Made by a program: the position numbers and the translations under genes. DNA of 64,000 bases from Lachnospiraceae bacterium (GTDB taxonomy: Bacteria; Bacillota; Clostridia; Lachnospirales; Lachnospiraceae): the NCBI GenBank assembly GCA_021201665.1, contig JAJQEO010000114.1, forward strand, positions 5,334-69,333. The letters are read 5' to 3'. The first letter of the stretch is position 1; each line of letters starts with the position of its first letter. This document shows positions 1-64,000 of the stretch, piece by piece. The notes below the pieces were generated by a model. That model was given only the letters and a program-made list of their open reading frames with translations, was not told the DNA's origin and did no database searches.

Positions 1-160
1 TTTTTAACAGCGGCTTTTAACAGTGTATGAAAACTGACGTTGTTTTTAACAGCGGATTTTAACAGCGTATGAAAACAGATGTTGTCTTTAACAGTGGCTT
101 TTAACAGCTTGTGAAAAAAAGTTGCCTTTAACAGCGTTGTTTTAGCATAAAAAGCAGTGT
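1..160. repeat. Tandem array of a 42-bp unit
   Basis: Copies start at 1, 43 and 85, with a decayed fourth from 125. Each carries two TTTAACAG boxes about 14 bp apart and a TATGAAAA-like segment. The array probably begins before the window. No open frame is supported. The rest of the stretch up to 454 holds only the promoter-like hexamers at 206-234. Confidence 0.8.
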
Positions 161-205
161 GCAGGAAAAAGAATCCGCAGGAGAATGAATCCATACAAGT
201 TCTGG

Positions 206-234
206 TTTTCATAAGGGTAAGTGTGTGTTATACT
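206..234 (+). promoter_or_regulatory. Putative sigma-A promoter for the FGGY kinase/ABC operon
   Basis: TTTTCA (206-211) and TATACT (229-234) are separated by 17 bp. The -35 box is weak, as expected of a regulated sugar promoter. The leader to the kinase ATG would be about 215 nt. Confidence 0.45.
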
Positions 235-454
235 CAGATAAAAACGCGCTGAGGTATCTGATCAGGCACCTATAAACGATATTTTGCGAAAATGGCAAAA
301 TTCCGATTCCGGTTTATCCGGGTCACTGCGTCGAGCCTTTTTGAGTTTGCGATTCGCGTATTAGGCGGTGCAAGATGGGCATGTAATTCCGCGACAGATC
401 CTCAGGCATGACATGAAGGACAAAGGAAGAGGATGGGCGAAAGGAGACAATGGT

Positions 455-2053
455 ATGATTCAATATTTGATTGCGCATGATCTGGGGACTTCCGGGGATA
501 AGGCTTCTCTGTTTTCCACGGAAGGAGAGCTGGTCGCCAGCTGTACGGTGCCGTACGAAGTACACTTTTTCCATGACAATTACGCTGAGCAGAATCCCCG
601 GGACTGGTGGGAGGCCGTCTGCCGGGCTACCCGTGAGATCACACGCTCCATCGCGGCGGAAGATGTGCTGGCACTGTCGTTTTCTTCGCAGATGCAGGCC
701 TGTATTGCTGTTGATAAACAGGGGAACGCGCTGCGACCGGCTATGATCTGGGCAGATATGCGCGCGCAGGAGCAGGCAGAGCATCTGATCGGGACGGTCG
801 GGTTTGACCGGATGTATGAGATTAACGGGCATCGGCCAAGCGCGAGCTACAGCATTGAGAAGCTGATGTGGATTCGGGACCATGAGCCGGAGATTTATGA
901 AAAAACATATAAGATGCTCCTTGCAAAGGATTATATTATCTGCCGCCTGACCGGGGAATTCGTTACGGACGAGTCCGAAGCCTCCGGAACAGACGCGTTT
1001 GACCTGCAAAACCGGACATGGTCGGAAGAGGTATTAAAGGCTTCGGGGATTGATCCGGGTAAGCTGCCCCGGATTCATGCATCGACAGACGTGGTCGGCT
1101 CCCTTTGCGCGGACGCGGCGTCTGCTATGGGACTGACTTCCAGGACGGCTATTGTGTGCGGCGGAGGGGATGGACCCTGCTCCGCATTGGGAGCGGGCAG
1201 CATCGCGGACGGGCAGATGTTTTTGTCCTATGGGACATCCGCGTGGATTGCCGGGACGGCGGATGAGGTGTTCATGGACAGCAGGAAGTCTCTGATCTGC
1301 TTTGCGCATGTGATTCCGGGCAAATGCATGCCCTGCGGTACCATGCAGTCTGCGGGAAGCTCCTATGCCTATATAAAAAAAGTCCTCTGCCAGGAAGAGA
1401 TCGCTCTTTCTCACAGACTGTCAGCGCCAATCGATATCACCTGTGCAGGAGACCAAAGCTCTTTGTGCGATAATGGAATCTCGCAGGGTGCGGCTTCGGA
1501 AGGCGTTTCTGCATACGACCTGATGAATGAACTGGTCCTGAAATCCCCGCCGGGAGCCAAAGGACTGATCTTTCTTCCTTACCTGCTGGGAGAGAGAAGC
1601 CCGCGGTGGAATCCGGACACATCCGGAAGCTTTCTTGGCATCCGGACGGAACACGAGAAGTGCGACTATATCCGCGCGGTTCTGGAGGGTGTGGCCATGA
1701 ACCTGGCCATTATCATGCAGGCACAGAGCGAGAGGGGCGAGATCCGGGAACTGGTGCTTACCGGAGGCGGTGCCAGGGGAGATGTCCCGGCACAGATTCT
1801 CGCGGATGTGCTGGGAGTGCCGCTGCACCGCCTGGATCATGTGGAGACATCTACCTCTGTCGCGGCAGCAGTGATCGCCGGTGTCGGAGTCGGAGCATTT
1901 CCGGATTTTTCTGTTGTCGGAAAATTTGTAAGGCGGGAGAAAACATTCTGGCCGGATGAAGCTTATTGCGAAGTATACGACAGGCAGAAACAGCTGTTTG
2001 AGAAAGGATATGAGTGCCTGCGGGCATATTATGAGATGGACACGCGTCTGTAA
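455..2053 (+). CDS. FGGY-family carbohydrate kinase (xylulokinase-like)
   Basis: Predicted cytoplasmic sugar kinase of 532 residues that phosphorylates a ketose or polyol with ATP. The N-terminus carries the FGGY phosphate motif (AHDLGTSGDKASLF, residues 6-19). GGGDGPCSALGAG and a second glycine-rich ATP segment (LTGGGARGD) follow in the C-terminal half. The chosen ATG has AAGGAG at 441-446. An upstream in-frame ATG at 368 lacks such a site and would add 29 residues unlike the family. It precedes a complete RbsABC-type importer, so the kinase probably acts on the imported sugar. The family call is firm; the substrate cannot be read from sequence. The divergent rhamnose genes have their own RhaB, so this is a different sugar. 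Confidence 0.85.
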   Translation: MIQYLIAHDLGTSGDKASLFSTEGELVASCTVPYEVHFFHDNYAEQNPRDWWEAVCRATREITRSIAAEDVLALSFSSQMQACIAVDKQGNALRPAMIWADMRAQEQAEHLIGTVGFDRMYEINGHRPSASYSIEKLMWIRDHEPEIYEKTYKMLLAKDYIICRLTGEFVTDESEASGTDAFDLQNRTWSEEVLKASGIDPGKLPRIHASTDVVGSLCADAASAMGLTSRTAIVCGGGDGPCSALGAGSIADGQMFLSYGTSAWIAGTADEVFMDSRKSLICFAHVIPGKCMPCGTMQSAGSSYAYIKKVLCQEEIALSHRLSAPIDITCAGDQSSLCDNGISQGAASEGVSAYDLMNELVLKSPPGAKGLIFLPYLLGERSPRWNPDTSGSFLGIRTEHEKCDYIRAVLEGVAMNLAIIMQAQSERGEIRELVLTGGGARGDVPAQILADVLGVPLHRLDHVETSTSVAAAVIAGVGVGAFPDFSVVGKFVRREKTFWPDEAYCEVYDRQKQLFEKGYECLRAYYEMDTRL

Positions 2054-2273
2054 ATGGAGCTTCACGGCAGGACGAGTGCTTGCAGATAAAAAAATAAAAA
2101 AATTGGGCAATTCGCACAAGTTTTTGTTGAATATTTACTAAAAGCGTGTATAATAGAGAAGTATCTAAGGACGGGATTTAAAAAACATGAGGCGGCGAAA
2201 GGATTTTTTTGTAAGTATTTGCAATAAATCCCAGAGTCTGCCTGAAATTTTTATGAAGCCGGGAGGGAATCCA

Positions 2274-3260
2274 GTGGACAAAATCAGAAACAACGCAATC
2301 GTCAAAAAGGTTGGCTTCAACACAGTGGTATTGTTTTGCGTACTGGTACTGCTGTTTGTCTTGTTTGCCATCCTTACACCTATTATGAAGCCGAATACGA
2401 CATTCCTGAGCTATTCGCGTATCGTGAGCATTTTTAATTATGCTTATTTCCTCGGATTCCTGGCGCTGGGAGTCACTTTCGTTATCGCGACAGGCGGCAT
2501 TGACTTTTCAGTAGGCCCGGTCATGTTTTGCTGTGCCCTGATTTCCGGACAGCTCCTGACGAAGAGCAGCTGGCCGGTGGCAGTTTGTCTGCTGGTGAGC
2601 GTGCTGGTTGGCATGGCATTCGGTGCCTTCAACGGCGTTCTCGTGGCTTACGGCGGTCTGCCGTCCTTCATCACATCCATGGCCAGCATGATGATCGCAA
2701 AGGGCGTTGGCAGCGTGTTTACCAAAACACAGTCCGTGAGCTGGCCGGGCGGCTGGTATCAGAATCTGATCAAGGTTCAGGTAGGCGGAGTGCAGATTCC
2801 CACCGGTATTATCATCCTGATTCTGGGCAGTGCGATCTGCTCGATTGTTTTACATAAAACAATGCCGGGACGCTATATTTTGTGCATCGGCAGCAACCGT
2901 GAGGCGGTGCGCCTCTCCGGCGTCAATACGAAAAAATGGGAGATGCTTGCCTACATTATCAGCGGCGGGCTGGCAGGAGTAGCTGCTATTTTCTACGTAG
3001 GCGTGTACACGACGGTATTGCCGGGCGGCGGCGACACATTTAATAATGACGCGATCGCAAGCTGTGTTATGGGAGGCACATCCATGGCAGGCGGTGTCGC
3101 GTCGATCGGCGGTACTTTTATCGGAGTGGTCATTATTTCCCTCCTTCAGGTGGGAATTCTTGCGATGGGATATCAGAGCCAGTATCAGTATGTGATTACC
3201 GGCCTGATCGTTCTGGCTGTTGTTTATGCGGATCTTCGCAGCCGGCGCAGGCGCAATTAA
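2274..3260 (+). CDS. Sugar ABC transporter permease (RbsC/BPD_transp_2 family)
   Basis: Membrane subunit of a carbohydrate importer of the RbsC/XylH type. It is nearly all hydrophobic, with about eight to ten predicted helices and the family's conserved core (ATGGIDFSVG after the second helix, then IGSNREAVRLSGVN in the cytoplasmic loop that contacts the ATPase). A GTG start at 2274 is preferred because GGGAGG lies at 2261-2266; an ATG at 2187 with a poor site would add 29 residues of no clear function. It is the first of two permeases around one ATPase, suggesting a heterodimeric channel. It lies 220 bp behind the kinase and 20 bp before the ATPase. Confidence 0.85.
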   Translation: MDKIRNNAIVKKVGFNTVVLFCVLVLLFVLFAILTPIMKPNTTFLSYSRIVSIFNYAYFLGFLALGVTFVIATGGIDFSVGPVMFCCALISGQLLTKSSWPVAVCLLVSVLVGMAFGAFNGVLVAYGGLPSFITSMASMMIAKGVGSVFTKTQSVSWPGGWYQNLIKVQVGGVQIPTGIIILILGSAICSIVLHKTMPGRYILCIGSNREAVRLSGVNTKKWEMLAYIISGGLAGVAAIFYVGVYTTVLPGGGDTFNNDAIASCVMGGTSMAGGVASIGGTFIGVVIISLLQVGILAMGYQSQYQYVITGLIVLAVVYADLRSRRRRN

Positions 3261-3280
3261 GCAAAGGGGGATCATAAAAG

Positions 3281-4774
3281 ATGGGCGACGTGATTTTAAC
3301 CATGAAAGGCATCGACAAATCATTCCCTGGCGTACACGCGCTGGATCATGTGGATCTGGAAGTCCGCAGAGGCGAAGTACATGCGCTGATGGGTGAAAAT
3401 GGCGCAGGAAAGTCTACGCTGATGAAGGTTCTGACCGGAATCTATAAAAAGGATGCCGGGACGATCACCTACGAGGGGAAGGAAGTCGAGTTTTCAAATC
3501 CGCGCGAGGCACAGGACGCGGGAGTTGTGATTGTGCATCAGGAGCTGAATATGATGGGGCACCTGACTGTAGCACAGAATATTTTTATCGGCCGTGAAAT
3601 CATGCGCGGCAAGTTCATCGATGATAAAAAGATGAATGAGGAAGCCAGAAAGCTTTTCGACCGCCTGGGGATCGACATTGACCCGACTGAGACCATGAGC
3701 CGCCTGACTGTAGGTAAGCAGCAGATGTGCGAGATTGCCAAGGCGATTTCCCACGACGCGAAGGTGATTATCTTTGATGAGCCGTCAGCGGCTCTGACGG
3801 AGGCAGAGATTGAGGAGCTGTTCAAGATCATCCGTGATCTCCGTGATCGCCAGCTTGGGATTGTATACATATCGCACCGCATGGATGAGATTAAAGTCAT
3901 CACGGACCGCGTGACGGTCATGCGTGACGGAGCCTACGTAGGGACGCTGATCACGGAGGACTGTACGAAGGACGATATCATCAGCATGATGGTAGGCCGC
4001 GTGATTTACGAAGAAGGCAAGACCGAAAGCCATGTAGCTCCCGACGCGCCGGTGGTGCTGAAGGTGGATCACCTCAATGCCGGACGTATGGTGCAGGATG
4101 TCAGCTTTGAACTCAGGAAGGGTGAGATTCTGGGATTCTCAGGACTTATGGGCGCCGGCAGGACGGAGACGGCCCGCGCTCTGTTCGGAGCAGACCCGAA
4201 GGAGAGCGGAGACATTTATGTCAATGGCAAGAAGGTCACTATCAAGACGCCGCAGGATGCGGTAAATTGTGGCATCGGCTATCTCTCCGAGGACCGGAAA
4301 CGGTTTGGGATTGTCGTGGAAAAAACGATTGCTGAGAATTCAACGATGGCGTCGCTGAAGCGTTTCATGAAGGGAATCTTTATTGACAAGAAGAAGGAAG
4401 ATGAAGCGGCTCAGAAGTACGTGGATATTCTGAAGACAAAGACGCCCGGCGTGGATCAGGAGGTGATCAATCTCTCCGGAGGAAACCAGCAGAAGGTGGT
4501 TATCGCGAAGTGGCTGGTGAGAGACTGCGACATCCTGATCTTTGACGAACCGACCAGAGGAATTGATGTCGGAGCGAAAAATGAAATTTATCATCTGATG
4601 AATGAACTTGTTGACCAGGGCAAATCTATAATCATGATTTCCTCGGAAATGTCGGAGATTCTTCGAATGAGCGACCGGATTGTGGTCATGTGTGAGGGAC
4701 GCAAGACAGGGGAGCTAGGTATTGAAGAAGCAACGCAGGAAAAGATCATGCATGCGGCGACGCGCAGGGATTAG
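3281..4774 (+). CDS. Sugar ABC transporter ATP-binding protein, two nucleotide-binding domains (RbsA/MglA type)
   Basis: Cytoplasmic ATPase of 497 residues that powers the importer. The N-terminal half has Walker A GENGAGKST (about residues 38-46), an LTVGKQQM signature and Walker B IIFDEPSAAL. The C-terminal half has the family's degenerate Walker A (GLMGAGRTE), LSGGNQQK and LIFDEPTRGID. The double-domain layout and length match RbsA/XylG/MglA. The start is the ATG preceded by AAAGGGGG. It sits between two permeases, with 12 bp to the downstream one. Confidence 0.92.
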   Translation: MGDVILTMKGIDKSFPGVHALDHVDLEVRRGEVHALMGENGAGKSTLMKVLTGIYKKDAGTITYEGKEVEFSNPREAQDAGVVIVHQELNMMGHLTVAQNIFIGREIMRGKFIDDKKMNEEARKLFDRLGIDIDPTETMSRLTVGKQQMCEIAKAISHDAKVIIFDEPSAALTEAEIEELFKIIRDLRDRQLGIVYISHRMDEIKVITDRVTVMRDGAYVGTLITEDCTKDDIISMMVGRVIYEEGKTESHVAPDAPVVLKVDHLNAGRMVQDVSFELRKGEILGFSGLMGAGRTETARALFGADPKESGDIYVNGKKVTIKTPQDAVNCGIGYLSEDRKRFGIVVEKTIAENSTMASLKRFMKGIFIDKKKEDEAAQKYVDILKTKTPGVDQEVINLSGGNQQKVVIAKWLVRDCDILIFDEPTRGIDVGAKNEIYHLMNELVDQGKSIIMISSEMSEILRMSDRIVVMCEGRKTGELGIEEATQEKIMHAATRRD

Positions 4775-4786
4775 GAGGGAAGGATC

Positions 4787-5803
4787 ATGGCTGATAAGAC
4801 TGCAAATAAAAAGACGGGGAACGCCTTTACCAACAATCCGATTGTAAAGGTGATCGGGGTGCAGAAGATCGTGGTTCTGCTCGTGCTGATTCTGCTGATT
4901 GTTTTCTTCCGGGCTAACAGTACTGCTTTCGGAAAATATTCGACCCTCCTCAGTATTATGGATTACACTTATTATCTGGCATTTCTTGCGATGGGCGTGA
5001 CATTCTGCCTGCTTACCGGCGGCGTAGATCTGTCAATCGGTACTGGCATGTTCTGTTACGCGATTATCGGAGGGTACCTGATCACGCATAAGGATATGCC
5101 TGTAATTGTGGGTATCCTGGTGACACTGCTTCTGGGGCTGGCGATGGGGACCATCAACGGACTGATTGTCACAAGAGGCGGACATGCGCCGTTTCTGGCG
5201 ACATTGTGTACGATGATGATTGCCAGGGGACTTGGAGCGATTGCCACGAACAGCACCAGCGTGACCTGGCCGGCATATTCGGCGGCGAACGGCTGGACCA
5301 GAAGGATTTTTAAGATTACGATCGGAAATACCAAGTATCCGCTCGGCCTTCTCTGGGTGATTCTGCTGATGATTGCGTTCAGCCTGTTCCTGAACAGGAC
5401 AAGACCCGGTCGCTACATCACCGCTATCGGCAGTAATGAAGAGGCAGCCCGGCTTTCCGGCGTCAATGTAAAAAACTACAAGATGCTTGCCTATATGATC
5501 TGCGGTGTGTGTACAGGACTGGCAGGACTGGCTTACAGCTCGGCGTTTCAGTCCATGGCTCCGAGCGGCGGAGGCGGGATTGAGTTGAACGCCATTGGAG
5601 CGGCGATTATCGGAGGTACTTCCATGAGCGGCGGCTCCGGCAGCGTGGTCGGCACGATTCTGGGTGTGTTCATCATGTCTGTACTGCAGACGGGCCTTCC
5701 CTATATCGGCCTGCAGGCGAATTACCAGCAGATCATCATCGGTCTGGTGCTGATTGTAGCCGTTTATATTGATGTATTAAAGAACAAGCGGCTCGCCCGG
5801 TAA
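4787..5803 (+). CDS. Sugar ABC transporter permease (RbsC family), second subunit
   Basis: Second membrane subunit, 338 residues. It is collinear with the permease at 2274 but clearly diverged: LTGGVDLSIG in the second conserved block, IGSNEEAARLSGVN in the coupling loop and GGTSMSGG near the C-terminus. The cytoplasmic N-tail is lysine/asparagine rich. AGGAGGGAAGG directly precedes the start. A 140-bp gap with a hairpin separates it from the solute-binding protein. Confidence 0.88.
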   Translation: MADKTANKKTGNAFTNNPIVKVIGVQKIVVLLVLILLIVFFRANSTAFGKYSTLLSIMDYTYYLAFLAMGVTFCLLTGGVDLSIGTGMFCYAIIGGYLITHKDMPVIVGILVTLLLGLAMGTINGLIVTRGGHAPFLATLCTMMIARGLGAIATNSTSVTWPAYSAANGWTRRIFKITIGNTKYPLGLLWVILLMIAFSLFLNRTRPGRYITAIGSNEEAARLSGVNVKNYKMLAYMICGVCTGLAGLAYSSAFQSMAPSGGGGIELNAIGAAIIGGTSMSGGSGSVVGTILGVFIMSVLQTGLPYIGLQANYQQIIIGLVLIVAVYIDVLKNKRLAR

Positions 5804-5824
5804 AAATAGTTCTGCCCGGCTGTT

Positions 5825-5850
5825 CGTCTGTTTTTTACAAAGAACGGACG
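5825..5850 (+). promoter_or_regulatory. Intercistronic hairpin before the binding-protein gene
   Basis: CGTCTGTT (5825-5832) pairs with AACGGACG (5843-5850), with one G-U pair. Such hairpins between permease and binding-protein genes often stabilise the downstream message. A role in raising binding-protein levels is inferred from position. Confidence 0.4.
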
Positions 5851-5943
5851 GGACTGCGACAGGGCGTGCCTATGAAAATGATGTCAGCCGTCAAGGGGCG
5901 GTTTACATAAAACTAATTCTATATTAAAGGAGGATTTTACAAC

Positions 5944-7032
5944 ATGAAAAGAAAAGTGATGTCAGTGATGCTGTGCGCGACGATGGTTGCTTCCATGCTT
6001 GGCAGCGTAGCAGTAAAGGCAGACGAGGAAGTGGATTATTCCGGAATTACGCTTGAGATCGTATCCAAAGGTCTTCAGCATCAGTACTGGCAGGCAGTGC
6101 TGCAGGGCGTAAACAACAAAGCAGAAGAGCTCGGTGTTACTGTTAACTTTGTAGGCCCGGACAGCGAGTCTGATATTCAGCAGCAGGTAACACAGCTGCA
6201 GAGCGCACTGGACAGCAACCCGAGCGCAATCGGTCTTGCAGCTCTGGATACCAGCTCTGTAGAGGATCTTCTGACACAGGCTGCAGAAGCAGGCATCCCG
6301 GTAATCGGTTTTGACTCTGGCGTTCCGGATGCTCCGGAAGGCTCCGTATACGCGACCTGCGCAACGGATAACTATGCAGCTGGTGAGCTTGCGGCAGAGA
6401 TGGTTTATGAGGCGATTCAGGAGACTGTTGTAAACGCTGAGAGCGCAGTTCGCATTGGTGTTGTGGCACAGGATGCTACATCTGAATCCGTTGTTAACCG
6501 TGGCCTTGGTTTCATCGACAAGATCGGTGAGCTCGCCGAGGCAGATGGCAAGACCGTTGGCCTTGCAAGCAACTCCAATGAGAAGTACATCACTGACTCT
6601 GCATTTGAGGCAGATGACGACGCAGACGTAATCATCGAAGTTCTCGTTCCGGCAAGCGTTACTTCTGAGCTTTCAGCAACAGACGCAGGTACTCTGATGG
6701 ACAAGGAAGATACCATCGCTATCTATGGTTCCAATGAGCATTCCGCAAACGCTATGATCACAGCAAATGAGAACCGCGGCGTTCTTGGCACAGGCGAAGG
6801 CCAGATCATCGCTGCAGGCTTTGACTCAGGCGCTTCCATCAAGGCAGCAGTTGCTGACGGCACATTCCTTGGCGCTATTACACAGGCTCCGGTAGCTATG
6901 GGCGAGACCCTGGTAGAACTTCTGGTAGCGGCAGCTATGGGCGAGGAAGTAGAAGATGTTGATACCGGATGCCAGTGGTATACGGCTGAGAACATGGACG
7001 ACGAGGAGATCGCGCAGAACCTGTATGACTAA
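5944..7032 (+). CDS. Sugar ABC transporter substrate-binding protein (RbsB-like, periplasmic-binding type 1)
   Basis: Secreted solute receptor of 362 residues. The N-terminus is a signal peptide ending near VAVKAD, without a convincing lipobox. How it stays at the membrane of a Gram-positive cell is therefore unclear; the Cys at residue 11 lies in the hydrophobic core and is not preceded by a normal lipobox. The mature part has type-1 binding-protein features (SALDSNPSAIGLAALDTSS, VIGFDSG, and AAGFDSGASIK near the second hinge). AAAGGAGG precedes the ATG. It closes the kinase-permease-ATPase-permease operon and is followed by a terminator at 7101. Ligand unknown. Confidence 0.88.
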   Translation: MKRKVMSVMLCATMVASMLGSVAVKADEEVDYSGITLEIVSKGLQHQYWQAVLQGVNNKAEELGVTVNFVGPDSESDIQQQVTQLQSALDSNPSAIGLAALDTSSVEDLLTQAAEAGIPVIGFDSGVPDAPEGSVYATCATDNYAAGELAAEMVYEAIQETVVNAESAVRIGVVAQDATSESVVNRGLGFIDKIGELAEADGKTVGLASNSNEKYITDSAFEADDDADVIIEVLVPASVTSELSATDAGTLMDKEDTIAIYGSNEHSANAMITANENRGVLGTGEGQIIAAGFDSGASIKAAVADGTFLGAITQAPVAMGETLVELLVAAAMGEEVEDVDTGCQWYTAENMDDEEIAQNLYD

Positions 7033-7100
7033 TCATCAAACAGATGGCGGATTAAGTATCATCTAAAAACCAGAGATTCCTTATGCGTATCTGCGTATGG

Positions 7101-7126
7101 AAAAGGGCTGCTGCGGCAGCCCTTTT
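7101..7126 (+). terminator. Rho-independent terminator after the first sugar operon
   Basis: A perfect 11-bp stem (AAAAGGGCTGC / GCAGCCCTTTT) closes a 4-nt loop and ends in four T. It lies 69 bp after the binding-protein stop. Confidence 0.85.
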
Positions 7127-7154
7127 CTGGGCTATATGCTTGCAGCAGCGCGCC

Positions 7155-7239
7155 GTTCCGCCCATTCTATAAAATAGAAATATAGCCCATTGCAGATAAA
7201 TCTGCATGGTCTATATTTCTATTTTATGCATGGCGGAAC
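7155..7239. repeat. 85-bp palindromic element (MITE- or REP-like hairpin)
   Basis: The arms GTTCCGCC (7155-7162) and GGCGGAAC (7232-7239) enclose further paired blocks: 7169-7185 with 7211-7227 (17 bp, AT-rich) and TGCAGA (7191-7196) with TCTGCA (7201-7206). Nearly the whole element folds into one hairpin. It has no ORF and no T-tract. It lies in the 469-bp gap before rhaB. The remainder of that gap (7240-7501) is AT-rich, and I see no other feature in it beyond the rhaB leader. Confidence 0.7.
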
Positions 7240-7501
7240 TGGGGATGCAAATAAAGACACTTTTTCTGACAAAAGAAAGTCTTATCAGATGTGGCTTCTT
7301 ATAGTATAATTTTCATTGACAGTTCAGTACAGCAGCGACTGAAGTGAAGCTTAGTTTGGTGGTCTGATGTTCTGGATAGATAAATTTTACATGCATGCTG
7401 CTTTATAGCAAAAGTCTGCAGTGTGAAATAGCAAAAATTACAGGAAATGGCAAAAGACTGCGTGCTTCCGGCGCGCGGCAAATTTCAGGAGGGTTTTACA
7501 C

Positions 7502-8917
7502 ATGTCGGTTTATTATCTTGCGGTGGATATCGGCGCTTCCAGCGGCCGTCATATCCTCGGACACATGGAAGATGGAAAGATTCAGCTCGAGGAGATTTAT
7601 CGGTTTGAAAATGGTCTTGTAAAAAAGGACGGTGAGCTTTGCTGGGAGTATGACCGCCTCTTTGGGGAAATCGTCAATGGCCTGAAGAAATGCAAAGAGA
7701 TCGGTAAGATACCGACCAGCATGGGCATTGATACCTGGGGAGTGGATTTTGTGCTGCTGGATGATCAGGATCAGGTCATCGGCAATACGGTAGGGTACCG
7801 CGACCACCGCACAGACGGGATGGATGAGGAAGTATACAAGATCATTTCGCTGGAGGATCTTTATGCAAGAACCGGTATCCAGAAAGCGATTTTTAACACA
7901 ATTTACCAGCTGATGGCGATTAAGAAAAATCATCCGGAGCAGCTGGAGCAGGCGCGGACGCTTCTGCATGTGCCGGATTATTTCCATTATCTGCTGACCG
8001 GAAATAAGACCTGCGAATACACGGAGGCGACGACTGGACAGCTGGTTTCTCCGGTCACAAAGGACTGGGATTATGAGCTGATCGAGATGCTTGGCTATCC
8101 GAAGGGGATTTTCCAGAAGCTGATCATGCCTGGCACGGTGGTTGGAAATCTGAGTGAAAAGGTGAAAAAAGAGGTTGGCTTTGACCTGACGGTTGTGGCT
8201 CCGGCGACACATGATACGGGTTCTTCAGTGCTGGCTGTACCGGCAAACGATGATGACTTTATTTACATAAGCTCGGGGACATGGTCGCTGATGGGTATTG
8301 AGCGGATGACACCGGACTGCTCGAAGAGAAGCTGTGAGCTGAACCTGACGAATGAGGGCGGCTATGCGGGGCGGTTCCGCTATCTGAAAAATATCATGGG
8401 ACTCTGGATGATCCAGTCTGTACGGCATGAGTTTCATGATGCCTACAGCTTTGGCAAGATCTGCGACATGGCGGAGGAGGCAAAGGATTTCCCGTCCAGA
8501 GTCGATGTAAATGATGACTGTTTCCTTTCTCCGGAGAACATGACTGAGGCCGTAAAGGATTACTGCCGTAAGAGTGGACAGCCGGTGCCTGAGACTCTCG
8601 GAGAGCTGGCAACCGTGATTTACGCAAGCCTTGCAGAATGCTACGCGAAAACAGTAAAAGAACTCGAAGAGATGGGCGGGCGTGAGTATCACCGCATCCA
8701 CATCATGGGCGGCGGAAGCAACGCAGAGTATCTGAACGAGCTGACGGCCAGGGCGACCGGCAAGGAGGTTCACGCCGGACCGACGGAGTCCACCGCGATC
8801 GGCAATATTCTCGCGCAGATGCTGAAAAAAGGTGAGTTCAATACGATCGAGGAGGCACGCACCTGCGTCCACGAATCGTTTGGTATCAAGGTTTATAACG
8901 AAAAGACACTGGCATAA
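7502..8917 (+). CDS. rhaB: Rhamnulokinase RhaB
   Basis: Phosphorylates L-rhamnulose to L-rhamnulose 1-phosphate in the cytoplasm. The protein has 471 residues, the usual RhaB length. Motifs are AVDIGASSGRH (residues 7-17), MGIDTWGVDFVLLD near 78 with the family's catalytic Asp region, ATHDTGSSVLAVPA near 236, YISSGTWSLMG, and GGGSNAEYLNELTA in the ATP site. AGGAGG stands before the ATG. The isomerase follows 38 bp downstream in the same operon, and rhaD lies beyond an inverted defence gene. The symbol rests on the close match to the RhaB pattern and on rhaD/rhaM nearby. Confidence 0.95.
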   Translation: MSVYYLAVDIGASSGRHILGHMEDGKIQLEEIYRFENGLVKKDGELCWEYDRLFGEIVNGLKKCKEIGKIPTSMGIDTWGVDFVLLDDQDQVIGNTVGYRDHRTDGMDEEVYKIISLEDLYARTGIQKAIFNTIYQLMAIKKNHPEQLEQARTLLHVPDYFHYLLTGNKTCEYTEATTGQLVSPVTKDWDYELIEMLGYPKGIFQKLIMPGTVVGNLSEKVKKEVGFDLTVVAPATHDTGSSVLAVPANDDDFIYISSGTWSLMGIERMTPDCSKRSCELNLTNEGGYAGRFRYLKNIMGLWMIQSVRHEFHDAYSFGKICDMAEEAKDFPSRVDVNDDCFLSPENMTEAVKDYCRKSGQPVPETLGELATVIYASLAECYAKTVKELEEMGGREYHRIHIMGGGSNAEYLNELTARATGKEVHAGPTESTAIGNILAQMLKKGEFNTIEEARTCVHESFGIKVYNEKTLA

Positions 8918-8955
8918 CTGGTAAGAAAATTTTTTTATAAAAGGAGAGGAATCAC

Positions 8956-10374
8956 ATGCTTGTAGAGACAAAAGCAAGAGTAGGCGTATTTTCAATTGCA
9001 CTGGGCGCGTATCTGCCGCAGTTCCCGCAGCTGGTGCCGGAGTTTGAGGCACAGTTCGAGGCATTCAAAAAGACTCTGCCGGATACGGTAGAGATCATCG
9101 ACGGAGGCATGGTGACCACCAAGGAGCAGTCCCAGGCGGCGGGAGAAAAGTTCCGCGCGGCAGATGTAGATCTGGTATTTCTGCAGCTGCTGACCTACGC
9201 GACCTCCTACAATATGCTCCCGGCAGTCCGCGATCTGGATGTGCCGGTCGTACTGGTAAATGTACAGAAGCTCAAAGCTCTGGATTATCAGCACACGGAC
9301 ATCGCTTCCTGGCTGGGCGAAGGCTATGCCTGCGGCGCGGTCGGTGAGATGGTGGCAGACCTGGAGCGCTTTGGCAAGAGACATGCGGTAATTACCGGTG
9401 TGGTAGAGGGCGGAGACGCTGGTGTGCAGGCGGAGATCGAAGACTGGTGCAAGGCAGCCCAGACCCGCCGCCGTTTCCGCGATACCAATATCGCGCAGAT
9501 CGGCAGACCGTATCCGGGCATGATGGATCTCTATATCGACGAGACCAACCTGTACAGAAGAATGAATCTGTATACCAAGCAGTTTGACTGGGAAAAAATG
9601 TGGATCATCGCGGACAATGTGACCGACGAGGACGCGATCCGCGCGAAGGCACAGGATATCCTGGATACCTTTGATATCGAAGGCGGCGGCACCATCGAGA
9701 AGGTATGGGATATGGCAAAATATGTCGTTGCGTTTGAGAAGTGGGTTGAGGATGAAAGGCTCGGCCTGATCGCTTCTCATTACGACGGACTGGCACAGGG
9801 AAAAGCAGGTGTCCTTGACAGTATGCTGATCCCGGCATTCTCCATGCTGATCAAGCAGGGCGTGGCCTGCGCGGTAGAAGGCGACATGAAGGTCGCGATG
9901 GCCATGAGCATCCTGAAGACCATCTCCGGTACCGGCCAGCTCGCTGAGATGTATTCCATCGACTTCAATGATGACATCGCGATCATCGGCCACAGCGGCT
10001 CCGGCGACGCGGACATCTCCGACAAGAAGCCGACCATGAAGATCGTAGAAGTCTTCCACGGCAAGACCGGCGGCGGCTACCTGACCCAGTTCTATCCGTA
10101 CTTAGGACCGGTGACCTACCTTGCGATCACGCAGGACGGCGATGGACATTTCAAATTCGTCGTGGCAGAGGGCGTAAACGAAGAGGGCGAGATCCTTTCC
10201 TTCGGCGACACCAATATGCGTACCCGCTTCACCTGCGGCGCGAGAGAGTTTGTCAACCGCTGGAGCGAGTGCGGCCCGACCCATCACTTCGCGGCAGCGA
10301 CCGGCAGACACATCGACACCATCCTCAAGGTTGCGAAGATCTTCAATGTGCCGGTGGATATAGTTACCAGATAA
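8956..10374 (+). CDS. L-arabinose/L-fucose isomerase-family sugar isomerase, probably acting on L-rhamnose
   Basis: Predicted metal-dependent aldose-ketose isomerase of 472 residues. The fold is the AraA/FucI family, not the TIM-barrel RhaA family. The recognisable AraA pattern is in the C-terminal half: AVEGDMKVAM (metal-ligand Glu region), IIGHSGSGD, FHGKTGGGY, and the terminal GPTHHFAAATG with metal-binding His, close to AraA's GGAHHT. It lies between rhaB and rhaD where rhaA is normally found, and no rhaA is seen in the window. It is therefore inferred to make L-rhamnulose. A role on L-fucose or L-arabinose is possible, but no araB/araD or fucK/fucA accompanies it. AAGGAGAGG precedes the start. 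Confidence 0.85.
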   Translation: MLVETKARVGVFSIALGAYLPQFPQLVPEFEAQFEAFKKTLPDTVEIIDGGMVTTKEQSQAAGEKFRAADVDLVFLQLLTYATSYNMLPAVRDLDVPVVLVNVQKLKALDYQHTDIASWLGEGYACGAVGEMVADLERFGKRHAVITGVVEGGDAGVQAEIEDWCKAAQTRRRFRDTNIAQIGRPYPGMMDLYIDETNLYRRMNLYTKQFDWEKMWIIADNVTDEDAIRAKAQDILDTFDIEGGGTIEKVWDMAKYVVAFEKWVEDERLGLIASHYDGLAQGKAGVLDSMLIPAFSMLIKQGVACAVEGDMKVAMAMSILKTISGTGQLAEMYSIDFNDDIAIIGHSGSGDADISDKKPTMKIVEVFHGKTGGGYLTQFYPYLGPVTYLAITQDGDGHFKFVVAEGVNEEGEILSFGDTNMRTRFTCGAREFVNRWSECGPTHHFAAATGRHIDTILKVAKIFNVPVDIVTR

Positions 10375-10456
10375 CGAATAGTACTGTATAAAACTGCGCT
10401 GTTTATGCGCCTGAAAGTTCATAATACTTTACGAAGTACGTTTTTTGCATCAATAT

Positions 10457-10494
10457 GGATAGGGGAACGAAGAGAATTCCCCTATCCGTTTTTT
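10457..10494 (+). terminator. Rho-independent terminator with GGATAGGGGAA stem
   Basis: A perfect 11-bp stem (10457-10467 with 10477-10487), a 9-nt loop and a run of six T (10489-10494). It ends the rhaB-isomerase transcript just before the convergent abi gene. The stem is the core of the dispersed palindrome family seen at 22615 and 59928. Confidence 0.88.
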
Positions 10495-11434
10495 AAGGAA
10501 TGCGATATCTGGTGATTTCTTTCCAGTTTGGTGGAAATCCCATCTGTTTTAATAAATCCGCTTCACTTATGTGTATGACGGATTTCGTTAAGCCCGTAAT
10601 TAATTTGTTCAGGCTTCGCTTAAAACGGCAAAAATCTTTCCCAGGGAGAAGATAGCGAAAAGCGATGACAGCGGCAAATAAATCTTTCTTCCCATAAATA
10701 TATTGTTCTGCGTCCATAGGAATGTGCATTTTTTGGTGTATAGGAAGATCGGCAATGGCATCTATCGTTTTATACGTAAATAACCTTTCACCATGCGCAC
10801 ATACATTCCTGAATTTCGTGAGACATGATAAAAACTGCCCCATCTGTTTTGGATTGACGGTTTTTACTGATTTACAGATTTTTGATTGCAAGGTCTGCGG
10901 GAATACCTGATACATTTTGGAAAGATTCCCAAAAGTAAGGACATTAACCAAAACCCAAAGCGGAATATTTCCATAGGTATCTCTGTAATGATTTATGTAT
11001 GCATAATCGGTCGTAGTCGTAGCACGCTGTAAGGTTGCTATCAGACGGATAATAGCCTTTCGGTTCTTTTTACAATAATTGAAATTGTTTACATCCAGAT
11101 AGGCTGTCTGCGATTCCCCGTATTTTTCAGAAAAATAATAGGACATTAGTGAACGCAGATGTCGTTCAATCTGAAGCAGATATTTAAAAAACAATTCTCT
11201 TAAATCTGCATCAAACTCATAAAGGGCAACGATTTCTTCAAAGGTTGTCCCTGATTTGTATGTTTTTGTAAAAGGAATACGAAACAAATGCTTATATCCA
11301 CCAATCAATGGGAAATAACCAATCCGCTCTAGAATGTCTTTCGCAAAATCCGTGTTCTGTATGATGATTTGCTTTTCTGATGTCAATATGTATAGTTGTT
11401 GTTCGTAATCCGAGAAGGTTTTTACTTTTGTCAT
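10493..11434 (-). CDS. Abi_2 family abortive-infection protein (AbiD/AbiF-like)
   Basis: Predicted phage-defence or toxin protein of 313 residues. The N-terminal Abi_2 core is visible (IGYFPLIGGYKHLFR, residues 38-52, and LRELFFKYLLQIERHLRS, 78-95). RNVCAH at 209-214 fits the HEPN ribonuclease motif R-x4-H. The ATG at 11434 is chosen because TCAGGAGAAC stands just upstream. A longer frame to 11500 would run through a terminator hairpin. The gene is inverted within the rhamnose operon and has its own strong promoter and a small structured RNA directly upstream. That arrangement matches AbiF loci in which an upstream RNA has been reported to act as antitoxin. RNA cleavage activity is inferred. 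Confidence 0.85.
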   Translation of the reverse strand: MTKVKTFSDYEQQLYILTSEKQIIIQNTDFAKDILERIGYFPLIGGYKHLFRIPFTKTYKSGTTFEEIVALYEFDADLRELFFKYLLQIERHLRSLMSYYFSEKYGESQTAYLDVNNFNYCKKNRKAIIRLIATLQRATTTTDYAYINHYRDTYGNIPLWVLVNVLTFGNLSKMYQVFPQTLQSKICKSVKTVNPKQMGQFLSCLTKFRNVCAHGERLFTYKTIDAIADLPIHQKMHIPMDAEQYIYGKKDLFAAVIAFRYLLPGKDFCRFKRSLNKLITGLTKSVIHISEADLLKQMGFPPNWKEITRYRIP

Positions 11435-11450
11435 TGTGTTCTCCTGATAT

Positions 11451-11520
11451 GAAAAAGAGGGAGAGACCCGAAGGCTCTCCCCCGGCCGCGGGCTTCGCAA
11501 GTTTCCGCAACACGATCACT
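11451..11520 (-). ncRNA. Candidate AbiF-associated small RNA with terminator
   Basis: Transcript predicted from a promoter at 11555-11527. Its first hairpin pairs GTTGCGG (11511-11505) with CCGCGGC (11491-11485), with two G-U pairs; the 13-nt loop holds a mini-stem CTT/AAG. The second hairpin is a terminator: GGGAGAGCC..., 11481-11459, UUCG-like loop, followed by TCTTTTT. The RNA would be about 70 nt and ends 17 nt before the abi start codon, so the toxin would be made by read-through. An RNA motif upstream of Abi_2 genes is known from comparative RNA surveys as I recall; identity with that motif was not tested. Confidence 0.65.
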
Positions 11521-11526
11521 GAACCT

Positions 11527-11555
11527 ACTATAGCAGACTATGAACGGCATGTCAA
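11527..11555 (-). promoter_or_regulatory. Consensus sigma-A promoter for the small RNA/abi unit
   Basis: TTGACA (11555-11550) and TATAGT (11532-11527) lie on the minus strand with exactly 17 bp between them. The predicted start near 11520 lies directly before the first hairpin of the small RNA. Confidence 0.8.
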
Positions 11556-11730
11556 CAGGATAGTTGAAATTATTACACCAGTGCTGTTGCTTAATTGCCG
11601 CTTTTGTCTACTACGCAGTTCATGGTTTAGTATATGCACGGAAAGATAAAAGATTCCGTTTTGTCATATCTGTATATTTTCTTAAGAAAGAACTCCTGAA
11701 AAACTGTTAAAAATAGAAAACAGAATTTTC

Positions 11731-11759
11731 TTTACAAACCACATAAAACAATATATAAT
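11731..11759 (+). promoter_or_regulatory. Promoter of rhaD
   Basis: TTTACA (11731-11736), 17-bp spacer, TATAAT (11754-11759). The start near 11766 would give a leader of about 250 nt made almost wholly of A and C. This shows that rhaD has its own promoter behind the inverted defence gene. Confidence 0.7.
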
Positions 11760-11767
11760 AAACACGC

Positions 11768-11960
11768 AAAACAACATAAAACAACATTAACAAGGAACAA
11801 AAACAACACAAAACAAAAATCAAAGGGATAAAAAGCAAGGAAAAAAACAAAAGCAAAGCAAGAAGGTAAAACAAAAAAGTAAAGCAACAAAGTAAAACAA
11901 AAAAGTAAAACAAAAAAGTAAAACAAAAAGGTAAAACAAAAAAGTAAAACAAAAAGGTAA
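11768..11960. repeat. A/C-rich rhaD leader with two kinds of direct repeats
   Basis: Right after the -10 box, ACAACATAAA/ACAACATTAA occurs twice in a 10-bp register (11771-11790). Further on, a 13-bp unit GTAAAACAAAAAA is repeated about seven times (starts 11866, 11879, 11892, 11905, 11918, 11931, 11944). AAAACAACATAAA recurs at 50095 before the microcompartment genes. The repeats could be operators or an unstructured leader. A short CGGCTCCG/CGGAGCCG hairpin (11968-11986) precedes the rhaD ribosome binding site. Confidence 0.75.
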
Positions 11961-12014
11961 AAAAAGTCGGCTCCGAACCGGAGCCGGGCCTAATCGGGAA
12001 AGAGAGGAAAAGAC

Positions 12015-12845
12015 ATGAAAATTTTGGAAACGAGATTTATGCAGGGCTTTATCAAGATGGCGGATGATGGATTTCATCAGGGCTGGCATGAGAGAAACGG
12101 CGGCAACCTTAGCTACCGCCTGAAGCCGGACGAGGTGGAGATGATCCGTCCGCGTCTGAACACACCGGGAGAGTGGGAGCCGATCGGCACGGAGGTGCCG
12201 GGACTGGCGGGTGAGTTTTTCCTGGTGACCGGCAGCGGCAAATATTTCCGTAACATTATCGTTGATCCGGAGGTCTGCCTGGCCATCATTGAGCTGGACG
12301 ACGCGGGCGTGAATTACCGCATCCGCTGGGGACTCGTAGAGGGCGGACGGCCGACGAGCGAGCTGCCGACCCACCTGATGAACCATGAGGTAAAGAAAAA
12401 GCTGACGAACGACAGGCATCGTGTGATTTACCATGCGCATACGACGAATATTATCGCACTGACCTTTGTGCTGCCGCTTTCGGACAAGGTCTTCACCAGA
12501 GAGCTTTGGGAGACTGCGACGGAATGTCCGGTGGTATTCCCGGACGGCGTCGGCGTGGTCGGCTGGATGGTGCCGGGCGGGCGCGAGATCGCGCTGAAGA
12601 CCGCAGAACTGATGGAAAAATATGACGTTGTGATCTGGGCGCACCATGGGATGTTCTGCTCCGGCGAGGATTTTGACCTGACCTTCGGGCTGCTGCATAC
12701 GGTTGAGAAGTCGGCGGAAATCCTGGTCAAGATCCTTTCCATGAATCCGCGGAAGCTGCAGACCATCACGCCGGATAATTTCCGGGATCTCGCGAAGGGC
12801 TTCAACGTCACGCTGCCGGAGGAATTCCTGTACGAGAAGCCTTGA
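12015..12845 (+). CDS. rhaD: L-rhamnulose-1-phosphate aldolase RhaD (class II aldolase)
   Basis: Cleaves L-rhamnulose 1-phosphate to dihydroxyacetone phosphate and L-lactaldehyde. The protein has 276 residues, normal for RhaD. The class II aldolase zinc histidines are in VIYHAHTTN (about residues 137-145) and VIWAHHGMF (about 210-218). The phosphate-binding segment is WHERNGGNLSYR near the N-terminus, with LVTGSGKYF following. GAGAGGAAAAG precedes the ATG. Lactaldehyde can be reduced to 1,2-propanediol, which links this gene to the microcompartment proteins at 50225-51664. Confidence 0.95.
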   Translation: MKILETRFMQGFIKMADDGFHQGWHERNGGNLSYRLKPDEVEMIRPRLNTPGEWEPIGTEVPGLAGEFFLVTGSGKYFRNIIVDPEVCLAIIELDDAGVNYRIRWGLVEGGRPTSELPTHLMNHEVKKKLTNDRHRVIYHAHTTNIIALTFVLPLSDKVFTRELWETATECPVVFPDGVGVVGWMVPGGREIALKTAELMEKYDVVIWAHHGMFCSGEDFDLTFGLLHTVEKSAEILVKILSMNPRKLQTITPDNFRDLAKGFNVTLPEEFLYEKP

Positions 12846-12943
12846 GGCGGAATGCTGCCTGAGAATGAATGTACCCTGCGTGAGCGAACCCTGAGTTCGT
12901 GCATCCTGCAGCTGCGCGGGGGAAAAGCTTTATACTGTGAAGT

Positions 12944-12987
12944 CAGAATATCGGAGGCACATTATAGAAACTGCCTCCGATATTCTG
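12944..12987. terminator. 16-bp perfect inverted repeat between convergent genes
   Basis: CAGAATATCGGAGGCA (12944-12959) pairs with its exact complement at 12972-12987 around a 12-nt loop. It covers the last codons and stop of the minus-strand kinase and lies 98 bp after rhaD. No T-run follows on either strand, so terminator function is likely but not certain. Confidence 0.55.
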
Positions 12988-15772
12988 TTGGAGTAATCTG
13001 GTATTTCTGATAAAAAATCCGTGAGAACTCGTCCGGACTCTGAAATCCGCAGATTTCCGCGATCTGATAGATGGTATAATCATGGTTTTCCAGCAGCTTT
13101 ACTGCCCGCTCCAGCCGCAGCTCATCAATAAAATCATGCAGGCTTCGCCCCGTGTGGGTTTTCAGATGCTCATTCAGCTGATCAGAGGTGAGCATAAAAT
13201 GTCCGGCGATTTCCCGGATATTTTTTTTGCTGAAATTGTCGCGCAGGTATTGCAGCATCAGACTGGTATCCTTGTCCACTCCGCTATAGCTGAATTGCTC
13301 TGAGTTTGCCAGATGGCTGAACAGGAGGAGAAAATAAGCTTCCAGCGCAAAGGACTGGTGAAACTGATTATCCGCGTATTCCTGGATAATGGAGGTCAGG
13401 ATGGTCTGAGGCTGCAGGCTGTGCCCGAGGGAGAAAAAGATAAAATTCTGCCCGGAGGTGCCGGTTTCGTTGATAAAATCGGAGATCAGATTTTTTTCTG
13501 ACATAAATGCATGCAGGGTGCGGTGGAAAAGCTCCGGTTTCAGACAGAAATTGATCAGCACCGCGCCCGGCTGCGTGCAGCGCAGCGCATGTACCGCGCT
13601 GCGGTTTAAAAATACCAGATCTCCGGCTGTCATATAGACATCATGGTTGTCAATCACATTGATCAGGGTGCCGCTGCACAGGTAATTTAATTCATAATAG
13701 CTGTGCGAGTGATTTGGGAAATCCTCTGTTACCGTGTGTGTCAGGATATAGAGGTTTTCATCGGCGGGGAGTTTTTCCGAAATCTGATGAAGACTCTGGA
13801 TTTTGTAAAGATTTTTAGTGATCTCCTGACTATAATCCAGAAGGGTTTCCGGTGAGACGGAATTTAAGCCTGTGCCGGAGACGGATTCCGGCATCGCAAT
13901 CGCGACCAGAGGCCTGGCTGCCGGGATGCTGGCGCCGGATATTCCGCCGGCCGTGTAGGGAGTATGGTATTCTTTTTGCGCTGGAATGCGGATCTGCACA
14001 TCGGTGCCCTTTCCTATGGTACTAAAGTAGCTGAGTCCATAGCTTTCTCCGTAGAGGATCTGGAGACGGCGGTGTGTATTGTAGATGGCAATGTTTGTGC
14101 CGCCGGACGCACTCTGGCCGGTTCCGTACAGAATGTTTTTAAGTGCTTCCTGTGACATGCCCACCCCGTCGTCGGAAATCAGCAGAATGATGTCCTCCTC
14201 CTCCATCCATCCGGTGATCACGATGGTTCCTGATTTGGTGTCTTTTTCTAGAATCCCATGTAAAATAGCGTTTTCTACCACCGGCTGCAGTGTGAGCTTG
14301 GGGATCAGATAGTCCATCAGGTCGTCGGGGATATCTGTAATCAGAGAAAAGCTGTTGTGATAACGCATATTCTGAAGGCGGGCATAGATTGTGATATGCT
14401 CGACCTCGCTCGCGATCGTGGCAATGGTCTGCTTCCTGCTGAGCGTGAGCTTATAAAAGCGGGAAAGATCCTGTATCGCGCTACTCACCTCAGAAGTGCG
14501 TCCCTGCTGCGCCAGCCAGTTGATCATATCCATCGTATTGTAGAGAAAATGAGGATTGATCTGTGCCTGCAGGGAATTAAATTCCGAGATGCGCAGATCC
14601 TCGGCGGCCCTGGTCTGCTCGGTCAGAAGGTTGTTGATCTGCGAGGCCATATAGTTGTAGGTGTCAATCAGATTGCCGACCTCATCATGCGCGTCCGGAG
14701 GCTCCATAGGCTGCGGAGGCCCTTCCCGGACAGAATTCATCTGGCTGCTGACAGAGGAAATTCTTCTGGTAATCGAATGGGAGAGAAGGGCCGCGAACAG
14801 AATAGCAGCAAGAACTACCGCGAGGTAAAGCAGCGCAAATTGCCGGATAATGCGGTTACTCTGTGCGATCAGAGGATCAGAGGGCAGAATGGTCACCATA
14901 AACCAGCCGGATTCTGTGATGCTGTAAAAGCCGACATAGACGGTCTCGTCCAGAATTGTGCGCTCAATAAAGTTATTAGAGGACATAAACGCGCTTTCGA
15001 TCGTCTCATAGCTGAGCCAATAAAGACCGGAAAGCGAGGTATCTGAGGAAGCGACAATATTATCCCTTTCATTAATAATATAGGAAACACTGCCATCCAG
15101 AGACAGATTGTCAGAGAGAATTTCCAGAATACCGTTACAGGAATAGTAAACCGCGATGTAAGCTGTGCAGGCTTCTCCTTCGTAATTAAAGGTGGCCACG
15201 CTGATGTAAGCCATGTCGCCGTACTGTTCTTTTTCTTTTGTACCCAGGTAAAAGGAAGGACAGTGCAGAGAAGAAGCGTTTGTTCCCTTTAAAATACCAT
15301 ACCAGTATGTTCCCTGCGCCTGACTCATCGGAGCCAGGATGCCTTCGGTATATTCATCTGTAAACAGAGCGGAGTCTTTGTCAGGGAAATCCATGTAAAT
15401 GCGGATGGCAGAGATCAGGCCATCGGCCTTGATTTGCTCAATCTCTTCCTGAAAGTCTGCTGCCTGTTCCGACTGCGAGAGGCTGCTCACCGGTTCATTT
15501 ACCTGCTGCTGAAACAGCATCCGGTAAAACTCCAGATCGCTTAAGCTGTCGCTGACAGCCACAACCTCTTCGACCATTTCCTCGATCAGCGGGGCAGTAG
15601 TGGCGGATGCGTCCTGCTCCTGGCGGATGGTGTAGGAGACCACCATGCCGTACAGCCTGCTGTAAAAAAAGAGAAACACAAATACAGCCGGGATCGAGAC
15701 AGCCAGCAGAATAACGACCATAAGCTTGGTCTGAATATGTAAATTCAGATAGATCTGACGCAGTTTTTTCAT
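12962..15772 (-). CDS. YesM-type sensor histidine kinase fused to a cupin-AraC transcription factor
   Basis: Membrane sensor of 936 residues. TM1 is about residues 17-37, an extracellular sensor region spans 38-310, TM2 about 311-333, and a HAMP-like linker follows to about 385. The His_kinase (LytS/YesM) block has phosphoacceptor H408 in QAQINPHFLYN, the N-box at PVVENAILHG (498-506) and DDGVGM (534-539). After a linker the chain continues with a cupin-like AraC sensor (about 670-730) and a C-terminal AraC HTH pair (about 835-936, QIAEICGFQSPDEFSRIF in the second HTH). Normally kinase and AraC regulator are separate proteins. It is paired with a YesN regulator 37 bp upstream and probably controls sugar genes. 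Translation starts at ATG 15772 behind GGGAG. Confidence 0.88.
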   Translation of the reverse strand: MKKLRQIYLNLHIQTKLMVVILLAVSIPAVFVFLFFYSRLYGMVVSYTIRQEQDASATTAPLIEEMVEEVVAVSDSLSDLEFYRMLFQQQVNEPVSSLSQSEQAADFQEEIEQIKADGLISAIRIYMDFPDKDSALFTDEYTEGILAPMSQAQGTYWYGILKGTNASSLHCPSFYLGTKEKEQYGDMAYISVATFNYEGEACTAYIAVYYSCNGILEILSDNLSLDGSVSYIINERDNIVASSDTSLSGLYWLSYETIESAFMSSNNFIERTILDETVYVGFYSITESGWFMVTILPSDPLIAQSNRIIRQFALLYLAVVLAAILFAALLSHSITRRISSVSSQMNSVREGPPQPMEPPDAHDEVGNLIDTYNYMASQINNLLTEQTRAAEDLRISEFNSLQAQINPHFLYNTMDMINWLAQQGRTSEVSSAIQDLSRFYKLTLSRKQTIATIASEVEHITIYARLQNMRYHNSFSLITDIPDDLMDYLIPKLTLQPVVENAILHGILEKDTKSGTIVITGWMEEEDIILLISDDGVGMSQEALKNILYGTGQSASGGTNIAIYNTHRRLQILYGESYGLSYFSTIGKGTDVQIRIPAQKEYHTPYTAGGISGASIPAARPLVAIAMPESVSGTGLNSVSPETLLDYSQEITKNLYKIQSLHQISEKLPADENLYILTHTVTEDFPNHSHSYYELNYLCSGTLINVIDNHDVYMTAGDLVFLNRSAVHALRCTQPGAVLINFCLKPELFHRTLHAFMSEKNLISDFINETGTSGQNFIFFSLGHSLQPQTILTSIIQEYADNQFHQSFALEAYFLLLFSHLANSEQFSYSGVDKDTSLMLQYLRDNFSKKNIREIAGHFMLTSDQLNEHLKTHTGRSLHDFIDELRLERAVKLLENHDYTIYQIAEICGFQSPDEFSRIFYQKYQITPTEYRRQFL

Positions 15773-15842
15773 TGAGCCAATTACTCCCTGTATTCGGATG
15801 ACAATTTTTTCATCGAGTCATTTTCTCCCTGTATTCGGATGG
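15761..15842. repeat. 41-bp tandem duplication across the regulator/kinase junction
   Basis: Copies at 15761-15801 and 15802-15842 differ at about six positions. Each carries the end of the regulator frame (SEYRE), a GGGAG ribosome binding site and an ATGAAAAAA start. The upstream copy's ATG overlaps the regulator's stop and opens a ten-codon frame; the downstream copy starts the kinase. Confidence 0.85.
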
Positions 15843-17390
15843 GGACAGCCCGGTATATTTTTTAAAACTCTTGCCGAAATAGTTTCCGTCGCTGTAACCG
15901 ACCATGGAAGATATTTCGGAGATTTTGTACTGCGGATCCGCGAGAAGCTCTTTTGCGCGTTCCATGCGGTATTCTGTCAGGTACTGATTCAGGGTCTGCC
16001 CGGTCTCATTTTTGAAAAAAGTGCAGACATAGGACACAGACAGAAACACATGGGAACTGATGTCCTTGACAGAAAGCAGCTCATTTTTATAGTTTTTGCT
16101 GATATATTCTTTAATCTGGGCAATCGTCGCGTTTTCCGGAACAGCATTTTTCGCCTCGTCGAGCAGACGGTGCGTCCTGGAGACGAGCGCCTGATGCAGC
16201 TCTTCATAGGTGAAGGAATTTTCAATTTCATCCATGATGTTATCGGCCTGGACCGGTCTGTCTGCGTTCAGGTGCAGTCTGCGCCCGGTTTCTTCAAGCA
16301 CAAGAAAGAGCTTGTAGTACAAATCCCGTACCTGGTTGGGCATCAGCGAACGGCAGCCGTTATAACTCTGAAAAAGTTTTTTTAAAAAGAGGTCGCAGCC
16401 TGCCGCATCCAGAGAGGAGAGCGCGTTTGTAAAAGCCTGCTCGGTGGAAACGGAAGAGTCCGGCGGCTCCGGCACAGATGGCGTCTGCGTAAAAATATCT
16501 GCGGTCAGAAGCGTGCCTGCCGGAAAGAAAAAGCTGCTTTGCAGCAGGATCACGGCATCCGTGTAAGACTGGTATGCCCTGGAAATCCCCCTGCAGGTTT
16601 TGCCGGCCGCAATATAATAATGACCGTAGGAGGCATAGCAGCTGCCGATAAAATCACAGATGGCAGAAAGGAGCCGTGAGGAAGGTTTTTCCCTTCCTAT
16701 CAGGAAATAAACCATATGCTGCGGCTTTTTTTCCACAGAAAGACAGTCAGTCTGATAACCTTTCAGAAACTGCTCCAGGCGGTGGTAGATTTCATCGTAG
16801 GCAGTCCTTGAGTTTTCCGGTGCGCTTTGCAGCCGTACAATGATACAGGTAAAGAAGGACGCGGAGGACAGGCTCAGAGACAGCTCTTCCGTAAGCTTTT
16901 GCATATCGTCCTGGCTATTGTTCTGGCTGCCGGAGCCGGAAGGAACGGTAAGCAGAAGGGCAAGGCGCGAGGCTGACTGTATGGACTGCAGCTCTTCTCC
17001 CCGGCGCGAGTGCCGGTTCTGATTGTAGCGGCGGACCGCTTCAAGGACGGCTTCGCGAATATCAGCCGGATCCAGTGGCTTTTCCACGTAATTGACTGTC
17101 TTCAGCCGGATCGCGGCCTTGAGGTACTCCTTATCCGAATATCCGCTCATAAAAATAGAAACCGTGTCAGGCAGAAACTGCTCGATTTTCTCCAGCATGG
17201 TGATTCCGTTCATCCGCGGCATGCGCACGTCACAGAGAATAATTTCCGGGTGGTGAAGGCGGGCCATCTCCAGTCCGTTGACCCCGTCGTCCGCCTGGAT
17301 AATTTCATCAATTCCGAGACTCCTCCAGTCAATCGAGGAGACCACGCCGGTGCGTGTCAGCTCTTCATCATCTACGATCAGTAATTTCAT
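15810..17390 (-). CDS. YesN-type response regulator (receiver + AraC HTH)
   Basis: Cytoplasmic response regulator of 526 residues, partner of the downstream sensor kinase. The receiver domain (1-120) has the acidic pair VDDEE (6-10), the phosphorylated Asp in LCDVRMP (D54) and K in YVEKPLD. A long middle region has no clear motif. The C-terminal AraC HTH pair (about 425-526) ends in the typical KISEISSMVGYSDGNYFG and SPSEYR. The ATG at 17390 is chosen for AGAAAGGA upstream and because the receiver begins immediately; the open frame extends another 102 codons without protein-like character. It is divergent from the rhamnose importer, a likely target. Confidence 0.92.
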   Translation of the reverse strand: MKLLIVDDEELTRTGVVSSIDWRSLGIDEIIQADDGVNGLEMARLHHPEIILCDVRMPRMNGITMLEKIEQFLPDTVSIFMSGYSDKEYLKAAIRLKTVNYVEKPLDPADIREAVLEAVRRYNQNRHSRRGEELQSIQSASRLALLLTVPSGSGSQNNSQDDMQKLTEELSLSLSSASFFTCIIVRLQSAPENSRTAYDEIYHRLEQFLKGYQTDCLSVEKKPQHMVYFLIGREKPSSRLLSAICDFIGSCYASYGHYYIAAGKTCRGISRAYQSYTDAVILLQSSFFFPAGTLLTADIFTQTPSVPEPPDSSVSTEQAFTNALSSLDAAGCDLFLKKLFQSYNGCRSLMPNQVRDLYYKLFLVLEETGRRLHLNADRPVQADNIMDEIENSFTYEELHQALVSRTHRLLDEAKNAVPENATIAQIKEYISKNYKNELLSVKDISSHVFLSVSYVCTFFKNETGQTLNQYLTEYRMERAKELLADPQYKISEISSMVGYSDGNYFGKSFKKYTGLSPSEYREKMTR

Positions 17391-17440
17391 AGGGTTCCTT
17401 TCTAAGACGCGTGTATGTTGTGTCCGTGCCAATTGTGAAA

Positions 17441-17505
17441 TGCCCTCTCGCGTTGCCCGGCGGATATCCCGCCCGAAGGGCGAGGATGCCACCCCGGCGA
17501 GGGCA
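17441..17505. other. GC-rich palindromic element in the divergent control region
   Basis: TGCCCTC (17441-17447) pairs with GAGGGCA (17499-17505), enclosing CGCCC/GGGCG (17470-17482). It stands out against the AT-rich surroundings of the 369-bp gap between the response regulator and the importer. It would lie in the regulator's leader RNA. The rest of the gap (17506-17759) is AT-rich and must hold the importer promoter, which I cannot place with confidence. Confidence 0.5.
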
Positions 17506-17759
17506 GCTCGCGGCGCCAGTGAGAGAAACGTTTCGCATAGCTTGTAGCTTACACATATCTTAACATAAAAAATACGAAAGTACGAGTGACAGATGTGAAA
17601 AATTTGAAAAAATGCCCAATATTCAGGGGAAAATACCGCCGCCTGCATAAAAAGCAAACAGAAAAAAATTTTACCCTTATCGAAAAATTTTCCCATTTTA
17701 TTTATTTTCAGAAAATGTTAGGATGAACCTAAGTTAAAACCAAGAAGGAGGAAGAGGCC

Positions 17760-19274
17760 GTGTCTGAATATGTTCTTGAATTAAAAGGCATTACGAAGAT
17801 ATTCCCGGGCGTGAAGGCTCTGAATAATGTCCAGTTTCAGCTGAAGCCGGGCGAGGTTCACGCACTCATGGGTGAGAACGGTGCCGGCAAATCCACCTTT
17901 ATCAAGGTGATTACCGGTGTACATAAGGCAGAAGAGGGCGAAATGTACCTATACGGAGAAAAGGTAGATTTCAAAGGTCCCAGGGACGCGCAGGCCGCGG
18001 GCATCGCGGCGGTTTATCAGCATGCGACATCCTATCCGCACCTGACAGTGGCGGAGAATATTTTCATGGGTCATGAGATCGTGAAGCACCACATGATTCA
18101 GTGGAAAGAGATGAACCAGGAGGCAAATAAGCTTCTGCAGCAGCTGAATTCCGACTTTGACGCGACAGCGGAGATGGGTACCTTAAGCGTGGCGCAGCAG
18201 CAGATGGTTGAGATCGCGAAGGCTCTTTCCACAAACGCGAAAATCATCATTCTTGATGAGCCGACGGCGTCTCTGACCAAGAGAGAGTCCGAGGAGCTGT
18301 ACCGGATTGTAGATCAGCTCAGAGAGGAAGGCGTTTCCATCATTTTTATTTCTCACCGTTTTGAGGATATGTATCGTCTGGCTTCGAGAGTCACCGTATT
18401 CCGGGATTCGCAGTATATCGGTACCTATGATGTGGATAAGATCTCGAACGCGGATCTGATCAAGGCCATGGTAGGCCGCGAGATTAATGAGCTTTTCCCG
18501 AAGCCGAAGGTGGAGATCGGGCAAGAGGTCCTCAGAGTGGAGAATTTCTCCAGAGCCGGATTTTACAAGGATGTATCCTTCAATGTCCATGCAGGCGAGA
18601 TCATCGGTCTGACGGGTCTGGTAGGCGCAGGTCGTACAGAGGTCGTAGAGAGCGTCTGCGGTGTGACACATGCGGACAGCGGCAAGGTTTACCTGGACGG
18701 AAAGGAAGTACATATCAAACAGCCCTCTGACGCGATGGATCTGGGCATCATCCTTCTTCCGGAGGACCGGCAGAAGGAGGGTCTGATCATGAGCTGGGGT
18801 CTGGGCCGCAATGTCACGCTCCCGACCATGAATAAATATGCGAAAAACGGATTTAATGACGAGCCGAAGGAGCGTGAGGTATCCAGAGATCTTCTGGAGA
18901 GCGTGGATACCAAGGCGGTCGATATTTTCCAGCCTGCCAGCTCTCTTTCCGGCGGCAATCAGCAGAAGGTCGTCGTCGCGAAGGCACTCGGCCAGGAGAT
19001 GAAGGTCGTGATTATGGATGAGCCGACCAAGGGCGTAGATGTCGGCGCGAAGGCAGAGATCTACGCGATCATGGGCGAGCTGGCGCAGAAGGGCTACGCG
19101 ATTGTGCTGATTTCCTCTGAGATGCCGGAGATCCTGGGGATGGCAGACCGGATCATCGTTATGTGCAATGGCCGCAAGACTGGCGAGCTTTCCAGAGAAG
19201 AAGCAACGCAGGAGATCATCCTGGAGCTCTCTATGGAGAAAAGCTCAAATGCAGGGAAGGGGGATGCGAAGTAA
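17760..19274 (+). CDS. rhaT: Rhamnose-type ABC transporter ATP-binding protein
   Basis: Energises sugar import; 504 residues with two ATPase domains. First half: GENGAGKST (about 38-46), LSVAQQQM, IILDEPTASL. Second half: GLVGAGRTE, LSGGNQQK, VIMDEPTKGVD. The start is GTG with AAGGAGG at 17746-17752. It is first in an operon with two permeases, a RhaS-like binding protein and rhaM, which is why rhamnose is proposed. The symbol follows the rhizobial rhaSTPQ convention and should not be confused with the E. coli proton symporter RhaT. Confidence 0.82.
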   Translation: MSEYVLELKGITKIFPGVKALNNVQFQLKPGEVHALMGENGAGKSTFIKVITGVHKAEEGEMYLYGEKVDFKGPRDAQAAGIAAVYQHATSYPHLTVAENIFMGHEIVKHHMIQWKEMNQEANKLLQQLNSDFDATAEMGTLSVAQQQMVEIAKALSTNAKIIILDEPTASLTKRESEELYRIVDQLREEGVSIIFISHRFEDMYRLASRVTVFRDSQYIGTYDVDKISNADLIKAMVGREINELFPKPKVEIGQEVLRVENFSRAGFYKDVSFNVHAGEIIGLTGLVGAGRTEVVESVCGVTHADSGKVYLDGKEVHIKQPSDAMDLGIILLPEDRQKEGLIMSWGLGRNVTLPTMNKYAKNGFNDEPKEREVSRDLLESVDTKAVDIFQPASSLSGGNQQKVVVAKALGQEMKVVIMDEPTKGVDVGAKAEIYAIMGELAQKGYAIVLISSEMPEILGMADRIIVMCNGRKTGELSREEATQEIILELSMEKSSNAGKGDAK

Positions 19275-20269
19275 TGGAAAACAAATCTCTGATGAAAAAA
19301 ATCACCGGATCCCGCGAAGCTCTGCTGGCGGTGATTCTGATTCTGATGATTGTGATTGTCACGATTATCAATCCGGCGTTCTTTACTCCGAAATCGATTT
19401 CAAACCTGGTCAAGAATAATGCGGTGACCATGGTGATGGCGCTTGGTATGCTCTGCGTCATGCTGGTGGGCGGCATTGATATTTCGATCACCTCAACGCT
19501 GGCGTTAGCAGGTATGGCCATCGGTATGCTGATCAAATATGAATATATTTCCAGCACCGTGCTGGCATTCCTGATCGCGATTGCGATCGGCATCGCCTGC
19601 GGCCTGGTAGTCGGACTGGTGATTTCCAGAGCGGATGTGCCGCCGATCATTGCTACCATGGGTTTCATGTATGTGTACCGCGCGATGGCTTATCTGATTT
19701 CCAACGGCGGTGAGTGGGCGAGCGCGGCTGCGCTTGGCACGTTTAAGGACTTTGGCACCACCAAATTCCTTGGACTGAACTGTGTGGTATGGGTCGTGAT
19801 TGTGTGCTATGTCATTTTCTTCTTCTTTATGAAATGGACGCGCACCGGGCGGAAGATCTACGCCGTAGGAAGCAATCCGGAGGCAGCGCAGGTTTCCGGT
19901 ATCAATGTCAAGAATATCAAGCTGATGGTTTACACGATTATGGGATGCCTCGCGGGACTGGCAGGCGCACTTCAGGTAGCGGTTTACGCTTCGGCAATGC
20001 CGAACATGCAGAAGGGCGGCGAGATGGACGTCATCGCGGCCTGCGTTATCGGCGGTGTGAGCATGAGCGGCGGACGCGGCTCTGTGGTGGGCGCACTTCT
20101 TGGCGCGCTGATCCTGGCGACAATCGCGAAGGCACTTCCTCTGATTCCTTTCTTCGATCAGCTCTGGCTGAATACGATTAAGGGTATTCTGATTCTGGTG
20201 GTTGTAGTCATGAATGTGATCCTGCAGCGCACCGCTGACAACAATGCATTGAAGAGAAGGGAGATGTGA
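19274..20269 (+). CDS. rhaP: Rhamnose-type ABC transporter permease (RbsC family)
   Basis: Membrane subunit of 331 residues. The conserved core is MLVGGIDISITS and, in the coupling loop, VGSNPEAAQVSGIN, followed by GGVSMSGGRGSVVG. The start ATG overlaps the ATPase stop codon by one base (TAATG), so translation is coupled; GGGAAGGGGG lies upstream. An in-frame start at 19163 would lie inside the ATPase gene and is rejected. Assignment as RhaP rather than RhaQ is by gene order only. Confidence 0.82.
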   Translation: MENKSLMKKITGSREALLAVILILMIVIVTIINPAFFTPKSISNLVKNNAVTMVMALGMLCVMLVGGIDISITSTLALAGMAIGMLIKYEYISSTVLAFLIAIAIGIACGLVVGLVISRADVPPIIATMGFMYVYRAMAYLISNGGEWASAAALGTFKDFGTTKFLGLNCVVWVVIVCYVIFFFFMKWTRTGRKIYAVGSNPEAAQVSGINVKNIKLMVYTIMGCLAGLAGALQVAVYASAMPNMQKGGEMDVIAACVIGGVSMSGGRGSVVGALLGALILATIAKALPLIPFFDQLWLNTIKGILILVVVVMNVILQRTADNNALKRREM

Positions 20270-20271
20270 TC

Positions 20272-21279
20272 ATGGCCGGAAAATCTGGAAGAAGTATTAA
20301 TAACGTACCGGAAAACCCGATTAAGCACATGCTGCTCAGCTGGGAAGGCATTCTGGTTGTCCTGTTTATCGCCGTCAACATTTTCTGCGTGTGGTTTTCA
20401 CAGTTTTACAATGTCTCAAGCGTACTGCGCCAGATGCCGGTATATCTGGCAGAAGTTTTCCTGATGCTGACCATGGCGTTTATCCTGGTGTTAGGTGAGA
20501 TTGATATCTCGGTTGGCTCGATTGTGTGCCTGTCTGCTACTATCAGCTGCATCGTCTGCAACGCCGGCGCTCCGTTTATCATCGTCATTCTTACGGCACT
20601 TGCGGTCGGAACCGTGTGCGGCGCGGTAAACGGTCTGATACTGACAAACTTCCCGGAGCTGCCGCCGATGATTGTGACCTTGGCGACGCAGATTATTTTC
20701 CGCGGGATCGCTGAAATCGTCCTGGGAAGCGGCGGAAGCATTTCCCTTTCCAACACGGCAGGCTTTAAGGCCATCGCCGGGAAAGTCGGACAGGTTCCCT
20801 ATATCCTGTTCCTGGTACTGATCCTGGGAGTGATTGCGGCGATTATTCTGGGCAAAAGCACGTTTGGCCGCAAGGTCTACGCGATTGGTACGAACCGTGT
20901 GACCGCTCATTATTCGGGCATCCATGTGCAGAAGATCCGCTTCATCATCTACACAGTTATGGGTACGATCTCCGGACTGTGCGCCTTGTTCATCGTCTCT
21001 TCCTCATACGGGGCAAATACGACGACCGGCGAGGGATTTGAGATGGACGCGATTGCCATGGCAGTATTCGGCGGCATTTCATCGACAGGCGGAAAAGGAA
21101 ACGTCGCTGGCGGCATCATCGCTGCATTCATCATTGTTTGCCTGCGCATCGGCCTTGGACAGAGAAACGTACACTCTCAGGTCATCCTGCTGATCATCGG
21201 CCTGCTGCTGGTGCTGGCAGTAGCACTTCCGAATATCGTGAGCCAGATTCAGAAGGCCGCGAAGGTGAAGAAGAGCTGA
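20272..21279 (+). CDS. rhaQ: Rhamnose-type ABC transporter permease, second subunit
   Basis: Second membrane subunit of 335 residues, diverged from its neighbour: VLGEIDISVGSIV in the conserved block, IGTNRVTAHYSGIH in the coupling loop, GGISSTGGKGN near the end. ATG 20272 is preferred to a GTG two codons upstream because the AGAAGGGAG site is better spaced. Only two bases separate it from the previous stop. The C-terminal tail is short and lysine rich. Confidence 0.82.
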   Translation: MAGKSGRSINNVPENPIKHMLLSWEGILVVLFIAVNIFCVWFSQFYNVSSVLRQMPVYLAEVFLMLTMAFILVLGEIDISVGSIVCLSATISCIVCNAGAPFIIVILTALAVGTVCGAVNGLILTNFPELPPMIVTLATQIIFRGIAEIVLGSGGSISLSNTAGFKAIAGKVGQVPYILFLVLILGVIAAIILGKSTFGRKVYAIGTNRVTAHYSGIHVQKIRFIIYTVMGTISGLCALFIVSSSYGANTTTGEGFEMDAIAMAVFGGISSTGGKGNVAGGIIAAFIIVCLRIGLGQRNVHSQVILLIIGLLLVLAVALPNIVSQIQKAAKVKKS

Positions 21280-21378
21280 GAAATTATTTACCTTGTTGTA
21301 TTCCGTGCAGAGCCTGCTTTCGAATGGCTGACCCTGTACGGTTGCAAATATAAAAACATTTTTAAGGAGGAAACGAAC

Positions 21379-22404
21379 ATGAACAAAAAACTTGTGAGCG
21401 CGCTGCTCTGCGGCGCAATGGTACTCGGATGTGTATCACCGGTAGCTGTCCAGGCAGAGGAAGAGGGCGTTAAGATCGCTCTGGTTGCAAAGTCTGCAGG
21501 AAACGCGTTCTTTGAGATCGCAGCTGCTTCATTCGTAGAGACCGCTGAGGCAGAAGGCTCCACCGTAGATATCATCTATCCGGAAGAGGCTACAGCAGAC
21601 GCTCAGATCAAATCTCTGGATAACCTGATTTCTCAGGATTACGATGTAATCTGCATCTCCGCAAACGATGAGAACGCTCTGCAGGCAAAGCTGGAAGAGG
21701 CTATGGACGCCGGCATCAAGGTTGTATCCTTTGACTCTGCTGTAAACGCAGACAGCCGTCAGGTATTCGTAAACCAGGCTGGTGTTACCGAAGTAGCGCA
21801 GGCTCTGATGGACGCTGTATATGACATCTGCGAGGGCGAAGGCCAGTGGGCAATCCTTTCCGCAACCTCTCAGGCGACCAACCAGAACGCATGGATCGAC
21901 GCTATGAAGGAGATCATGGAGAGCGATGAGAAGTATGCAGACCTTGAGCTGGTAGAAGTTGCCTATGGCGATGATGAGTCCCAGAAGTCTACGGATCAGA
22001 CCGAAGCTCTGGTAACCAACTATCCGGATCTGAAGTGCATCTGTGCGCCGACCACCGTTGGTATCGCTGCTGCTGCAAAGTATCTGCAGGACAATGACTG
22101 CACCTGCAAGCTGACCGGCCTTGGACTTCCGTCTGAGATGCTTGAGTACACAGGCGATGGCGATGACTACTCCTGCCCGTACTTCTATCTGTGGGATATG
22201 CAGGGCCTGGGAACCCTCGCTGCTTACACCTCCATCGCGATCGCGAATGAGGAAATCACCGGCGCTGAGGGCGAGACCTTCACAGCTGGAGATCTTGGCG
22301 ATTTCGAGATCGTAGCGGCATCTGACGGCGGCACAGAGATCATCCTTGGTCTGCCGCTTGAGTTCAACCCGGACAACGTAGAAGAGTACGCTGAGCTGTA
22401 CTAA
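21379..22404 (+). CDS. rhaS: Rhamnose-type ABC transporter substrate-binding protein
   Basis: Secreted receptor of 341 residues resembling RhaS of the rhizobial rhamnose importer. The signal peptide ends near AVQAEE. VLGC at residues 16-19 is close to a lipobox but lies unusually late relative to the AVQA site, so either processing is possible. The mature protein has KIALVAKSAGNAFFE, ISANDENALQ and SFDSAVNAD at the type-1 binding-protein ligand positions. GGAGG precedes the ATG. The rhamnose assignment rests on overall likeness and on rhaM downstream. It is not the AraC regulator called RhaS in E. coli. Confidence 0.82.
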   Translation: MNKKLVSALLCGAMVLGCVSPVAVQAEEEGVKIALVAKSAGNAFFEIAAASFVETAEAEGSTVDIIYPEEATADAQIKSLDNLISQDYDVICISANDENALQAKLEEAMDAGIKVVSFDSAVNADSRQVFVNQAGVTEVAQALMDAVYDICEGEGQWAILSATSQATNQNAWIDAMKEIMESDEKYADLELVEVAYGDDESQKSTDQTEALVTNYPDLKCICAPTTVGIAAAAKYLQDNDCTCKLTGLGLPSEMLEYTGDGDDYSCPYFYLWDMQGLGTLAAYTSIAIANEEITGAEGETFTAGDLGDFEIVAASDGGTEIILGLPLEFNPDNVEEYAELY

Positions 22405-22407
22405 TTT

Positions 22408-22515
22408 ATAGACTGGTGTTTAGTGGTAAGTGCTTAGTGGTTAGTGTTTAGTGGCTGGTGTTTGGCAGCCAGTGTTTAGTACTTATTGGTTAGAGGCCAG
22501 TGATTCGGAACCGGC
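22408..22515. repeat. Degenerate T/G-rich short repeats (GTTTAGTG-like)
   Basis: About ten variants of GTTTAGTGG/GGTTAGTG follow each other without a fixed period, directly after the binding-protein stop. Such slippage-prone stretches are usually non-coding. It is the first part of the 453-bp gap before rhaM. Confidence 0.65.
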
Positions 22516-22569
22516 GGCTTATGGCTGATTGTGATCTGCTGGCTTCGAAAAAAACCGTAGTAAAAGACG

Positions 22570-22606
22570 GCCGGCGGGGGCAAGCGCTCCCCCGGCTGTT
22601 TTTCTG
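22570..22606 (+). terminator. Terminator after the rhamnose importer
   Basis: A GC-rich stem centred on GGGGG (22576-22580) and CCCCC (22589-22593), extended by GCC/GGC with a bulge, is followed by TGTTTTTCTG and a further T-run. Confidence 0.7.
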
Positions 22607-22614
22607 CTTTTTTT

Positions 22615-22716
22615 ATGCACGCGGCCGCGCAAGGAGTATTCCAGCTTCGCTGGACGCGGCCGGCGCAGGCGGATAGGGGAGAAAGACGTTCCCCTATCCG
22701 ATTGCACGCGGCCGCA
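22615..22716. repeat. Dispersed palindromic element with GGATAGGGGA core (copy A)
   Basis: CACGCGGCCGC-type ends, an internal CCAGCTTCGCTGG hairpin, CGCGGCCGGCGCAG, then the core GGATAGGGGA (22671-22680) pairing with TTCCCCTATCC (22689-22699). A near-identical layout occurs at 59928-60040. Confidence 0.8.
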
Positions 22717-22857
22717 CTCACATTTCTGTTTTATAATATGAGAAATTTTTCTTTACGCCGGGCAGGAGAGAGAGTATAATCAGAAAAGACAGCTGCCGTC
22801 CGAATGATTCTGAAATCATCAGAATGATTCGGAAGTGAGTGAAAGGAGGATTTTACG

Positions 22858-23169
22858 ATGATTAAGGGCTTTAAAATGAAACTGTATCCGGGGCAGGAGG
22901 CAGAGTACGAGAAAAGACACAATCAGCTCTGGCCCGAGATGAAGGACATGATCCACGAGTATGGCGGAAAGAATTATACGATCTTTCTGGATCGCGAGAC
23001 GCTGACTCTCTTCGGCTACATCGAGATTGAGGACGAGGAGAAATGGGCGCAGAGTTCTGACACCGCGATCAACCGCAAGTGGTGGGACTTTATGGCGGAC
23101 ATTATGGAGACCAACCCGGACAACAGCCCGGTATCCGTAGATCTGCAGAAGGTATTCCATCTGGACTAA
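22858..23169 (+). CDS. rhaM: L-rhamnose mutarotase RhaM
   Basis: Interconverts alpha- and beta-L-rhamnopyranose so that the isomerase receives its preferred anomer. It has 103 residues, the standard length, and is one alpha/beta-barrel domain. The family pattern is plain: GFKMKLYPGQEAEYEKRH at the N-terminus (catalytic His), NYTIFLD, and RKWWDFMADIM near residues 73-83. AAAGGAGG precedes the ATG. The AraC regulator begins 20 bp downstream. Confidence 0.95.
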   Translation: MIKGFKMKLYPGQEAEYEKRHNQLWPEMKDMIHEYGGKNYTIFLDRETLTLFGYIEIEDEEKWAQSSDTAINRKWWDFMADIMETNPDNSPVSVDLQKVFHLD

Positions 23170-23188
23170 TAGGGAATCGAGGCCGGAT

Positions 23189-24187
23189 ATGCGTAAGGAG
23201 CTTCTCGACCAGCTCAGAAAAATAACGGATGAAGAGCAGAAAATTCTGGACGGAGAAAATCAGGTAGACCGGGAGCTGTATGCGTCCGGGTACGTTCTGA
23301 AGTCGTCCCAGTTTACCGTTGACAGCGCGAAAATGCTCGAGGAGGGCAAGCTGATCACGGTGCGGACGCATACGCGTTTTGTCCATTTTCCCCTGCACAG
23401 GCATAACTATATTGAAGCTCTCTATGTCTGCGAGGGTTCTCTGACCAACATCATCGGGGGGCAGGAGGTCGTCGTAAAAAAAGGCGAGCTGCTTTTTCTG
23501 AATCAGTTTACATGGCATGAAATTCTCCCCGCGCGGGAGAATGACATTGCCATTAATTTTATCATGCTTCCGGAGTTCTTTGATGTGGCTTACACGATGA
23601 CCGGCAAAAACAACGTCCTTGCGGATTTTCTCGTGAACATTCTGCGCCGCGATGAGCAGCGGGGCGAATATCTGTATTTCAAGGTGTCGGACAACCTTCA
23701 GATTCAGAACCTGCTGGAAAACATGATTTATTCTCTGGTGACCGGCGAAAACGACGACAGCCGCATTAATCAGACCACCATGGGACTCATTTTCATGTAT
23801 CTGGTCGATTCGATCCAGAGCGTCCAGACCTGCCGGCCTGATCAGTATGAGAATATGATCTCCATGACGACACTGAATTATATCGAGCAGAAATACCGCA
23901 GCGCGACCCTCACGGAGCTGAGTACTGAACTGCGGCTTCCGATCCATACGCTGAGCCGTCTGATCAAAAAAAGCACCGGCCACAATTTCAAAGAGCTCCT
24001 TCAGAGAAAGCGCCTGAGCAAATCGGTGCAGCTGCTCTGCGACACCGACCTGCCGGTCAGCGACATCATCGCCTCTGTGGGATACGAAAACAACAGCTAT
24101 TTTCACCGGGTATTTAAGGAACGCTACGGAATGACCCCGCACGCCTTCCGCGTAAAAAACCGCGAGACCGGGCAGGTGCGGATCTGA
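23189..24187 (+). CDS. AraC-family transcriptional regulator, probable rhamnose regulator
   Basis: Cytoplasmic regulator of 332 residues. The cupin sensor (about 45-130) has FPLHRHNYIEALYVCEG and the GELLFLNQFTWHE block. The C-terminal HTH pair (about 230-325) has LTELSTELRLPIHTLSRL and SDIIASVGYENNSYFHRVF. Its position immediately after rhaM suggests that it senses rhamnose, as RhaR/RhaS do, but the ligand is inferred. Its cupin region resembles that fused to the sensor kinase at 12962-15772 (HRHNY.E / HSHSYYE), a possible origin of that fusion. Confidence 0.88.
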   Translation: MRKELLDQLRKITDEEQKILDGENQVDRELYASGYVLKSSQFTVDSAKMLEEGKLITVRTHTRFVHFPLHRHNYIEALYVCEGSLTNIIGGQEVVVKKGELLFLNQFTWHEILPARENDIAINFIMLPEFFDVAYTMTGKNNVLADFLVNILRRDEQRGEYLYFKVSDNLQIQNLLENMIYSLVTGENDDSRINQTTMGLIFMYLVDSIQSVQTCRPDQYENMISMTTLNYIEQKYRSATLTELSTELRLPIHTLSRLIKKSTGHNFKELLQRKRLSKSVQLLCDTDLPVSDIIASVGYENNSYFHRVFKERYGMTPHAFRVKNRETGQVRI

Positions 24188-24537
24188 AAAAATCCGGGCA
24201 GACGCGGAGGGCAGGTGAAGATCAGAGAAAAATCTGGGCATGCGCGGAGTAAAGACGTAGAAATAAAAAAAAACTCGCCAGGCGCAGAGGGAAGTCTTTA
24301 TCTTATACACATCTAGGCATTCCCAAGCATTAGATATAATATTATCGAGCAGCGAAGGAGCCCACATACAGGGGCTCTTTTTCTGTGCGTAAGCCAGTGT
24401 GCCGTCTTAATCACAATTTTAGTTATAGCACTGCATATGCCGCCATCCGCTGCGCTGATCCTGGTATAAGGGTGGACCGAAGCCGGGCCCCTGCCTGTTG
24501 CCGGCGATTTATATTGATCTGATGGAGGAAGCTACAC
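24188..24537. other. Intergenic gap with terminator and a Tn5-end-like 14-mer
   Basis: Contains decayed, repetitive sequence just after the AraC gene, TCTTATACACATCT at 24301-24314, and a terminator GAGCCC/GGGCTC (24358-24377) followed by five T. No gene is supported. The stretch up to 24537 is the leader of the FUSC-HAD gene. Confidence 0.55.
24358..24382 (+). terminator. Small rho-independent terminator
   Basis: A six-base-pair stem GAGCCC (24358-24363) with GGGCTC (24372-24377), an eight-base loop and TTTTT. Confidence 0.6.
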
Positions 24538-25887
24538 ATGAACACCGCGAGCAAATCGGAGCGAACTATTTTTTCCTTTCTGTGGCGCCTGCCGCATCCG
24601 GGAATGCGGATTTTGAAGTCAGCGGCTGCGATTATTTTATGTTATTTTGTATCATTTCTGCGCGGGGACGCCGGGATTGTCTTTTATTCACAGCTCGCCG
24701 CGCTCTGGTGCATCCAGATGTATACGGCCACGACATTTAAGAACGCATATCAGCGTATGATCGGCACGATCATCGGGGCAGTGTTCGGGCTGATTTTTCT
24801 TCTTGCCCGTGGCAGGATCCTCACCGCAGAAATACTGGCGGCGAGACCGTTCTGGTTTCAGGCGGGCAACGCGGCTGTGATTTCCGCGATGATCATTCTG
24901 ATTTTGTATACGACTGTCCTGATTAAGAAAAAGCAGGCGTCCTATTTCTCCTGCGTGGTCTTTCTGAGTATCGTGGTTAATCACGCAGGTGACCTGAACC
25001 CGTATCTGTTCGTGTGGAATCGGTTTCTGGACACCGTTGTCGGCATCCTGATCGGCCTTCTGGTGAACACGTTTTCCCTGCCGCGCAGAAAGCGAAAGGA
25101 CATCCTTTTTGTTTCCGGCCTGGATGGGACGCTTCTTGACGAGAAGGATACTCTGAGCGATTTCAGCCGCGTAGAACTGAACCGGATGCTGGATGAGGGC
25201 GCGAATTTCACAATTTCCACCATGCGCACACCGGCGTCCCTGCTGGAGCCGATGCGGGACGTCCGGCTGCGTTTGCCAGTCATCGTTATGGATGGCGCGG
25301 CTCTTTATGATATTCAGGAAAAACGCTATCTGAAGAAGTTTACCCTGACAGTGAAGGAGACAAAAGAACTGCTTGATCTGGCGCAGTCACAGGGACTGAT
25401 GTGTTTTACCAATGTGATTCTGCAGGATGCAATGGTGATCTATTATCAGGAGACTGATGAGAAGGTTCATGGGGAGCTTATCGCCAGGCTGCGCCGATCC
25501 CCGCTGCGCAATTATGTCTGCAGGCGTCCGCCCGAAGACGCGGAAGCGGTCTATCTGATGCTCCTTTATCCGAAAAAAATCATCCGGGATTTTTACCACA
25601 CGCTGGAGCAGGGCGGATTTACAGAGCGGTTTAAGATCCTTTGCTATGATTCCACAAATTATCCGGGCTGTGCCTATATCAAGATTTACAACCGGGAAGC
25701 CTCGCGGGAGCATATGCTTACCGAACTGGAAGATATGATCGGCATGGAGCAGATTGTGACCTTCGGCAGCATTCCGGGAAAATATGATGTCGTCGTCGAA
25801 GGCGATCTGAACCGGGTGGTCCGTGTTTTGCGCAAACGGTATGAGCCGGTGACTTTTGGGATGCATAGAGCCGGGAAGGGAATTTAG
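24538..25887 (+). CDS. FUSC-like membrane domain fused to a HAD-type hydrolase domain lacking its nucleophile
   Basis: 449 residues. The first 175 or so form an aromatic-acid-exporter/FUSC-type unit with about six hydrophobic segments (from AAAIILCYFVSFL near residue 29 to NRFLDTVVGILIGLLVNTF). A Cof-type HAD domain follows, from about 190 to 430. HAD motif I should read DxDGT; here it reads GLDGTLL (SGLDGTLLD), so the nucleophilic Asp is Gly (codon GGC, one base from GAC). STMRT (motif II Thr) is present. PGKYDVVVEGD replaces the usual GDxxND motif IV. The hydrolase part is probably catalytically dead or altered. Start ATG has ATGGAGGAAG upstream. Function unknown. Confidence 0.78.
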   Translation: MNTASKSERTIFSFLWRLPHPGMRILKSAAAIILCYFVSFLRGDAGIVFYSQLAALWCIQMYTATTFKNAYQRMIGTIIGAVFGLIFLLARGRILTAEILAARPFWFQAGNAAVISAMIILILYTTVLIKKKQASYFSCVVFLSIVVNHAGDLNPYLFVWNRFLDTVVGILIGLLVNTFSLPRRKRKDILFVSGLDGTLLDEKDTLSDFSRVELNRMLDEGANFTISTMRTPASLLEPMRDVRLRLPVIVMDGAALYDIQEKRYLKKFTLTVKETKELLDLAQSQGLMCFTNVILQDAMVIYYQETDEKVHGELIARLRRSPLRNYVCRRPPEDAEAVYLMLLYPKKIIRDFYHTLEQGGFTERFKILCYDSTNYPGCAYIKIYNREASREHMLTELEDMIGMEQIVTFGSIPGKYDVVVEGDLNRVVRVLRKRYEPVTFGMHRAGKGI

Positions 25888-25902
25888 AGGCTAAAGTGCA
25901 CT

Positions 25903-25941
25903 GCATAAAGGATTCTCCGACTTCGTCGGCAGTCTTTATGC
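25903..25941 (+). terminator. Hairpin after the FUSC-HAD gene
   Basis: GCATAAAG (25903-25910) pairs with CTTTATGC (25934-25941), with an inner CCGAC-TTCG-GTCGG-like stem. T-rich sequence follows about 16 bp later. Likely a terminator or a small palindromic repeat. Confidence 0.5.
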
Positions 25942-25987
25942 TATATACCCGGGGCACCTTTTTTCTTTTGGAAGAGTCTTTTTTCTC

Positions 25988-26016
25988 TTGACATGGCCTG
26001 TTTCCAGAATTACTAT
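25988..26016 (+). promoter_or_regulatory. Promoter of the AbiEii-type module
   Basis: TTGACA (25988-25993), 17-bp spacer, TACTAT (26011-26016). It is the only good promoter upstream of the two-gene module. Confidence 0.7.
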
Positions 26017-26059
26017 AAAACTATGAAAATTGTAGACAAAGAAAGCGTATATCTATTGT

Positions 26060-26077
26060 AAACGACGTAAGTCGTTT
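26060..26077. promoter_or_regulatory. Palindrome, possible autoregulatory operator
   Basis: AAACGAC and GTCGTTT flank GTAA. The palindrome lies between the predicted transcription start (about 26023) and the first gene of the module, where an antitoxin-type repressor could bind. Confidence 0.5.
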
Positions 26078-26108
26078 TACTTATGGGAACTTGTTTTGGA
26101 GGTACTAT

Positions 26109-26414
26109 ATGGTAGCTGCAAGAATTCCGGAGAAGTTTCGGCCGTGTTTTTGGGACGCGGATTTTGATAAACTGAATCTTGAAGAGAACAAGGATTTTAT
26201 TATTACGCGGCTGTATGTAAAGGGCGGACTTAGCGGAATCGACTGGGTACATGATCAGTACAGCGATGAAGAGATCAAAGATGCGGCCAGAAAACGCCGC
26301 GCGTTAAACCCGATTGTCGCTAATTATCTTCGAAAAAAATATCATCTTAAAAAGCAGGACATGGCGTATTACCGTATGGCACAGTCCGGTGGAAGGGAGC
26401 TCTGGGACTACTGA
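26109..26414 (+). CDS. DUF6922-like small protein, partner of the AbiEii-type nucleotidyltransferase
   Basis: 101 residues, probably cytoplasmic. It contains a stretch typical of proteins encoded before AbiEii genes: IPEKFRPCFWDADFDKLNLE, a TRLYVKGG segment and a basic C-terminal half. The ATG at 26109 has GGAGG at 26098-26102; the TTG upstream at 26091 overlaps that site and is rejected. Its stop overlaps the next start by one base, so the two are translated together. By position it is the candidate antitoxin or regulator; the palindrome at 26060 may be its operator. The function is inferred from context only. Confidence 0.7.
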   Translation: MVAARIPEKFRPCFWDADFDKLNLEENKDFIITRLYVKGGLSGIDWVHDQYSDEEIKDAARKRRALNPIVANYLRKKYHLKKQDMAYYRMAQSGGRELWDY

Positions 26415-27082
26415 TGTATCTTGAAATTCTGGATGAGAGGCGGAACCATATTCTGAGAGAAATCGTTGAAAAAGTCGATATCGGTGTTTATTATATGGCC
26501 GGAGGGACTGCGCTGGCTCTGCAGCTGGGACATCGGAAGTCAGTTGATTTTGATTTTTTCGTTCCTCATAAGTTTCATGCGGAATTGTTGCTTGATCAGC
26601 TGAAGAATCTAAACTATCCTTTAGAGACAATAAATGTCTGTGACGGAACCTGCGACGTTTTGCTGGACGGAGTTCAGGTCAGCTTCTTCTATTATCCGCA
26701 GAAAATGCTTCGCCCTTATGTCGAAGAAAAGGAATGGGAGCATCTGCGTATGGCCGGACTGGAAGACATTGCTGTGATGAAAGCTGTCGCGATCGGGTCA
26801 AGAGGGGCGAAGAAGGATTTTTTTGACCTTTATCACATTTTGCACCGGATGGATTTTGGTATAAAAGACCTGGTGGATGGCCTTTTTGTAAAATTTGGTG
26901 AGAAACATGATTTTTCGTATATTGGAATGGGATTAAATTATTTCGAGGATGCCGAGACGGAAATACTGCCGGAGACCTTTGTGAAATATAACTGGAAAGA
27001 GATCAAAAAGTATTTTTCGGAAATACAGGAACCGTTTTTTACAGAGCTGAGACTCAGAAGCAGGCTTTCCGATCCGGAATAA
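26414..27082 (+). CDS. AbiEii/AbiGii-type nucleotidyltransferase (toxin-like)
   Basis: 222 residues. The nucleotidyltransferase core is present: YYMAGGTALALQLGHR (about residues 21-36) and VDFDFFVPH (38-46), i.e. the GGT and DxD metal-binding motifs. LEDIAVMKAVAIGSRGAKKD with DFFDLYHIL fits the conserved K...D block of the AbiEii family. AbiEii proteins of type IV toxin-antitoxin systems modify tRNA or other targets with nucleotides. Start overlap with the upstream gene implies a two-gene operon. Activity and target here are unknown. Confidence 0.82.
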   Translation: MYLEILDERRNHILREIVEKVDIGVYYMAGGTALALQLGHRKSVDFDFFVPHKFHAELLLDQLKNLNYPLETINVCDGTCDVLLDGVQVSFFYYPQKMLRPYVEEKEWEHLRMAGLEDIAVMKAVAIGSRGAKKDFFDLYHILHRMDFGIKDLVDGLFVKFGEKHDFSYIGMGLNYFEDAETEILPETFVKYNWKEIKKYFSEIQEPFFTELRLRSRLSDPE

Positions 27083-27138
27083 GGTGAACTCAGGATGCAT
27101 ATATTTTACAGAATTTATACAGCTTTGGACAGTGCCTG

Positions 27139-28476
27139 ATGAAAAGACTACAGGGAAGAAAGAAATTGATAATTGCAGCGGCAGCGAGTTTCCTTCTTTT
27201 TGTGAACACGACAAACGTGGCTGCATGGGAAGCTGCTGTAAGCGAGGCGGCTGACACTGCTGATTCGGATCTTTCCCTTGATCTGTACGCCCGATGTGCC
27301 GTGCTGATGGACGGCGGCAGCGGGCGTGTCCTTTATGACCAGAATGGCGATGTCCCGCTTCCGATGGCGAGCACGACCAAAATTATGACCTGCATCCTTG
27401 CGCTGGAGGCACTGGGGGAGGCGGAAGATGGAACTTCGGATCCAGATTCTGAGGCAGAAGCCGCCCCCAAAACAAGTGCGGAGACAGACACCGCCCAAAG
27501 CGCAGATTCCGGGACGGATACGTCCGCTGATATCATCTGCACTGTATCCGGCACCGCCTCCGCGCAGCCTGAGGTAAAGCTGGGAATGGTAAAGGACGAC
27601 ACGTTTTATCTGAGCGACCTTCTGTATTCCCTGATGCTGGAATCGCACAATGATACGGCTGTCTGCATCGCGGAGACCATCGGAGGCAGTGTGGAAGGCT
27701 TTGCCACGATGATGAATGCGAAAGCGCGGGAAATTGGCTGTACGCAGACATATTTTATTACGCCGAACGGTCTGGATGCCGAGGACGAAAACGGCGAACA
27801 TCACACGACCGCGCATGACCTGGCGCTGATCATGCGCTACTGCATCACAGAATCTCCTCAGAGGGAAGCGTTTCTGGCCGTGACGCAGACCGCTTCGTAT
27901 TCTTTTTCCAATATTTCCGGGACACGCAGCTACAGCTGCACGAATCACAACGCTTTTCTGAATCTGATGGAAGGAGCAATCTCCGGAAAAACCGGATTTA
28001 CCTCGAAAGCGGGCTACTGCTATGTGGGGGCGCTTGAGAGAGATGGGAAGCTGCTGATCGTGGCTCTTTTAGCCTGCGGCTGGCCGAATAACAAAGGATA
28101 CAAGTGGGTCGACACCAAAAAGCTGATGAATTACGGTCTCTCTGAATATGAGCTGCGTGATATCACGGCCAAGGTGCCGCAGACCGGCGAGATCCCTGTC
28201 ACAGACGGACAGCAGGAGCAGGTGGCAACACTGGCGGAATCGCCGCCATCTGTGGAGATTCTGATGCGGTCTGATGAAGAGGTTGAGATTCGCGTAGAAA
28301 TGCTGCAAACCATCGAGGCACCTGTGGCGGAAGGAACTCAGGTCGGGCTCATACACTATTTGATTGATGGCAATGAGTATGCAGTCACGTCCATTCTGAC
28401 CGCGCAGGAGGTCAAAAGGAGAACATTTTTCTATTGTCTGAGAGAGCTGGCGGGAGCGTTTTTATTACGCGGGTGA
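27139..28476 (+). CDS. D-alanyl-D-alanine carboxypeptidase (DacF/PBP5-type, S11)
   Basis: Secreted or membrane-attached peptidoglycan trimming enzyme of 445 residues. Signal peptide at 1-29 (IIAAAASFLLF core, AA^W). The active-site motifs are S78-TTK81, SHN (in MLESHNDTA) and KTG (ISGKTGFTS). An acidic Ser/Thr/Asp/Ala-rich insert of roughly 55 residues (about 95-150) splits the domain shortly after SxxK, where the family normally continues directly. The C-terminal region is the PBP5 beta domain, ending in a hydrophobic amphipathic tail. The ribosome binding site is poor. A second enzyme of this family is at 52325. Confidence 0.88.
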   Translation: MKRLQGRKKLIIAAAASFLLFVNTTNVAAWEAAVSEAADTADSDLSLDLYARCAVLMDGGSGRVLYDQNGDVPLPMASTTKIMTCILALEALGEAEDGTSDPDSEAEAAPKTSAETDTAQSADSGTDTSADIICTVSGTASAQPEVKLGMVKDDTFYLSDLLYSLMLESHNDTAVCIAETIGGSVEGFATMMNAKAREIGCTQTYFITPNGLDAEDENGEHHTTAHDLALIMRYCITESPQREAFLAVTQTASYSFSNISGTRSYSCTNHNAFLNLMEGAISGKTGFTSKAGYCYVGALERDGKLLIVALLACGWPNNKGYKWVDTKKLMNYGLSEYELRDITAKVPQTGEIPVTDGQQEQVATLAESPPSVEILMRSDEEVEIRVEMLQTIEAPVAEGTQVGLIHYLIDGNEYAVTSILTAQEVKRRTFFYCLRELAGAFLLRG

Positions 28477-28903
28477 GCCTGTCTCTGGTTGCTGCTCACA
28501 CCACGCCGCGCTGTCTGGCGCGTGGCATGGGCAAAAACTCGGGCATTTGAGCATCCGGCCTGTCACGGTACTGAATATCCAATAGAACAGGGGAGCGATT
28601 TTGGTTGCTCCTGTGTGTATCTGCGCCGATGAAAAACACACTTGCTCATCTGGTAAAATAGGCGTATACTTTTTTACTATCTGAAAATGTTCTTCGCGCC
28701 ATAGTTTTTCAGTGAGTGATATGTCGAGTATAAAAGAGACAGATTGGCGAATACTATGATTCGAATGACAAAAGGACAGGATGCCGCTGAAGCCAGGAAC
28801 AATAAGGCAGGTATCTGCCGTACGAAAAGAAAATTGATCTATTAACAGCAAACCACAAGCCCTGCATTTATCATACAGGGTGAAATTACAAGGAGGAAGA
28901 CCT
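28477..28903. other. 427-bp gap without a supported gene
   Basis: A minus-strand open frame (28465-28851) lacks a convincing ribosome binding site and family likeness. The stretch has short hairpins (for example CCCTG/CAGGG at 28861-28880 before the M32 gene) and looks like a decayed dispersed repeat. The M32 promoter must lie here. Confidence 0.5.
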
Positions 28904-30397
28904 ATGAGCCAGACACTGGATCAATTCAAAGAATACTTGCACAAAATGAGGCAGTACGAGCATGTGCTAACGCTTCTGTACTGGGATTTGCAGACGCTTG
29001 CGCCGGAGAAAGGCGTGGAAGCGCACATGGATGCCATTTCTTATTTCTCATCCGAATCCTTCCGCCTCTCCACCGCGGATGAGTATGGGCAGATGCTGCG
29101 TGCTCTCTCGGAGCCGGATGAGTACAATGCGCTCGATGAGGCCATGCAGCTCACTGTCAGACGCTATTCGCGGGACTATGAACGCTTTAAACGCGTCCCG
29201 GCGGAATTTTTCACTGCTTATACCGAGACGAAGGCCCGCTCGGAAAAGGCCTGGGAGAAGGCAAAACGGAGCGCGGATTTTGCCCAGTTCGCCCCTTATC
29301 TGGAAAAGGTGATTTCCATGACGAAGGAATATGTGCATTACATGGAGCCGGAACAGGATCCTTATGAAGTGCTGCTGGACATGTATGAGGAAGGGATCGA
29401 CGGCGCCACGATCGACCGCGTATTTGAAGAATTAAAGGAAGGCCTGCTTCCGCTTCTTGAAAAAATTGAGGCAAGGCCCAGACCTGATCTGTCCGCCCTG
29501 GAAGGGAGCTACGACATTGCCGCACAGAAAAAGGTGCAGCAGATGCTGCTGGAGTACATTGGCTTTGACGCCGATGCCGGTGCGACTGCCGAGAGTGAGC
29601 ATCCGTTCACGACGGAGCTGAGCGTCGGCGATGTCCGTGTGACCAATCATTACAAGGAAAACGACCCGATCTCCGCGATTTTCAGCGCGATTCACGAGGG
29701 AGGCCACGCGATTTTCGGTCAGAACGTGGATCCTGCCTATCAGGACACCGCGGCAGGGCAAGTCAATCTGATGGGGCTGCACGAGAGTCAGTCGCGCTTC
29801 TTTGAAAACATCCTCGGTCGCCGCAAGAGCTTCTGGATTCCGATCTATGACAAGCTTGGCGAGCTTTTGCCCCAGTTTAAGGAAGTTCCGCTGGATACCT
29901 TCTGCCAGGCAATCAATGATGTACACCCGAGCATGATCCGCACCGAGGCGGACGAAGTGACCTACTGCCTGCACATTATTCTGCGCTATGAAATGGAAAA
30001 AGCGATATTCCGGGACAACGTACCTGTCGATAAGCTTCCGGGACTCTGGAACGATAAAATGGAAGAGCTGCTCGGCATCCGTCCGGCAGACGATGGCGAA
30101 GGCATTCTCCAGGATATGCACTGGTCCGACGGCTCCTTCGGCTACTTCCCATCCTACCTGCTTGGCTCCATGTATGACGGTATGTTCCTGGAGGCGCTGG
30201 AAAAAGAGAAGGGTAGCGTGGACGACATCCTTGCACAGGGCCGGATTCGTGAGATTACCACGTGGCTGAATGAGAAAATCCACCGCCACGGCAGCCTGTA
30301 CACCTCCTCCGAGGTACTGCAGCGCGTCTGCGGCAGAGAACTCTCTGCCAAACCATTGCTCGATTATTTTTACCAGAAATATGAGAACCCGGACTGA
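28904..30397 (+). CDS. M32 family metallocarboxypeptidase (carboxypeptidase Taq)
   Basis: Cytoplasmic zinc carboxypeptidase of 497 residues, the family's usual length. The HEXXH zinc motif is HEGGH (264-268) in AIHEGGHAIFGQN. The third ligand region is LHESQSRFFEN about 25 residues later, and the family's HPSMIRTEADEVTY block follows. It removes C-terminal residues from peptides, with a broad preference. ATG 28904 is preferred for AAGGAGG at 28891-28897. It stands alone, closed by a hairpin that overlaps its stop. Confidence 0.93.
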   Translation: MSQTLDQFKEYLHKMRQYEHVLTLLYWDLQTLAPEKGVEAHMDAISYFSSESFRLSTADEYGQMLRALSEPDEYNALDEAMQLTVRRYSRDYERFKRVPAEFFTAYTETKARSEKAWEKAKRSADFAQFAPYLEKVISMTKEYVHYMEPEQDPYEVLLDMYEEGIDGATIDRVFEELKEGLLPLLEKIEARPRPDLSALEGSYDIAAQKKVQQMLLEYIGFDADAGATAESEHPFTTELSVGDVRVTNHYKENDPISAIFSAIHEGGHAIFGQNVDPAYQDTAAGQVNLMGLHESQSRFFENILGRRKSFWIPIYDKLGELLPQFKEVPLDTFCQAINDVHPSMIRTEADEVTYCLHIILRYEMEKAIFRDNVPVDKLPGLWNDKMEELLGIRPADDGEGILQDMHWSDGSFGYFPSYLLGSMYDGMFLEALEKEKGSVDDILAQGRIREITTWLNEKIHRHGSLYTSSEVLQRVCGRELSAKPLLDYFYQKYENPD

Positions 30398-30410
30398 AAA
30401 GTCCGGGTTC
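30385..30410 (+). terminator. Hairpin terminator of the M32 gene
   Basis: A perfect 11-bp stem (GAACCCGGACT / AGTCCGGGTTC) with a GAAA loop, overlapping the last codons. Only a broken T-tract follows (CTGATTACTTTTTA). Confidence 0.65.
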
Positions 30411-30414
30411 CTGA

Positions 30415-30564
30415 TTACTTTTTATCGTCATTGCAAAGCGTTTCATACTTTTTAACGAGAGCCTGAAAATCTTCCAGCGTTTTACAGTCCTTCAAATCAT
30501 TTAACACACGAATGCGCTCCAGTTTACGCGCCAGTGCTTCTATAACTTCAGCTGAATCAGGCAT
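30415..30564 (-). CDS. Small acidic/basic protein of 49 residues, unknown function
   Basis: A short frame below usual gene-calling limits. It starts at ATG 30564 behind AGGTGAT. It has an amphipathic helical composition (EALARKLERIRVLNDLKD, then FQALVKKYETL) and ends in DDKK. A strong promoter lies upstream (30698-30670). I do not recognise a family. Real coding is supported by the ribosome binding site, promoter and coherent helix pattern. Confidence 0.6.
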   Translation of the reverse strand: MPDSAEVIEALARKLERIRVLNDLKDCKTLEDFQALVKKYETLCNDDKK

Positions 30565-30669
30565 GTAATCACCTCGAACTTATAATGAGAACAAAAGAAT
30601 GATGGTTACTTTTCAGTGCAGAAGAATGATTGATTCTTTATCTGCGCCCGGTATTGATATGTTAAAATT

Positions 30670-30698
30670 ATTATAGCATATAAAAATTTTATCTACAA
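30670..30698 (-). promoter_or_regulatory. Promoter of the 49-residue protein gene
   Basis: TTGTAG (30698-30693), 17-bp spacer, TATAAT (30675-30670) on the minus strand. It leaves a leader of about 100 nt. Confidence 0.6.
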
Positions 30699-30756
30699 TA
30701 AAAATCGACCTATATTTTAGTAAGGCCGAAATTTTTATAGAATATTAAATAAAAAA

Positions 30757-30828
30757 TAGTCCCTAGGGGAATCGAACCCCTGTTTCCGCCGTGAGAGGGC
30801 GGCGTCTTAACCGCTTGACCAAGGAACC
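30757..30828 (-). tRNA. tRNA-Glu (anticodon CTC)
   Basis: Reading 30828 to 30757, the molecule has a 7-bp acceptor stem (GGTTCCT with AGGGACT, two G-U pairs), a Glu-type D arm (GGTCAAGCGGTTAAGAC), anticodon stem CCGCC/GGCGG with loop CTCTCAC giving CTC, and a T arm AGGGG-TTCGATT-CCCCT. CCA is not encoded. A T-rich run (ATTTTTTATTT) after the 3' end can terminate transcription. Confidence 0.95.
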
Positions 30829-30839
30829 GTACATCAGGC

Positions 30840-30868
30840 ATTATACATCGGCCTCTTGAAAATTGCAA
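30840..30868 (-). promoter_or_regulatory. tRNA-Glu promoter
   Basis: TTGCAA (30868-30863), 17-bp spacer, TATAAT (30845-30840) on the minus strand, 12 bp before the mature 5' end. Confidence 0.85.
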
Positions 30869-31003
30869 GCATTTTTTTGAATATTTGAAAAATTTTTTTC
30901 TGTACGGATTATGCATTGTTTCCTGCTATATTTGCAATGGGAGTTTTCTGCGGCCGCTCCGCTTCTGATCCGGGCGAAATTTTTCTTAATTTAAAAGGAA
31001 CTG

Positions 31004-31033
31004 TTGCAAGAATTGTTCATTCAGTGCTATACT
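31004..31033 (+). promoter_or_regulatory. Promoter of the DUF5717 operon
   Basis: TTGCAA (31004-31009), 18-bp spacer, TATACT (31028-31033). The leader to the TTG start is about 140 nt. Confidence 0.6.
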
Positions 31034-31181
31034 AGAAAATCATATATACGGGAGTGCGGCTGTATAAGTTATTTCATAACAGATTCTGGGTGAAGAGACG
31101 AAAGAGCAATTCCACAAGTCCTGCCGGAAGCGCGGCCTGCGGGGATTGACAACAGACAGCTGACAAATTGGGTGAAAAAGA

Positions 31182-34100
31182 TTGAAAAGACGAATCGAAC
31201 AGCTACTAAATGGAATATTTGAGTACGAGCCGGGGCACGTGATCATCCGGCCGGAGCAGCTGGAGTTGAAGGGAACACCGGGTGCCCTGCTGCATGGAAA
31301 GTTTTTTATAGAGAGCGCCAATGGGCAGCGTATCCACGGTTATTTATATCCGTCTGACATTCGGATGATCTGTGAGCCGGCGGAGTTTCACGGCATTTCG
31401 AATGAGATTCATTATCAGTTTGACTGCAGCGGACTGCAGGCGGATTTTTTTGCCGCTGGACCGCTTAAGGGGACGATTGTGCTTTGCTGTGATTGTGGGG
31501 AGTTTGAGATTCCTTATACTGTTTGTTCAGAAGCTGGTCAGAGAGAGGGGGAACTCCCTTTTGCGGATCTGGTGGAGTTTGCGCAGCTGGCGAGGCAGGA
31601 TTACCAGAGTGCGTATCGATATTTTTTGAAATCCTCCTTTCGCACGATTCTGAAAGGAGATCCGGAGCACCTCGCCCTTTATGAGGGCCTGCGGTCCGCG
31701 GATGTGAGCTACCGCAGTCTGGAAGAATTCCTGGTCGCAGCCGAATGTAAGGAAGCGCTGGACTTATCCTTTATCGCGCCGGATGGCTCTTTAGCCGGAG
31801 CGGAACCGACCGGGCAGAGGCCGGATTCGTGTGTGCCTGAGCTTTACGTAGAACGGCCAGAGGCATCCGCATCCGAACGTTACAGTGAATCGCCGGGGAC
31901 ATCTGCATCCGGTTTTTCTGGAGATATGCAGGAAATTTCTGATTCCGAGTCCGCTGAAAATAAACCGGAGGCGTCTGCGGAGCGGCCGCAGACGCTTGCG
32001 TTTGACTATGGGGAGCTTTCAGAGCCGGTGCGTGAGACCATCCGTATAAAAAAGAATACCTGGGGCTTTCAGGCTGTCTCGGTGGAATCGGACGCTTTGT
32101 TTGTGCGCCCGGAGCGGACGCTTTTTTCGACAGATGATTTCGCGGGCAGCACCTATGACCTGAATCTGGTTCTGGATACGAATCTGATGCATGCAGGCAA
32201 TAATTTCGCGAGACTGACTCTGAAGGCCGGGCGGCAGACGCTGACCGTGACAGTGGCTGTGCGGAAAAAACCGCAGCTGCATAAAGACCGCCAGTATCAT
32301 ATCCGGAAGATTATGATGAAAAAGCTGGAGAATCTCTATGTCAGCTTTCGTCTGCAAAAGACGGATACGTCTTCCTGGATCGAACATTCTGTCAGTGTGA
32401 TCAACAGCTACAAGAGGGCGGGCGGGGATGATCCATTTGCGGATCTTTTCCTGATACAGATGTATTATGCCGATGACAAGAAGCATAAGGCGAGCCGGCT
32501 CCTGGAGCAGGTCGAGGCGCAGAAGCAGAAACTGGATACGCCGGAACGCTATTGCTACTATCTCTACATTACAACCTTCTTTTATCAGGAGGCGGCCTAT
32601 GTGGACCGTGTGGAGGAAGAGGTCTGCAGACAGTTTTACCGCAGGCAGGAGAGCTGGCAGCTGCAGTGGATCCTTCTTTACCTGCAGGAGAAGTATTTGA
32701 ATAATCCCGGCGCCCGCTTTGAGGCAGTGGCGGAGCAGTTCACGAGCGGCTGCCGCAGCCGGATTCTGTATCTGGAGGCCTGGCAGGCGTTGAAGGAAAA
32801 TCCGTTTTTGCTGCGGCATTTAGGAGAGTTCGAACTGCATCTTTTGCGCTTCGCGGATCAGGAAAAGGTCCTGACAGCGGAGATCCTCCGTCAGGTGGCC
32901 AACCTCTCCATGCATCATACGGTGTTTGATGACAGGCTGTTCCGGGTGCTGACAAATGGCTGGAGGCTTTATCCGTCGGATGATCTGGTGCGCGCCATCT
33001 GTCAGATCCTGATCCGGGGCGATCGGAAGGAAAAAAAGTATTTCGAATGGTACGCGCGGGGAGTAGACGCGGGCCTGCGTCTGAATGGTCTTTATGAGGC
33101 TTATCTGCAGACAGTGGAAGGGATAGAGGTTCAGGATTTTCCGCAGATTATCCGTATGTATTTTTCCTATGACACATCGCTTGATTACTCGAGACGCGCT
33201 CGTGTTTACTGGAGTATCTATGAAAACCGGGATGCGCAGCCGCAGACCTGGTCCGGCTGCCGCGCGCAGATGGAGCGTTTCCTGACAGATCAGCTGGAAT
33301 ATGGGCATATTACGGATGAGCTTGCCGCCTTGTACAGAGGCTTTCTGCGCGAGTCGATGATTACTCCGTCCCTGGCCGGCAGACTGATTAAGCTGCTGTT
33401 TACGTATGAGATTGAATGTACGCTGCCGGAGATGGACATTCGCCAGATCGTCCTTCATTCTGTCCGCATACAGCAGGACTATACGGTGCGCCTGAAAAAC
33501 GGACGCGCACAGATACGTATTTATGATCCGGATGCCGCGCTTTTTGCTGTGGACGCCAACGGAATCTGGCACGAGGCACGGCCCATCTGCCGGATCCGGC
33601 GCCTGCTTGAGGATGAAAGGATGCTCTCCTGGTGCGCGAAAAAAGCACCGGAATATCCGGGACTGGTGATTTTTCTCTGTTCGCAGAGCATAAAATCAGA
33701 CCTGGTCAATGACAGACTGCTTCCTTATTTTCGCGCAGGCTGTTCGCTTCCTGAGATCACGGAAAGCTTCCGTGAAGAAATGCGCTCCTGGATCCTTTCT
33801 TATTATGTGGATCATCCGCGCGATGACACGCTCCCGGATTTTCTGGACTGGATGCTTTCCGGAAAGGCCGGGCGCAGAAATACCGTGCAGGATTTTGCCC
33901 GTGTGAATAAAACTGCGATGATCACGCTGCTTGCGGAGGAGGGAAAGTGTGCGGAGGCCTTCGCGCTGCTGGATGAGTTCGGGGCAGAGGAGATTCCTCT
34001 GGTGAAGCTGGTGCGGATCGCCAGCCGTATGGTTCTGGAGCTGGAATTTGAAGAGAATACCATGCTTCTGTCCCTTTGCAGGGAGTGCTTTGCCCGGGGC

Positions 34101-35189
34101 AAATACGATGACAAGCTGCTGCGTTATCTGCTGCTTTACTTTGAAGGCCCGGCTAAGGAGATGAAACAGATCTGGACGGCGGCCGGCGATTTTGGACTGG
34201 ATACCATGCTGCTGGAGGAAAAGATCCTCATGATGATTCTGTTCACCAGATCTGGATCGTCAGGTTCCGAGCCGGTCTTTGACGCGTATTTAAAAAAGCT
34301 GGGCCGCCGGAAGCTCTGCACGGCTTATGCGAATCTGAAAGCCTACGAATATTTCGTCAAAGGACTTCCGGTAGCGGAACCGGTTTTTTGCTTTATAGAA
34401 AAAGAATACCGGCGCCTGAGCGGCATGGAGCGTCTGTCCGAGCAGGAGCCGGTGTGCCGGCTGGCTCTTCTGGAGAGCTACGCGCGCGCAGCGTCATTGA
34501 CAAAGACGCAGCGTGTATACGCAGCTGAGATACTGGAGGAATTCAATACGAAGGGCATGCGTTTCGCGTTTTTCAAGCGCTTTGATGAGGAGCTTCTGCG
34601 TCCTTGGCAGCTGCAGGGACATGTGTTTGCAGAGTACGCCGGCAATCCAAAGAGTATCGTCCGCATCCGTTACCGATACCGGACACGGAATGGTCAGGAT
34701 GCAGTGGAGATTTCGACCCCGGCACTGATTGCAGCATTGCCGGGTCAGGAGCAGAAGTCAGGATCTTCTGAAGCCGCCAGGATGCCAGAGACTGCAGAGA
34801 AGGCAGAACAGTCAGATAAAGCAGACACGCCGACATTGCCGGAAGCGGAATATACCACAGAGCTTGTGCCGAACTGCTTTGAAGGCATTTTTGTGAAAGA
34901 GTTTACGCTGTTTGCTGAAGAGGAGATTGAGTGTGTATTTGAGGAGATCCCACCTGCCGCAGACGGACACGGGGAATCTTCTGTTAATGCGAATCAGGGC
35001 GGCAAAAAGTATATTTCTGACAGAAGGCTTCTTCGCGCGGATCCTGACGAGCCGGATACCGGCATGTATGGTCTTTTGAACCAGCTTTGCCGTTCGGTCG
35101 GCAGTCAGGATGCGGAGGCAGCACAGGAAACTCTGGATACATGGCTTACCCTTGAATACCTTGCGAAAGAAGTATTTACATTAATCTGA
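31182..35189 (+). CDS. DUF5717-type large protein with beta and helical-repeat regions
   Basis: 1335 residues with no signal peptide, so probably cytoplasmic. Two related beta-rich segments (about 1-120 and 285-370; IEQLLNGIFEYEPGHVII and ETIRIKKNTWGFQAVSVE) flank a low-complexity acidic/Ser/Pro linker (about 205-275). A long helical-repeat section follows (about 370-1170; many aromatic-rich pairs such as ARRYYWS and RYLLLYFEG types), then a second low-complexity spacer and a beta segment. It resembles the DUF5717 family I associate with Lachnospiraceae. The start is TTG with GGGTGA upstream. It is followed after 17 bp by a DUF5716 gene. The look is that of a scaffold; no enzymatic motif is visible. 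Confidence 0.7.
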   Translation: MKRRIEQLLNGIFEYEPGHVIIRPEQLELKGTPGALLHGKFFIESANGQRIHGYLYPSDIRMICEPAEFHGISNEIHYQFDCSGLQADFFAAGPLKGTIVLCCDCGEFEIPYTVCSEAGQREGELPFADLVEFAQLARQDYQSAYRYFLKSSFRTILKGDPEHLALYEGLRSADVSYRSLEEFLVAAECKEALDLSFIAPDGSLAGAEPTGQRPDSCVPELYVERPEASASERYSESPGTSASGFSGDMQEISDSESAENKPEASAERPQTLAFDYGELSEPVRETIRIKKNTWGFQAVSVESDALFVRPERTLFSTDDFAGSTYDLNLVLDTNLMHAGNNFARLTLKAGRQTLTVTVAVRKKPQLHKDRQYHIRKIMMKKLENLYVSFRLQKTDTSSWIEHSVSVINSYKRAGGDDPFADLFLIQMYYADDKKHKASRLLEQVEAQKQKLDTPERYCYYLYITTFFYQEAAYVDRVEEEVCRQFYRRQESWQLQWILLYLQEKYLNNPGARFEAVAEQFTSGCRSRILYLEAWQALKENPFLLRHLGEFELHLLRFADQEKVLTAEILRQVANLSMHHTVFDDRLFRVLTNGWRLYPSDDLVRAICQILIRGDRKEKKYFEWYARGVDAGLRLNGLYEAYLQTVEGIEVQDFPQIIRMYFSYDTSLDYSRRARVYWSIYENRDAQPQTWSGCRAQMERFLTDQLEYGHITDELAALYRGFLRESMITPSLAGRLIKLLFTYEIECTLPEMDIRQIVLHSVRIQQDYTVRLKNGRAQIRIYDPDAALFAVDANGIWHEARPICRIRRLLEDERMLSWCAKKAPEYPGLVIFLCSQSIKSDLVNDRLLPYFRAGCSLPEITESFREEMRSWILSYYVDHPRDDTLPDFLDWMLSGKAGRRNTVQDFARVNKTAMITLLAEEGKCAEAFALLDEFGAEEIPLVKLVRIASRMVLELEFEENTMLLSLCRECFARGKYDDKLLRYLLLYFEGPAKEMKQIWTAAGDFGLDTMLLEEKILMMILFTRSGSSGSEPVFDAYLKKLGRRKLCTAYANLKAYEYFVKGLPVAEPVFCFIEKEYRRLSGMERLSEQEPVCRLALLESYARAASLTKTQRVYAAEILEEFNTKGMRFAFFKRFDEELLRPWQLQGHVFAEYAGNPKSIVRIRYRYRTRNGQDAVEISTPALIAALPGQEQKSGSSEAARMPETAEKAEQSDKADTPTLPEAEYTTELVPNCFEGIFVKEFTLFAEEEIECVFEEIPPAADGHGESSVNANQGGKKYISDRRLLRADPDEPDTGMYGLLNQLCRSVGSQDAEAAQETLDTWLTLEYLAKEVFTLI

Positions 35190-35206
35190 TATAGTGGTGA
35201 ATATCT

Positions 35207-36643
35207 ATGATACAGGAGACAAATGAATTGATTCTGGGGATTGACCTGAACCCGGATTATACACAGGTGACATATTATCATCAGTCGGTCAGAGAGCCGA
35301 TGACTTTGGGCGGGGACGAACGCTCACAGCTGATGCCGGCCGGCATGCGCCAGGATGAGAATGGAATCTGGTCCCTTTGGGATGGTACCTCTGAGACGAT
35401 CGGTGATAGTGCCGGTCGGGACGCAAAGCAGATATTTGTCGGCGAGGCCGGAGCATCGGCTGATAAGACATGGATGAATGGCGGAGAAAAGCCATCTGTC
35501 GGTATGTCGCAGATGAATGGCGGGGGAAGGTCTTCTGCCGATACGTTGCAGCCGGATGGCGGGATGAACCCTGGCGGATATTCGGTCGCGCGTGTCTGGG
35601 AGAGTATTTTGCAGAGTGTATCCGGAGATAACGGGGAGGACGTAGAGCTCCCGATGGGCCGGGATGAGCTTCTCGCAGCTTACCTGAAGCTGTGTATCGC
35701 TGGTTTAAAGCTATTGACATCTGACACGACACTCTCTGTGATGGTGACTGTGAAAAATCTTACGGAGACGCAGAACCAGGTAATCGTAGATGCACTGATG
35801 CGTTTTGGAGTCGATCGAAAAAAAATCTATGTGCAGGATTATCTGTCTTCCTTCTTTTATTACGTAATCAACCAGAAAAAGGAGCTCTGGCTGCAGGATG
35901 TTGCTCTGCTCACTTATGAGGAAGAGAGCATGGTCGGCTATGTGCTTCATATTGACCGCTCAACCAGACCGGCGATCGCCCGCGTTACGGAGGCTGCCCG
36001 GCAGCCGGTGACAGAGGAAGTACGCGCAAATCGCTCCGATGAGGACTGGAGAAGGGAAAAAGACCGTCTTTTCTTTGAACTGCTGAAAAAAGTATTTGAG
36101 CGGAGGACGATCGCTGTCAGTTATCTTTTTGGAGATTATTTTGACCAAAGCTGGACAAAACGCTCCATCCAGTTTCTGTGTTCAGGGCGGCGTGCCTATC
36201 AGGGCATGAATCTTTACTCCAGGGGCGCCTGCTATGCGGCGATGGAGCGGACCGGTATCCTGGGCGGCGGCGAGATCCTTTTTGGCGGCGGCGACATGCT
36301 GCAACGAAATCTGGGCATGGAAATGAGCATCCGCGGAAAGGAAAGCTATTATCCGCTAGTGAATGCGGGAGTCAACTGGTACGAAGCGCACCATTCCTGT
36401 GAATTTATCCTGCACGGGGAACGGGAGATTCGTCTCGTTTCACAGCCTATGACGCCCGGTGCGCCTGTCATCCACTCCATGCGCCTTCCCGGACTTCCCA
36501 AAAGGCCGGACCGCGCGACCAGGCTGCGCATGACCATCTACTATACATCTGCCGCCTGCTGCCATGTCGAGGTCGAAGACCTGGGCTTCGGAGGACTTTA
36601 TAAATCCTCTCAGCTGACCTGGTCCCGCGACATCCGATTTTGA
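35207..36643 (+). CDS. DUF5716-type protein with actin/Hsp70-like N-terminus
   Basis: 478 residues. It opens with ELILGIDLNPDYTQVTYY, which has the shape of the first phosphate loop of ASKHA-fold ATPases. Around residues 165-225 it has the pattern LTETQNQVIVDALMRFGVD ... QDYLSSFFYYV, like the second subdomain of Hsp70/FtsA. The C-terminal part (about 320-478) is the DUF5716_C-like region, with GAVNW/GGGDMLQRNLG segments. No canonical catalytic set is clear, so it may be a pseudo-ATPase. A three-fold 13-residue repeat (83-121) interrupts it. It is encoded between the DUF5717 scaffold and a helical-repeat protein, suggesting one complex. Confidence 0.65.
   Translation: MIQETNELILGIDLNPDYTQVTYYHQSVREPMTLGGDERSQLMPAGMRQDENGIWSLWDGTSETIGDSAGRDAKQIFVGEAGASADKTWMNGGEKPSVGMSQMNGGGRSSADTLQPDGGMNPGGYSVARVWESILQSVSGDNGEDVELPMGRDELLAAYLKLCIAGLKLLTSDTTLSVMVTVKNLTETQNQVIVDALMRFGVDRKKIYVQDYLSSFFYYVINQKKELWLQDVALLTYEEESMVGYVLHIDRSTRPAIARVTEAARQPVTEEVRANRSDEDWRREKDRLFFELLKKVFERRTIAVSYLFGDYFDQSWTKRSIQFLCSGRRAYQGMNLYSRGACYAAMERTGILGGGEILFGGGDMLQRNLGMEMSIRGKESYYPLVNAGVNWYEAHHSCEFILHGEREIRLVSQPMTPGAPVIHSMRLPGLPKRPDRATRLRMTIYYTSAACCHVEVEDLGFGGLYKSSQLTWSRDIRF
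35453..35569 (+). repeat. Three-fold 39-bp in-frame repeat inside the DUF5716-type gene
   Basis: Encodes 13-residue units with cores MNGGEK, MNGGGR and PDGGMN. The period is a multiple of three, so the frame is kept. It probably forms a flexible loop. Confidence 0.7.
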
Positions 36644-36645
36644 GA

Positions 36646-36834
36646 GCATTTGCCAACGCGAAGCGTTTTGGAATGGCAAATGCGACCTGCCGCCGAACGG
36701 AGTGAGGGGGCGTTTCCTTGCATTTGCCAACGCGAAGCGCTCTCGGAATGGCAAATGCGACCTGCCCTCGAACGAAGTGAGGGGGCGTTTCCCTGCATTT
36801 GCCAACGCGAAGCGTTCTCGGAATGGCAAATGCG
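36646..36834. repeat. Tandem REP-like palindromes, 74-75-bp unit, 2.5 copies
   Basis: Units start at 36646, 36720 and 36795. Each begins with a hairpin GCATTTGCCA ... TGGCAAATGC around ACGCGAAGCGTT, followed by a spacer that ends GAGGGGGCGTTTCC. The third copy has only the hairpin. A related element in reverse orientation lies inside the PduU-like gene at 50636. Located between the DUF5716 and helical-repeat genes of one operon. Confidence 0.9.
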
Positions 36835-36866
36835 GTATAAAAATGAAATGTAAGAGGAGGGTTTTC

Positions 36867-37682
36867 ATGAGCTATGATCTTTGCCTGGTTAAACAGGCGA
36901 GCCAGCCATATTATATAGAAAACATCCGCACGGGGATTTATTCACTTGAAGAGCTGTGCTTTTATCTGTACAACAATCTCTGCCTGATTGATGAAAGCAT
37001 CATGAATGAAAGGCTTTGTGACTGGATCCGTGATGAGCTGCACTTAAGCCGCCTGTATCGGATTCTCTATGGACAGCTGCAGAAAATGGAAGAAAAATCT
37101 CCTACGGAGCAGGACGCGGCGGCCTTTGTACTGCCGATTTTTCGTGAAGCCGGCTATCTGACCAGCAAGGAAATGCGTGATTATCAGGAAGAGCTTTCCA
37201 GGATGGAGGTGCAGTCCGATGAAATGAAACAGAAGATGCGGGGGGATTATCTGGTAAAGGAAAAAATGTTTGCGCGGGCGGCCTGGATGTACCGGCAGAT
37301 TTTGAAAAAGAGGAATCCCGGAAAGCTGGGAACTCAGTTTTACGCCGGAGTCTGGAATAATCTGGGCGTGGCGCTGGCTGGACTGTTTCGCTTCGGGGAA
37401 GCGGCGGACTGCTTTTGGGAGTCGTACCAGCTGATGCAGACGAAGGAAAGCCTCCGCAAATACATCAGCGCACTGCCCCTGTTTCTGCCAGAAGAAGACT
37501 ACAGAAACCGGCTGAAAGAGCTGCATGCGGACGAATATCTGGTGCGGACGATTCAGGAACATAATGCGAAGCTGTGTCAGACCCCTGATTTTCTGGCTTA
37601 TAAGGAACAGACGCTTTCACGTCCGCTTCCGGAGGTGACGGAGGAGCTGAAGGAACAGTATTTCAGGAGTACGCGGACATGA
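36867..37682 (+). CDS. Helical-repeat (TPR-like) protein of the DUF5717/5716 operon
   Basis: 271 residues, predicted cytoplasmic. The N-terminal half has no recognised motif (SYDLCLVKQASQPYYIENIR). Around residues 155-200 a TPR-like pair is visible (FARAAWMYRQILKKR ... WNNLGVALAGLFRFGEAADCF). ATG 36867 has GAGGAGG at 36854-36860. A longer open frame upstream only reads through the REP-like repeats and is rejected. It lies third in the operon and may bridge the other two proteins. I do not know a family function. Confidence 0.7.
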   Translation: MSYDLCLVKQASQPYYIENIRTGIYSLEELCFYLYNNLCLIDESIMNERLCDWIRDELHLSRLYRILYGQLQKMEEKSPTEQDAAAFVLPIFREAGYLTSKEMRDYQEELSRMEVQSDEMKQKMRGDYLVKEKMFARAAWMYRQILKKRNPGKLGTQFYAGVWNNLGVALAGLFRFGEAADCFWESYQLMQTKESLRKYISALPLFLPEEDYRNRLKELHADEYLVRTIQEHNAKLCQTPDFLAYKEQTLSRPLPEVTEELKEQYFRSTRT

Positions 37683-37747
37683 CGATTATCTGATCCGCAT
37701 GAGTTTTTACGCGTACAGGCAAAAGCAGCATATAGAAACTTTTTTGG

Positions 37748-37776
37748 TTGACTTACCAGCGCGGCATCAGTATAAT
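37748..37776 (+). promoter_or_regulatory. Promoter of purF
   Basis: TTGACT (37748-37753), 17-bp spacer, TATAAT (37771-37776). The leader is about 60 nt, too short for a purine riboswitch, and no PurR-box-like pair was noticed. Confidence 0.8.
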
Positions 37777-37843
37777 AAATAGCGTCGCCAGAATGCGGAG
37801 CAATGACGTGCGTGAGCGTTTTTAAGCCGGAAGGAGACAGCTG

Positions 37844-39328
37844 ATGAATCTGGATCAGACAGAAATGATGCGGGACATGCCTATATATGTACAGACAGAG
37901 TCCGAGGATGTTCTGCGTGAGGAGTGCGGAGTATTTGGTATCTACGATTTTTCAGGAGAAGATGTAGCCTCCACGATTTATTATGGATTATTTGCGCTTC
38001 AGCACCGGGGACAGGAGAGCTGCGGCATCGCCGTCAGTGATACGAAGGGTCCCAAGGGCAAAGTCCTTTCCCACAAGGGTATGGGACTTGTCAACGAGGT
38101 ATTTACCGGTGAGCATCTTTCACATATGAAAGGAGACATCGGCGTCGGCCATGTCCGTTACTCTACGGCCGGAGGCAGTACGCGGGAAAACGCGCAGCCA
38201 TTGGTTCTGAATTATATCAAAGGCACTCTGGCGCTGGCTCATAATGGCAACCTGGTCAACACTCCGCAGCTGCGCCGGGAGCTGGAGCTGGGCGGCTCTA
38301 TTTTCCAGACGACGATCGATACGGAAGTGATCGCCTATCATATCGCGCGTGAGCGTGTGCGGACCAGAAATGTAGAAGAAGCAGTAGCGAATGCGATGAA
38401 AAAGTTAAAAGGAGCGTATTCGCTTATTATTATGTCCCCGCGCAAGCTGATCGGCGCGCGCGACCCCTATGGATTCCGACCTCTGTGTATCGGGCGGCGT
38501 GATAACGCGTACATCCTGGCGTCTGAGACCTGCGCTCTGGATACGATCGGAGCGGAATTTGTCCGCGACGTGGAACCGGGCGAGATTGTGACGATTACAC
38601 CAAAGGAAGGGATCAAATCAGACAGGAGCATGTGCTTTCCGCCCGCAGATCAGGGCAGGACGGCGCGCTGTGTCTTTGAATATATTTATTTTGGCCGGGC
38701 GGACAGCCGTCTGGACGGTGTGGGCGTCTATGACTCCCGTATCCGGGCAGGGCGTTTTCTAGCGAAGGATTCTCCGGTCGACGCGGATATCGTCGTCGGC
38801 GTGCCGGAGTCCGGCAATGTCGCGGCTCTGGGCTTCTCATTGGAGTCTGGCATTCCTTATGGCATGGCGTTTATGAAAAACAGCTATGTCGGCCGCACCT
38901 TTATCAAGCCAAAGCAGAGCAGCCGGGAGTCCAGCGTGCGCGTTAAGCTCAATGTACTGCGCGACGCGGTGGAGGGCAAACGGGTCGTCATGATCGACGA
39001 TTCTATCGTGCGCGGTACGACCAGTGACCGAATCGTGCGCATGCTGCGCGACGCCGGGGCGAAGGAAGTCCATATGCGCGTCAGCTCGCCTCCGTTTTTA
39101 TATCCCTGCTACTTTGGCACGGATGTGCCCGCGAGAGAGCAGCTGATCGCTTACAACCGTGAGATAGAGGACATCCGGCAGATCATTGGCGCGGACTCTT
39201 TAGCCTACCTGCGGCTGGAGCGGCTGCCGGAACTCACGAAAGGGCTGCCCATCTGCAGCGGCTGCTTTACCGGGAATTATCCGATCGAGCCGCCAAACGA
39301 GGATATCCGGGGAGAGTATGAAAAATAG
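37844..39328 (+). CDS. purF: Amidophosphoribosyltransferase PurF
   Basis: First committed enzyme of purine synthesis: PRPP plus glutamine gives phosphoribosylamine. 494 residues. A 27-residue propeptide precedes C28 (REECGVFGIYD), which becomes the N-terminal catalytic Cys after processing, as in B. subtilis. The PRPP loop is VVMIDDSIVRGTTSDRI. Four cysteines at B. subtilis-like cluster positions (TARCVFEY, LYPCYFG, ICSGCF) predict a 4Fe-4S cluster. AAGGAG lies at 37831. It is separated from purB by 72 bp with a hairpin. Confidence 0.96.
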   Translation: MNLDQTEMMRDMPIYVQTESEDVLREECGVFGIYDFSGEDVASTIYYGLFALQHRGQESCGIAVSDTKGPKGKVLSHKGMGLVNEVFTGEHLSHMKGDIGVGHVRYSTAGGSTRENAQPLVLNYIKGTLALAHNGNLVNTPQLRRELELGGSIFQTTIDTEVIAYHIARERVRTRNVEEAVANAMKKLKGAYSLIIMSPRKLIGARDPYGFRPLCIGRRDNAYILASETCALDTIGAEFVRDVEPGEIVTITPKEGIKSDRSMCFPPADQGRTARCVFEYIYFGRADSRLDGVGVYDSRIRAGRFLAKDSPVDADIVVGVPESGNVAALGFSLESGIPYGMAFMKNSYVGRTFIKPKQSSRESSVRVKLNVLRDAVEGKRVVMIDDSIVRGTTSDRIVRMLRDAGAKEVHMRVSSPPFLYPCYFGTDVPAREQLIAYNREIEDIRQIIGADSLAYLRLERLPELTKGLPICSGCFTGNYPIEPPNEDIRGEYEK

Positions 39329-39364
39329 TCCAGAGCAAACGGGCCTGTGGCCTGCGCTCTGGAC
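39328..39364 (+). promoter_or_regulatory. Intercistronic hairpin between purF and purB
   Basis: GTCCAGAGC (39328-39336) pairs with GCTCTGGAC (39356-39364). No T-run follows, so it is more likely an mRNA stabiliser or partial attenuator than a full terminator. Confidence 0.5.
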
Positions 39365-39400
39365 GCAGATAGTTGATACCAATAGTCAGGAGTTTTCGTT

Positions 39401-40834
39401 ATGAATACAAATATTTATCAGAGTCCGCTCTCAGAGCGGTACGCGAGCCGGGAGATGCAGTATATTTTCTCCCAGGACAAGAAATTCACTACCTGGAGGC
39501 GGCTGTGGATCGCCCTGGCCGAGACGGAGCAGGAGTTGGGTCTTGCCATCACCGATGAGCAGATTGCCGAGATGAAGGCGCACCAGGACGATATCAATTA
39601 TGACGTGGCTAAGGCGCGGGAAAAGGTGGTCCGCCATGACGTCATGTCTCATGTTTATGCTTACGGTGTGCAGTGTCCGAAGGCGAAGCCGATCATTCAC
39701 CTTGGCGCGACCTCCTGCTATGTGGGGGATAATACGGACATTATCGTGATGACCGAGGCGCTGCGTCTGGTAAAGAAAAAGCTGGTCAATGTCATCGCGC
39801 AGCTGGCAGATTTCGCGCAGACCTACAAGGATCTGCCGACCCTTGCCTTTACGCATTTCCAGCCCGCGCAGCCTACGACCGTCGGCAAGCGGGCGACCCT
39901 CTGGGCGCAGGAATTTCTGATGGATCTGGAGGATCTGGATTACGTGCTTTCCACGATGAAGCTGCTCGGATGCAAAGGGACGACCGGTACGCAGGCCAGC
40001 TTTCTGGAGCTTTTTGACGGCGACCAGGAGAAGATCGACCGCATAGACCCGCTGATCGCGGAAAAGATGGGCTTTTCCTCCTGTGTGGCAGTCTCCGGAC
40101 AGACCTATTCGCGCAAAACGGACACCCGTGTCCTCAATGTTCTCGCCGGGATTGCGGCGAGCGCGCACAAAATGTCCAATGACATCCGGCTTCTGCAGCA
40201 TCTGAAAGAGGTTGAGGAGCCCTTTGAAAAGACACAGATCGGCTCATCCGCGATGGCATACAAGCGCAATCCGATGCGCAGCGAGCGGATCGCTTCCCTG
40301 TCGAGATATGTCCTCACCGATGCCTTAAATCCGGCGGTGACCTCTTCATGCCAGTGGTTCGAGCGCACACTGGATGACTCCGCAAACAAGCGGCTCTCCA
40401 TCCCGGAGGGATTTCTCGCAGTCGACGGCATTCTCGATCTCTGTCTGAATGTCACGGACGGACTCAAGGTCTATCCGAAGGTCATCGAAAAGCATCTGAT
40501 GGAAGAGCTGCCTTTTATGGCAACAGAAAATATCATGATGGACGCGGTGAAAGCGGGCGGCGACCGTCAGGAGCTGCATGAGAGAATCCGCGAGCTTTCC
40601 ATGGAGGCGGGCAGGACTGTTAAAGAGGAAGGAAAGCCCAACAACCTGCTGGAGCTCATCGCGGCAGACCCCGCGTTTAACCTTTCTCTGGAGGATTTAA
40701 AGAAATCCATGGAGCCGTCCCGCTACATCGGGCGCTCCAAAGAGCAGGTCGAGCGCTTCGTCAGCGAGGTCGTGCAGCCTGTTCTGGATGAAAATAAAGA
40801 GCTGCTCGGCGTAAAGGCGGAGATTAATGTATAA
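39401..40834 (+). CDS. purB: Adenylosuccinate lyase PurB
   Basis: Splits SAICAR and adenylosuccinate in purine synthesis, releasing fumarate. 477 residues. The superfamily signature is SSAMAYKRNPMRSER (about residues 279-293). The catalytic His region FTHFQPAQPTTVGKR (about 147-161) and HLGATSCYVGDN (104-115) are also present. Lies between purF and purA with 72 and 29 bp spacing, so one unit is likely. Confidence 0.96.
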   Translation: MNTNIYQSPLSERYASREMQYIFSQDKKFTTWRRLWIALAETEQELGLAITDEQIAEMKAHQDDINYDVAKAREKVVRHDVMSHVYAYGVQCPKAKPIIHLGATSCYVGDNTDIIVMTEALRLVKKKLVNVIAQLADFAQTYKDLPTLAFTHFQPAQPTTVGKRATLWAQEFLMDLEDLDYVLSTMKLLGCKGTTGTQASFLELFDGDQEKIDRIDPLIAEKMGFSSCVAVSGQTYSRKTDTRVLNVLAGIAASAHKMSNDIRLLQHLKEVEEPFEKTQIGSSAMAYKRNPMRSERIASLSRYVLTDALNPAVTSSCQWFERTLDDSANKRLSIPEGFLAVDGILDLCLNVTDGLKVYPKVIEKHLMEELPFMATENIMMDAVKAGGDRQELHERIRELSMEAGRTVKEEGKPNNLLELIAADPAFNLSLEDLKKSMEPSRYIGRSKEQVERFVSEVVQPVLDENKELLGVKAEINV

Positions 40835-40863
40835 AATAAACTGTTTCAGGAAAGGCGGAAATT

Positions 40864-42147
40864 ATGGTACAGGCGATAGTTGGAGCAAATTGGGGAGACG
40901 AGGGAAAAGGGAAAATTACGGACATGCTGGCCCAAAAGGCTGACATCATCGTGCGATTTCAGGGAGGGGCAAATGCCGGACATACCATTATCAACCGTTA
41001 CGGTAAATTTGCATTGCACACCCTGCCGTCCGGCGTGTTTTATGACCATACGACCAGCATCATCGGCAACGGTGTGGCTTTGAATATTCCGCTTCTGGAT
41101 AAGGAGATTAAAAACCTTGTGGGGCGCGGTGTGCCGATGCCGCATATCCTGGTGTCGGACCGTGCGCAGATCGTGATGTCCTATCACATCCTGCTTGACC
41201 AGTACGAGGAAGAGCGGCTCGGCGGCAAATCCTTCGGATCTACCAAATCCGGCATCGCGCCCTTTTATTCAGATAAATTCGCGAAGATTGGCTTTCAGGT
41301 GAGTGAGCTCTTTGACGAAGATACGCTTAAAGAAAAGGTACAGCGCATCTGTGACCTGAAAAACCCGCTGCTGGAGCATCTCTACCACAAGCCGCTTCTG
41401 ACCCCGGAAGCACTTCTGTCAGAGCTGCACGGCTACCGCGACACCATCAGTCCCTTTGTCGCGGATACCAGCGCATTCCTTGCAAAAGCACTAAAGGACG
41501 GAAAAACCGTCCTGCTTGAGGGGCAGCTGGGCACACTTAAGGATCCGGACCACGGCATTTATCCGATGGTGACCTCCTCCTCGACGCTGGCTGGCTACGG
41601 CGCTGTCGGCGCGGGTGTTCCGCCTTATGAAATCAAGCGCATCGTGGCGGTCAGTAAGGCATACTCCAGCGCTGTCGGCGCGGGAGCATTTGTCAGCGAA
41701 ATTTTTGGCGAAGAGGCTCATCAGCTCCGCGAGCACGGCGGGGACGGCGGCGAATATGGCGCGACCACCGGTCGCCCGAGGAGAATGGGCTGGTTTGACT
41801 GCGTGGCGTCCCGCTATGGCTGTCAGATGCAGGGGGCGACAGAGGTTGCCTTCACGGTGCTCGACGCCCTTGGCTATCTCGAAGAAATCCCGGTCTGTGT
41901 TGCTTATGAGATTGATGGGCAGACGGTCACTGACTTTCCGACGACCGTACAGCTGGAAAAAGCAAAGCCGGTATTAGAGACTCTGCCAGGCTGGAAATGC
42001 GACATCCGCGGCATCCGCACTTATGAGGAGCTGCCCGAAAACTGCCGTAATTATATCGAATTTATTGAGAAACAGCTGGGATTTCCGATTACCATGGTCT
42101 CTAATGGTCCGGCGCGGGAGGACATTATCTACCGTGGGGAAGCATGA
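40864..42147 (+). CDS. purA: Adenylosuccinate synthetase PurA
   Basis: Makes adenylosuccinate from IMP, aspartate and GTP. 427 residues, full length. The N-terminal GTP loop is WGDEGKGK (residues 9-16), with the catalytic His in AGHTII (about 38-43). IMP-binding segments include the HGGDGGEYGATTGRPRRMGW block (about 292-311). AGGCGGAA precedes the ATG. It completes purF-purB-purA. Confidence 0.96.
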   Translation: MVQAIVGANWGDEGKGKITDMLAQKADIIVRFQGGANAGHTIINRYGKFALHTLPSGVFYDHTTSIIGNGVALNIPLLDKEIKNLVGRGVPMPHILVSDRAQIVMSYHILLDQYEEERLGGKSFGSTKSGIAPFYSDKFAKIGFQVSELFDEDTLKEKVQRICDLKNPLLEHLYHKPLLTPEALLSELHGYRDTISPFVADTSAFLAKALKDGKTVLLEGQLGTLKDPDHGIYPMVTSSSTLAGYGAVGAGVPPYEIKRIVAVSKAYSSAVGAGAFVSEIFGEEAHQLREHGGDGGEYGATTGRPRRMGWFDCVASRYGCQMQGATEVAFTVLDALGYLEEIPVCVAYEIDGQTVTDFPTTVQLEKAKPVLETLPGWKCDIRGIRTYEELPENCRNYIEFIEKQLGFPITMVSNGPAREDIIYRGEA

Positions 42148-42210
42148 GCGGAACTGTGCCGGGTGATACGGAACGCCAGCAGCGCGGCACAGACACTCTA
42201 TCATTATAGT

Positions 42211-42226
42211 TTCAGTATATACTGAA
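42211..42226. promoter_or_regulatory. 16-bp perfect palindrome upstream of ddl
   Basis: TTCAGTATATACTGAA lies 45 bp before the ddl start. It may be a repressor operator for ddl. Just downstream, AACCT (42224-42228) and AGGTT (42245-42249) could form a weak terminator of purA; I cannot tell which dominates. Confidence 0.5.
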
Positions 42227-42270
42227 CCTCAGACATAGAATCTCAGGTTTTATTACAGGGAGGCTATTTC

Positions 42271-43338
42271 ATGAATATCCTTGTCCTCGCCGGGGGATAC
42301 AGCCCCGAGCGGAATGTTTCATTAAGCTCCGGCGCCATGATTGCCGGCGCTCTTCGTGCAAAAGGACATCAGGTGGCACTGATTGACTCTTATATCGGCG
42401 TAGACGATGCGGAAGCGGATCTGCAGCAGCTTTTTCATAAAGAGATTTGTGAGGACTGGAAAGCGATTTCCACTGCCGTCCCGGATTTAAAAGCACTCAA
42501 AGCAGCTCATCCAGAATGCAGGAACCGCCTGGTCGGATCCAATGTCCTGCGCCTTGCACGCGAGGCAGACGTCGTATTTCTGGCACTTCACGGAGGCAGC
42601 GGGGAGGATGGACGCATCCAGGCGGCACTTGACCTCATGGGCGTGCATTATACCGGATCGGATTATCTGGGCAGCGGGATCGCCATGGATAAGCATGTGA
42701 CCAAAATCCTCGCAAAGGAAGCAGGTGTGGCTGTTCCGGAGTGGGAAATCCGTGAAATCACAGGCGATGAGGCGATCGCGTCAGCGATGGAAGAGGTGCA
42801 GCTGCCCATCGTCGTAAAGGTACCGGACGGGGGCTCTTCCATCGGCGTATATATTGTAAAGACAATCGAAGAGCTTCGGGCCGCTCTTGAACAAAACATC
42901 GGGCGCCGCCTCATTTTTGAACAGTACATCGACGGGCGGGAGATTCAGATGGGGTTCCTGGAAGGCAAAGCTCTGCCGTCTATTGAAATCATTGTCAACA
43001 AGGAATTTTACAATTACGAAAACAAATACCAGAAGGGTCTTGCCTTTGAGCAGACTCCGGCATCCATCCTTCCGTCCCAGGAAAAAGAGATGGGAGAAAT
43101 GCTTCTGCGGGTGGCGGATGCTCTGTCGCTGCGCACCTATGCCCGCGCGGATTTTATCATTGATGGGAACGGAAAAATCTGGTTTATTGAAATCAACACA
43201 CTGCCTGGTATGACGCCAACAAGCCTTTTACCCCAGGAGGCAGAGGCAGCAGGAGTTTCGTTTGGTGATCTCTGTGAAATAATTATAGAGGAAGCAATAA
43301 AAAGAAAAAGAGGAACGGAAAACGAAGATGGCGATTAA
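42271..43338 (+). CDS. ddl: D-alanine--D-alanine ligase
   Basis: Joins two D-alanines with ATP for the peptidoglycan precursor. 355 residues, ATP-grasp fold. LALHGGSGEDGRIQ (about 105-118) and GSDYLGSGIAMDKH belong to the substrate region. VKVPDGGSSIGV is the ATP loop and FIEINTLPGMT (about 309-319) carries metal and substrate residues. RNVSLSSG replaces the common SxEHEVSL start. GGGAGG stands at 42260. It precedes a polyprenyl-phosphate sugar transferase, also a cell-envelope gene. Confidence 0.92.
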   Translation: MNILVLAGGYSPERNVSLSSGAMIAGALRAKGHQVALIDSYIGVDDAEADLQQLFHKEICEDWKAISTAVPDLKALKAAHPECRNRLVGSNVLRLAREADVVFLALHGGSGEDGRIQAALDLMGVHYTGSDYLGSGIAMDKHVTKILAKEAGVAVPEWEIREITGDEAIASAMEEVQLPIVVKVPDGGSSIGVYIVKTIEELRAALEQNIGRRLIFEQYIDGREIQMGFLEGKALPSIEIIVNKEFYNYENKYQKGLAFEQTPASILPSQEKEMGEMLLRVADALSLRTYARADFIIDGNGKIWFIEINTLPGMTPTSLLPQEAEAAGVSFGDLCEIIIEEAIKRKRGTENEDGD

Positions 43339-43400
43339 GTGATCAATGATTTCCAACTATAGTAATGGTATTTTGGAAGCCGGGGGTGGTTTTACGAGCT

Positions 43401-44948
43401 ATGTACCAAAAGAGTCCTAGCAGCATCATCAAACACAGTGATTTTATGATACTGGATCTCGTGTCATTTCTTGTTTCATTCTGGCTGGCTTATTTTATCC
43501 ATTTAGACAGCTGGAAGATCTGGACGGATGAGACCATCCGAAGTATCATTATCGTCATTGTGCTTGTACATATTTGTGTGTCCATATTTGACAGCGCGTA
43601 TAAAAGTATTCTGCGGAGAGGATATTTGAAAGAATTCGTGGCTGTGATCAAACACGCAGCGCTGGTGATTGCGGTCATGCTGGTTCTGTTGTTCTTTATG
43701 AGGATCAGCAACGCCATGTCCCGAATGGTAGTCGCCTACATGGCAGTCCTGTCTCTGATTGTGATCTGGCTTGAGCGGACCTTGTGGAAGCTGTTTATTC
43801 GTCGCCGTCTCGCCAAAAATCCACGGCTCCTTTTACTGGTCTCGGATCAGGCGGGCGCGGAGCGTATCCTTCATCAGTTTCAGGATCAGATGCTGGATTT
43901 CACGGTAAAGGGGATCGCGCTGATCAGCGAGGAAACCCGCCAGAGCACTGTTCAAAAAGAAACATCCGGCTCAAACACTGCAGAAACGGTGTCGAAAGGA
44001 TCAGCAGACCCCGGACAGGAGAAAAAGAACTCGTCGGCTGAGACGGATTCCTGGCAGGGAAAAACGATCAGCGGCGTACCAGTTGTAGCTACTACTGATA
44101 CTCTGATCGACTACCTCTTAAAAACAGCGATTGATGAAATCCTCTTCAGCGTTCCATCCGGGACTAAGCTGCCGCCGGATCTGATACGACAGTGCAGTCT
44201 CACGGGCATTACACTCCATCTGGAGATCGTTGCTTCTGATGAGCTGGCAGAAGCGCGCTACGAAGAAAATCTGGCCGGGCTGACGGTTATGACCAGCTAC
44301 CTGAAATTGATTACGGTCGGACAGGCCTTTTTCAAGCGGGCGCTTGATATCGTGGGGGGACTTGTGGGAGTGCTGCTTACCGGGATTCTGTGCATTTTTA
44401 TCGCGCCGGCTATCTATCTGTCAGATCCCGGACCGATTTTCTTTTCACAGGAACGGGTTGGAAAAAACGGCAGAACCTTTAAGCTCTATAAGTTCCGCAG
44501 CATGTATCAGGACGCTGAGAAGCGCAAGGCCGATCTGATGGAAAAAAATGAAATGAAGGGTCCGATGTTTAAGCTTGAAAATGATCCGCGGAGCATCGGC
44601 AGCGGACCGGACGGCACCAGGCACGGTCTTGGGCATTTTATCCGCAAAACCAGCATTGATGAATTTCCGCAGTTCTGGAATGTGCTCAAAGGAGAGATGT
44701 CTCTGGTAGGCACCAGGCCGCCTACAATCGAGGAGGTTTCCGAATATAACATGTACCATCGGGTCAGACTGGCTATCAAGCCCGGGCTCACAGGTCTGTG
44801 GCAGGTGAGCGGGCGCAGCGACATCAATGATTTCGAGGAGGTCGTAAAGCTCGACACGCAGTACATACAGAACTGGAGCCTGAGCCTCGATCTGAAAATT
44901 CTGTTCAAGACAGTTCTGGTAGTGCTTACCGGCAGGGGATCGAAATAA
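43401..44948 (+). CDS. Polyprenyl-phosphate sugar-1-phosphate transferase (WbaP/EpsL type)
   Basis: Initiates exopolysaccharide or capsule synthesis by moving a sugar phosphate from a nucleotide sugar to undecaprenyl phosphate. 515 residues. Four N-terminal membrane helices are followed by a Rossmann-like CoA-binding-type domain; a low-complexity Ser/Thr/Lys insert at about 175-215 interrupts it. One more helix (KRALDIVGGLVGVLL) precedes the catalytic domain: FRSMYQDA, KTSIDEFPQFWNVLKGEMSL, GTRPP. ATG 43401 is favoured by the upstream G-rich stretch; 43365 is an alternative start. No glycosyltransferase cluster follows, so it is an orphan initiator. Confidence 0.88.
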   Translation: MYQKSPSSIIKHSDFMILDLVSFLVSFWLAYFIHLDSWKIWTDETIRSIIIVIVLVHICVSIFDSAYKSILRRGYLKEFVAVIKHAALVIAVMLVLLFFMRISNAMSRMVVAYMAVLSLIVIWLERTLWKLFIRRRLAKNPRLLLLVSDQAGAERILHQFQDQMLDFTVKGIALISEETRQSTVQKETSGSNTAETVSKGSADPGQEKKNSSAETDSWQGKTISGVPVVATTDTLIDYLLKTAIDEILFSVPSGTKLPPDLIRQCSLTGITLHLEIVASDELAEARYEENLAGLTVMTSYLKLITVGQAFFKRALDIVGGLVGVLLTGILCIFIAPAIYLSDPGPIFFSQERVGKNGRTFKLYKFRSMYQDAEKRKADLMEKNEMKGPMFKLENDPRSIGSGPDGTRHGLGHFIRKTSIDEFPQFWNVLKGEMSLVGTRPPTIEEVSEYNMYHRVRLAIKPGLTGLWQVSGRSDINDFEEVVKLDTQYIQNWSLSLDLKILFKTVLVVLTGRGSK

Positions 44949-45088
44949 CACCCTCAGGCTGACGGAGGGCAAAAACGCTTCTGCCTGTACAGAGAATGCG
45001 CAAGTCCGAGGCTTCACGCAAAGGATTTTGCTGTTTGCAGAAAAGAGAAAAACAGATAAAACCACAGCTACAGGAGGAGGATCAGCAT

Positions 45089-46630
45089 ATGCCAAAGTGG
45101 TTAAAGGACGCAGTATTTTATGAAATTTACCCGCAGTCATTTTATGACACTAATGGAGACGGAATCGGGGATTTTAACGGCATTATCGAAAAGCTGGATT
45201 ATGTAAAGGGGCTCGGCTGCAATGCCCTGTGGATCAATCCCTGCTACGACTCTCCCTTTAAGGACGCGGGCTATGACGTGAGAGATTATAAAAAAGTAGC
45301 GCCCCGCTATGGGACGAACAATGACCTCTACCGGCTCTTCGGGGAGGCGCATAAGAGAGGGATGCACGTGCTGCTGGACCTGGTGCCCGGGCATACCTCG
45401 GAGGAGCACGAGTGGTTTCTAAAGAGCAGTAAGGAAGAGAAAAATGAATACTCGAACCGCTATATCTGGACGAACAACTGCTTTGAGCCGGCGAAAGGTT
45501 TCCTCTACATCGGCGGCGAGACGGAGCGGAACGGTGTCTACGTGCTGAACTTCTTTAAATCGCAGCCCGCCCTGAATTATGGCTTTTTAAAGCCGGAGGA
45601 GGACTGGCAGCTGCCGATGGATCATCCGGACTGTCTCGCGACCAGAGAAGCCATGAAGGACGTGATGCGTTTCTGGCTGGATCATGGGTGCGACGGATTC
45701 CGCGTGGATATGGCGGCTTCTCTGGTGAAAAATGATGACGAGAATAAATCAGGGACCAGCGCCATCTGGCGTGACGTGCGCCGGATGCTTGATGAAGAAT
45801 ATCCCGAGGCGGCCATGGTCTCCGAATGGAACTGCCCCAGAGCGTCTCTTACCGCGGGCGGGTTCCACATGGATTTTTTCCTGAACTGGGCGGGGAACGG
45901 CTACAACTCTCTGCTGCGCGACTACGAGACGCCGGGCGGCGATCACAGCTTTTTCAAAAAGGACGGAAAGGGCGATATCACCCGTTTCCTGGATGATTAC
46001 CTGCCGGGCTACACCGCGTCGAAGCAGGACGGCTATTACTGCCTGCTGACCTGCAACCATGACACCAGACGCCCCAGATACAATCTGGATGAGCAGGAGC
46101 TGAAAATCGCCTACGCCTTTTTCTTCACGATGCCGGGCATCCCTTATCTCTATTATGGTGACGAGATTGGCATGCGCTATCTGGAAATCCCGACCAAAGA
46201 AGGCGGCTATTTCCGTACCGGCTCCCGCACGCCGATGCAGTGGAACGCGCAGAAAAATGCCGGATTTTCCGGGTGCCCGGCGGACGCGCTGTACCTTCCG
46301 GTGGACACTTCCAAAGACGCGCCCAACGTCGCGGCGCAGGAGGCAGATGAGAATTCTCTGTTAAACATGGTAAAAGCACTGCTGGCTCTGCGGCATTCAG
46401 AAGAAGACCTGCAGGCAGACGCGAACTTTGAAGTGGTCTATGCGGAAAAAGGAGAGCTGCCGTTCATCTACAGCAGGGGAGAGCTTCTGATCGCGCTGAA
46501 CCCTTCCGGGGAGAGCGTGAGCGCGCCGGTTGACGCGGCAGAGAGAAAGATTCTTTTTGCCATCGGAGACGGGCTGGCAGAAAGTGGGACGATTACACTC
46601 GCGCCGCAGTCCTTCCTTGTGCTGAAGTAA
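45089..46630 (+). CDS. GH13 alpha-amylase-family glycosidase
   Basis: 513 residues, no signal peptide, so a cytoplasmic alpha-glucosidase or trehalose-synthase-like enzyme acting on short oligosaccharides. Conserved regions: DLVPGHTS (region I), DGFRVDMA with the nucleophile Asp (II), VSEWNCP with the acid/base Glu (III) and CNHDTRRP with the transition-state Asp (IV). The C-terminal beta domain is short. ATG 45089 is preferred for CAGGAGGAGG just upstream. It stands alone; the substrate is not evident. Confidence 0.88.
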   Translation: MPKWLKDAVFYEIYPQSFYDTNGDGIGDFNGIIEKLDYVKGLGCNALWINPCYDSPFKDAGYDVRDYKKVAPRYGTNNDLYRLFGEAHKRGMHVLLDLVPGHTSEEHEWFLKSSKEEKNEYSNRYIWTNNCFEPAKGFLYIGGETERNGVYVLNFFKSQPALNYGFLKPEEDWQLPMDHPDCLATREAMKDVMRFWLDHGCDGFRVDMAASLVKNDDENKSGTSAIWRDVRRMLDEEYPEAAMVSEWNCPRASLTAGGFHMDFFLNWAGNGYNSLLRDYETPGGDHSFFKKDGKGDITRFLDDYLPGYTASKQDGYYCLLTCNHDTRRPRYNLDEQELKIAYAFFFTMPGIPYLYYGDEIGMRYLEIPTKEGGYFRTGSRTPMQWNAQKNAGFSGCPADALYLPVDTSKDAPNVAAQEADENSLLNMVKALLALRHSEEDLQADANFEVVYAEKGELPFIYSRGELLIALNPSGESVSAPVDAAERKILFAIGDGLAESGTITLAPQSFLVLK

Positions 46631-46671
46631 AATATATCGTTTCCGGCTTTGCCGTAAATGCCACAAATTCC

Positions 46672-46701
46672 TTGACAAACGCCTCTGCTCTGTCATAGAA
46701 T
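46672..46701 (+). promoter_or_regulatory. Promoter of leuS
   Basis: TTGACA (46672-46677), 18-bp spacer, TAGAAT (46696-46701). The start near 46708 places the folded leader at 46730-46835 inside the 5' untranslated region. Confidence 0.75.
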
Positions 46702-46729
46702 AGCCTGTAACTAAAAGAGAATAATCCTG

Positions 46730-46835
46730 TGCACACGGACCAGGCAGGAACGGCTGTCAGCGCGGCCCTTATAGAAATGGCTGCCAGCTCGCTTTTTGTG
46801 GAAGCTGCTGGGAACGCTGCCTCGTGTCCGGTGCA
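46730..46835 (+). ncRNA. Structured leader RNA upstream of leuS
   Basis: A closing helix of 16 bp joins the ends: TGCAC/GTGCA (46730-46734 with 46831-46835), CGGAC/GTCCG (46736-46740 with 46826-46830) and AGGCAG/CTGCCT (46742-46747 with 46817-46822). Inside, GCGGCC/GGCTGC plus GGCTG/CAGCT form a second hairpin followed by CGCTTTTTG, a possible attenuator. No conserved T-box sequence is seen. Likely a cis-regulatory element of leuS; the signal it senses is unknown. Confidence 0.55.
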
Positions 46836-46859
46836 AAGCAATGGAGGAGTGAAAAGAAA

Positions 46860-49277
<2,418 letters not shown>

Positions 49278-49343
49278 CAGGGCAGCTGTCCGGGTGGAAA
49301 TGACTTTACAATGGATAGTTGTAGTGGAGAATCTTGAAAAATA

Positions 49344-49368
49344 AAAATGGAGGCTCAGCCTCCATTTT
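49344..49368. terminator. Bidirectional terminator between leuS and the convergent gene
   Basis: A perfect inverted repeat of 12 bp per arm, AAAATGGAGGCT and AGCCTCCATTTT, around one base. The flanking A and T runs give a U-tail on both strands. Confidence 0.88.
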
Positions 49369-49400
49369 CTATGGGCAGAGCCAGGCAAGAGGGAAGATAA

Positions 49401-49811
49401 TCACCTGATTGTTCTTAAATCGCTGCTTGCCGGATTTTTCCCTGCTTTCTCAAAAAATAAGCCGGTCAGGAACCAGATCGGCGCATAATCGAGCCGGATC
49501 ACGCCATTGACCTGCCAGGGCGAGTCACTGTAATCCCAGGGACATCGCCCTCTTTTTTTCAGCCAGCTTCCGGAGACAAATTCGACAGTGAAAATGCAGA
49601 CCATGTAGATGAGTCCCCTTGTGACCGTATTGAATTTTTTCAGCGCATGGGAAAGCGGAGCGATCAGGGAGGCCATGCCGTAGATGGGAAACATGCGCAG
49701 CGAGGAAAATCCCATCAGCTTTGGATCTCTGTTCAGCAGAGAGTGCAGCCCGGTCCAGAATACCTCCATGCACCAGCCGTACATCCCACAGCGGATAAAT
49801 CTATTTTTCAT
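49401..49811 (-). CDS. Putative ABC-transporter type IV family membrane protein (CmpB-like)
   Basis: 136 residues with about four hydrophobic segments. It has the small-membrane-family pattern GWCMEVFWTGLHSL at the N-terminus, MFPIYGMASLIAPL, and CPWDYSD near the end. Related proteins in Firmicutes are annotated as putative ABC-transporter type IV, but there is no associated ATPase and the role is unknown. Starts with ATG 49811 behind GGAGG. It is single and convergent to leuS. Confidence 0.75.
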   Translation of the reverse strand: MKNRFIRCGMYGWCMEVFWTGLHSLLNRDPKLMGFSSLRMFPIYGMASLIAPLSHALKKFNTVTRGLIYMVCIFTVEFVSGSWLKKRGRCPWDYSDSPWQVNGVIRLDYAPIWFLTGLFFEKAGKNPASSDLRTIR

Positions 49812-49977
49812 AGAATAATTCTACCTCCTCCGGTACTCAGATAATCAGAATAAAGTAAAACCTGAAACATGATATTTGATGCTTATAGTGTGCGCGGAGG
49901 AAAAAAATTTATGAATTCCAGATTTTGCTGATATCCGCGATACAGCGAGCCAGCCTTACTTATGAAACAATTTGTGA

Positions 49978-50109
49978 TTGATTTTATTTATGCTTTATAT
50001 TAGAATATGTGCAGATCTGGAAACGGGATGTAAGCAGTGAAACTGACCGGCACAGAGAAGCAGGAAACACAAAAACAACATGCAAATACACTTGAAAACA
50101 ACATAAACA
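49978..50109 (+). promoter_or_regulatory. Promoter and A/C-rich leader of the microcompartment genes
   Basis: TTGATT (49978-49983), 17-bp spacer and TAGAAT (50001-50006). Downstream, AAAAACAACATGCAAA (50071-50086) and AAAACAACATAAACA (50095-50109) repeat the motif found in the rhaD leader. A second possible promoter is TTTTCA/TAGAAT at 50155-50183. The stretch 49812-50224 has no gene. Confidence 0.5.
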
Positions 50110-50224
50110 GGCAATGATTTAGCGAAAAAAACACAAAAGCAATCAAAAAAGGGCTTTTCAATCGGAATCATATATGGTAGAATAACAGAATCAGAACTCC
50201 ATATGGAAGAAATGAGGGATTCAC

Positions 50225-50587
50225 ATGGATAACAGAAAAGATCAGATCCGGATCGTACAGGAGACAGTTGCCGGCAAGGAGATTACCCTTGCACATGTGA
50301 TGGGAGGTCCGGCTCCGATTATCTATCAGAAGCTGGGGATGAACCCTGCGATTGACTACCGTTCGTCTGCGATCGGCATTATGAATATGACTCCGCCGGA
50401 GTCTGCCGTGATTGCCTCCGACATTGCAGTGAAAAGCGGGGACGTTTACCTGGGGTTCGCGGATCGCTTTACCGGAACCCTGATTGTATCGGGAGACATT
50501 TCAGACGTCACGAGCGCGCTCACGGAAGTGCTTCGTTACTTTAAGGACGAGCTGCACTATGTCGTCTGCCCGCTGACGAAGAGATAG
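50225..50587 (+). CDS. EutS-like bacterial microcompartment shell protein
   Basis: Shell or shell-vertex hexamer subunit of 120 residues with the circularly permuted BMC fold. The pattern RIVQETVAGKEITLAHVMGG corresponds to EutS/PduU, and AIGIMNMTPPESAVIASD and GFADRFTGTLIVSGD align with their core. The upstream spacing and A/C-rich leader suggest regulation separate from housekeeping genes. The PduU-like gene lies 25 bp after it. No hexameric BMC-H or pentameric BMC-P gene is present in the window. Confidence 0.85.
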   Translation: MDNRKDQIRIVQETVAGKEITLAHVMGGPAPIIYQKLGMNPAIDYRSSAIGIMNMTPPESAVIASDIAVKSGDVYLGFADRFTGTLIVSGDISDVTSALTEVLRYFKDELHYVVCPLTKR

Positions 50588-50612
50588 CTGTCGGCGAAAT
50601 GGAGATGCATTG

Positions 50613-51122
50613 ATGAATCAGAGACTTACCAGAGTGGAAACGCCCCCTCGCAGGGGCTCGGCGGCAAGTCGCGCCGCCAATGAAAAAAACGCTTCGCGTT
50701 TGGGCGGCGCTGAAGAATTTCTCCGTAAAATCTTTCATGACTATGACAACAGAAAGCCCGGGGAGCCGCTGCGGCTTGTGCGGGTGCGTGTCCCGAGCAC
50801 TGAGGTGAGCCTGGCGCATCTGATCGGGACCTCCGAAAGGGAGGTTTATCAGACCCTTGGACTGCATATCGGGGTACACGAGGGGGAGGACCATACCGGA
50901 GAAACCCTTGGATTTATGAATTTTACGCCCTGGGAGGCGGTTGTTGTCGCGGCGGATATTGCGATCAAGAACGGTGGCGTGGAGATCGGCTTTCTGGACC
51001 GTTTTAACGGAGCACTGATCCTGACCGGGCGGCACGACGAGGTGCGCGCCTCCATTGAGGCGGTGATCACCTTTTTCCGGGATGAGCTGCATTTTCCTGT
51101 CTGCGATATCACGGAAAGCTGA
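50613..51122 (+). CDS. PduU/EutS-like microcompartment protein with an inserted repeat near its N-terminus
   Basis: 169 residues, about 50 longer than typical PduU. The C-terminal 110 fit PduU: VRVPSTEVSLAHLIGTSE, LGFMNFTPWEAVVVAAD, VEIGFLDRFNGALILTGR. Residues about 8-33 are encoded by a REP-like element (50636-50708), giving an Arg/Ala/Ser/Gly-rich tract (PPRRGSAASRAANEKN), so this part is not ancestral. ATG 50613 follows GGAG; an overlapping TTG is ignored. It probably makes a shell face protein with an exposed extra tail. EutP-like gene follows by 41 bp. Confidence 0.82.
   Translation: MNQRLTRVETPPRRGSAASRAANEKNASRLGGAEEFLRKIFHDYDNRKPGEPLRLVRVRVPSTEVSLAHLIGTSEREVYQTLGLHIGVHEGEDHTGETLGFMNFTPWEAVVVAADIAIKNGGVEIGFLDRFNGALILTGRHDEVRASIEAVITFFRDELHFPVCDITES
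50636..50708. repeat. REP-like element inside the PduU-like gene
   Basis: Reads GGAAACGCCCCCTC, AAGTCGC, paired arms GCGCCGCC/GGGCGGCGC and central AACGCTTCGCGTT. The order and sequence match the reverse complement of the 74-bp units at 36646-36834. The insert keeps the reading frame. Confidence 0.78.
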
Positions 51123-51163
51123 AAGGAACCCGTTCGATTACTTTATTTGTGAGGCTACGTTAA

Positions 51164-51664
51164 ATGAAGAAAATGTTCCTGATGGGGAGAAGCGAGGCGG
51201 GGAAGACCTCGCTGACCCAGGTGATGAAGGGAGAGGAGCTCCATTACCAGAAAACGCAATATACCTATACGGGCGACGATATGATTGACACGCCGGGGGA
51301 GTATGCTGAATCCAAACAGGTCGGCGTGGGACTTGCCTGTTTTTCCTTTGAGGCAGATGTTGTGGCAATTGTATGCGCGGCCGACGAGCCGTTCACGATT
51401 TTTACCTGTAATTGCAACGCGTTTCTCAACCGGCCGCTCATCGGGATTATCACGAAGGTGGATTCGCCCTATGCCAACATACCGATGGTGAGGCAGTGGC
51501 TGGAAAACGCCAACTGTGAGCGGATTTTCTGTATCAATAATGTCACCGGAGAGGGACTTTTCGAGCTTCAGGAATACTTAAAAGACGATCCGGAAAAAAT
51601 CACTCTGGAGGAAGCCAAGGCCCGCCAGAGACTTGGACTGCGCGACTGGGAAGAAAGAGTATAG
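51164..51664 (+). CDS. EutP/PduV-like small GTPase-fold protein
   Basis: 166 residues. The P-loop is GRSEAGKTS (about 7-15), the G3 motif is IDTPGEYAE and the G4 motif is ITKVDSPYA. EutP/PduV proteins accompany microcompartments of ethanolamine or propanediol use; some are acetate kinases or organisers of microcompartment position. It is the third gene after two shell-type genes. A terminator follows at 51701. Confidence 0.85.
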   Translation: MKKMFLMGRSEAGKTSLTQVMKGEELHYQKTQYTYTGDDMIDTPGEYAESKQVGVGLACFSFEADVVAIVCAADEPFTIFTCNCNAFLNRPLIGIITKVDSPYANIPMVRQWLENANCERIFCINNVTGEGLFELQEYLKDDPEKITLEEAKARQRLGLRDWEERV

Positions 51665-51700
51665 AAAATCGAGTAGAGCGATAAGCCGTGTGCATAAAAA

Positions 51701-51736
51701 CCCCCGACTGTAAACCAGCCGGGGATTTGGTTTTTG
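51701..51736 (+). terminator. Terminator of the microcompartment satellite operon
   Basis: CCCC...CTG pairs with CAG...GGGG around TAAAC. TTTGGTTTTTG follows the stem. One unpaired A lies in the 5' arm. Confidence 0.7.
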
Positions 51737-51804
51737 CTTTCACATCTGTCAAAGCTTGCCAACTCAGGAAGTGCTAAATCAGCAGATACCTGAATTGCCT
51801 GTAC

Positions 51805-51981
51805 TTAATTGTACTTTCTTTTGCGAGCGGCTTCGGATTTTTTCTTACGTCTTACGCTCGGCTTCTCATAATGCTCTCTTTTGCGAATCTCCTGCTGAAT
51901 GCCGGCCTTTGCGCAGTTTCTTTTGAAACGACGCAGGGCACTGTCCAGTGATTCGTTTTCTTTTACGATGACATTTGACAT
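51805..51981 (-). CDS. rpsU: 30S ribosomal protein S21
   Basis: 58 residues, the usual length, lying at the mRNA exit channel of the small subunit. It has [20 protein letters not shown] at the N-terminus, [21 protein letters not shown] in the middle and a basic end. ATG 51981 is preceded by GGAGG on the minus strand and by a good promoter at 52088-52061. A longer frame upstream has no protein-like character. Confidence 0.97.
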
Positions 51982-52060
51982 TGTCTCACACCTAACCTCC
52001 CTCCAGCTGTAGATTGTGCAAGACACAACTGTCTGGAAATTTTTCGATTGCACTGGTATT

Positions 52061-52088
52061 AGTATACCATAAAATCGGCTTTCGTCAA
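52061..52088 (-). promoter_or_regulatory. Promoter of rpsU
   Basis: TTGACG (52088-52083), 16-bp spacer, TATACT (52066-52061). The remaining gap to the carboxypeptidase (52089-52324) shows no gene. Confidence 0.75.
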
Positions 52089-52324
52089 CTGCTTTTTCTG
52101 GAAAAATCGGGTAGAGATTTCAGCAGGAATCACACTGTTGCAAATTGCCCGGAAGCATAACAAATAAAAATTGTCTGGATAATTTCGATAGCAATCGCTC
52201 ACGAAATCATAACAGACCGCTGCCTGGAAAGCGGTGCCTGAAACCGGTATGGCTTTTGTTATTTTCCGGTAAACGGAATCATATATATAGTTTAAGAGTT
52301 TGTGAAAATGCTGAGCGTGTCGCC

Positions 52325-53488
52325 ATGAAAAAAATACTGACCTGGATTCTTATTGTTGTATTGAGCCTGTATGGCTTCGGATGCTCCATGATTGTCCAGG
52401 CGTCCGAATTGGAGATTGAGACGCCGCACGCAGTCGTGATGGAGGTTTCGACGGGGACGGTTCTCTATGAAAAGGGGGCGGACGAGAGCGTTCACCCGGC
52501 CAGTGTGACGAAGATCATGACGGTTCTTCTGATCTTTGAGGCGATCGAGAAAGGGGAACTTAGTCTGACAGACGAGGTCACGACGAGCGCGTACGCGAAA
52601 TCAATGGGCGGCTCGCAGGTCTATCTGGAGACCGGGGAGGTCCAGACGGTGGAAACCCTGCTGAAATGTATCCTCATTGCTTCCGGAAATGATGCGGCAG
52701 TGGCGATGGCGGAAGCAGTTTCCGGCTCTGAGGAGGCCTTTGTGGAGAGTATGAACGAAAAGGCCGCGGAGCTTGGAATGGAAAATACGCATTTCGTGGA
52801 CTGCTGCGGCCTTACAGATTCAACGGAGCATTACACCTCCGCGCGGGATGTCGCGATCATGTCGCGGGAGCTTTTATATCGATACCCGGAGGTGACGGAA
52901 TACTCAGATATCTGGATGGAGGACATCACACATGAAACCGCTCAGGGAAGCAGCGTTTTTACACTGTCAAATACCAACAAGCTGCTGCGTGCGTACGATG
53001 GCTGCGACGGCCTGAAGACGGGCAGCACCAGCTATGCGAAATACTGTCTGAGCGCGACGGCGCAAAGAGACGGCATCCGCCTGATCAGTGTCGTCCTGAC
53101 CGCGCCGGATACAAAAACACGCTTTGCGGAGGCAGCACAGCTGTTGAATTATGGGTTTGCGAGCTGTTCCATGTATTATGATGAGGACCCGCCCGCACCG
53201 ACACAGATTTCGGTAAAAGGGACGATTCAGGAGGAATTTACGGTCTGCCCGGAAGGAGAGTTTTCCTACCTGAGCACTACAGGTGAAGATTTTTCCCTGA
53301 TAGAAAAATATGCCAGGTGGGATGAGAACATCGCAGCTCCGCTGGAAAAAGGCGACCAGGTCGGGGAATATGTATATACGCTGGATGGGAAAGTGATTGG
53401 CAGCGTGCCCATCGTCATGGCTGAGGACGCGCCGAAAGCGGGATATCTGGACTATCTGAATCAGATATGGGAAAAATGGGCATTATAA
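52325..53488 (+). CDS. D-alanyl-D-alanine carboxypeptidase (DacA/PBP5-type)
   Basis: 387 residues. Signal peptide at 1-27 (TWILIVVLSLYGFG core, VQA^SE). The active-site triad is S60-VTK63 in HPASVTKIM, SGN in IASGNDAAVAM and KTG in DGLKTGSTS. C-terminal beta domain from about 265. It trims pentapeptides in peptidoglycan. The start ATG 52325 has only a weak ribosome binding site, and the region upstream is open without protein-like features. A paralog is at 27139; this one lacks its acidic insert. Confidence 0.92.
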   Translation: MKKILTWILIVVLSLYGFGCSMIVQASELEIETPHAVVMEVSTGTVLYEKGADESVHPASVTKIMTVLLIFEAIEKGELSLTDEVTTSAYAKSMGGSQVYLETGEVQTVETLLKCILIASGNDAAVAMAEAVSGSEEAFVESMNEKAAELGMENTHFVDCCGLTDSTEHYTSARDVAIMSRELLYRYPEVTEYSDIWMEDITHETAQGSSVFTLSNTNKLLRAYDGCDGLKTGSTSYAKYCLSATAQRDGIRLISVVLTAPDTKTRFAEAAQLLNYGFASCSMYYDEDPPAPTQISVKGTIQEEFTVCPEGEFSYLSTTGEDFSLIEKYARWDENIAAPLEKGDQVGEYVYTLDGKVIGSVPIVMAEDAPKAGYLDYLNQIWEKWAL

Positions 53489-53498
53489 AAGAAACTGT

Positions 53499-53526
53499 TT
53501 GCTTAAAATTGGGAATATGGTATAAT
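53499..53526 (+). promoter_or_regulatory. Promoter of the phosphoesterase gene
   Basis: TTGCTT (53499-53504), 16-bp spacer, TATAAT (53521-53526). Just downstream is a small palindromic tract (GCGCAATGAAGGTTGCGC followed by TTCGCGCAA). Confidence 0.6.
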
Positions 53527-53596
53527 GGTAGCCGCGCAATGAAGGTTGCGCTTCGCGCAATGAAGAATTCCTTAGCAACGAAAGGATAACGGAAGA

Positions 53597-54427
53597 ATGC
53601 CGGATTTTAAGGTGACAAAATACCGAATACGCGTGGGAGAGGAGCACAGGAGACCGGATGCTCCGTTTTCCGCTGTCCTTTTAGCGGATCTTCACAACGC
53701 GTCCTATGGGGAGAACAACAGCAGACTCCTTTCGGAAATCCGCAATATTAATCCCGAAATTGTTCTGGTCGCGGGCGACATGCTTACTTCCACGAAGGTG
53801 CCGCAGATGGACGCCGCGATCGCGCTGATGAATGAACTGACCCGGAAGTATCCGGTTTATTATGTAAATGGCAACCACGAGAGCCGTCTCAGGGAAAGTA
53901 ACGAAGCACCTCAGAAACAATATGAAAATAACATCGAAGCTTCTGGGGAATATTATGAAAAATACATGTCGGCCATCTGCAGCTATGGAGTTCATTTTCT
54001 GGAAAATACCAGTGAAACATTAGAGATTCAGCATATGCCCATCCGCGTATGGGGACTGGAGCTGCCTCTGGAGTATTACGGACATTTCCATTCGGAACAG
54101 CTGACTGAGGAGAAAATCGAGGAGCTGCTTGGAAAGCCGGATACCGCTGCTTATCAGATTCTTCTGGCGCACAACCCGTGCCATTTCGAAGCGTATGCCG
54201 CCTGGGGCGCGGATCTGACGCTTTCCGGACATTTGCACGGCGGGATCATACGTCTGCCTCTGCTGGGAGGAGTGGTCAGCCCGCAGTGCCGGCTGTTTCC
54301 AAAGTACGATCGGGGACTGTTTTCAGAGGGAGACGCGAAGCTGGTCGTGAGCGCGGGACTTGGCAGCCATACCATTAATATCCGCATCAATAATCCGCCG
54401 GAGCTTGTGGTGCTGGATTTTGTATAA
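53597..54427 (+). CDS. Calcineurin-like metallophosphoesterase
   Basis: 276 residues, no signal peptide. It carries the metal-binding motifs in order: ADLHN (D-x-H, about residue 31), AGDM (about 60), GNHES (about 94), LAHNP (about 197) and SGHLHGG (about 215). This pattern matches YaeI/PF00149 enzymes that hydrolyse phosphomonoesters or nucleotides. The substrate is unknown. It is followed by scpA after 159 bp. Confidence 0.85.
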   Translation: MPDFKVTKYRIRVGEEHRRPDAPFSAVLLADLHNASYGENNSRLLSEIRNINPEIVLVAGDMLTSTKVPQMDAAIALMNELTRKYPVYYVNGNHESRLRESNEAPQKQYENNIEASGEYYEKYMSAICSYGVHFLENTSETLEIQHMPIRVWGLELPLEYYGHFHSEQLTEEKIEELLGKPDTAAYQILLAHNPCHFEAYAAWGADLTLSGHLHGGIIRLPLLGGVVSPQCRLFPKYDRGLFSEGDAKLVVSAGLGSHTINIRINNPPELVVLDFV

Positions 54428-54586
54428 CTCATTTTTTTCGGAACTGCTTGTACACTCAGAGATGAGACATATACGATATAGCATACACTTTTGCACCGTT
54501 TAAAATTCTGAGACAGATAGGCGAGGGAGGACTGATGATGTCTTTTATCCGTTTTCTGACCGCTGTTATGTGAGGAAGGAAATCTC

Positions 54587-55375
54587 ATGGAAATTCCGGT
54601 GAAGCTGGACAAGTTTGAGGGTCCTCTGGATCTTCTTCTGCATCTGATTGAGAAGAATAAGGTCAGTATTTATGATATTCCGATCGCCCTGATTACGGAT
54701 CAGTATATGGAATATGTCGCCGGACTTTCCGGGGAGACGCTCGATGTGATGAGTGAATTTCTGGTGATGGCGGCTACTCTGCTGGATATCAAATCGCGCA
54801 TGCTTCTGCCCGCCCCGGAAACGGAGGAGGAAGAGGAGGCTGACCCGCGCGAGGAGCTGGTGCAGAAGCTTCTTGAATATAAAATGTATAAATATATGTC
54901 GGGCGAGCTGCGGGAGCGCATGGAAGACTCCGCAGGACATTATTACAAGGATCCTTCGATTCCCGCGGAGGTCGAATCCTGGCGGGAGCCGGTCGACCTG
55001 GACGAGCTGCTCGGTGATCTGACGCTGCAAAAGCTTTATGCGGTGTTCCGCGACATCATGAAACGGCAGGAAAACCGGGTGGATCCGGTCCGCAGCAGGT
55101 TTGGCCGCCTTAAAAAGGAAGAAATCAATCTGGGCGAGACCATGCGCTATGTCAGCCGCTACATATTTGAAAAGAAAAATTGCACGTTTTTTGAGATCCT
55201 GTCCCTTCGGTCGGGAAAGCAGTTCAAAATTGTCTCTTTTCTGACCCTTCTGGAGCTGATGAAGGAAGGACGGGTAGAGGTGGAGCAGCAGGATGTCTTT
55301 TCTGACATCTGTCTTTCCTGGACCGGAGGCACTGAGGAAGAAAATGTGGACGATTTTATTGACGACTATGAATGA
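54587..55375 (+). CDS. scpA: Segregation and condensation protein A
   Basis: Kleisin subunit that bridges Smc head domains in chromosome segregation. 262 residues. The N-terminal FEGPLDLLLHLIEKNKVSIYDI is typical, followed by LDIKSRMLLP and a C-terminal winged-helix domain. The last residues (EEENVDDFIDDYE) lie in the first copy of a 40-bp repeat that continues past the stop. Adjacent scpB supports the call. GAGGAAGGAAA precedes the ATG. Confidence 0.95.
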   Translation: MEIPVKLDKFEGPLDLLLHLIEKNKVSIYDIPIALITDQYMEYVAGLSGETLDVMSEFLVMAATLLDIKSRMLLPAPETEEEEEADPREELVQKLLEYKMYKYMSGELRERMEDSAGHYYKDPSIPAEVESWREPVDLDELLGDLTLQKLYAVFRDIMKRQENRVDPVRSRFGRLKKEEINLGETMRYVSRYIFEKKNCTFFEILSLRSGKQFKIVSFLTLLELMKEGRVEVEQQDVFSDICLSWTGGTEEENVDDFIDDYE

Positions 55376-55450
55376 TGAAGAAGACATGGATGATTTTATC
55401 AGCGGCTGCGAATGAGGAAAAAGATGTGGACGGTTTTTGACGATGATCAG
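55337..55450 (+). repeat. 40-bp tandem repeat covering the scpA stop codon
   Basis: Copies start at 55337, 55377 and 55417. Each encodes an acidic D-D-F tail in a different frame because 40 is not a multiple of three. The first copy is read as ScpA's C-terminus; the others lie downstream of the stop. Confidence 0.8.
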
Positions 55451-55587
55451 GAACAGGATGAGGACTTGGAATAAGGCTTTGGACAAAACACATGTGTTCC
55501 CGTCATACATACTTCTGGTTTTATAAATATGATATGTCTTGATCTGACGGGAATGGAAGATGGGATAAGCAGGAAGAGGATTTTAAA

Positions 55588-56163
55588 ATGGACAGAAGGA
55601 AAGCGGAGGCCGCGATCGAGGCGATTCTTTTCGCGATGGGCGATTCCGTGGAGACGGCAAAGCTTGCGGCGGCTATTGACCAGGATGCCCAGACGACGGA
55701 AAAGCTGCTGCGCCATATGGCGGATCAGTACCGGGCGGAAGACAGGGGTATTGAGCTGACTGAGCTGGACGGCGCCTGGCAGCTGTGTACGAAAAAGGAA
55801 TTATACGAATATCTGATCCGCATCGCGAAGCAGCCGCGCAAGGTCGTGCTGACGGACGTGGTGATGGAGACGCTGTCCATTATTGCCTATAAGCAGCCGG
55901 TTACAAAGGTGGAGATTGAGAAAATCCGCGGTGTAAAAAGCGACCACGCGGTCAACCGCCTCATCGAGTATAACCTGGTTCGTGAGGTGGGGCGCCTGGA
56001 TGCGCCGGGCAGGCCGATTCTCTTTGGCACGACCGAGGACTTCCTGCGGCATTTCGGTATGCGCTCGCTCGAGGATCTGCCGGAGATCGATGTCGTGCAG
56101 ATGGAGGATTTTAAAGCGGAGGCGGAAGAAGAGGCCCAGGCAGAGACGAAGGTGGATGTATAA
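55588..56163 (+). CDS. scpB: Segregation and condensation protein B
   Basis: Winged-helix partner of ScpA in the Smc complex. 191 residues. AIEAILFAMGDSVETAKLA at the N-terminus and the core VMETLSIIAYKQPVTKVEIE, IRGVKSDHAVNRL, GRLDAPGRPILFGTT are diagnostic. It ends with an acidic Glu/Ala-rich tail. Confidence 0.96.
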   Translation: MDRRKAEAAIEAILFAMGDSVETAKLAAAIDQDAQTTEKLLRHMADQYRAEDRGIELTELDGAWQLCTKKELYEYLIRIAKQPRKVVLTDVVMETLSIIAYKQPVTKVEIEKIRGVKSDHAVNRLIEYNLVREVGRLDAPGRPILFGTTEDFLRHFGMRSLEDLPEIDVVQMEDFKAEAEEEAQAETKVDV

Positions 56164-56233
56164 GTATTTGTAAGAATGATCAGCCCTGCCAGTTCATAGA
56201 ATAAGGTGACGCGGAAACTGTCGGGGTGAGTTT

Positions 56234-56827
56234 ATGACACGACTGAACCGGACGATCCTTCCTGTATTTCTTTTTCTGGCCAGCGCACTCCTTTTCGGAA
56301 GCGCGCTCCCTGGCCTGCTGGATATGGGGAGCGGCAGATACGCGAGCCTTGCCAGCCTGTATGGGATGCAGATCTATGAAAATGCTTCCATTGATTTCAG
56401 AAGCCTGTTTTTTTATGTCGCATCTGTCAGAATGCGAACGCTGCTGGTTCTCTGGCTGAGCAGCTTTACAACAGTCGGTCTCTTTTTTCATCTCGGCTAC
56501 GGCTGGTGGCTGATGGCCTCCGGCGCGATGCTGCTGTCTCTGTTTAGCCTGAGAAGCGGGTTTGCCGGGATTCTGAGCTTTGCTTTCTGCCTTTTCCCAC
56601 AGTGGATCTTTTATGGTATTCTCTGGAAAAGAGAGATGCAATCCTGGGTACATCGCCAAGGCTTAAGGATGGGCGGCGCGGGTTTTGAGCATAAAGATCG
56701 AGGCTTTACGCCATTATGGAGGAAGGACATATTCGAATTCCTGTATTTGGCGGCCATCTGCCTCTGCGGCTGTGCCTGTGAAGCTTTTCTGGGAACCTGG
56801 ACATTGCAGATTTATCTGCGGCTGTGA
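56234..56827 (+). CDS. SpoIIM-like membrane protein
   Basis: 197 residues with about five hydrophobic segments. The first (ILPVFLFLASALLFGSALPG) and last (LYLAAICLCGCACEAFLG) fit stage II sporulation protein M. SpoIIM works with SpoIIP and SpoIID to degrade septal peptidoglycan for engulfment. Synteny with scpAB upstream and xerD downstream agrees with clostridial spoIIM loci. Divergence is large, so the symbol is left open. Confidence 0.68.
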   Translation: MTRLNRTILPVFLFLASALLFGSALPGLLDMGSGRYASLASLYGMQIYENASIDFRSLFFYVASVRMRTLLVLWLSSFTTVGLFFHLGYGWWLMASGAMLLSLFSLRSGFAGILSFAFCLFPQWIFYGILWKREMQSWVHRQGLRMGGAGFEHKDRGFTPLWRKDIFEFLYLAAICLCGCACEAFLGTWTLQIYLRL

Positions 56828-56852
56828 GGCCTTAGCAAAGGAGAACAAAAGA

Positions 56853-57092
56853 ATGTTTGGAAGGAAAAAGAAAACCAGTCAGACGCTTCGTTCGGATTCG
56901 GAGACTCGTGCTTATGATCCGGCTCTCTATAAGCCTGTGCTGAAATGCAGCATCTGCAATGGGGAACGGGTGGCCGGATTTAAAAATCGACAGACCGGAA
57001 AATTCGAAGAGGTCGCCTGTATCAAAAATGACAGGGAGCTGGACGATTTTTTGCGGCGGTATGGGCTGGATCATATTGACAAAGAATATTAG
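56853..57092 (+). CDS. Small conserved protein with a CxxC motif, unknown function
   Basis: 79 residues. It has a basic N-terminus (FGRKKKTS), PVLKCSICNGERVAGFKN with a CxxC pair and a further Cys (VACIKNDRELDDF), and ends HIDKEY. ATG 56853 has AAAGGAGAA upstream. Similar small proteins occur in Lachnospiraceae, where some carry unsupported enzyme names. Metal binding is possible but not shown. Confidence 0.65.
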   Translation: MFGRKKKTSQTLRSDSETRAYDPALYKPVLKCSICNGERVAGFKNRQTGKFEEVACIKNDRELDDFLRRYGLDHIDKEY

Positions 57093-57174
57093 TAACTATT
57101 CAGGATTGCACTTCGCATTTGCTGAATGCTCATTCTGGCACGGCGTGCGGTCACGGAGACAGTGAGGATATCCT

Positions 57175-58305
57175 ATGGATCGAAACGAGATTTTGAAAAT
57201 ATATGGCACGGATTTTCGCGGGATGACATGGAAGCTTCTGGAACAGGCAGATCTGTGTGCGCTTTTGCCGGAAAATAAGGACGGCCGTATTGCCATCAAG
57301 CCGAATCTGGTTTCTGCGTCTGAAGCCTCCTATGGCGCGACGACCCACCCGGAGATTGTCGCGGCGATTATTGAATATCTGCAGCAGCACGGCTACCGGA
57401 ATCTGGTGATCGCCGAGGGCTCCTGGGTAGGGGAGAAAACCTCGGAGAGTGTGCGGGTGTGCGGCTATGACCGGCTGGTACAGAAATACGGCGTAGAGTT
57501 TCGCGACACCCAGAAGGATTCCTCCTTTGAAAAAGACTGCGCGGGCCTGAAGCTGAACCTTTGCAGCTGTGTGCAGGAGTTTGATTTCCTGATCAACGTG
57601 CCGGTGCTCAAGGGGCACTGTCAGACGAAGGTCACCTGTGCGCTGAAAAATATGAAGGGACTGATCCCGAATCGCGAGAAGCGCCGGTTTCATTCGATGG
57701 GGCTTCATGATCCGATCGCACATTTGAATGCCGGGATTCATCAGGATTTTATCGTGGTGGATCACATCTGCGGAGATCTGGACTTTGAGGACGGCGGTAA
57801 CCCTGTCGTGAGGAACTGTATCATGGCCGCGAGGGATCCGGTGCTGGTGGACGCGTATGTCTGCCAGCTGCTGCACTATGCCGTTGATGACGTCCCCTAT
57901 ATCCGGCTCGCCCAAAAGCTTGGAGTGGGCAGCGCGGATATTAGTCAGGCAAAAATCACGGTTTGCGGTTCACCGGCTGCAGATGGGGATAAGGAGCTGC
58001 CCAGAGAACATAAAATTGTAGAGCTTGCGGACGCCGTGTGTGAGGTCGAATCCTGCAGCGCCTGCTACGGATACCTGATCCCGGCGCTGGAGATGCTGCG
58101 CCAGGAAGGACTTCTGGATCAGCTTGATGAGAAAATCTGCATCGGCCAGGGGTTCCGGGGAAAGACGGGCAGACTTGGGATCGGGAACTGTACTTCTCGT
58201 TTTACCTACAGCGCCAAAGGCTGTCCGCCGACCGAAGGGCAGATCTATGAATTCCTGAAAAAGTACCTGGAGACGTCAAATGGGCGCTCTCGGCCCCATG
58301 CGTAA
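57175..58305 (+). CDS. DUF362 domain protein
   Basis: 376 residues, cytoplasmic. The DUF362 pattern is seen: IAIKPNLVSASEA near the N-terminus, ATTHPEIVAAIIEYL, FDFLINVPVLKGH, CALKNMKGLIPN. These proteins sit in redox contexts, and some carry 4Fe-4S domains; no CxxCxxC ferredoxin motif is seen here, only scattered C-terminal cysteines (ESCSACYGYL). GTGAGGATAT lies before the ATG. The role is unknown. Confidence 0.8.
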   Translation: MDRNEILKIYGTDFRGMTWKLLEQADLCALLPENKDGRIAIKPNLVSASEASYGATTHPEIVAAIIEYLQQHGYRNLVIAEGSWVGEKTSESVRVCGYDRLVQKYGVEFRDTQKDSSFEKDCAGLKLNLCSCVQEFDFLINVPVLKGHCQTKVTCALKNMKGLIPNREKRRFHSMGLHDPIAHLNAGIHQDFIVVDHICGDLDFEDGGNPVVRNCIMAARDPVLVDAYVCQLLHYAVDDVPYIRLAQKLGVGSADISQAKITVCGSPAADGDKELPREHKIVELADAVCEVESCSACYGYLIPALEMLRQEGLLDQLDEKICIGQGFRGKTGRLGIGNCTSRFTYSAKGCPPTEGQIYEFLKKYLETSNGRSRPHA

Positions 58306-58799
58306 AACCGGATTTGCCCCTGCTTAAATAATTTCCCGGCGGCGCAAGGCATACCTGAAAAATCTTTACCTGTATTTTACAAGAATTTTACAATATCTTG
58401 TACGACAGAAAATTCCTTTGACGAAATCTTGTAAAACCGCTTAAAATCAAGCTTTTTGAGGTATTTTTCGTCAAAAAGCCCGATTGATTTTGTCGGGAAA
58501 AATGCGTATAATTCCAGATATCCGCTGAAAAAATATATGAAGAAAAACATTTCGCATAATACTCCAGAATCTTGCGATACTGTCGTTAACTTACTAAGTT
58601 ACTCGCAGCAAAAGCAACTGCTCGTTAACTTACGAAGTTCATTGCTGCAAGCAGCATGAACTTCTTGTAAGTTATATTGTAAAAATATGTGTGATACATG
58701 TGATGTTTTGTACCATTTGCAGCGCAGCTGTGAATGGCAGCAACGTTTTTGACATGTCCTGGGGAGAGGGATGCCAGAATGGCCAGAAGGGTAGGCCAG
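58306..58799. repeat. Gap upstream of xerD with a repeated 24-bp-class hairpin
   Basis: From 58583 the tract CGTTAACTTACTAAGTTA appears, then again from 58624, now as the arm of a hairpin: TAACTTAC/GTAAGTTA (58626-58633 with 58667-58674), AAGTTCA/TGAACTT and TGCTGC/GCAGCA. No open frame is supported. The first half (58306-58580) is AT-rich with nothing recognised. Confidence 0.65.
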
Positions 58800-58937
58800 T
58801 CTGCCTTGTATGCACACGAGCCGCATAATGAATTTTCCGGCTTACGCCGGAAGCGGCCTATAGCCATAAGGGATCCTTATAGCATACGGTGCGGACGGAC
58901 AGGAGTGCGGGCACTCCTTCCTATCCGATTTAAGGAA
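58800..58937. repeat. Dispersed palindromic element, divergent copy upstream of xerD
   Basis: Holds TTCCGGCTTACGCCGGAA, then an AT-rich palindrome around GGATCC, then AGGAGTGC/GCACTCCT and CTATCCGATTTAAGGAAG. The parts match the ends of the GGATAGGGGA family but the core arms differ. Confidence 0.5.
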
Positions 58938-58970
58938 GGGGAGAATCTACGGAAGGTCGAGGTCTGGCGA

Positions 58971-59855
58971 ATGAGACAGGAGTTATCATTGTTTATTGTT
59001 TACCTGAAGGAACAGAAGAATGCTTCTACGAGTACGGTAGATTCCTACCAGAGAGACCTGCGGAAGCTGGAGTCTTATCTGGCCGATCAGGGAGTAGAGG
59101 AAGTACAGGACGTCACTGCCACCACATTAAATTCGTACATATTATATCTGGAAAGACAGGGACTTTCCACTGCCACGGTATCGCGCAGCGTTTCTTCTAT
59201 GAAAGCTTTTTTTCACTATATTTATCGGAAGCATGAGATCGAGGACGATCCGACAGAGCAGATTAAGGCTCCTCATATTGATAAGAAAATGCCGGGCATC
59301 CTGAGCATCGATGAAACGGAGCGTCTGCTGACGCAGCCTTCCGGGAATTCCCCTAAGGAGCTGCGGGATCGTGCCATGCTGGAGCTTTTATATGCGACCG
59401 GTTTGCGTGTCACGGAGCTGGTATCGCTGCCAGTGGATTCCGTATGCATGAATCTGAACTATGTGCTCTGCACCGATGGCGGAAAAGAACGCGTGATTCC
59501 CTTTGGGGATGAGGCAAAGCATGCACTGGAACGGTATCTGAAAGAGGGCAGGGACTTGCTTTTAAAGGGCGCCGAAAGCGACCGCCTGTTTGTGAACTGC
59601 TCGGGGAAATCCATGAGCCGCCAGGGCTTTTGGAAGATTCTGAAATCCTACGCACAAAAGGCAGGTGTTTCTTCGGACATTACTCCGCAGACACTGCGTC
59701 ATTCCTTTGCTGTACATATGCTGCGGAACGGAGCTCCGGCAAAGTCGGTGCAGGAGATGCTGGGACATTCCGACATCTCGTCGACGCTGGCCTATCTGAA
59801 CCTGGGGCTGGAAGATACACAGCGCGTTTACCACGCGGCGCATCCGAGGGGATGA
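58971..59855 (+). CDS. xerD: Tyrosine recombinase XerD
   Basis: Resolves chromosome dimers with XerC at dif. 294 residues. The N-terminal SAM-like domain spans about 1-90. The catalytic set: R in ATGLRVTEL, K in GGKERVIPF, R in TLRHSFAVH, H in MLGHSDISS, Y in TLAYLNL. The first His of the family's HxLRH box is Gln here (PQTLRHS, codon CAG). ATG 58971 is preceded by GGAAGG...GAGG. An upstream in-frame start lies in repeat DNA and is rejected. Terminated at 59898. Confidence 0.9.
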   Translation: MRQELSLFIVYLKEQKNASTSTVDSYQRDLRKLESYLADQGVEEVQDVTATTLNSYILYLERQGLSTATVSRSVSSMKAFFHYIYRKHEIEDDPTEQIKAPHIDKKMPGILSIDETERLLTQPSGNSPKELRDRAMLELLYATGLRVTELVSLPVDSVCMNLNYVLCTDGGKERVIPFGDEAKHALERYLKEGRDLLLKGAESDRLFVNCSGKSMSRQGFWKILKSYAQKAGVSSDITPQTLRHSFAVHMLRNGAPAKSVQEMLGHSDISSTLAYLNLGLEDTQRVYHAAHPRG

Positions 59856-59897
59856 TGGGATCAATTATATGTATCGTAATAAATTAGCAGATTTTAG

Positions 59898-59927
59898 CAG
59901 GAGGCGACCGTTCGCCTCCTGTTTTTT
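59898..59927 (+). terminator. Strong rho-independent terminator of xerD
   Basis: A 10-bp stem CAGGAGGCGA / TCGCCTCCTG, 4-nt loop, then six T. Confidence 0.92.
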
Positions 59928-60040
59928 ATGCGCAGGGCCGCTTAAGGAGTTTTATGGCTTACGCCATACGCGGCCGGCGCAGCGGATAGGGGAGAAAAGC
60001 GTTCCCCTATCCGATCGATCACAGCACACGGCCGCTTAAG
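59928..60040. repeat. Dispersed palindromic element with GGATAGGGGA core (copy B)
   Basis: It has CAGGGCCGCTTAAGGAG, a TATGGCTTACGCCATA hairpin, ACGCGGCCGGCGCAG, and GGATAGGGGA...TTCCCCTATCC, ending CGGCCGCTTAAGG. The order matches copy A at 22615, with different hairpin loops. The gap 59856-60141 holds only this, the xerD terminator and the cotJA leader. Confidence 0.8.
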
Positions 60041-60141
60041 GAAATTAGTGGCTGTTTTTTTACGCCTTTTTCAGGCAACACTAACATTTATGAGGGAAAC
60101 CTCATATTCTATAGAGAACCTGATTTGAGAAAGGAGCTATT

Positions 60142-60366
60142 ATGCCAGATAGAAATAGCCAGAACTGTGCCTGCCAGAGCGGGGAAAACCAGTGGGTTGG
60201 AAGCATTTATCATCATTTGTCAGAAGCGAACGCGCCGCTGGCCATGCTCTATGTGCCATTCCAGAGATGGGAAAACCCATATGAACCATGTATGGCACTG
60301 AAAGAAGGCACGGTGTTTCAAAGTCTTTGTAAGCCATTCTGCGGAAAAGGAGGGAAATGCTGGTGA
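60142..60366 (+). CDS. cotJA: Spore coat associated protein CotJA
   Basis: 74 residues. The family core is LAMLYVPFQRWENPYEP (about 33-49), MALKEGTVFQSL, KPF. It belongs to the spore coat and is made late in sporulation in the mother cell. AAAGGAG precedes the ATG; cotJB starts inside its last codons. Cys-rich tail (CGKGGKCW). Confidence 0.88.
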   Translation: MPDRNSQNCACQSGENQWVGSIYHHLSEANAPLAMLYVPFQRWENPYEPCMALKEGTVFQSLCKPFCGKGGKCW

Positions 60367-60800
60367 ACAGAGAGGGATATCCGTATGGAAATGGCAGACC
60401 GGCACGCGCAGGACGCATGCAGCAGGGCCGAATGAGCCAGGATTCGAGGGAGAACTTTGACGCATATAACGGGAATTGCGGCTGCGGCACACAGGAACGA
60501 CCTGTGATGCCCGAAAGCAGGGAATTTTCGGGAATTCCCACAGAAAATCAGTATCAGCTTCTTAAATATATCGATGAGATCAGCTTTTGCGCTTATGATC
60601 TGATGCTGTATTTAGACACTCATCCACTCGAGGAACCGGCTGCGGCGCAGTTCGCGAAATATCAGCATCAGCGTGACCGCGCAGTCAAAATCTACGAGGA
60701 GAAATATGGCCCGTTAAGATTTGGCCAGCCGGATGACGGGCGGTTTGAAAGTGTGAAGTGGGTCAGCCAGAAATGGCCCTGGGAAGGAGGCAAGTGCTGA
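60363..60800 (+). CDS. cotJB: Spore coat protein CotJB
   Basis: 145 residues. The CotJB core is in the second half: LLKYIDEISFCAYDLMLYLDTHP, AAAQFAKYQHQR and YGPLRF, with WVSQKWPW near the end. The first about 60 residues are an Arg/Gly/Gln/Asn-rich extension not found in the 87-residue B. subtilis protein. GTG 60363 is chosen because AGGAGG (60348-60353) is ideally spaced; ATG 60357 is too close. It overlaps cotJA by four bases. Confidence 0.85.
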   Translation: MNREGYPYGNGRPARAGRMQQGRMSQDSRENFDAYNGNCGCGTQERPVMPESREFSGIPTENQYQLLKYIDEISFCAYDLMLYLDTHPLEEPAAAQFAKYQHQRDRAVKIYEEKYGPLRFGQPDDGRFESVKWVSQKWPWEGGKC

Positions 60801-61436
60801 ATGTGGTATTATGAAAAAAGATTAGAGTATCCGGTGAAAATCAAAACGCCAAACGCGAAGCTGGCCCAGGTGATACTCAGCCAGTATGGCGGTCCGGATG
60901 GTGAAATGGGTGCTTCTATGCGCTATCTTTCCCAGAGATACACTTCTCCGAACGGTACGGTGTCCGCGATTCTGACGGATGTCGGTACGGAGGAGCTCGC
61001 CCATCTGGAAATTGTGGCGACGATCATCCACCAGCTCACCCGCGGATTGTCACCGGAGGAGATTGAGAAGGAAGGCTTCGCGCCTTATTACGCAGATCAT
61101 ACGATCGGTGTCTGGCCGCAGGCAGCAGGCGGCGCACCCTTCTGCGCGACAGAATTCCAGTCTACCGGCGACCCGGTCACGGATCTTGGGGAAGACCTTG
61201 CCGCAGAGATGAAAGCCAGAACCACGTATGACAATATTCTGCGGCTGGTAAAGGATCCGGACGTTGTGGATCCAATCCGGTTCTTACGGGCGCGGGAGGT
61301 GGTACACTTCCAGCGCTTCGGCGAAGCACTGCGAAGCGTACAGGATCAGCTCGACGCGAGAAACTTCTACGCATTTAATCCGGGTTTTGACGCACCGACT
61401 GCCTGCTTTGCGCCGGAAAATCATTCTGCTATGTAG
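60801..61436 (+). CDS. cotJC: Spore coat protein CotJC (manganese catalase-like)
   Basis: 211 residues. The N-terminus MWYYEKRLEYPVKI and the dimanganese-type ligands in EELAHLEIVATII and REVVHFQRFGEAL identify the family. QYGGPDGEMGASMRYLSQR is typical. In spores it is coat-bound and may break down peroxide. It starts directly at the cotJB stop (TGAATG), behind GGAGG. Confidence 0.93.
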   Translation: MWYYEKRLEYPVKIKTPNAKLAQVILSQYGGPDGEMGASMRYLSQRYTSPNGTVSAILTDVGTEELAHLEIVATIIHQLTRGLSPEEIEKEGFAPYYADHTIGVWPQAAGGAPFCATEFQSTGDPVTDLGEDLAAEMKARTTYDNILRLVKDPDVVDPIRFLRAREVVHFQRFGEALRSVQDQLDARNFYAFNPGFDAPTACFAPENHSAM

Positions 61437-61941
61437 AATGTCAGGCAGCATGCATCAGTTTTTCAGCCATACGCTGCAGTTGCAAACAAAGTCAAACAGT
61501 CAAACAAATCATGGTTAACCGCTGCGAAAACGCATGTTTTTGCAAAGGATTGGGCATCTGCCTGGTTCTGGAGGGCTGGCAGATGCTTTTCTGCGGCTCT
61601 TTAGTACGCAGGGGCGCGAGAGGAATTTTGGCAGCTTTGCTGCCCGCGCCCCCGCGCAGGAGTCCAATGCACATGGCCGCTGCCAGCATCATCATAAAAT
61701 GATTCGAGTGACAATAGGGCATGATACTACGGATTGCTCCGTACTTCGCACTCACGTTTGTATCATTAAGCTACGCAGTCATAAAAATATACTGGAAAAA
61801 CCAGTAAGGATATGTTATGATAATCGCGTTGCTGCAGTTCGGGGAGATGTTAGCCGCAGATGACACGCAAAGGCACAGCGGCATACAGCTTGCAGAGGGA
61901 TACAATCATTTGCAGAGGGCAGAATAAAAAGGGGATTTTTT
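61437..61941. other. 505-bp gap between cotJC and the FtsW-like gene
   Basis: It has a hairpin GCATCTGCC/GGCAGATGC (61548-61585) and a GC-rich palindromic part (61610-61660), then decayed repeat-like sequence. Short frames here have no ribosome binding site or family likeness. The FtsW-like promoter probably lies between 61770 and 61900 but is not clear. Confidence 0.5.
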
Positions 61942-63150
61942 ATGGCATCAAGATCGGAAACGATACGGCCCGTTCCGAAAAAACAGACGACGAGCCGCAG
62001 GACAAGGAAAAGGCTGTTCGTGACCAGGTCGGCGGATTCGGAGAGGGATTATTTTGATTACAATTTACTGGCAGTTGTGATTCTGCTGACCTGCTTCGGG
62101 CTTATTATGCTCTACAGCTCCAGCGCTTATGAAGCGATTGTGGAAAATAACAATGACATGGCCTACTTTGGCAAACAGGCTGTTATCAGCGCGTTTGCGC
62201 TTGTCTGTGCACTGATCGGTTCGCAGATGGATTATCACAGACTGGCGGATTTTTCTTTTCCGCTATATGTGGTTTCCACATTTTTACTGATTATCACAAA
62301 GTTTGTGGGACGGGAGGTCAATGGCGCGAGGCGCTGGCTGGGGACGTCTTCCTTTTCCTTCCAGCCCGCGGAGATTGCTAAAATTGCTGTGATTCTGCTG
62401 CTGCCGACATTGATAGCAAAAATGGGCTATAAGATGAAGGGCTTCAAGCCGATACTGATTGTCGGCATTTTCGGCTTGATTTCCGCATTCTGTACGTATT
62501 TTTTTACTGATAACCTGAGTACCGCTATCATTATCCTCGGCATTACCGTGGTGCTGATTTTTATTGCGCATCCGAAGACCTGGCCCTTTGTGGCTGTGGG
62601 TGTTGCGGCAGTAATTGCGATCGCGGCCGGCGTGGCGTATATTATTTTGAGCGATGTCGACGGGGGATTCCGGATTGCGCGTATCCAGGTCTGGCTGCAT
62701 CCGGAGGATTATGCGAGCTCCGGCGGCTATCAGATCCTGCAGGCTCTTTACGCGATTGGCAATGGCGGCTTTTTTGGCAAGGGACTTGGCAACAGTACGC
62801 AGAAGCTCGGCTCTCTGCCGGAGGCGCAGAATGATATGATCTTTTCAATTATCTGCGAAGAGCTTGGTGTATTCGGCGCGGCGCTGGTTATTCTGCTGTT
62901 TGTTTTTCTGCTTTACCGTCTGTTTTTTATCGCGCAGAATGCGCCCGACCTGCTGGGATCCCTGATCGTGTGCGGTATTTTTGTACATATTGCCCTGCAG
63001 GTGGTGCTGAACATTGCTGTCGTGACCAACCTGATTCCGACCACGGGTATTACCCTTCCGTTTATAAGCTACGGAGGTACGTCCATCCTGTTTCTGATGG
63101 TGGAGATGGGGCTGGCGCTGGGCGTATCGCGCCAGATTAAGCTGAAATAG
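61942..63150 (+). CDS. FtsW/RodA/SpoVE-family lipid II polymerase
   Basis: SEDS glycosyltransferase that builds septal or spore-cortex peptidoglycan. 402 residues, about ten membrane helices after a basic N-tail. Motifs: GREVNGARRWLG (about 115-126), SFQPAEIAKIA and the signature GITLPFISYGGTS near the C-terminus. The proximity to cotJABC is compatible with SpoVE, while proximity to gltX is compatible with FtsW, so no symbol is given. AAAGGGGA precedes the ATG. Confidence 0.92.
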   Translation: MASRSETIRPVPKKQTTSRRTRKRLFVTRSADSERDYFDYNLLAVVILLTCFGLIMLYSSSAYEAIVENNNDMAYFGKQAVISAFALVCALIGSQMDYHRLADFSFPLYVVSTFLLIITKFVGREVNGARRWLGTSSFSFQPAEIAKIAVILLLPTLIAKMGYKMKGFKPILIVGIFGLISAFCTYFFTDNLSTAIIILGITVVLIFIAHPKTWPFVAVGVAAVIAIAAGVAYIILSDVDGGFRIARIQVWLHPEDYASSGGYQILQALYAIGNGGFFGKGLGNSTQKLGSLPEAQNDMIFSIICEELGVFGAALVILLFVFLLYRLFFIAQNAPDLLGSLIVCGIFVHIALQVVLNIAVVTNLIPTTGITLPFISYGGTSILFLMVEMGLALGVSRQIKLK

Positions 63151-63221
63151 TGAACGGTGCAAAGAAAGGAAAGAGAGATGGTCTGCTTTTGAAAAACGGC
63201 TGATATACTGCGAAAAAAACT

Positions 63222-63454
63222 ATGGTGCAGATATTGTACAGTACCCCTGGGAAGGATCATATAGTGCAGATAATGCACAGTACCATGGAAAGAATAATAT
63301 GGTGCAGATGCTGTACAGTACTCATGGGAAGGAAAACATAGTGCAGATACTGTACAGTACCCATGGGAAGGAAAACATAGTGCAGATACTGTACAGTACC
63401 CATGGGAAGAATCATATAGTGCAGAAATTGTACAGAAACCGCGGAAAGAAAAGA
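63222..63454. repeat. Six tandem 39-bp repeats with a TACTGTACAGTA palindrome
   Basis: Copies start at 63222, 63261, 63299, 63338, 63377 and 63416. The middle copies are identical over most of the unit; outer copies are diverged. Each begins ATRGTGCAGAT and has a central palindrome and CCATGGGAAGG. They fill the gap between the FtsW-like gene and gltX and end about 20 bp before the gltX start. Confidence 0.92.
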
Positions 63455-63474
63455 TAGAATAGAGGAGAAAATTT

Positions 63475-64000
63475 ATGGGAAATGTTAAGACGAGATTCGC
63501 CCCGAGTCCGACCGGGCGGATGCATGTGGGAAACCTGCGGACGGCGCTGTACGCCTATCTGATTGCGAAGCACGAGGGCGGCACGTTTATGCTGCGCATC
63601 GAGGATACCGATCAGGAGCGGCTTGTGGAGGGTGCTGTGGATATTATTTATCGCACTCTGGAAAAGACCGGCCTGCAGCATGATGAGGGCCCGGACAAGG
63701 ACGGCGGCTGCGGCCCTTACGTGCAGAGCGACCGCCAGAAGGCCGGCATTTATATGAAATACGCAAAGGAGCTGGTGGAAAAAGGCGAGGCGTATTACTG
63801 CTTCTGCACGAAGGAGCGGCTGGAATCACTGAAGCAGGAGGTTGCCGGCAAGGAGATTTCTGTTTATGACAAGCATTGTCTGCACCTTTCAAAGGAGGAA
63901 GTGGAGGAAAAGCTCGCCTCCGGTATTCCGTGGGTCATCCGCCAGAATGTACCCCGGGAGGGCACGACGAAATTTGAGGATGAAATTTACGGCACGATTG
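63475..64000 (+). CDS. gltX: Glutamyl-tRNA synthetase (5' part, cut by window end)
   Basis: Charges tRNA-Glu with glutamate. The first 175 residues are present and the frame is open at 64000. The class I HIGH-type motif appears as [20 protein letters not shown], with [16 protein letters not shown] following. [10 protein letters not shown] and DKHC hold zinc-like Cys/His. AGAGGAGAAAA precedes the ATG. The tandem 39-bp repeats lie immediately upstream. Its tRNA-Glu substrate (CTC) is at 30757-30828. Confidence 0.95.

Follow-up and report, generated by a model that had tools for sequence, protein, structure and literature searches.

Does the short RNA encoded ahead of an abiF gene in a Lachnospiraceae sugar operon keep the AbiF protein silent, and is it an RNA of a known kind? 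We addressed this question in the window, i.e. the whole stretch of 64,000 nucleotides analysed here, in which a sequence-only reading had pointed out a promoter, two hairpins and a gene for an Abi_2/HEPN protein. The core elements of the unit are the following:

10493..11434, minus strand: abiF/abi_2 coding sequence of 313 aa, ATG at 11434, stop codon at 10493-10495
10793..10810, minus strand: HEPN RNase motif R209-N-V-C-A-H214, placed by an alignment of 34 homologs
11441..11445, minus strand: ribosome binding site AGGAG, from the sequence
11550..11555, minus strand: -35 element TTGACA, from the sequence and the family-wide promoter position
11527..11532, minus strand: -10 element TATAGT, from the sequence and the family-wide promoter position
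11452..11520, minus strand: predicted 69-nt structured RNA with two hairpins, ending in a U-run at 11456-11452
11485..11511, minus strand: hairpin 1, core of covariance model R1, helix of 11511-11505 with 11491-11485
11459..11481, minus strand: hairpin 2, UUCG-looped and terminator-like, from covariation and a T-rich tail

Judged by its sequence and its predicted structure, the gene product is an Abi_2/AbiF HEPN protein with the AbiF fold. It matches Pfam Abi_2 (PF07751) with 176.3 bits against a cut-off of 25.6 (E 1e-51), PADLOC AbiD (4.4e-70) and the PHROG family phrog_2158, an abortive infection protein; NCBIfam returned no match for it. The residues R, N, C, A and H of RNxCAH are invariant across 34 aligned AbiF homologs, and the window ORF is full length with every conserved residue present (protein alignment A3 was made without L015, which has an internal stop, L019, L053 and L056). 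The AlphaFold2 model (pLDDT 90.6, pTM 0.87) had a sole Foldseek match in the PDB at E<=0.001, namely 8vz6, the PbAbiF dimer with its ncRNA (E 1.5e-10, TM 0.73/0.77), which the window protein also matches by sequence (3.9e-16). Abi2, AbiF and AbiD have been placed in HEPN (PMC3710099). The Abi_2/HEPN protein with a ribosome binding site that had been read from the letters is thus confirmed by PF07751 (176 bits), PADLOC AbiD, RNVCAH, the 8vz6 fold match and AGGAG, and AbiF is likely an RNA-cutting self-toxin of a gut bacterium. Serine/threonine kinases, which appeared in the PDB profile search at E 0.006-0.1, were dismissed as chance matches.

The promoter of the window, TTGACA-17-TATAGT, agrees with the consensus at 11 of 12 positions. 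The chance test of a promoter scan was unfavourable, with 2 promoter-like sites found and 5.3 expected in shuffles. Across the family, a promoter of at least 9/12 is present in 39 of 41 loci, all 39 having a 17-nt spacer and 6-7 nt up to the first A (AGUGA) of the RNA; near-duplicates (L001, L012, L024, L025) as well as L018, L019 and L043 are outside this count, and in the control for the promoter score, 18 out of 2000 randomly drawn 42-nt stretches of window sequence reached this level. The proposed promoter is therefore not only present but stands at a fixed place family-wide, and from its constant distance to AGUGA we infer that transcription starts at the A of this motif, position 11520.

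Both hairpins fall within the first 62 nt of the predicted RNA. The 7-bp helix of hairpin 1 is paired in 30 of 30 distinct homologous sequences with both-side changes at 5 of its 7 pairs, and 97.8% of the cells are paired, a share that falls to 82.9% upon shuffling and to 23-46% when the register is slid; together with the 5' tail, this hairpin contains eight invariant and seven nearly invariant columns. For hairpin 2, 86-94% of the cells in 35 sequences are paired and both-side changes occur at 7/9 or 6/8 pairs, both figures depending on the register. All 37 distinct loci, in a count made without a control, have a T-rich stretch (at least 4 T per 6 nt) at the 3' arm of hairpin 2 or behind it. 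The underlying alignments, A1 and A2, were made without L018 and L019 (RNA absent or divergent), L028 (tandem copies), L043 (RNA downstream) and sequences identical over the aligned stretch. Covariation in homologous loci, the check that had been proposed for the hairpins, is hence strong for both of them, and it backs, along with the T-rich tail in 37/37 loci, the earlier description of two hairpins in about 70 nt of which the second is UUCG-looped and terminator-like. Single-sequence methods contributed little: the folding energy of the window RNA compared to shuffles is uninformative (z -0.46), its minimum-energy fold differs from the comparative fold, and a simple terminator scan did not flag hairpin 2. 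Furthermore, the window and L002 do not differ in the first 62 nt (62/62), though their genes are 86% identical; over the comparisons of L003 and L002 with the window, 61-62 of 62 nt are kept in the RNA at a gene identity of 75-86%. Altogether, a conserved gene for a predicted structured RNA is located directly upstream of abiF.

The scan with Rfam covariance models that the sequence-only reading had suggested went against the catalogued abiF RNA, RF03085. Within 11400-11620 of the window nothing scored above chance (no RF03085 at E<=10), and the bacterium's own genome gave no RF03085 match at E<=10 among the 150 of 1626 candidates scored. The model recovered the C. difficile phage phiC2 as a positive control (37.6 bits, gathering 37 bits) and, below the cut-off, an Alicyclobacillus plasmid (35.2 bits) and one viral locus (29.2 bits); it is absent from 14 related loci and from 16 loci (L150-L165) with distant same-family Abi_2 genes, where Rfam as a whole yielded one sub-threshold match only, to an unrelated leader. 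Like the window RNA, RF03085 is a short asymmetric hairpin upstream of abi_2 genes, yet the layouts differ: a 6-bp stem, internal loop sides of 1 nt and 6 nt, a 3-bp inner stem and an 11-nt loop in RF03085, versus a 7-bp stem, sides of 3 nt and 1 nt, a 2-bp inner pairing, a 5-nt YGNGA loop and a 5' AGUGA in the family of the window RNA. A literature search for AbiF and RNA, judged by titles and the openings of abstracts, turned up no paper on an RNA of the window type, and one for AbiF, ncRNA and Lachnospiraceae found nothing. The predicted RNA thus forms a covarying class of its own that is missing from Rfam, some copies of which are orphans or carried by phages. Since this Lachnospiraceae clade has an RNA outside Rfam and none was recognised in the 16 distant Abi_2 loci, comparison of the loci suggests a greater diversity of AbiF RNAs than the single family in the catalogue covers. 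By eye, several of L150-L165 show other arrangements of promoter, hairpin and T-run upstream of the Abi_2 gene.

How the RNA is distributed was examined with covariance model R1, built from 30 sequences, in 299 genomes of the family, requiring the RNA within 400 nt upstream of abiF homologs matched over at least 250 residues. The RNA precedes 22 of 22 homologs with at least 45% identity (one of which has an internal stop) and 10 of 13 with 35-44%, two classes that do not form an independent test because R1 sequences came from many of the very loci counted; at less than 35% identity it precedes 0 of 23, contig ends being disregarded in this class. The upstream regions of loci in which the abiF match misses the N-terminus (L014, L016, L020, L023) were left out. 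In IMG/VR, where a query with the single protein found no relative and an alignment query found AbiF relatives, 37 loci outside the R1 model gave the RNA upstream in 7/7 cases at 44% identity or more (three of the seven, L168-L170, have an RNA of equal score at the same position and may belong to a single lineage), in 2/6 at 35-41%, with a third match at 14.3 bits, and in 0/24 below 35%, a class in which L180, L193 and L196 have less than 100 bp upstream. The predicted RNA and the AbiF protein clade therefore go together. Across the phylum the predicted RNA is rare: at E<=0.1 it was found in 10 of 398 genomes, three of them in the family, one other with 39.7 bits and six with 21-25 bits. These counts are lower bounds because Infernal was run with stricter filters and 22 (family) or 16 (phylum) candidates were scored per genome. 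Among the 35-44% homologs without an upstream RNA, L043 carries the RNA downstream of abiF (2100-2210, 28.3 bits), with its own promoter-like sequence and a terminator-like hairpin. In L028 (G084:C44), two tandem R1 matches at 248-353 precede one abiF, recalling the two motifs of RCd22.

The surroundings of the unit bear on how it may have come to its present place. Three further features are needed here:

10493..11645, minus strand: transferable cassette of upstream element, promoter, RNA, terminator and gene, from homology to L002/G699
11628..11637, minus strand: GCATATACTA, a conserved element upstream of the promoter and close to the 5' edge of the cassette, from a motif count
10375..12014, no strand: insert between the isomerase-like and aldolase genes, from comparison with four congeners

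Homology of the window to L002 in the congener G699, whose cassette occupies a different place in the genome, is limited to roughly 10493..11645. Cassette copies with 84-92% DNA identity in unrelated surroundings (the window or L001 versus L002, and L006, L008, L009 and L011 among themselves) share ~1.15 kb, beginning ~186-236 nt ahead of the ATG and ending no more than ~13 bp from the stop codon; in a stricter first run, two of the pairs ended earlier, at -126 and -137. Two other pairs differ in extent: the likeness of L010/L013 (92%) starts at -155 and runs 53-54 bp beyond the stop, that of L034/L036 (89%) starts at -317 and runs 32-33 bp beyond it. The element GCATATACTA occurs with up to 2 mismatches in 33 of 44 loci, compared to ~4.3 expected from mononucleotide shuffles, though the motif had been picked from the same loci. 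One ORF fills the cassette, leaving no room for a transposase gene, and no consistent pair of inverted repeats or target-site duplications was found at cassette ends. Direct repeats were seen, without a control, at the cassette ends of L004 and its duplicate L024 (16 bp) and of L052, which has a partial abiF match (14 bp); in L004 and L052 they stand ~230 nt ahead of the ATG and 40 nt behind the stop, and several further loci have uncounted 9-10-bp matches at the ends.

In the window, the isomerase-like and aldolase genes are 1640 bp apart, and the cassette stands antisense in this interval. Four congeners that carry the two genes on a single contig show ~16, 112, 126 and 360 bp at this site and no cassette, L001 and L012 carry the same insertion as the window, and in G699 the site is empty while the cassette is elsewhere. 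The best reading of these comparisons is that the unit moves as a ~1.15-kb cassette, here inserted in a sugar operon. The earlier placement of the unit, inverted inside a rhamnose operon, holds for the antisense insertion in a sugar operon, whereas rhamnose is likely rather than proven, because the Pfam matches of the isomerase-like gene are all below cut-offs. Three further observations concern the insert. Between the cassette and the aldolase gene, positions 11837-11962 are taken up by 9.6 copies of a 13-bp AT-rich tandem repeat, AAGTAAAACAAAA. On the plus strand, TTTACA-17-TATAAT (11731-11759) could serve the aldolase gene, now separated, as a new promoter. A plus-strand GC hairpin with a T-run (10457-10494, by eye) directly follows the isomerase gene and overlaps the abiF stop codon; it would end sugar-operon transcription ahead of the cassette.

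By its sequence, the unit consists of a conserved promoter, a short two-hairpin RNA with a terminator-like end and a HEPN protein with the AbiF fold. From this order, the structural model and analogy, we consider it likely that the unit is a type III-like toxin-antitoxin/abortive-infection cassette, i.e. an RNA-neutralised HEPN RNase like AbiF-RCd22 of C. difficile. Most transcripts would end at the terminator and release the ~69-nt RNA, and some would read through, giving toxin mRNA. The AbiF dimer, an RNase, would bind hairpin 1 and be kept inactive, the bound part being the 7-bp stem with its A-rich/CUYGNGA loop and the conserved 5' AGUGA tail. Once the RNA supply drops, as it might in a host whose RNA a phage shuts down or degrades, AbiF would be freed and would cut RNA, and growth would stop. 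Because this scheme contains both a terminator step and the holding of AbiF by the RNA, the RNA would act in cis (attenuation) as well as in trans (antitoxin). The short RNA thus probably keeps AbiF silent. As the RNA of L043 lies downstream of abiF and the RNA often occurs without an intact toxin, read-through alone is probably not the whole control and action in trans is likely. For the window unit, the toxicity of AbiF, its binding of the RNA, the read-through and a role in defence are all inferred.

As a kind, the unit is ordinary, an AbiF-RNA toxin-antitoxin/abortive-infection cassette; what sets it apart is its predicted RNA class. The kinship with AbiF-RNA toxin-antitoxin pairs and the Cas13 ancestry, both named in the sequence-only reading, are indeed published (PMC12373285, PMC12737573). 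For C. difficile AbiF-RCd22, toxicity, neutralisation in cis and trans and RNA-protein binding are reported, as are the loss of toxicity upon mutation of R202/H207, read-through mapped by RACE and repression in cis at the level of transcription, phage defence being described as still to be demonstrated (PMC12373285). That unit, found in phi027 and phiC2, has likewise a SigA-type promoter, an ncRNA with a Rho-independent terminator, a ribosome binding site and abiF; phiC2 AbiF and the window protein are 28.7% identical (tblastn), both being Abi_2/HEPN proteins with RNxCAH. RCd22, however, has ~98-132 nt with two RF03085 motifs, whereas the window RNA has ~69 nt and one motif with another consensus and loop layout, so that the stoichiometry may differ; moreover, RCd22 sits in a prophage lysis module, the window unit in a chromosomal sugar operon. 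The PbAbiF-AbiFr complex is described as a HEPN dimer with an RNA antitoxin (PMC12737573). Although this complex is the only significant structural match of the window AbiF model, PbAbiF is 23% identical to window AbiF in the structural alignment. ToxIN resembles the unit as proposed here in that an RNase toxin is held by an RNA encoded upstream of its gene with a terminator in between, but we take its toxin fold to be unrelated to that of window AbiF. ToxI is reported to be a repeated pseudoknot RNA, unlike the window RNA (PMC5772629, PMC8860590). As to what might set off such units, one possible trigger is provided by AbiD1 of L. lactis, whose translation is reported to be switched on by a phage protein (PMC2661086).

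Would the same locus be explained if the RNA were a cis-acting leader only, attenuator- or riboswitch-like, which sets toxin expression and is not a protein-binding antitoxin? The near-constant position of the RNA between promoter and gene, the terminator-like hairpin before the ribosome binding site and the C. difficile repression in cis (PMC12373285) would fit, yet we hold this to be unlikely, given the downstream position of the L043 RNA, the helix and often also the promoter (20/33 at 9/12 or more) kept in orphan and remnant loci, and eight invariant plus seven nearly invariant columns in hairpin 1 and its 5' tail, which should exceed the needs of a terminator. It is very unlikely that the unit is a decayed or silent remnant which ceased to function in the sugar operon: while the gene behind the RNA is a fragment, a remnant or broken by a stop in 16 of the 65 strong matches, and the abiF match of L012, which shares the locus, ends at residue 228, the window ORF is complete and lacks none of the conserved residues, its promoter is intact and the RNA is unchanged with respect to L002.

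Extremely unlikely, despite the published kinship of AbiF and Cas13 (PMC12737573, PMC12373285), is an RNA-guided RNase, a Cas13-like forerunner choosing its targets by the RNA, for the first 62 nt are near-invariant (61-62/62) in the closest homologs L001, L002, L003 and L012 and the wider alignment has no variable, spacer-like stretch. Cas13 (type VI) has two HEPN domains in one protein and the window protein has one RNxCAH motif in 313 aa; regarding a CRISPR array, a look for tandem repeats at 10300-12100, the region covered, gave AT-rich arrays of 10-16 bp.

The RNA also occurs in copies without the toxin. We kept as the strong class matches of at least 39 bits, 65 of 81, leaving out 16. 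Of these 65, an intact-looking AbiF follows 31, a fragment or interrupted gene follows 10, and the protein search found no AbiF after the other 24. Closer inspection of the 24 revealed remnants in six (four by local profile, two by eye, one of the latter close to the end of its contig); a further match lies at a contig end, another is an additional copy behind an intact gene, and 16 have no detectable AbiF within 1.5 kb, some orphan loci being judged by inspection alone. Hence the RNA lies ahead of remnants or interrupted genes in 16/65 cases and has no detectable AbiF in another 16/65, i.e. it occurs without an intact toxin in 32/65. In 33 orphan or remnant loci, three weak ones included, a promoter of at least 9/12 is present in 20, and all 7 helix pairs are kept in 32, a figure biased upwards because the loci were found by a model that rewards pairing. 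Nor does the asymmetry of losses by itself prove addiction, since a 940-bp gene is a bigger target than a 69-nt RNA. The bacterium's own genome has four RNA copies: besides that of the window, one accompanies a 51% paralog, one accompanies a fragment, and the fourth is an orphan.

L208 and L209 (IMG/VR) and L081 (a family genome), which count as one case because they are close relatives, have in common an orphan RNA that carries a promoter-like sequence and a U-run. By tblastn no AbiF was found in the 3.5 and 6.9 kb of the L208 and L209 viral contigs, nor was any found in L081 or its genome. The RNA and a Phd-like/RelE-like pair stand among phage tail genes; the Phd-like antitoxin of L081 and L208 is phrog_2268, its RelE-like partner was named by eye, and the tail-gene calls, which cover L081 and L209, are phrog_88 major tail protein in L081, a tape measure in L209 and phrog_709 (unknown function) in both. 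A fixed partner gene behind orphan RNAs was considered and rejected, as the scanned downstream genes differ: an NTP transferase in L065, HTH and M78 peptidase genes in L099, and a sub-cut-off Phd-like ORF in L081, which is common to L081, L208 and L209 and was not read as a partner. L091 and L115 have, by eye, alike flanks and a small next ORF, likewise not read as a partner; in L091 a zeta-toxin-like ATPase gene (26.5 bits versus 22.3) comes next.

The orphan RNAs, including those of L081, L208 and L209, might be phage- or host-borne mimics that disarm the AbiF of the cell they have entered, an idea we find doubtful. Phage PhiTE is reported to escape ToxIN by an RNA mimic of the antitoxin, pseudo-ToxI (PMC3475682), a precedent which makes a counter-defence reading reasonable, if unproven. 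By this analogy, and just as tentatively, the RNA might be a free-standing antitoxin currency, its counter-defence aimed at the family ancestral to Cas13. In any case, the orphan copies pose the question whether a phage-borne RNA alone disarms AbiF.

Cas13 is reported to have arisen from the AbiF family (PMC12737573, PMC12373285), so that the forms taken by AbiF RNAs bear on the origins of guide RNAs, and covariance model R1 provides a handle for finding this RNA in transcriptomes. Elsewhere in the window, Rfam GA-cis (RF02987) has three matches above gathering, at 36642-36721 (plus strand), 36723-36792 (plus strand) and 50632-50715 (minus strand), the first two of which lie head to tail as a tandem array between genes.
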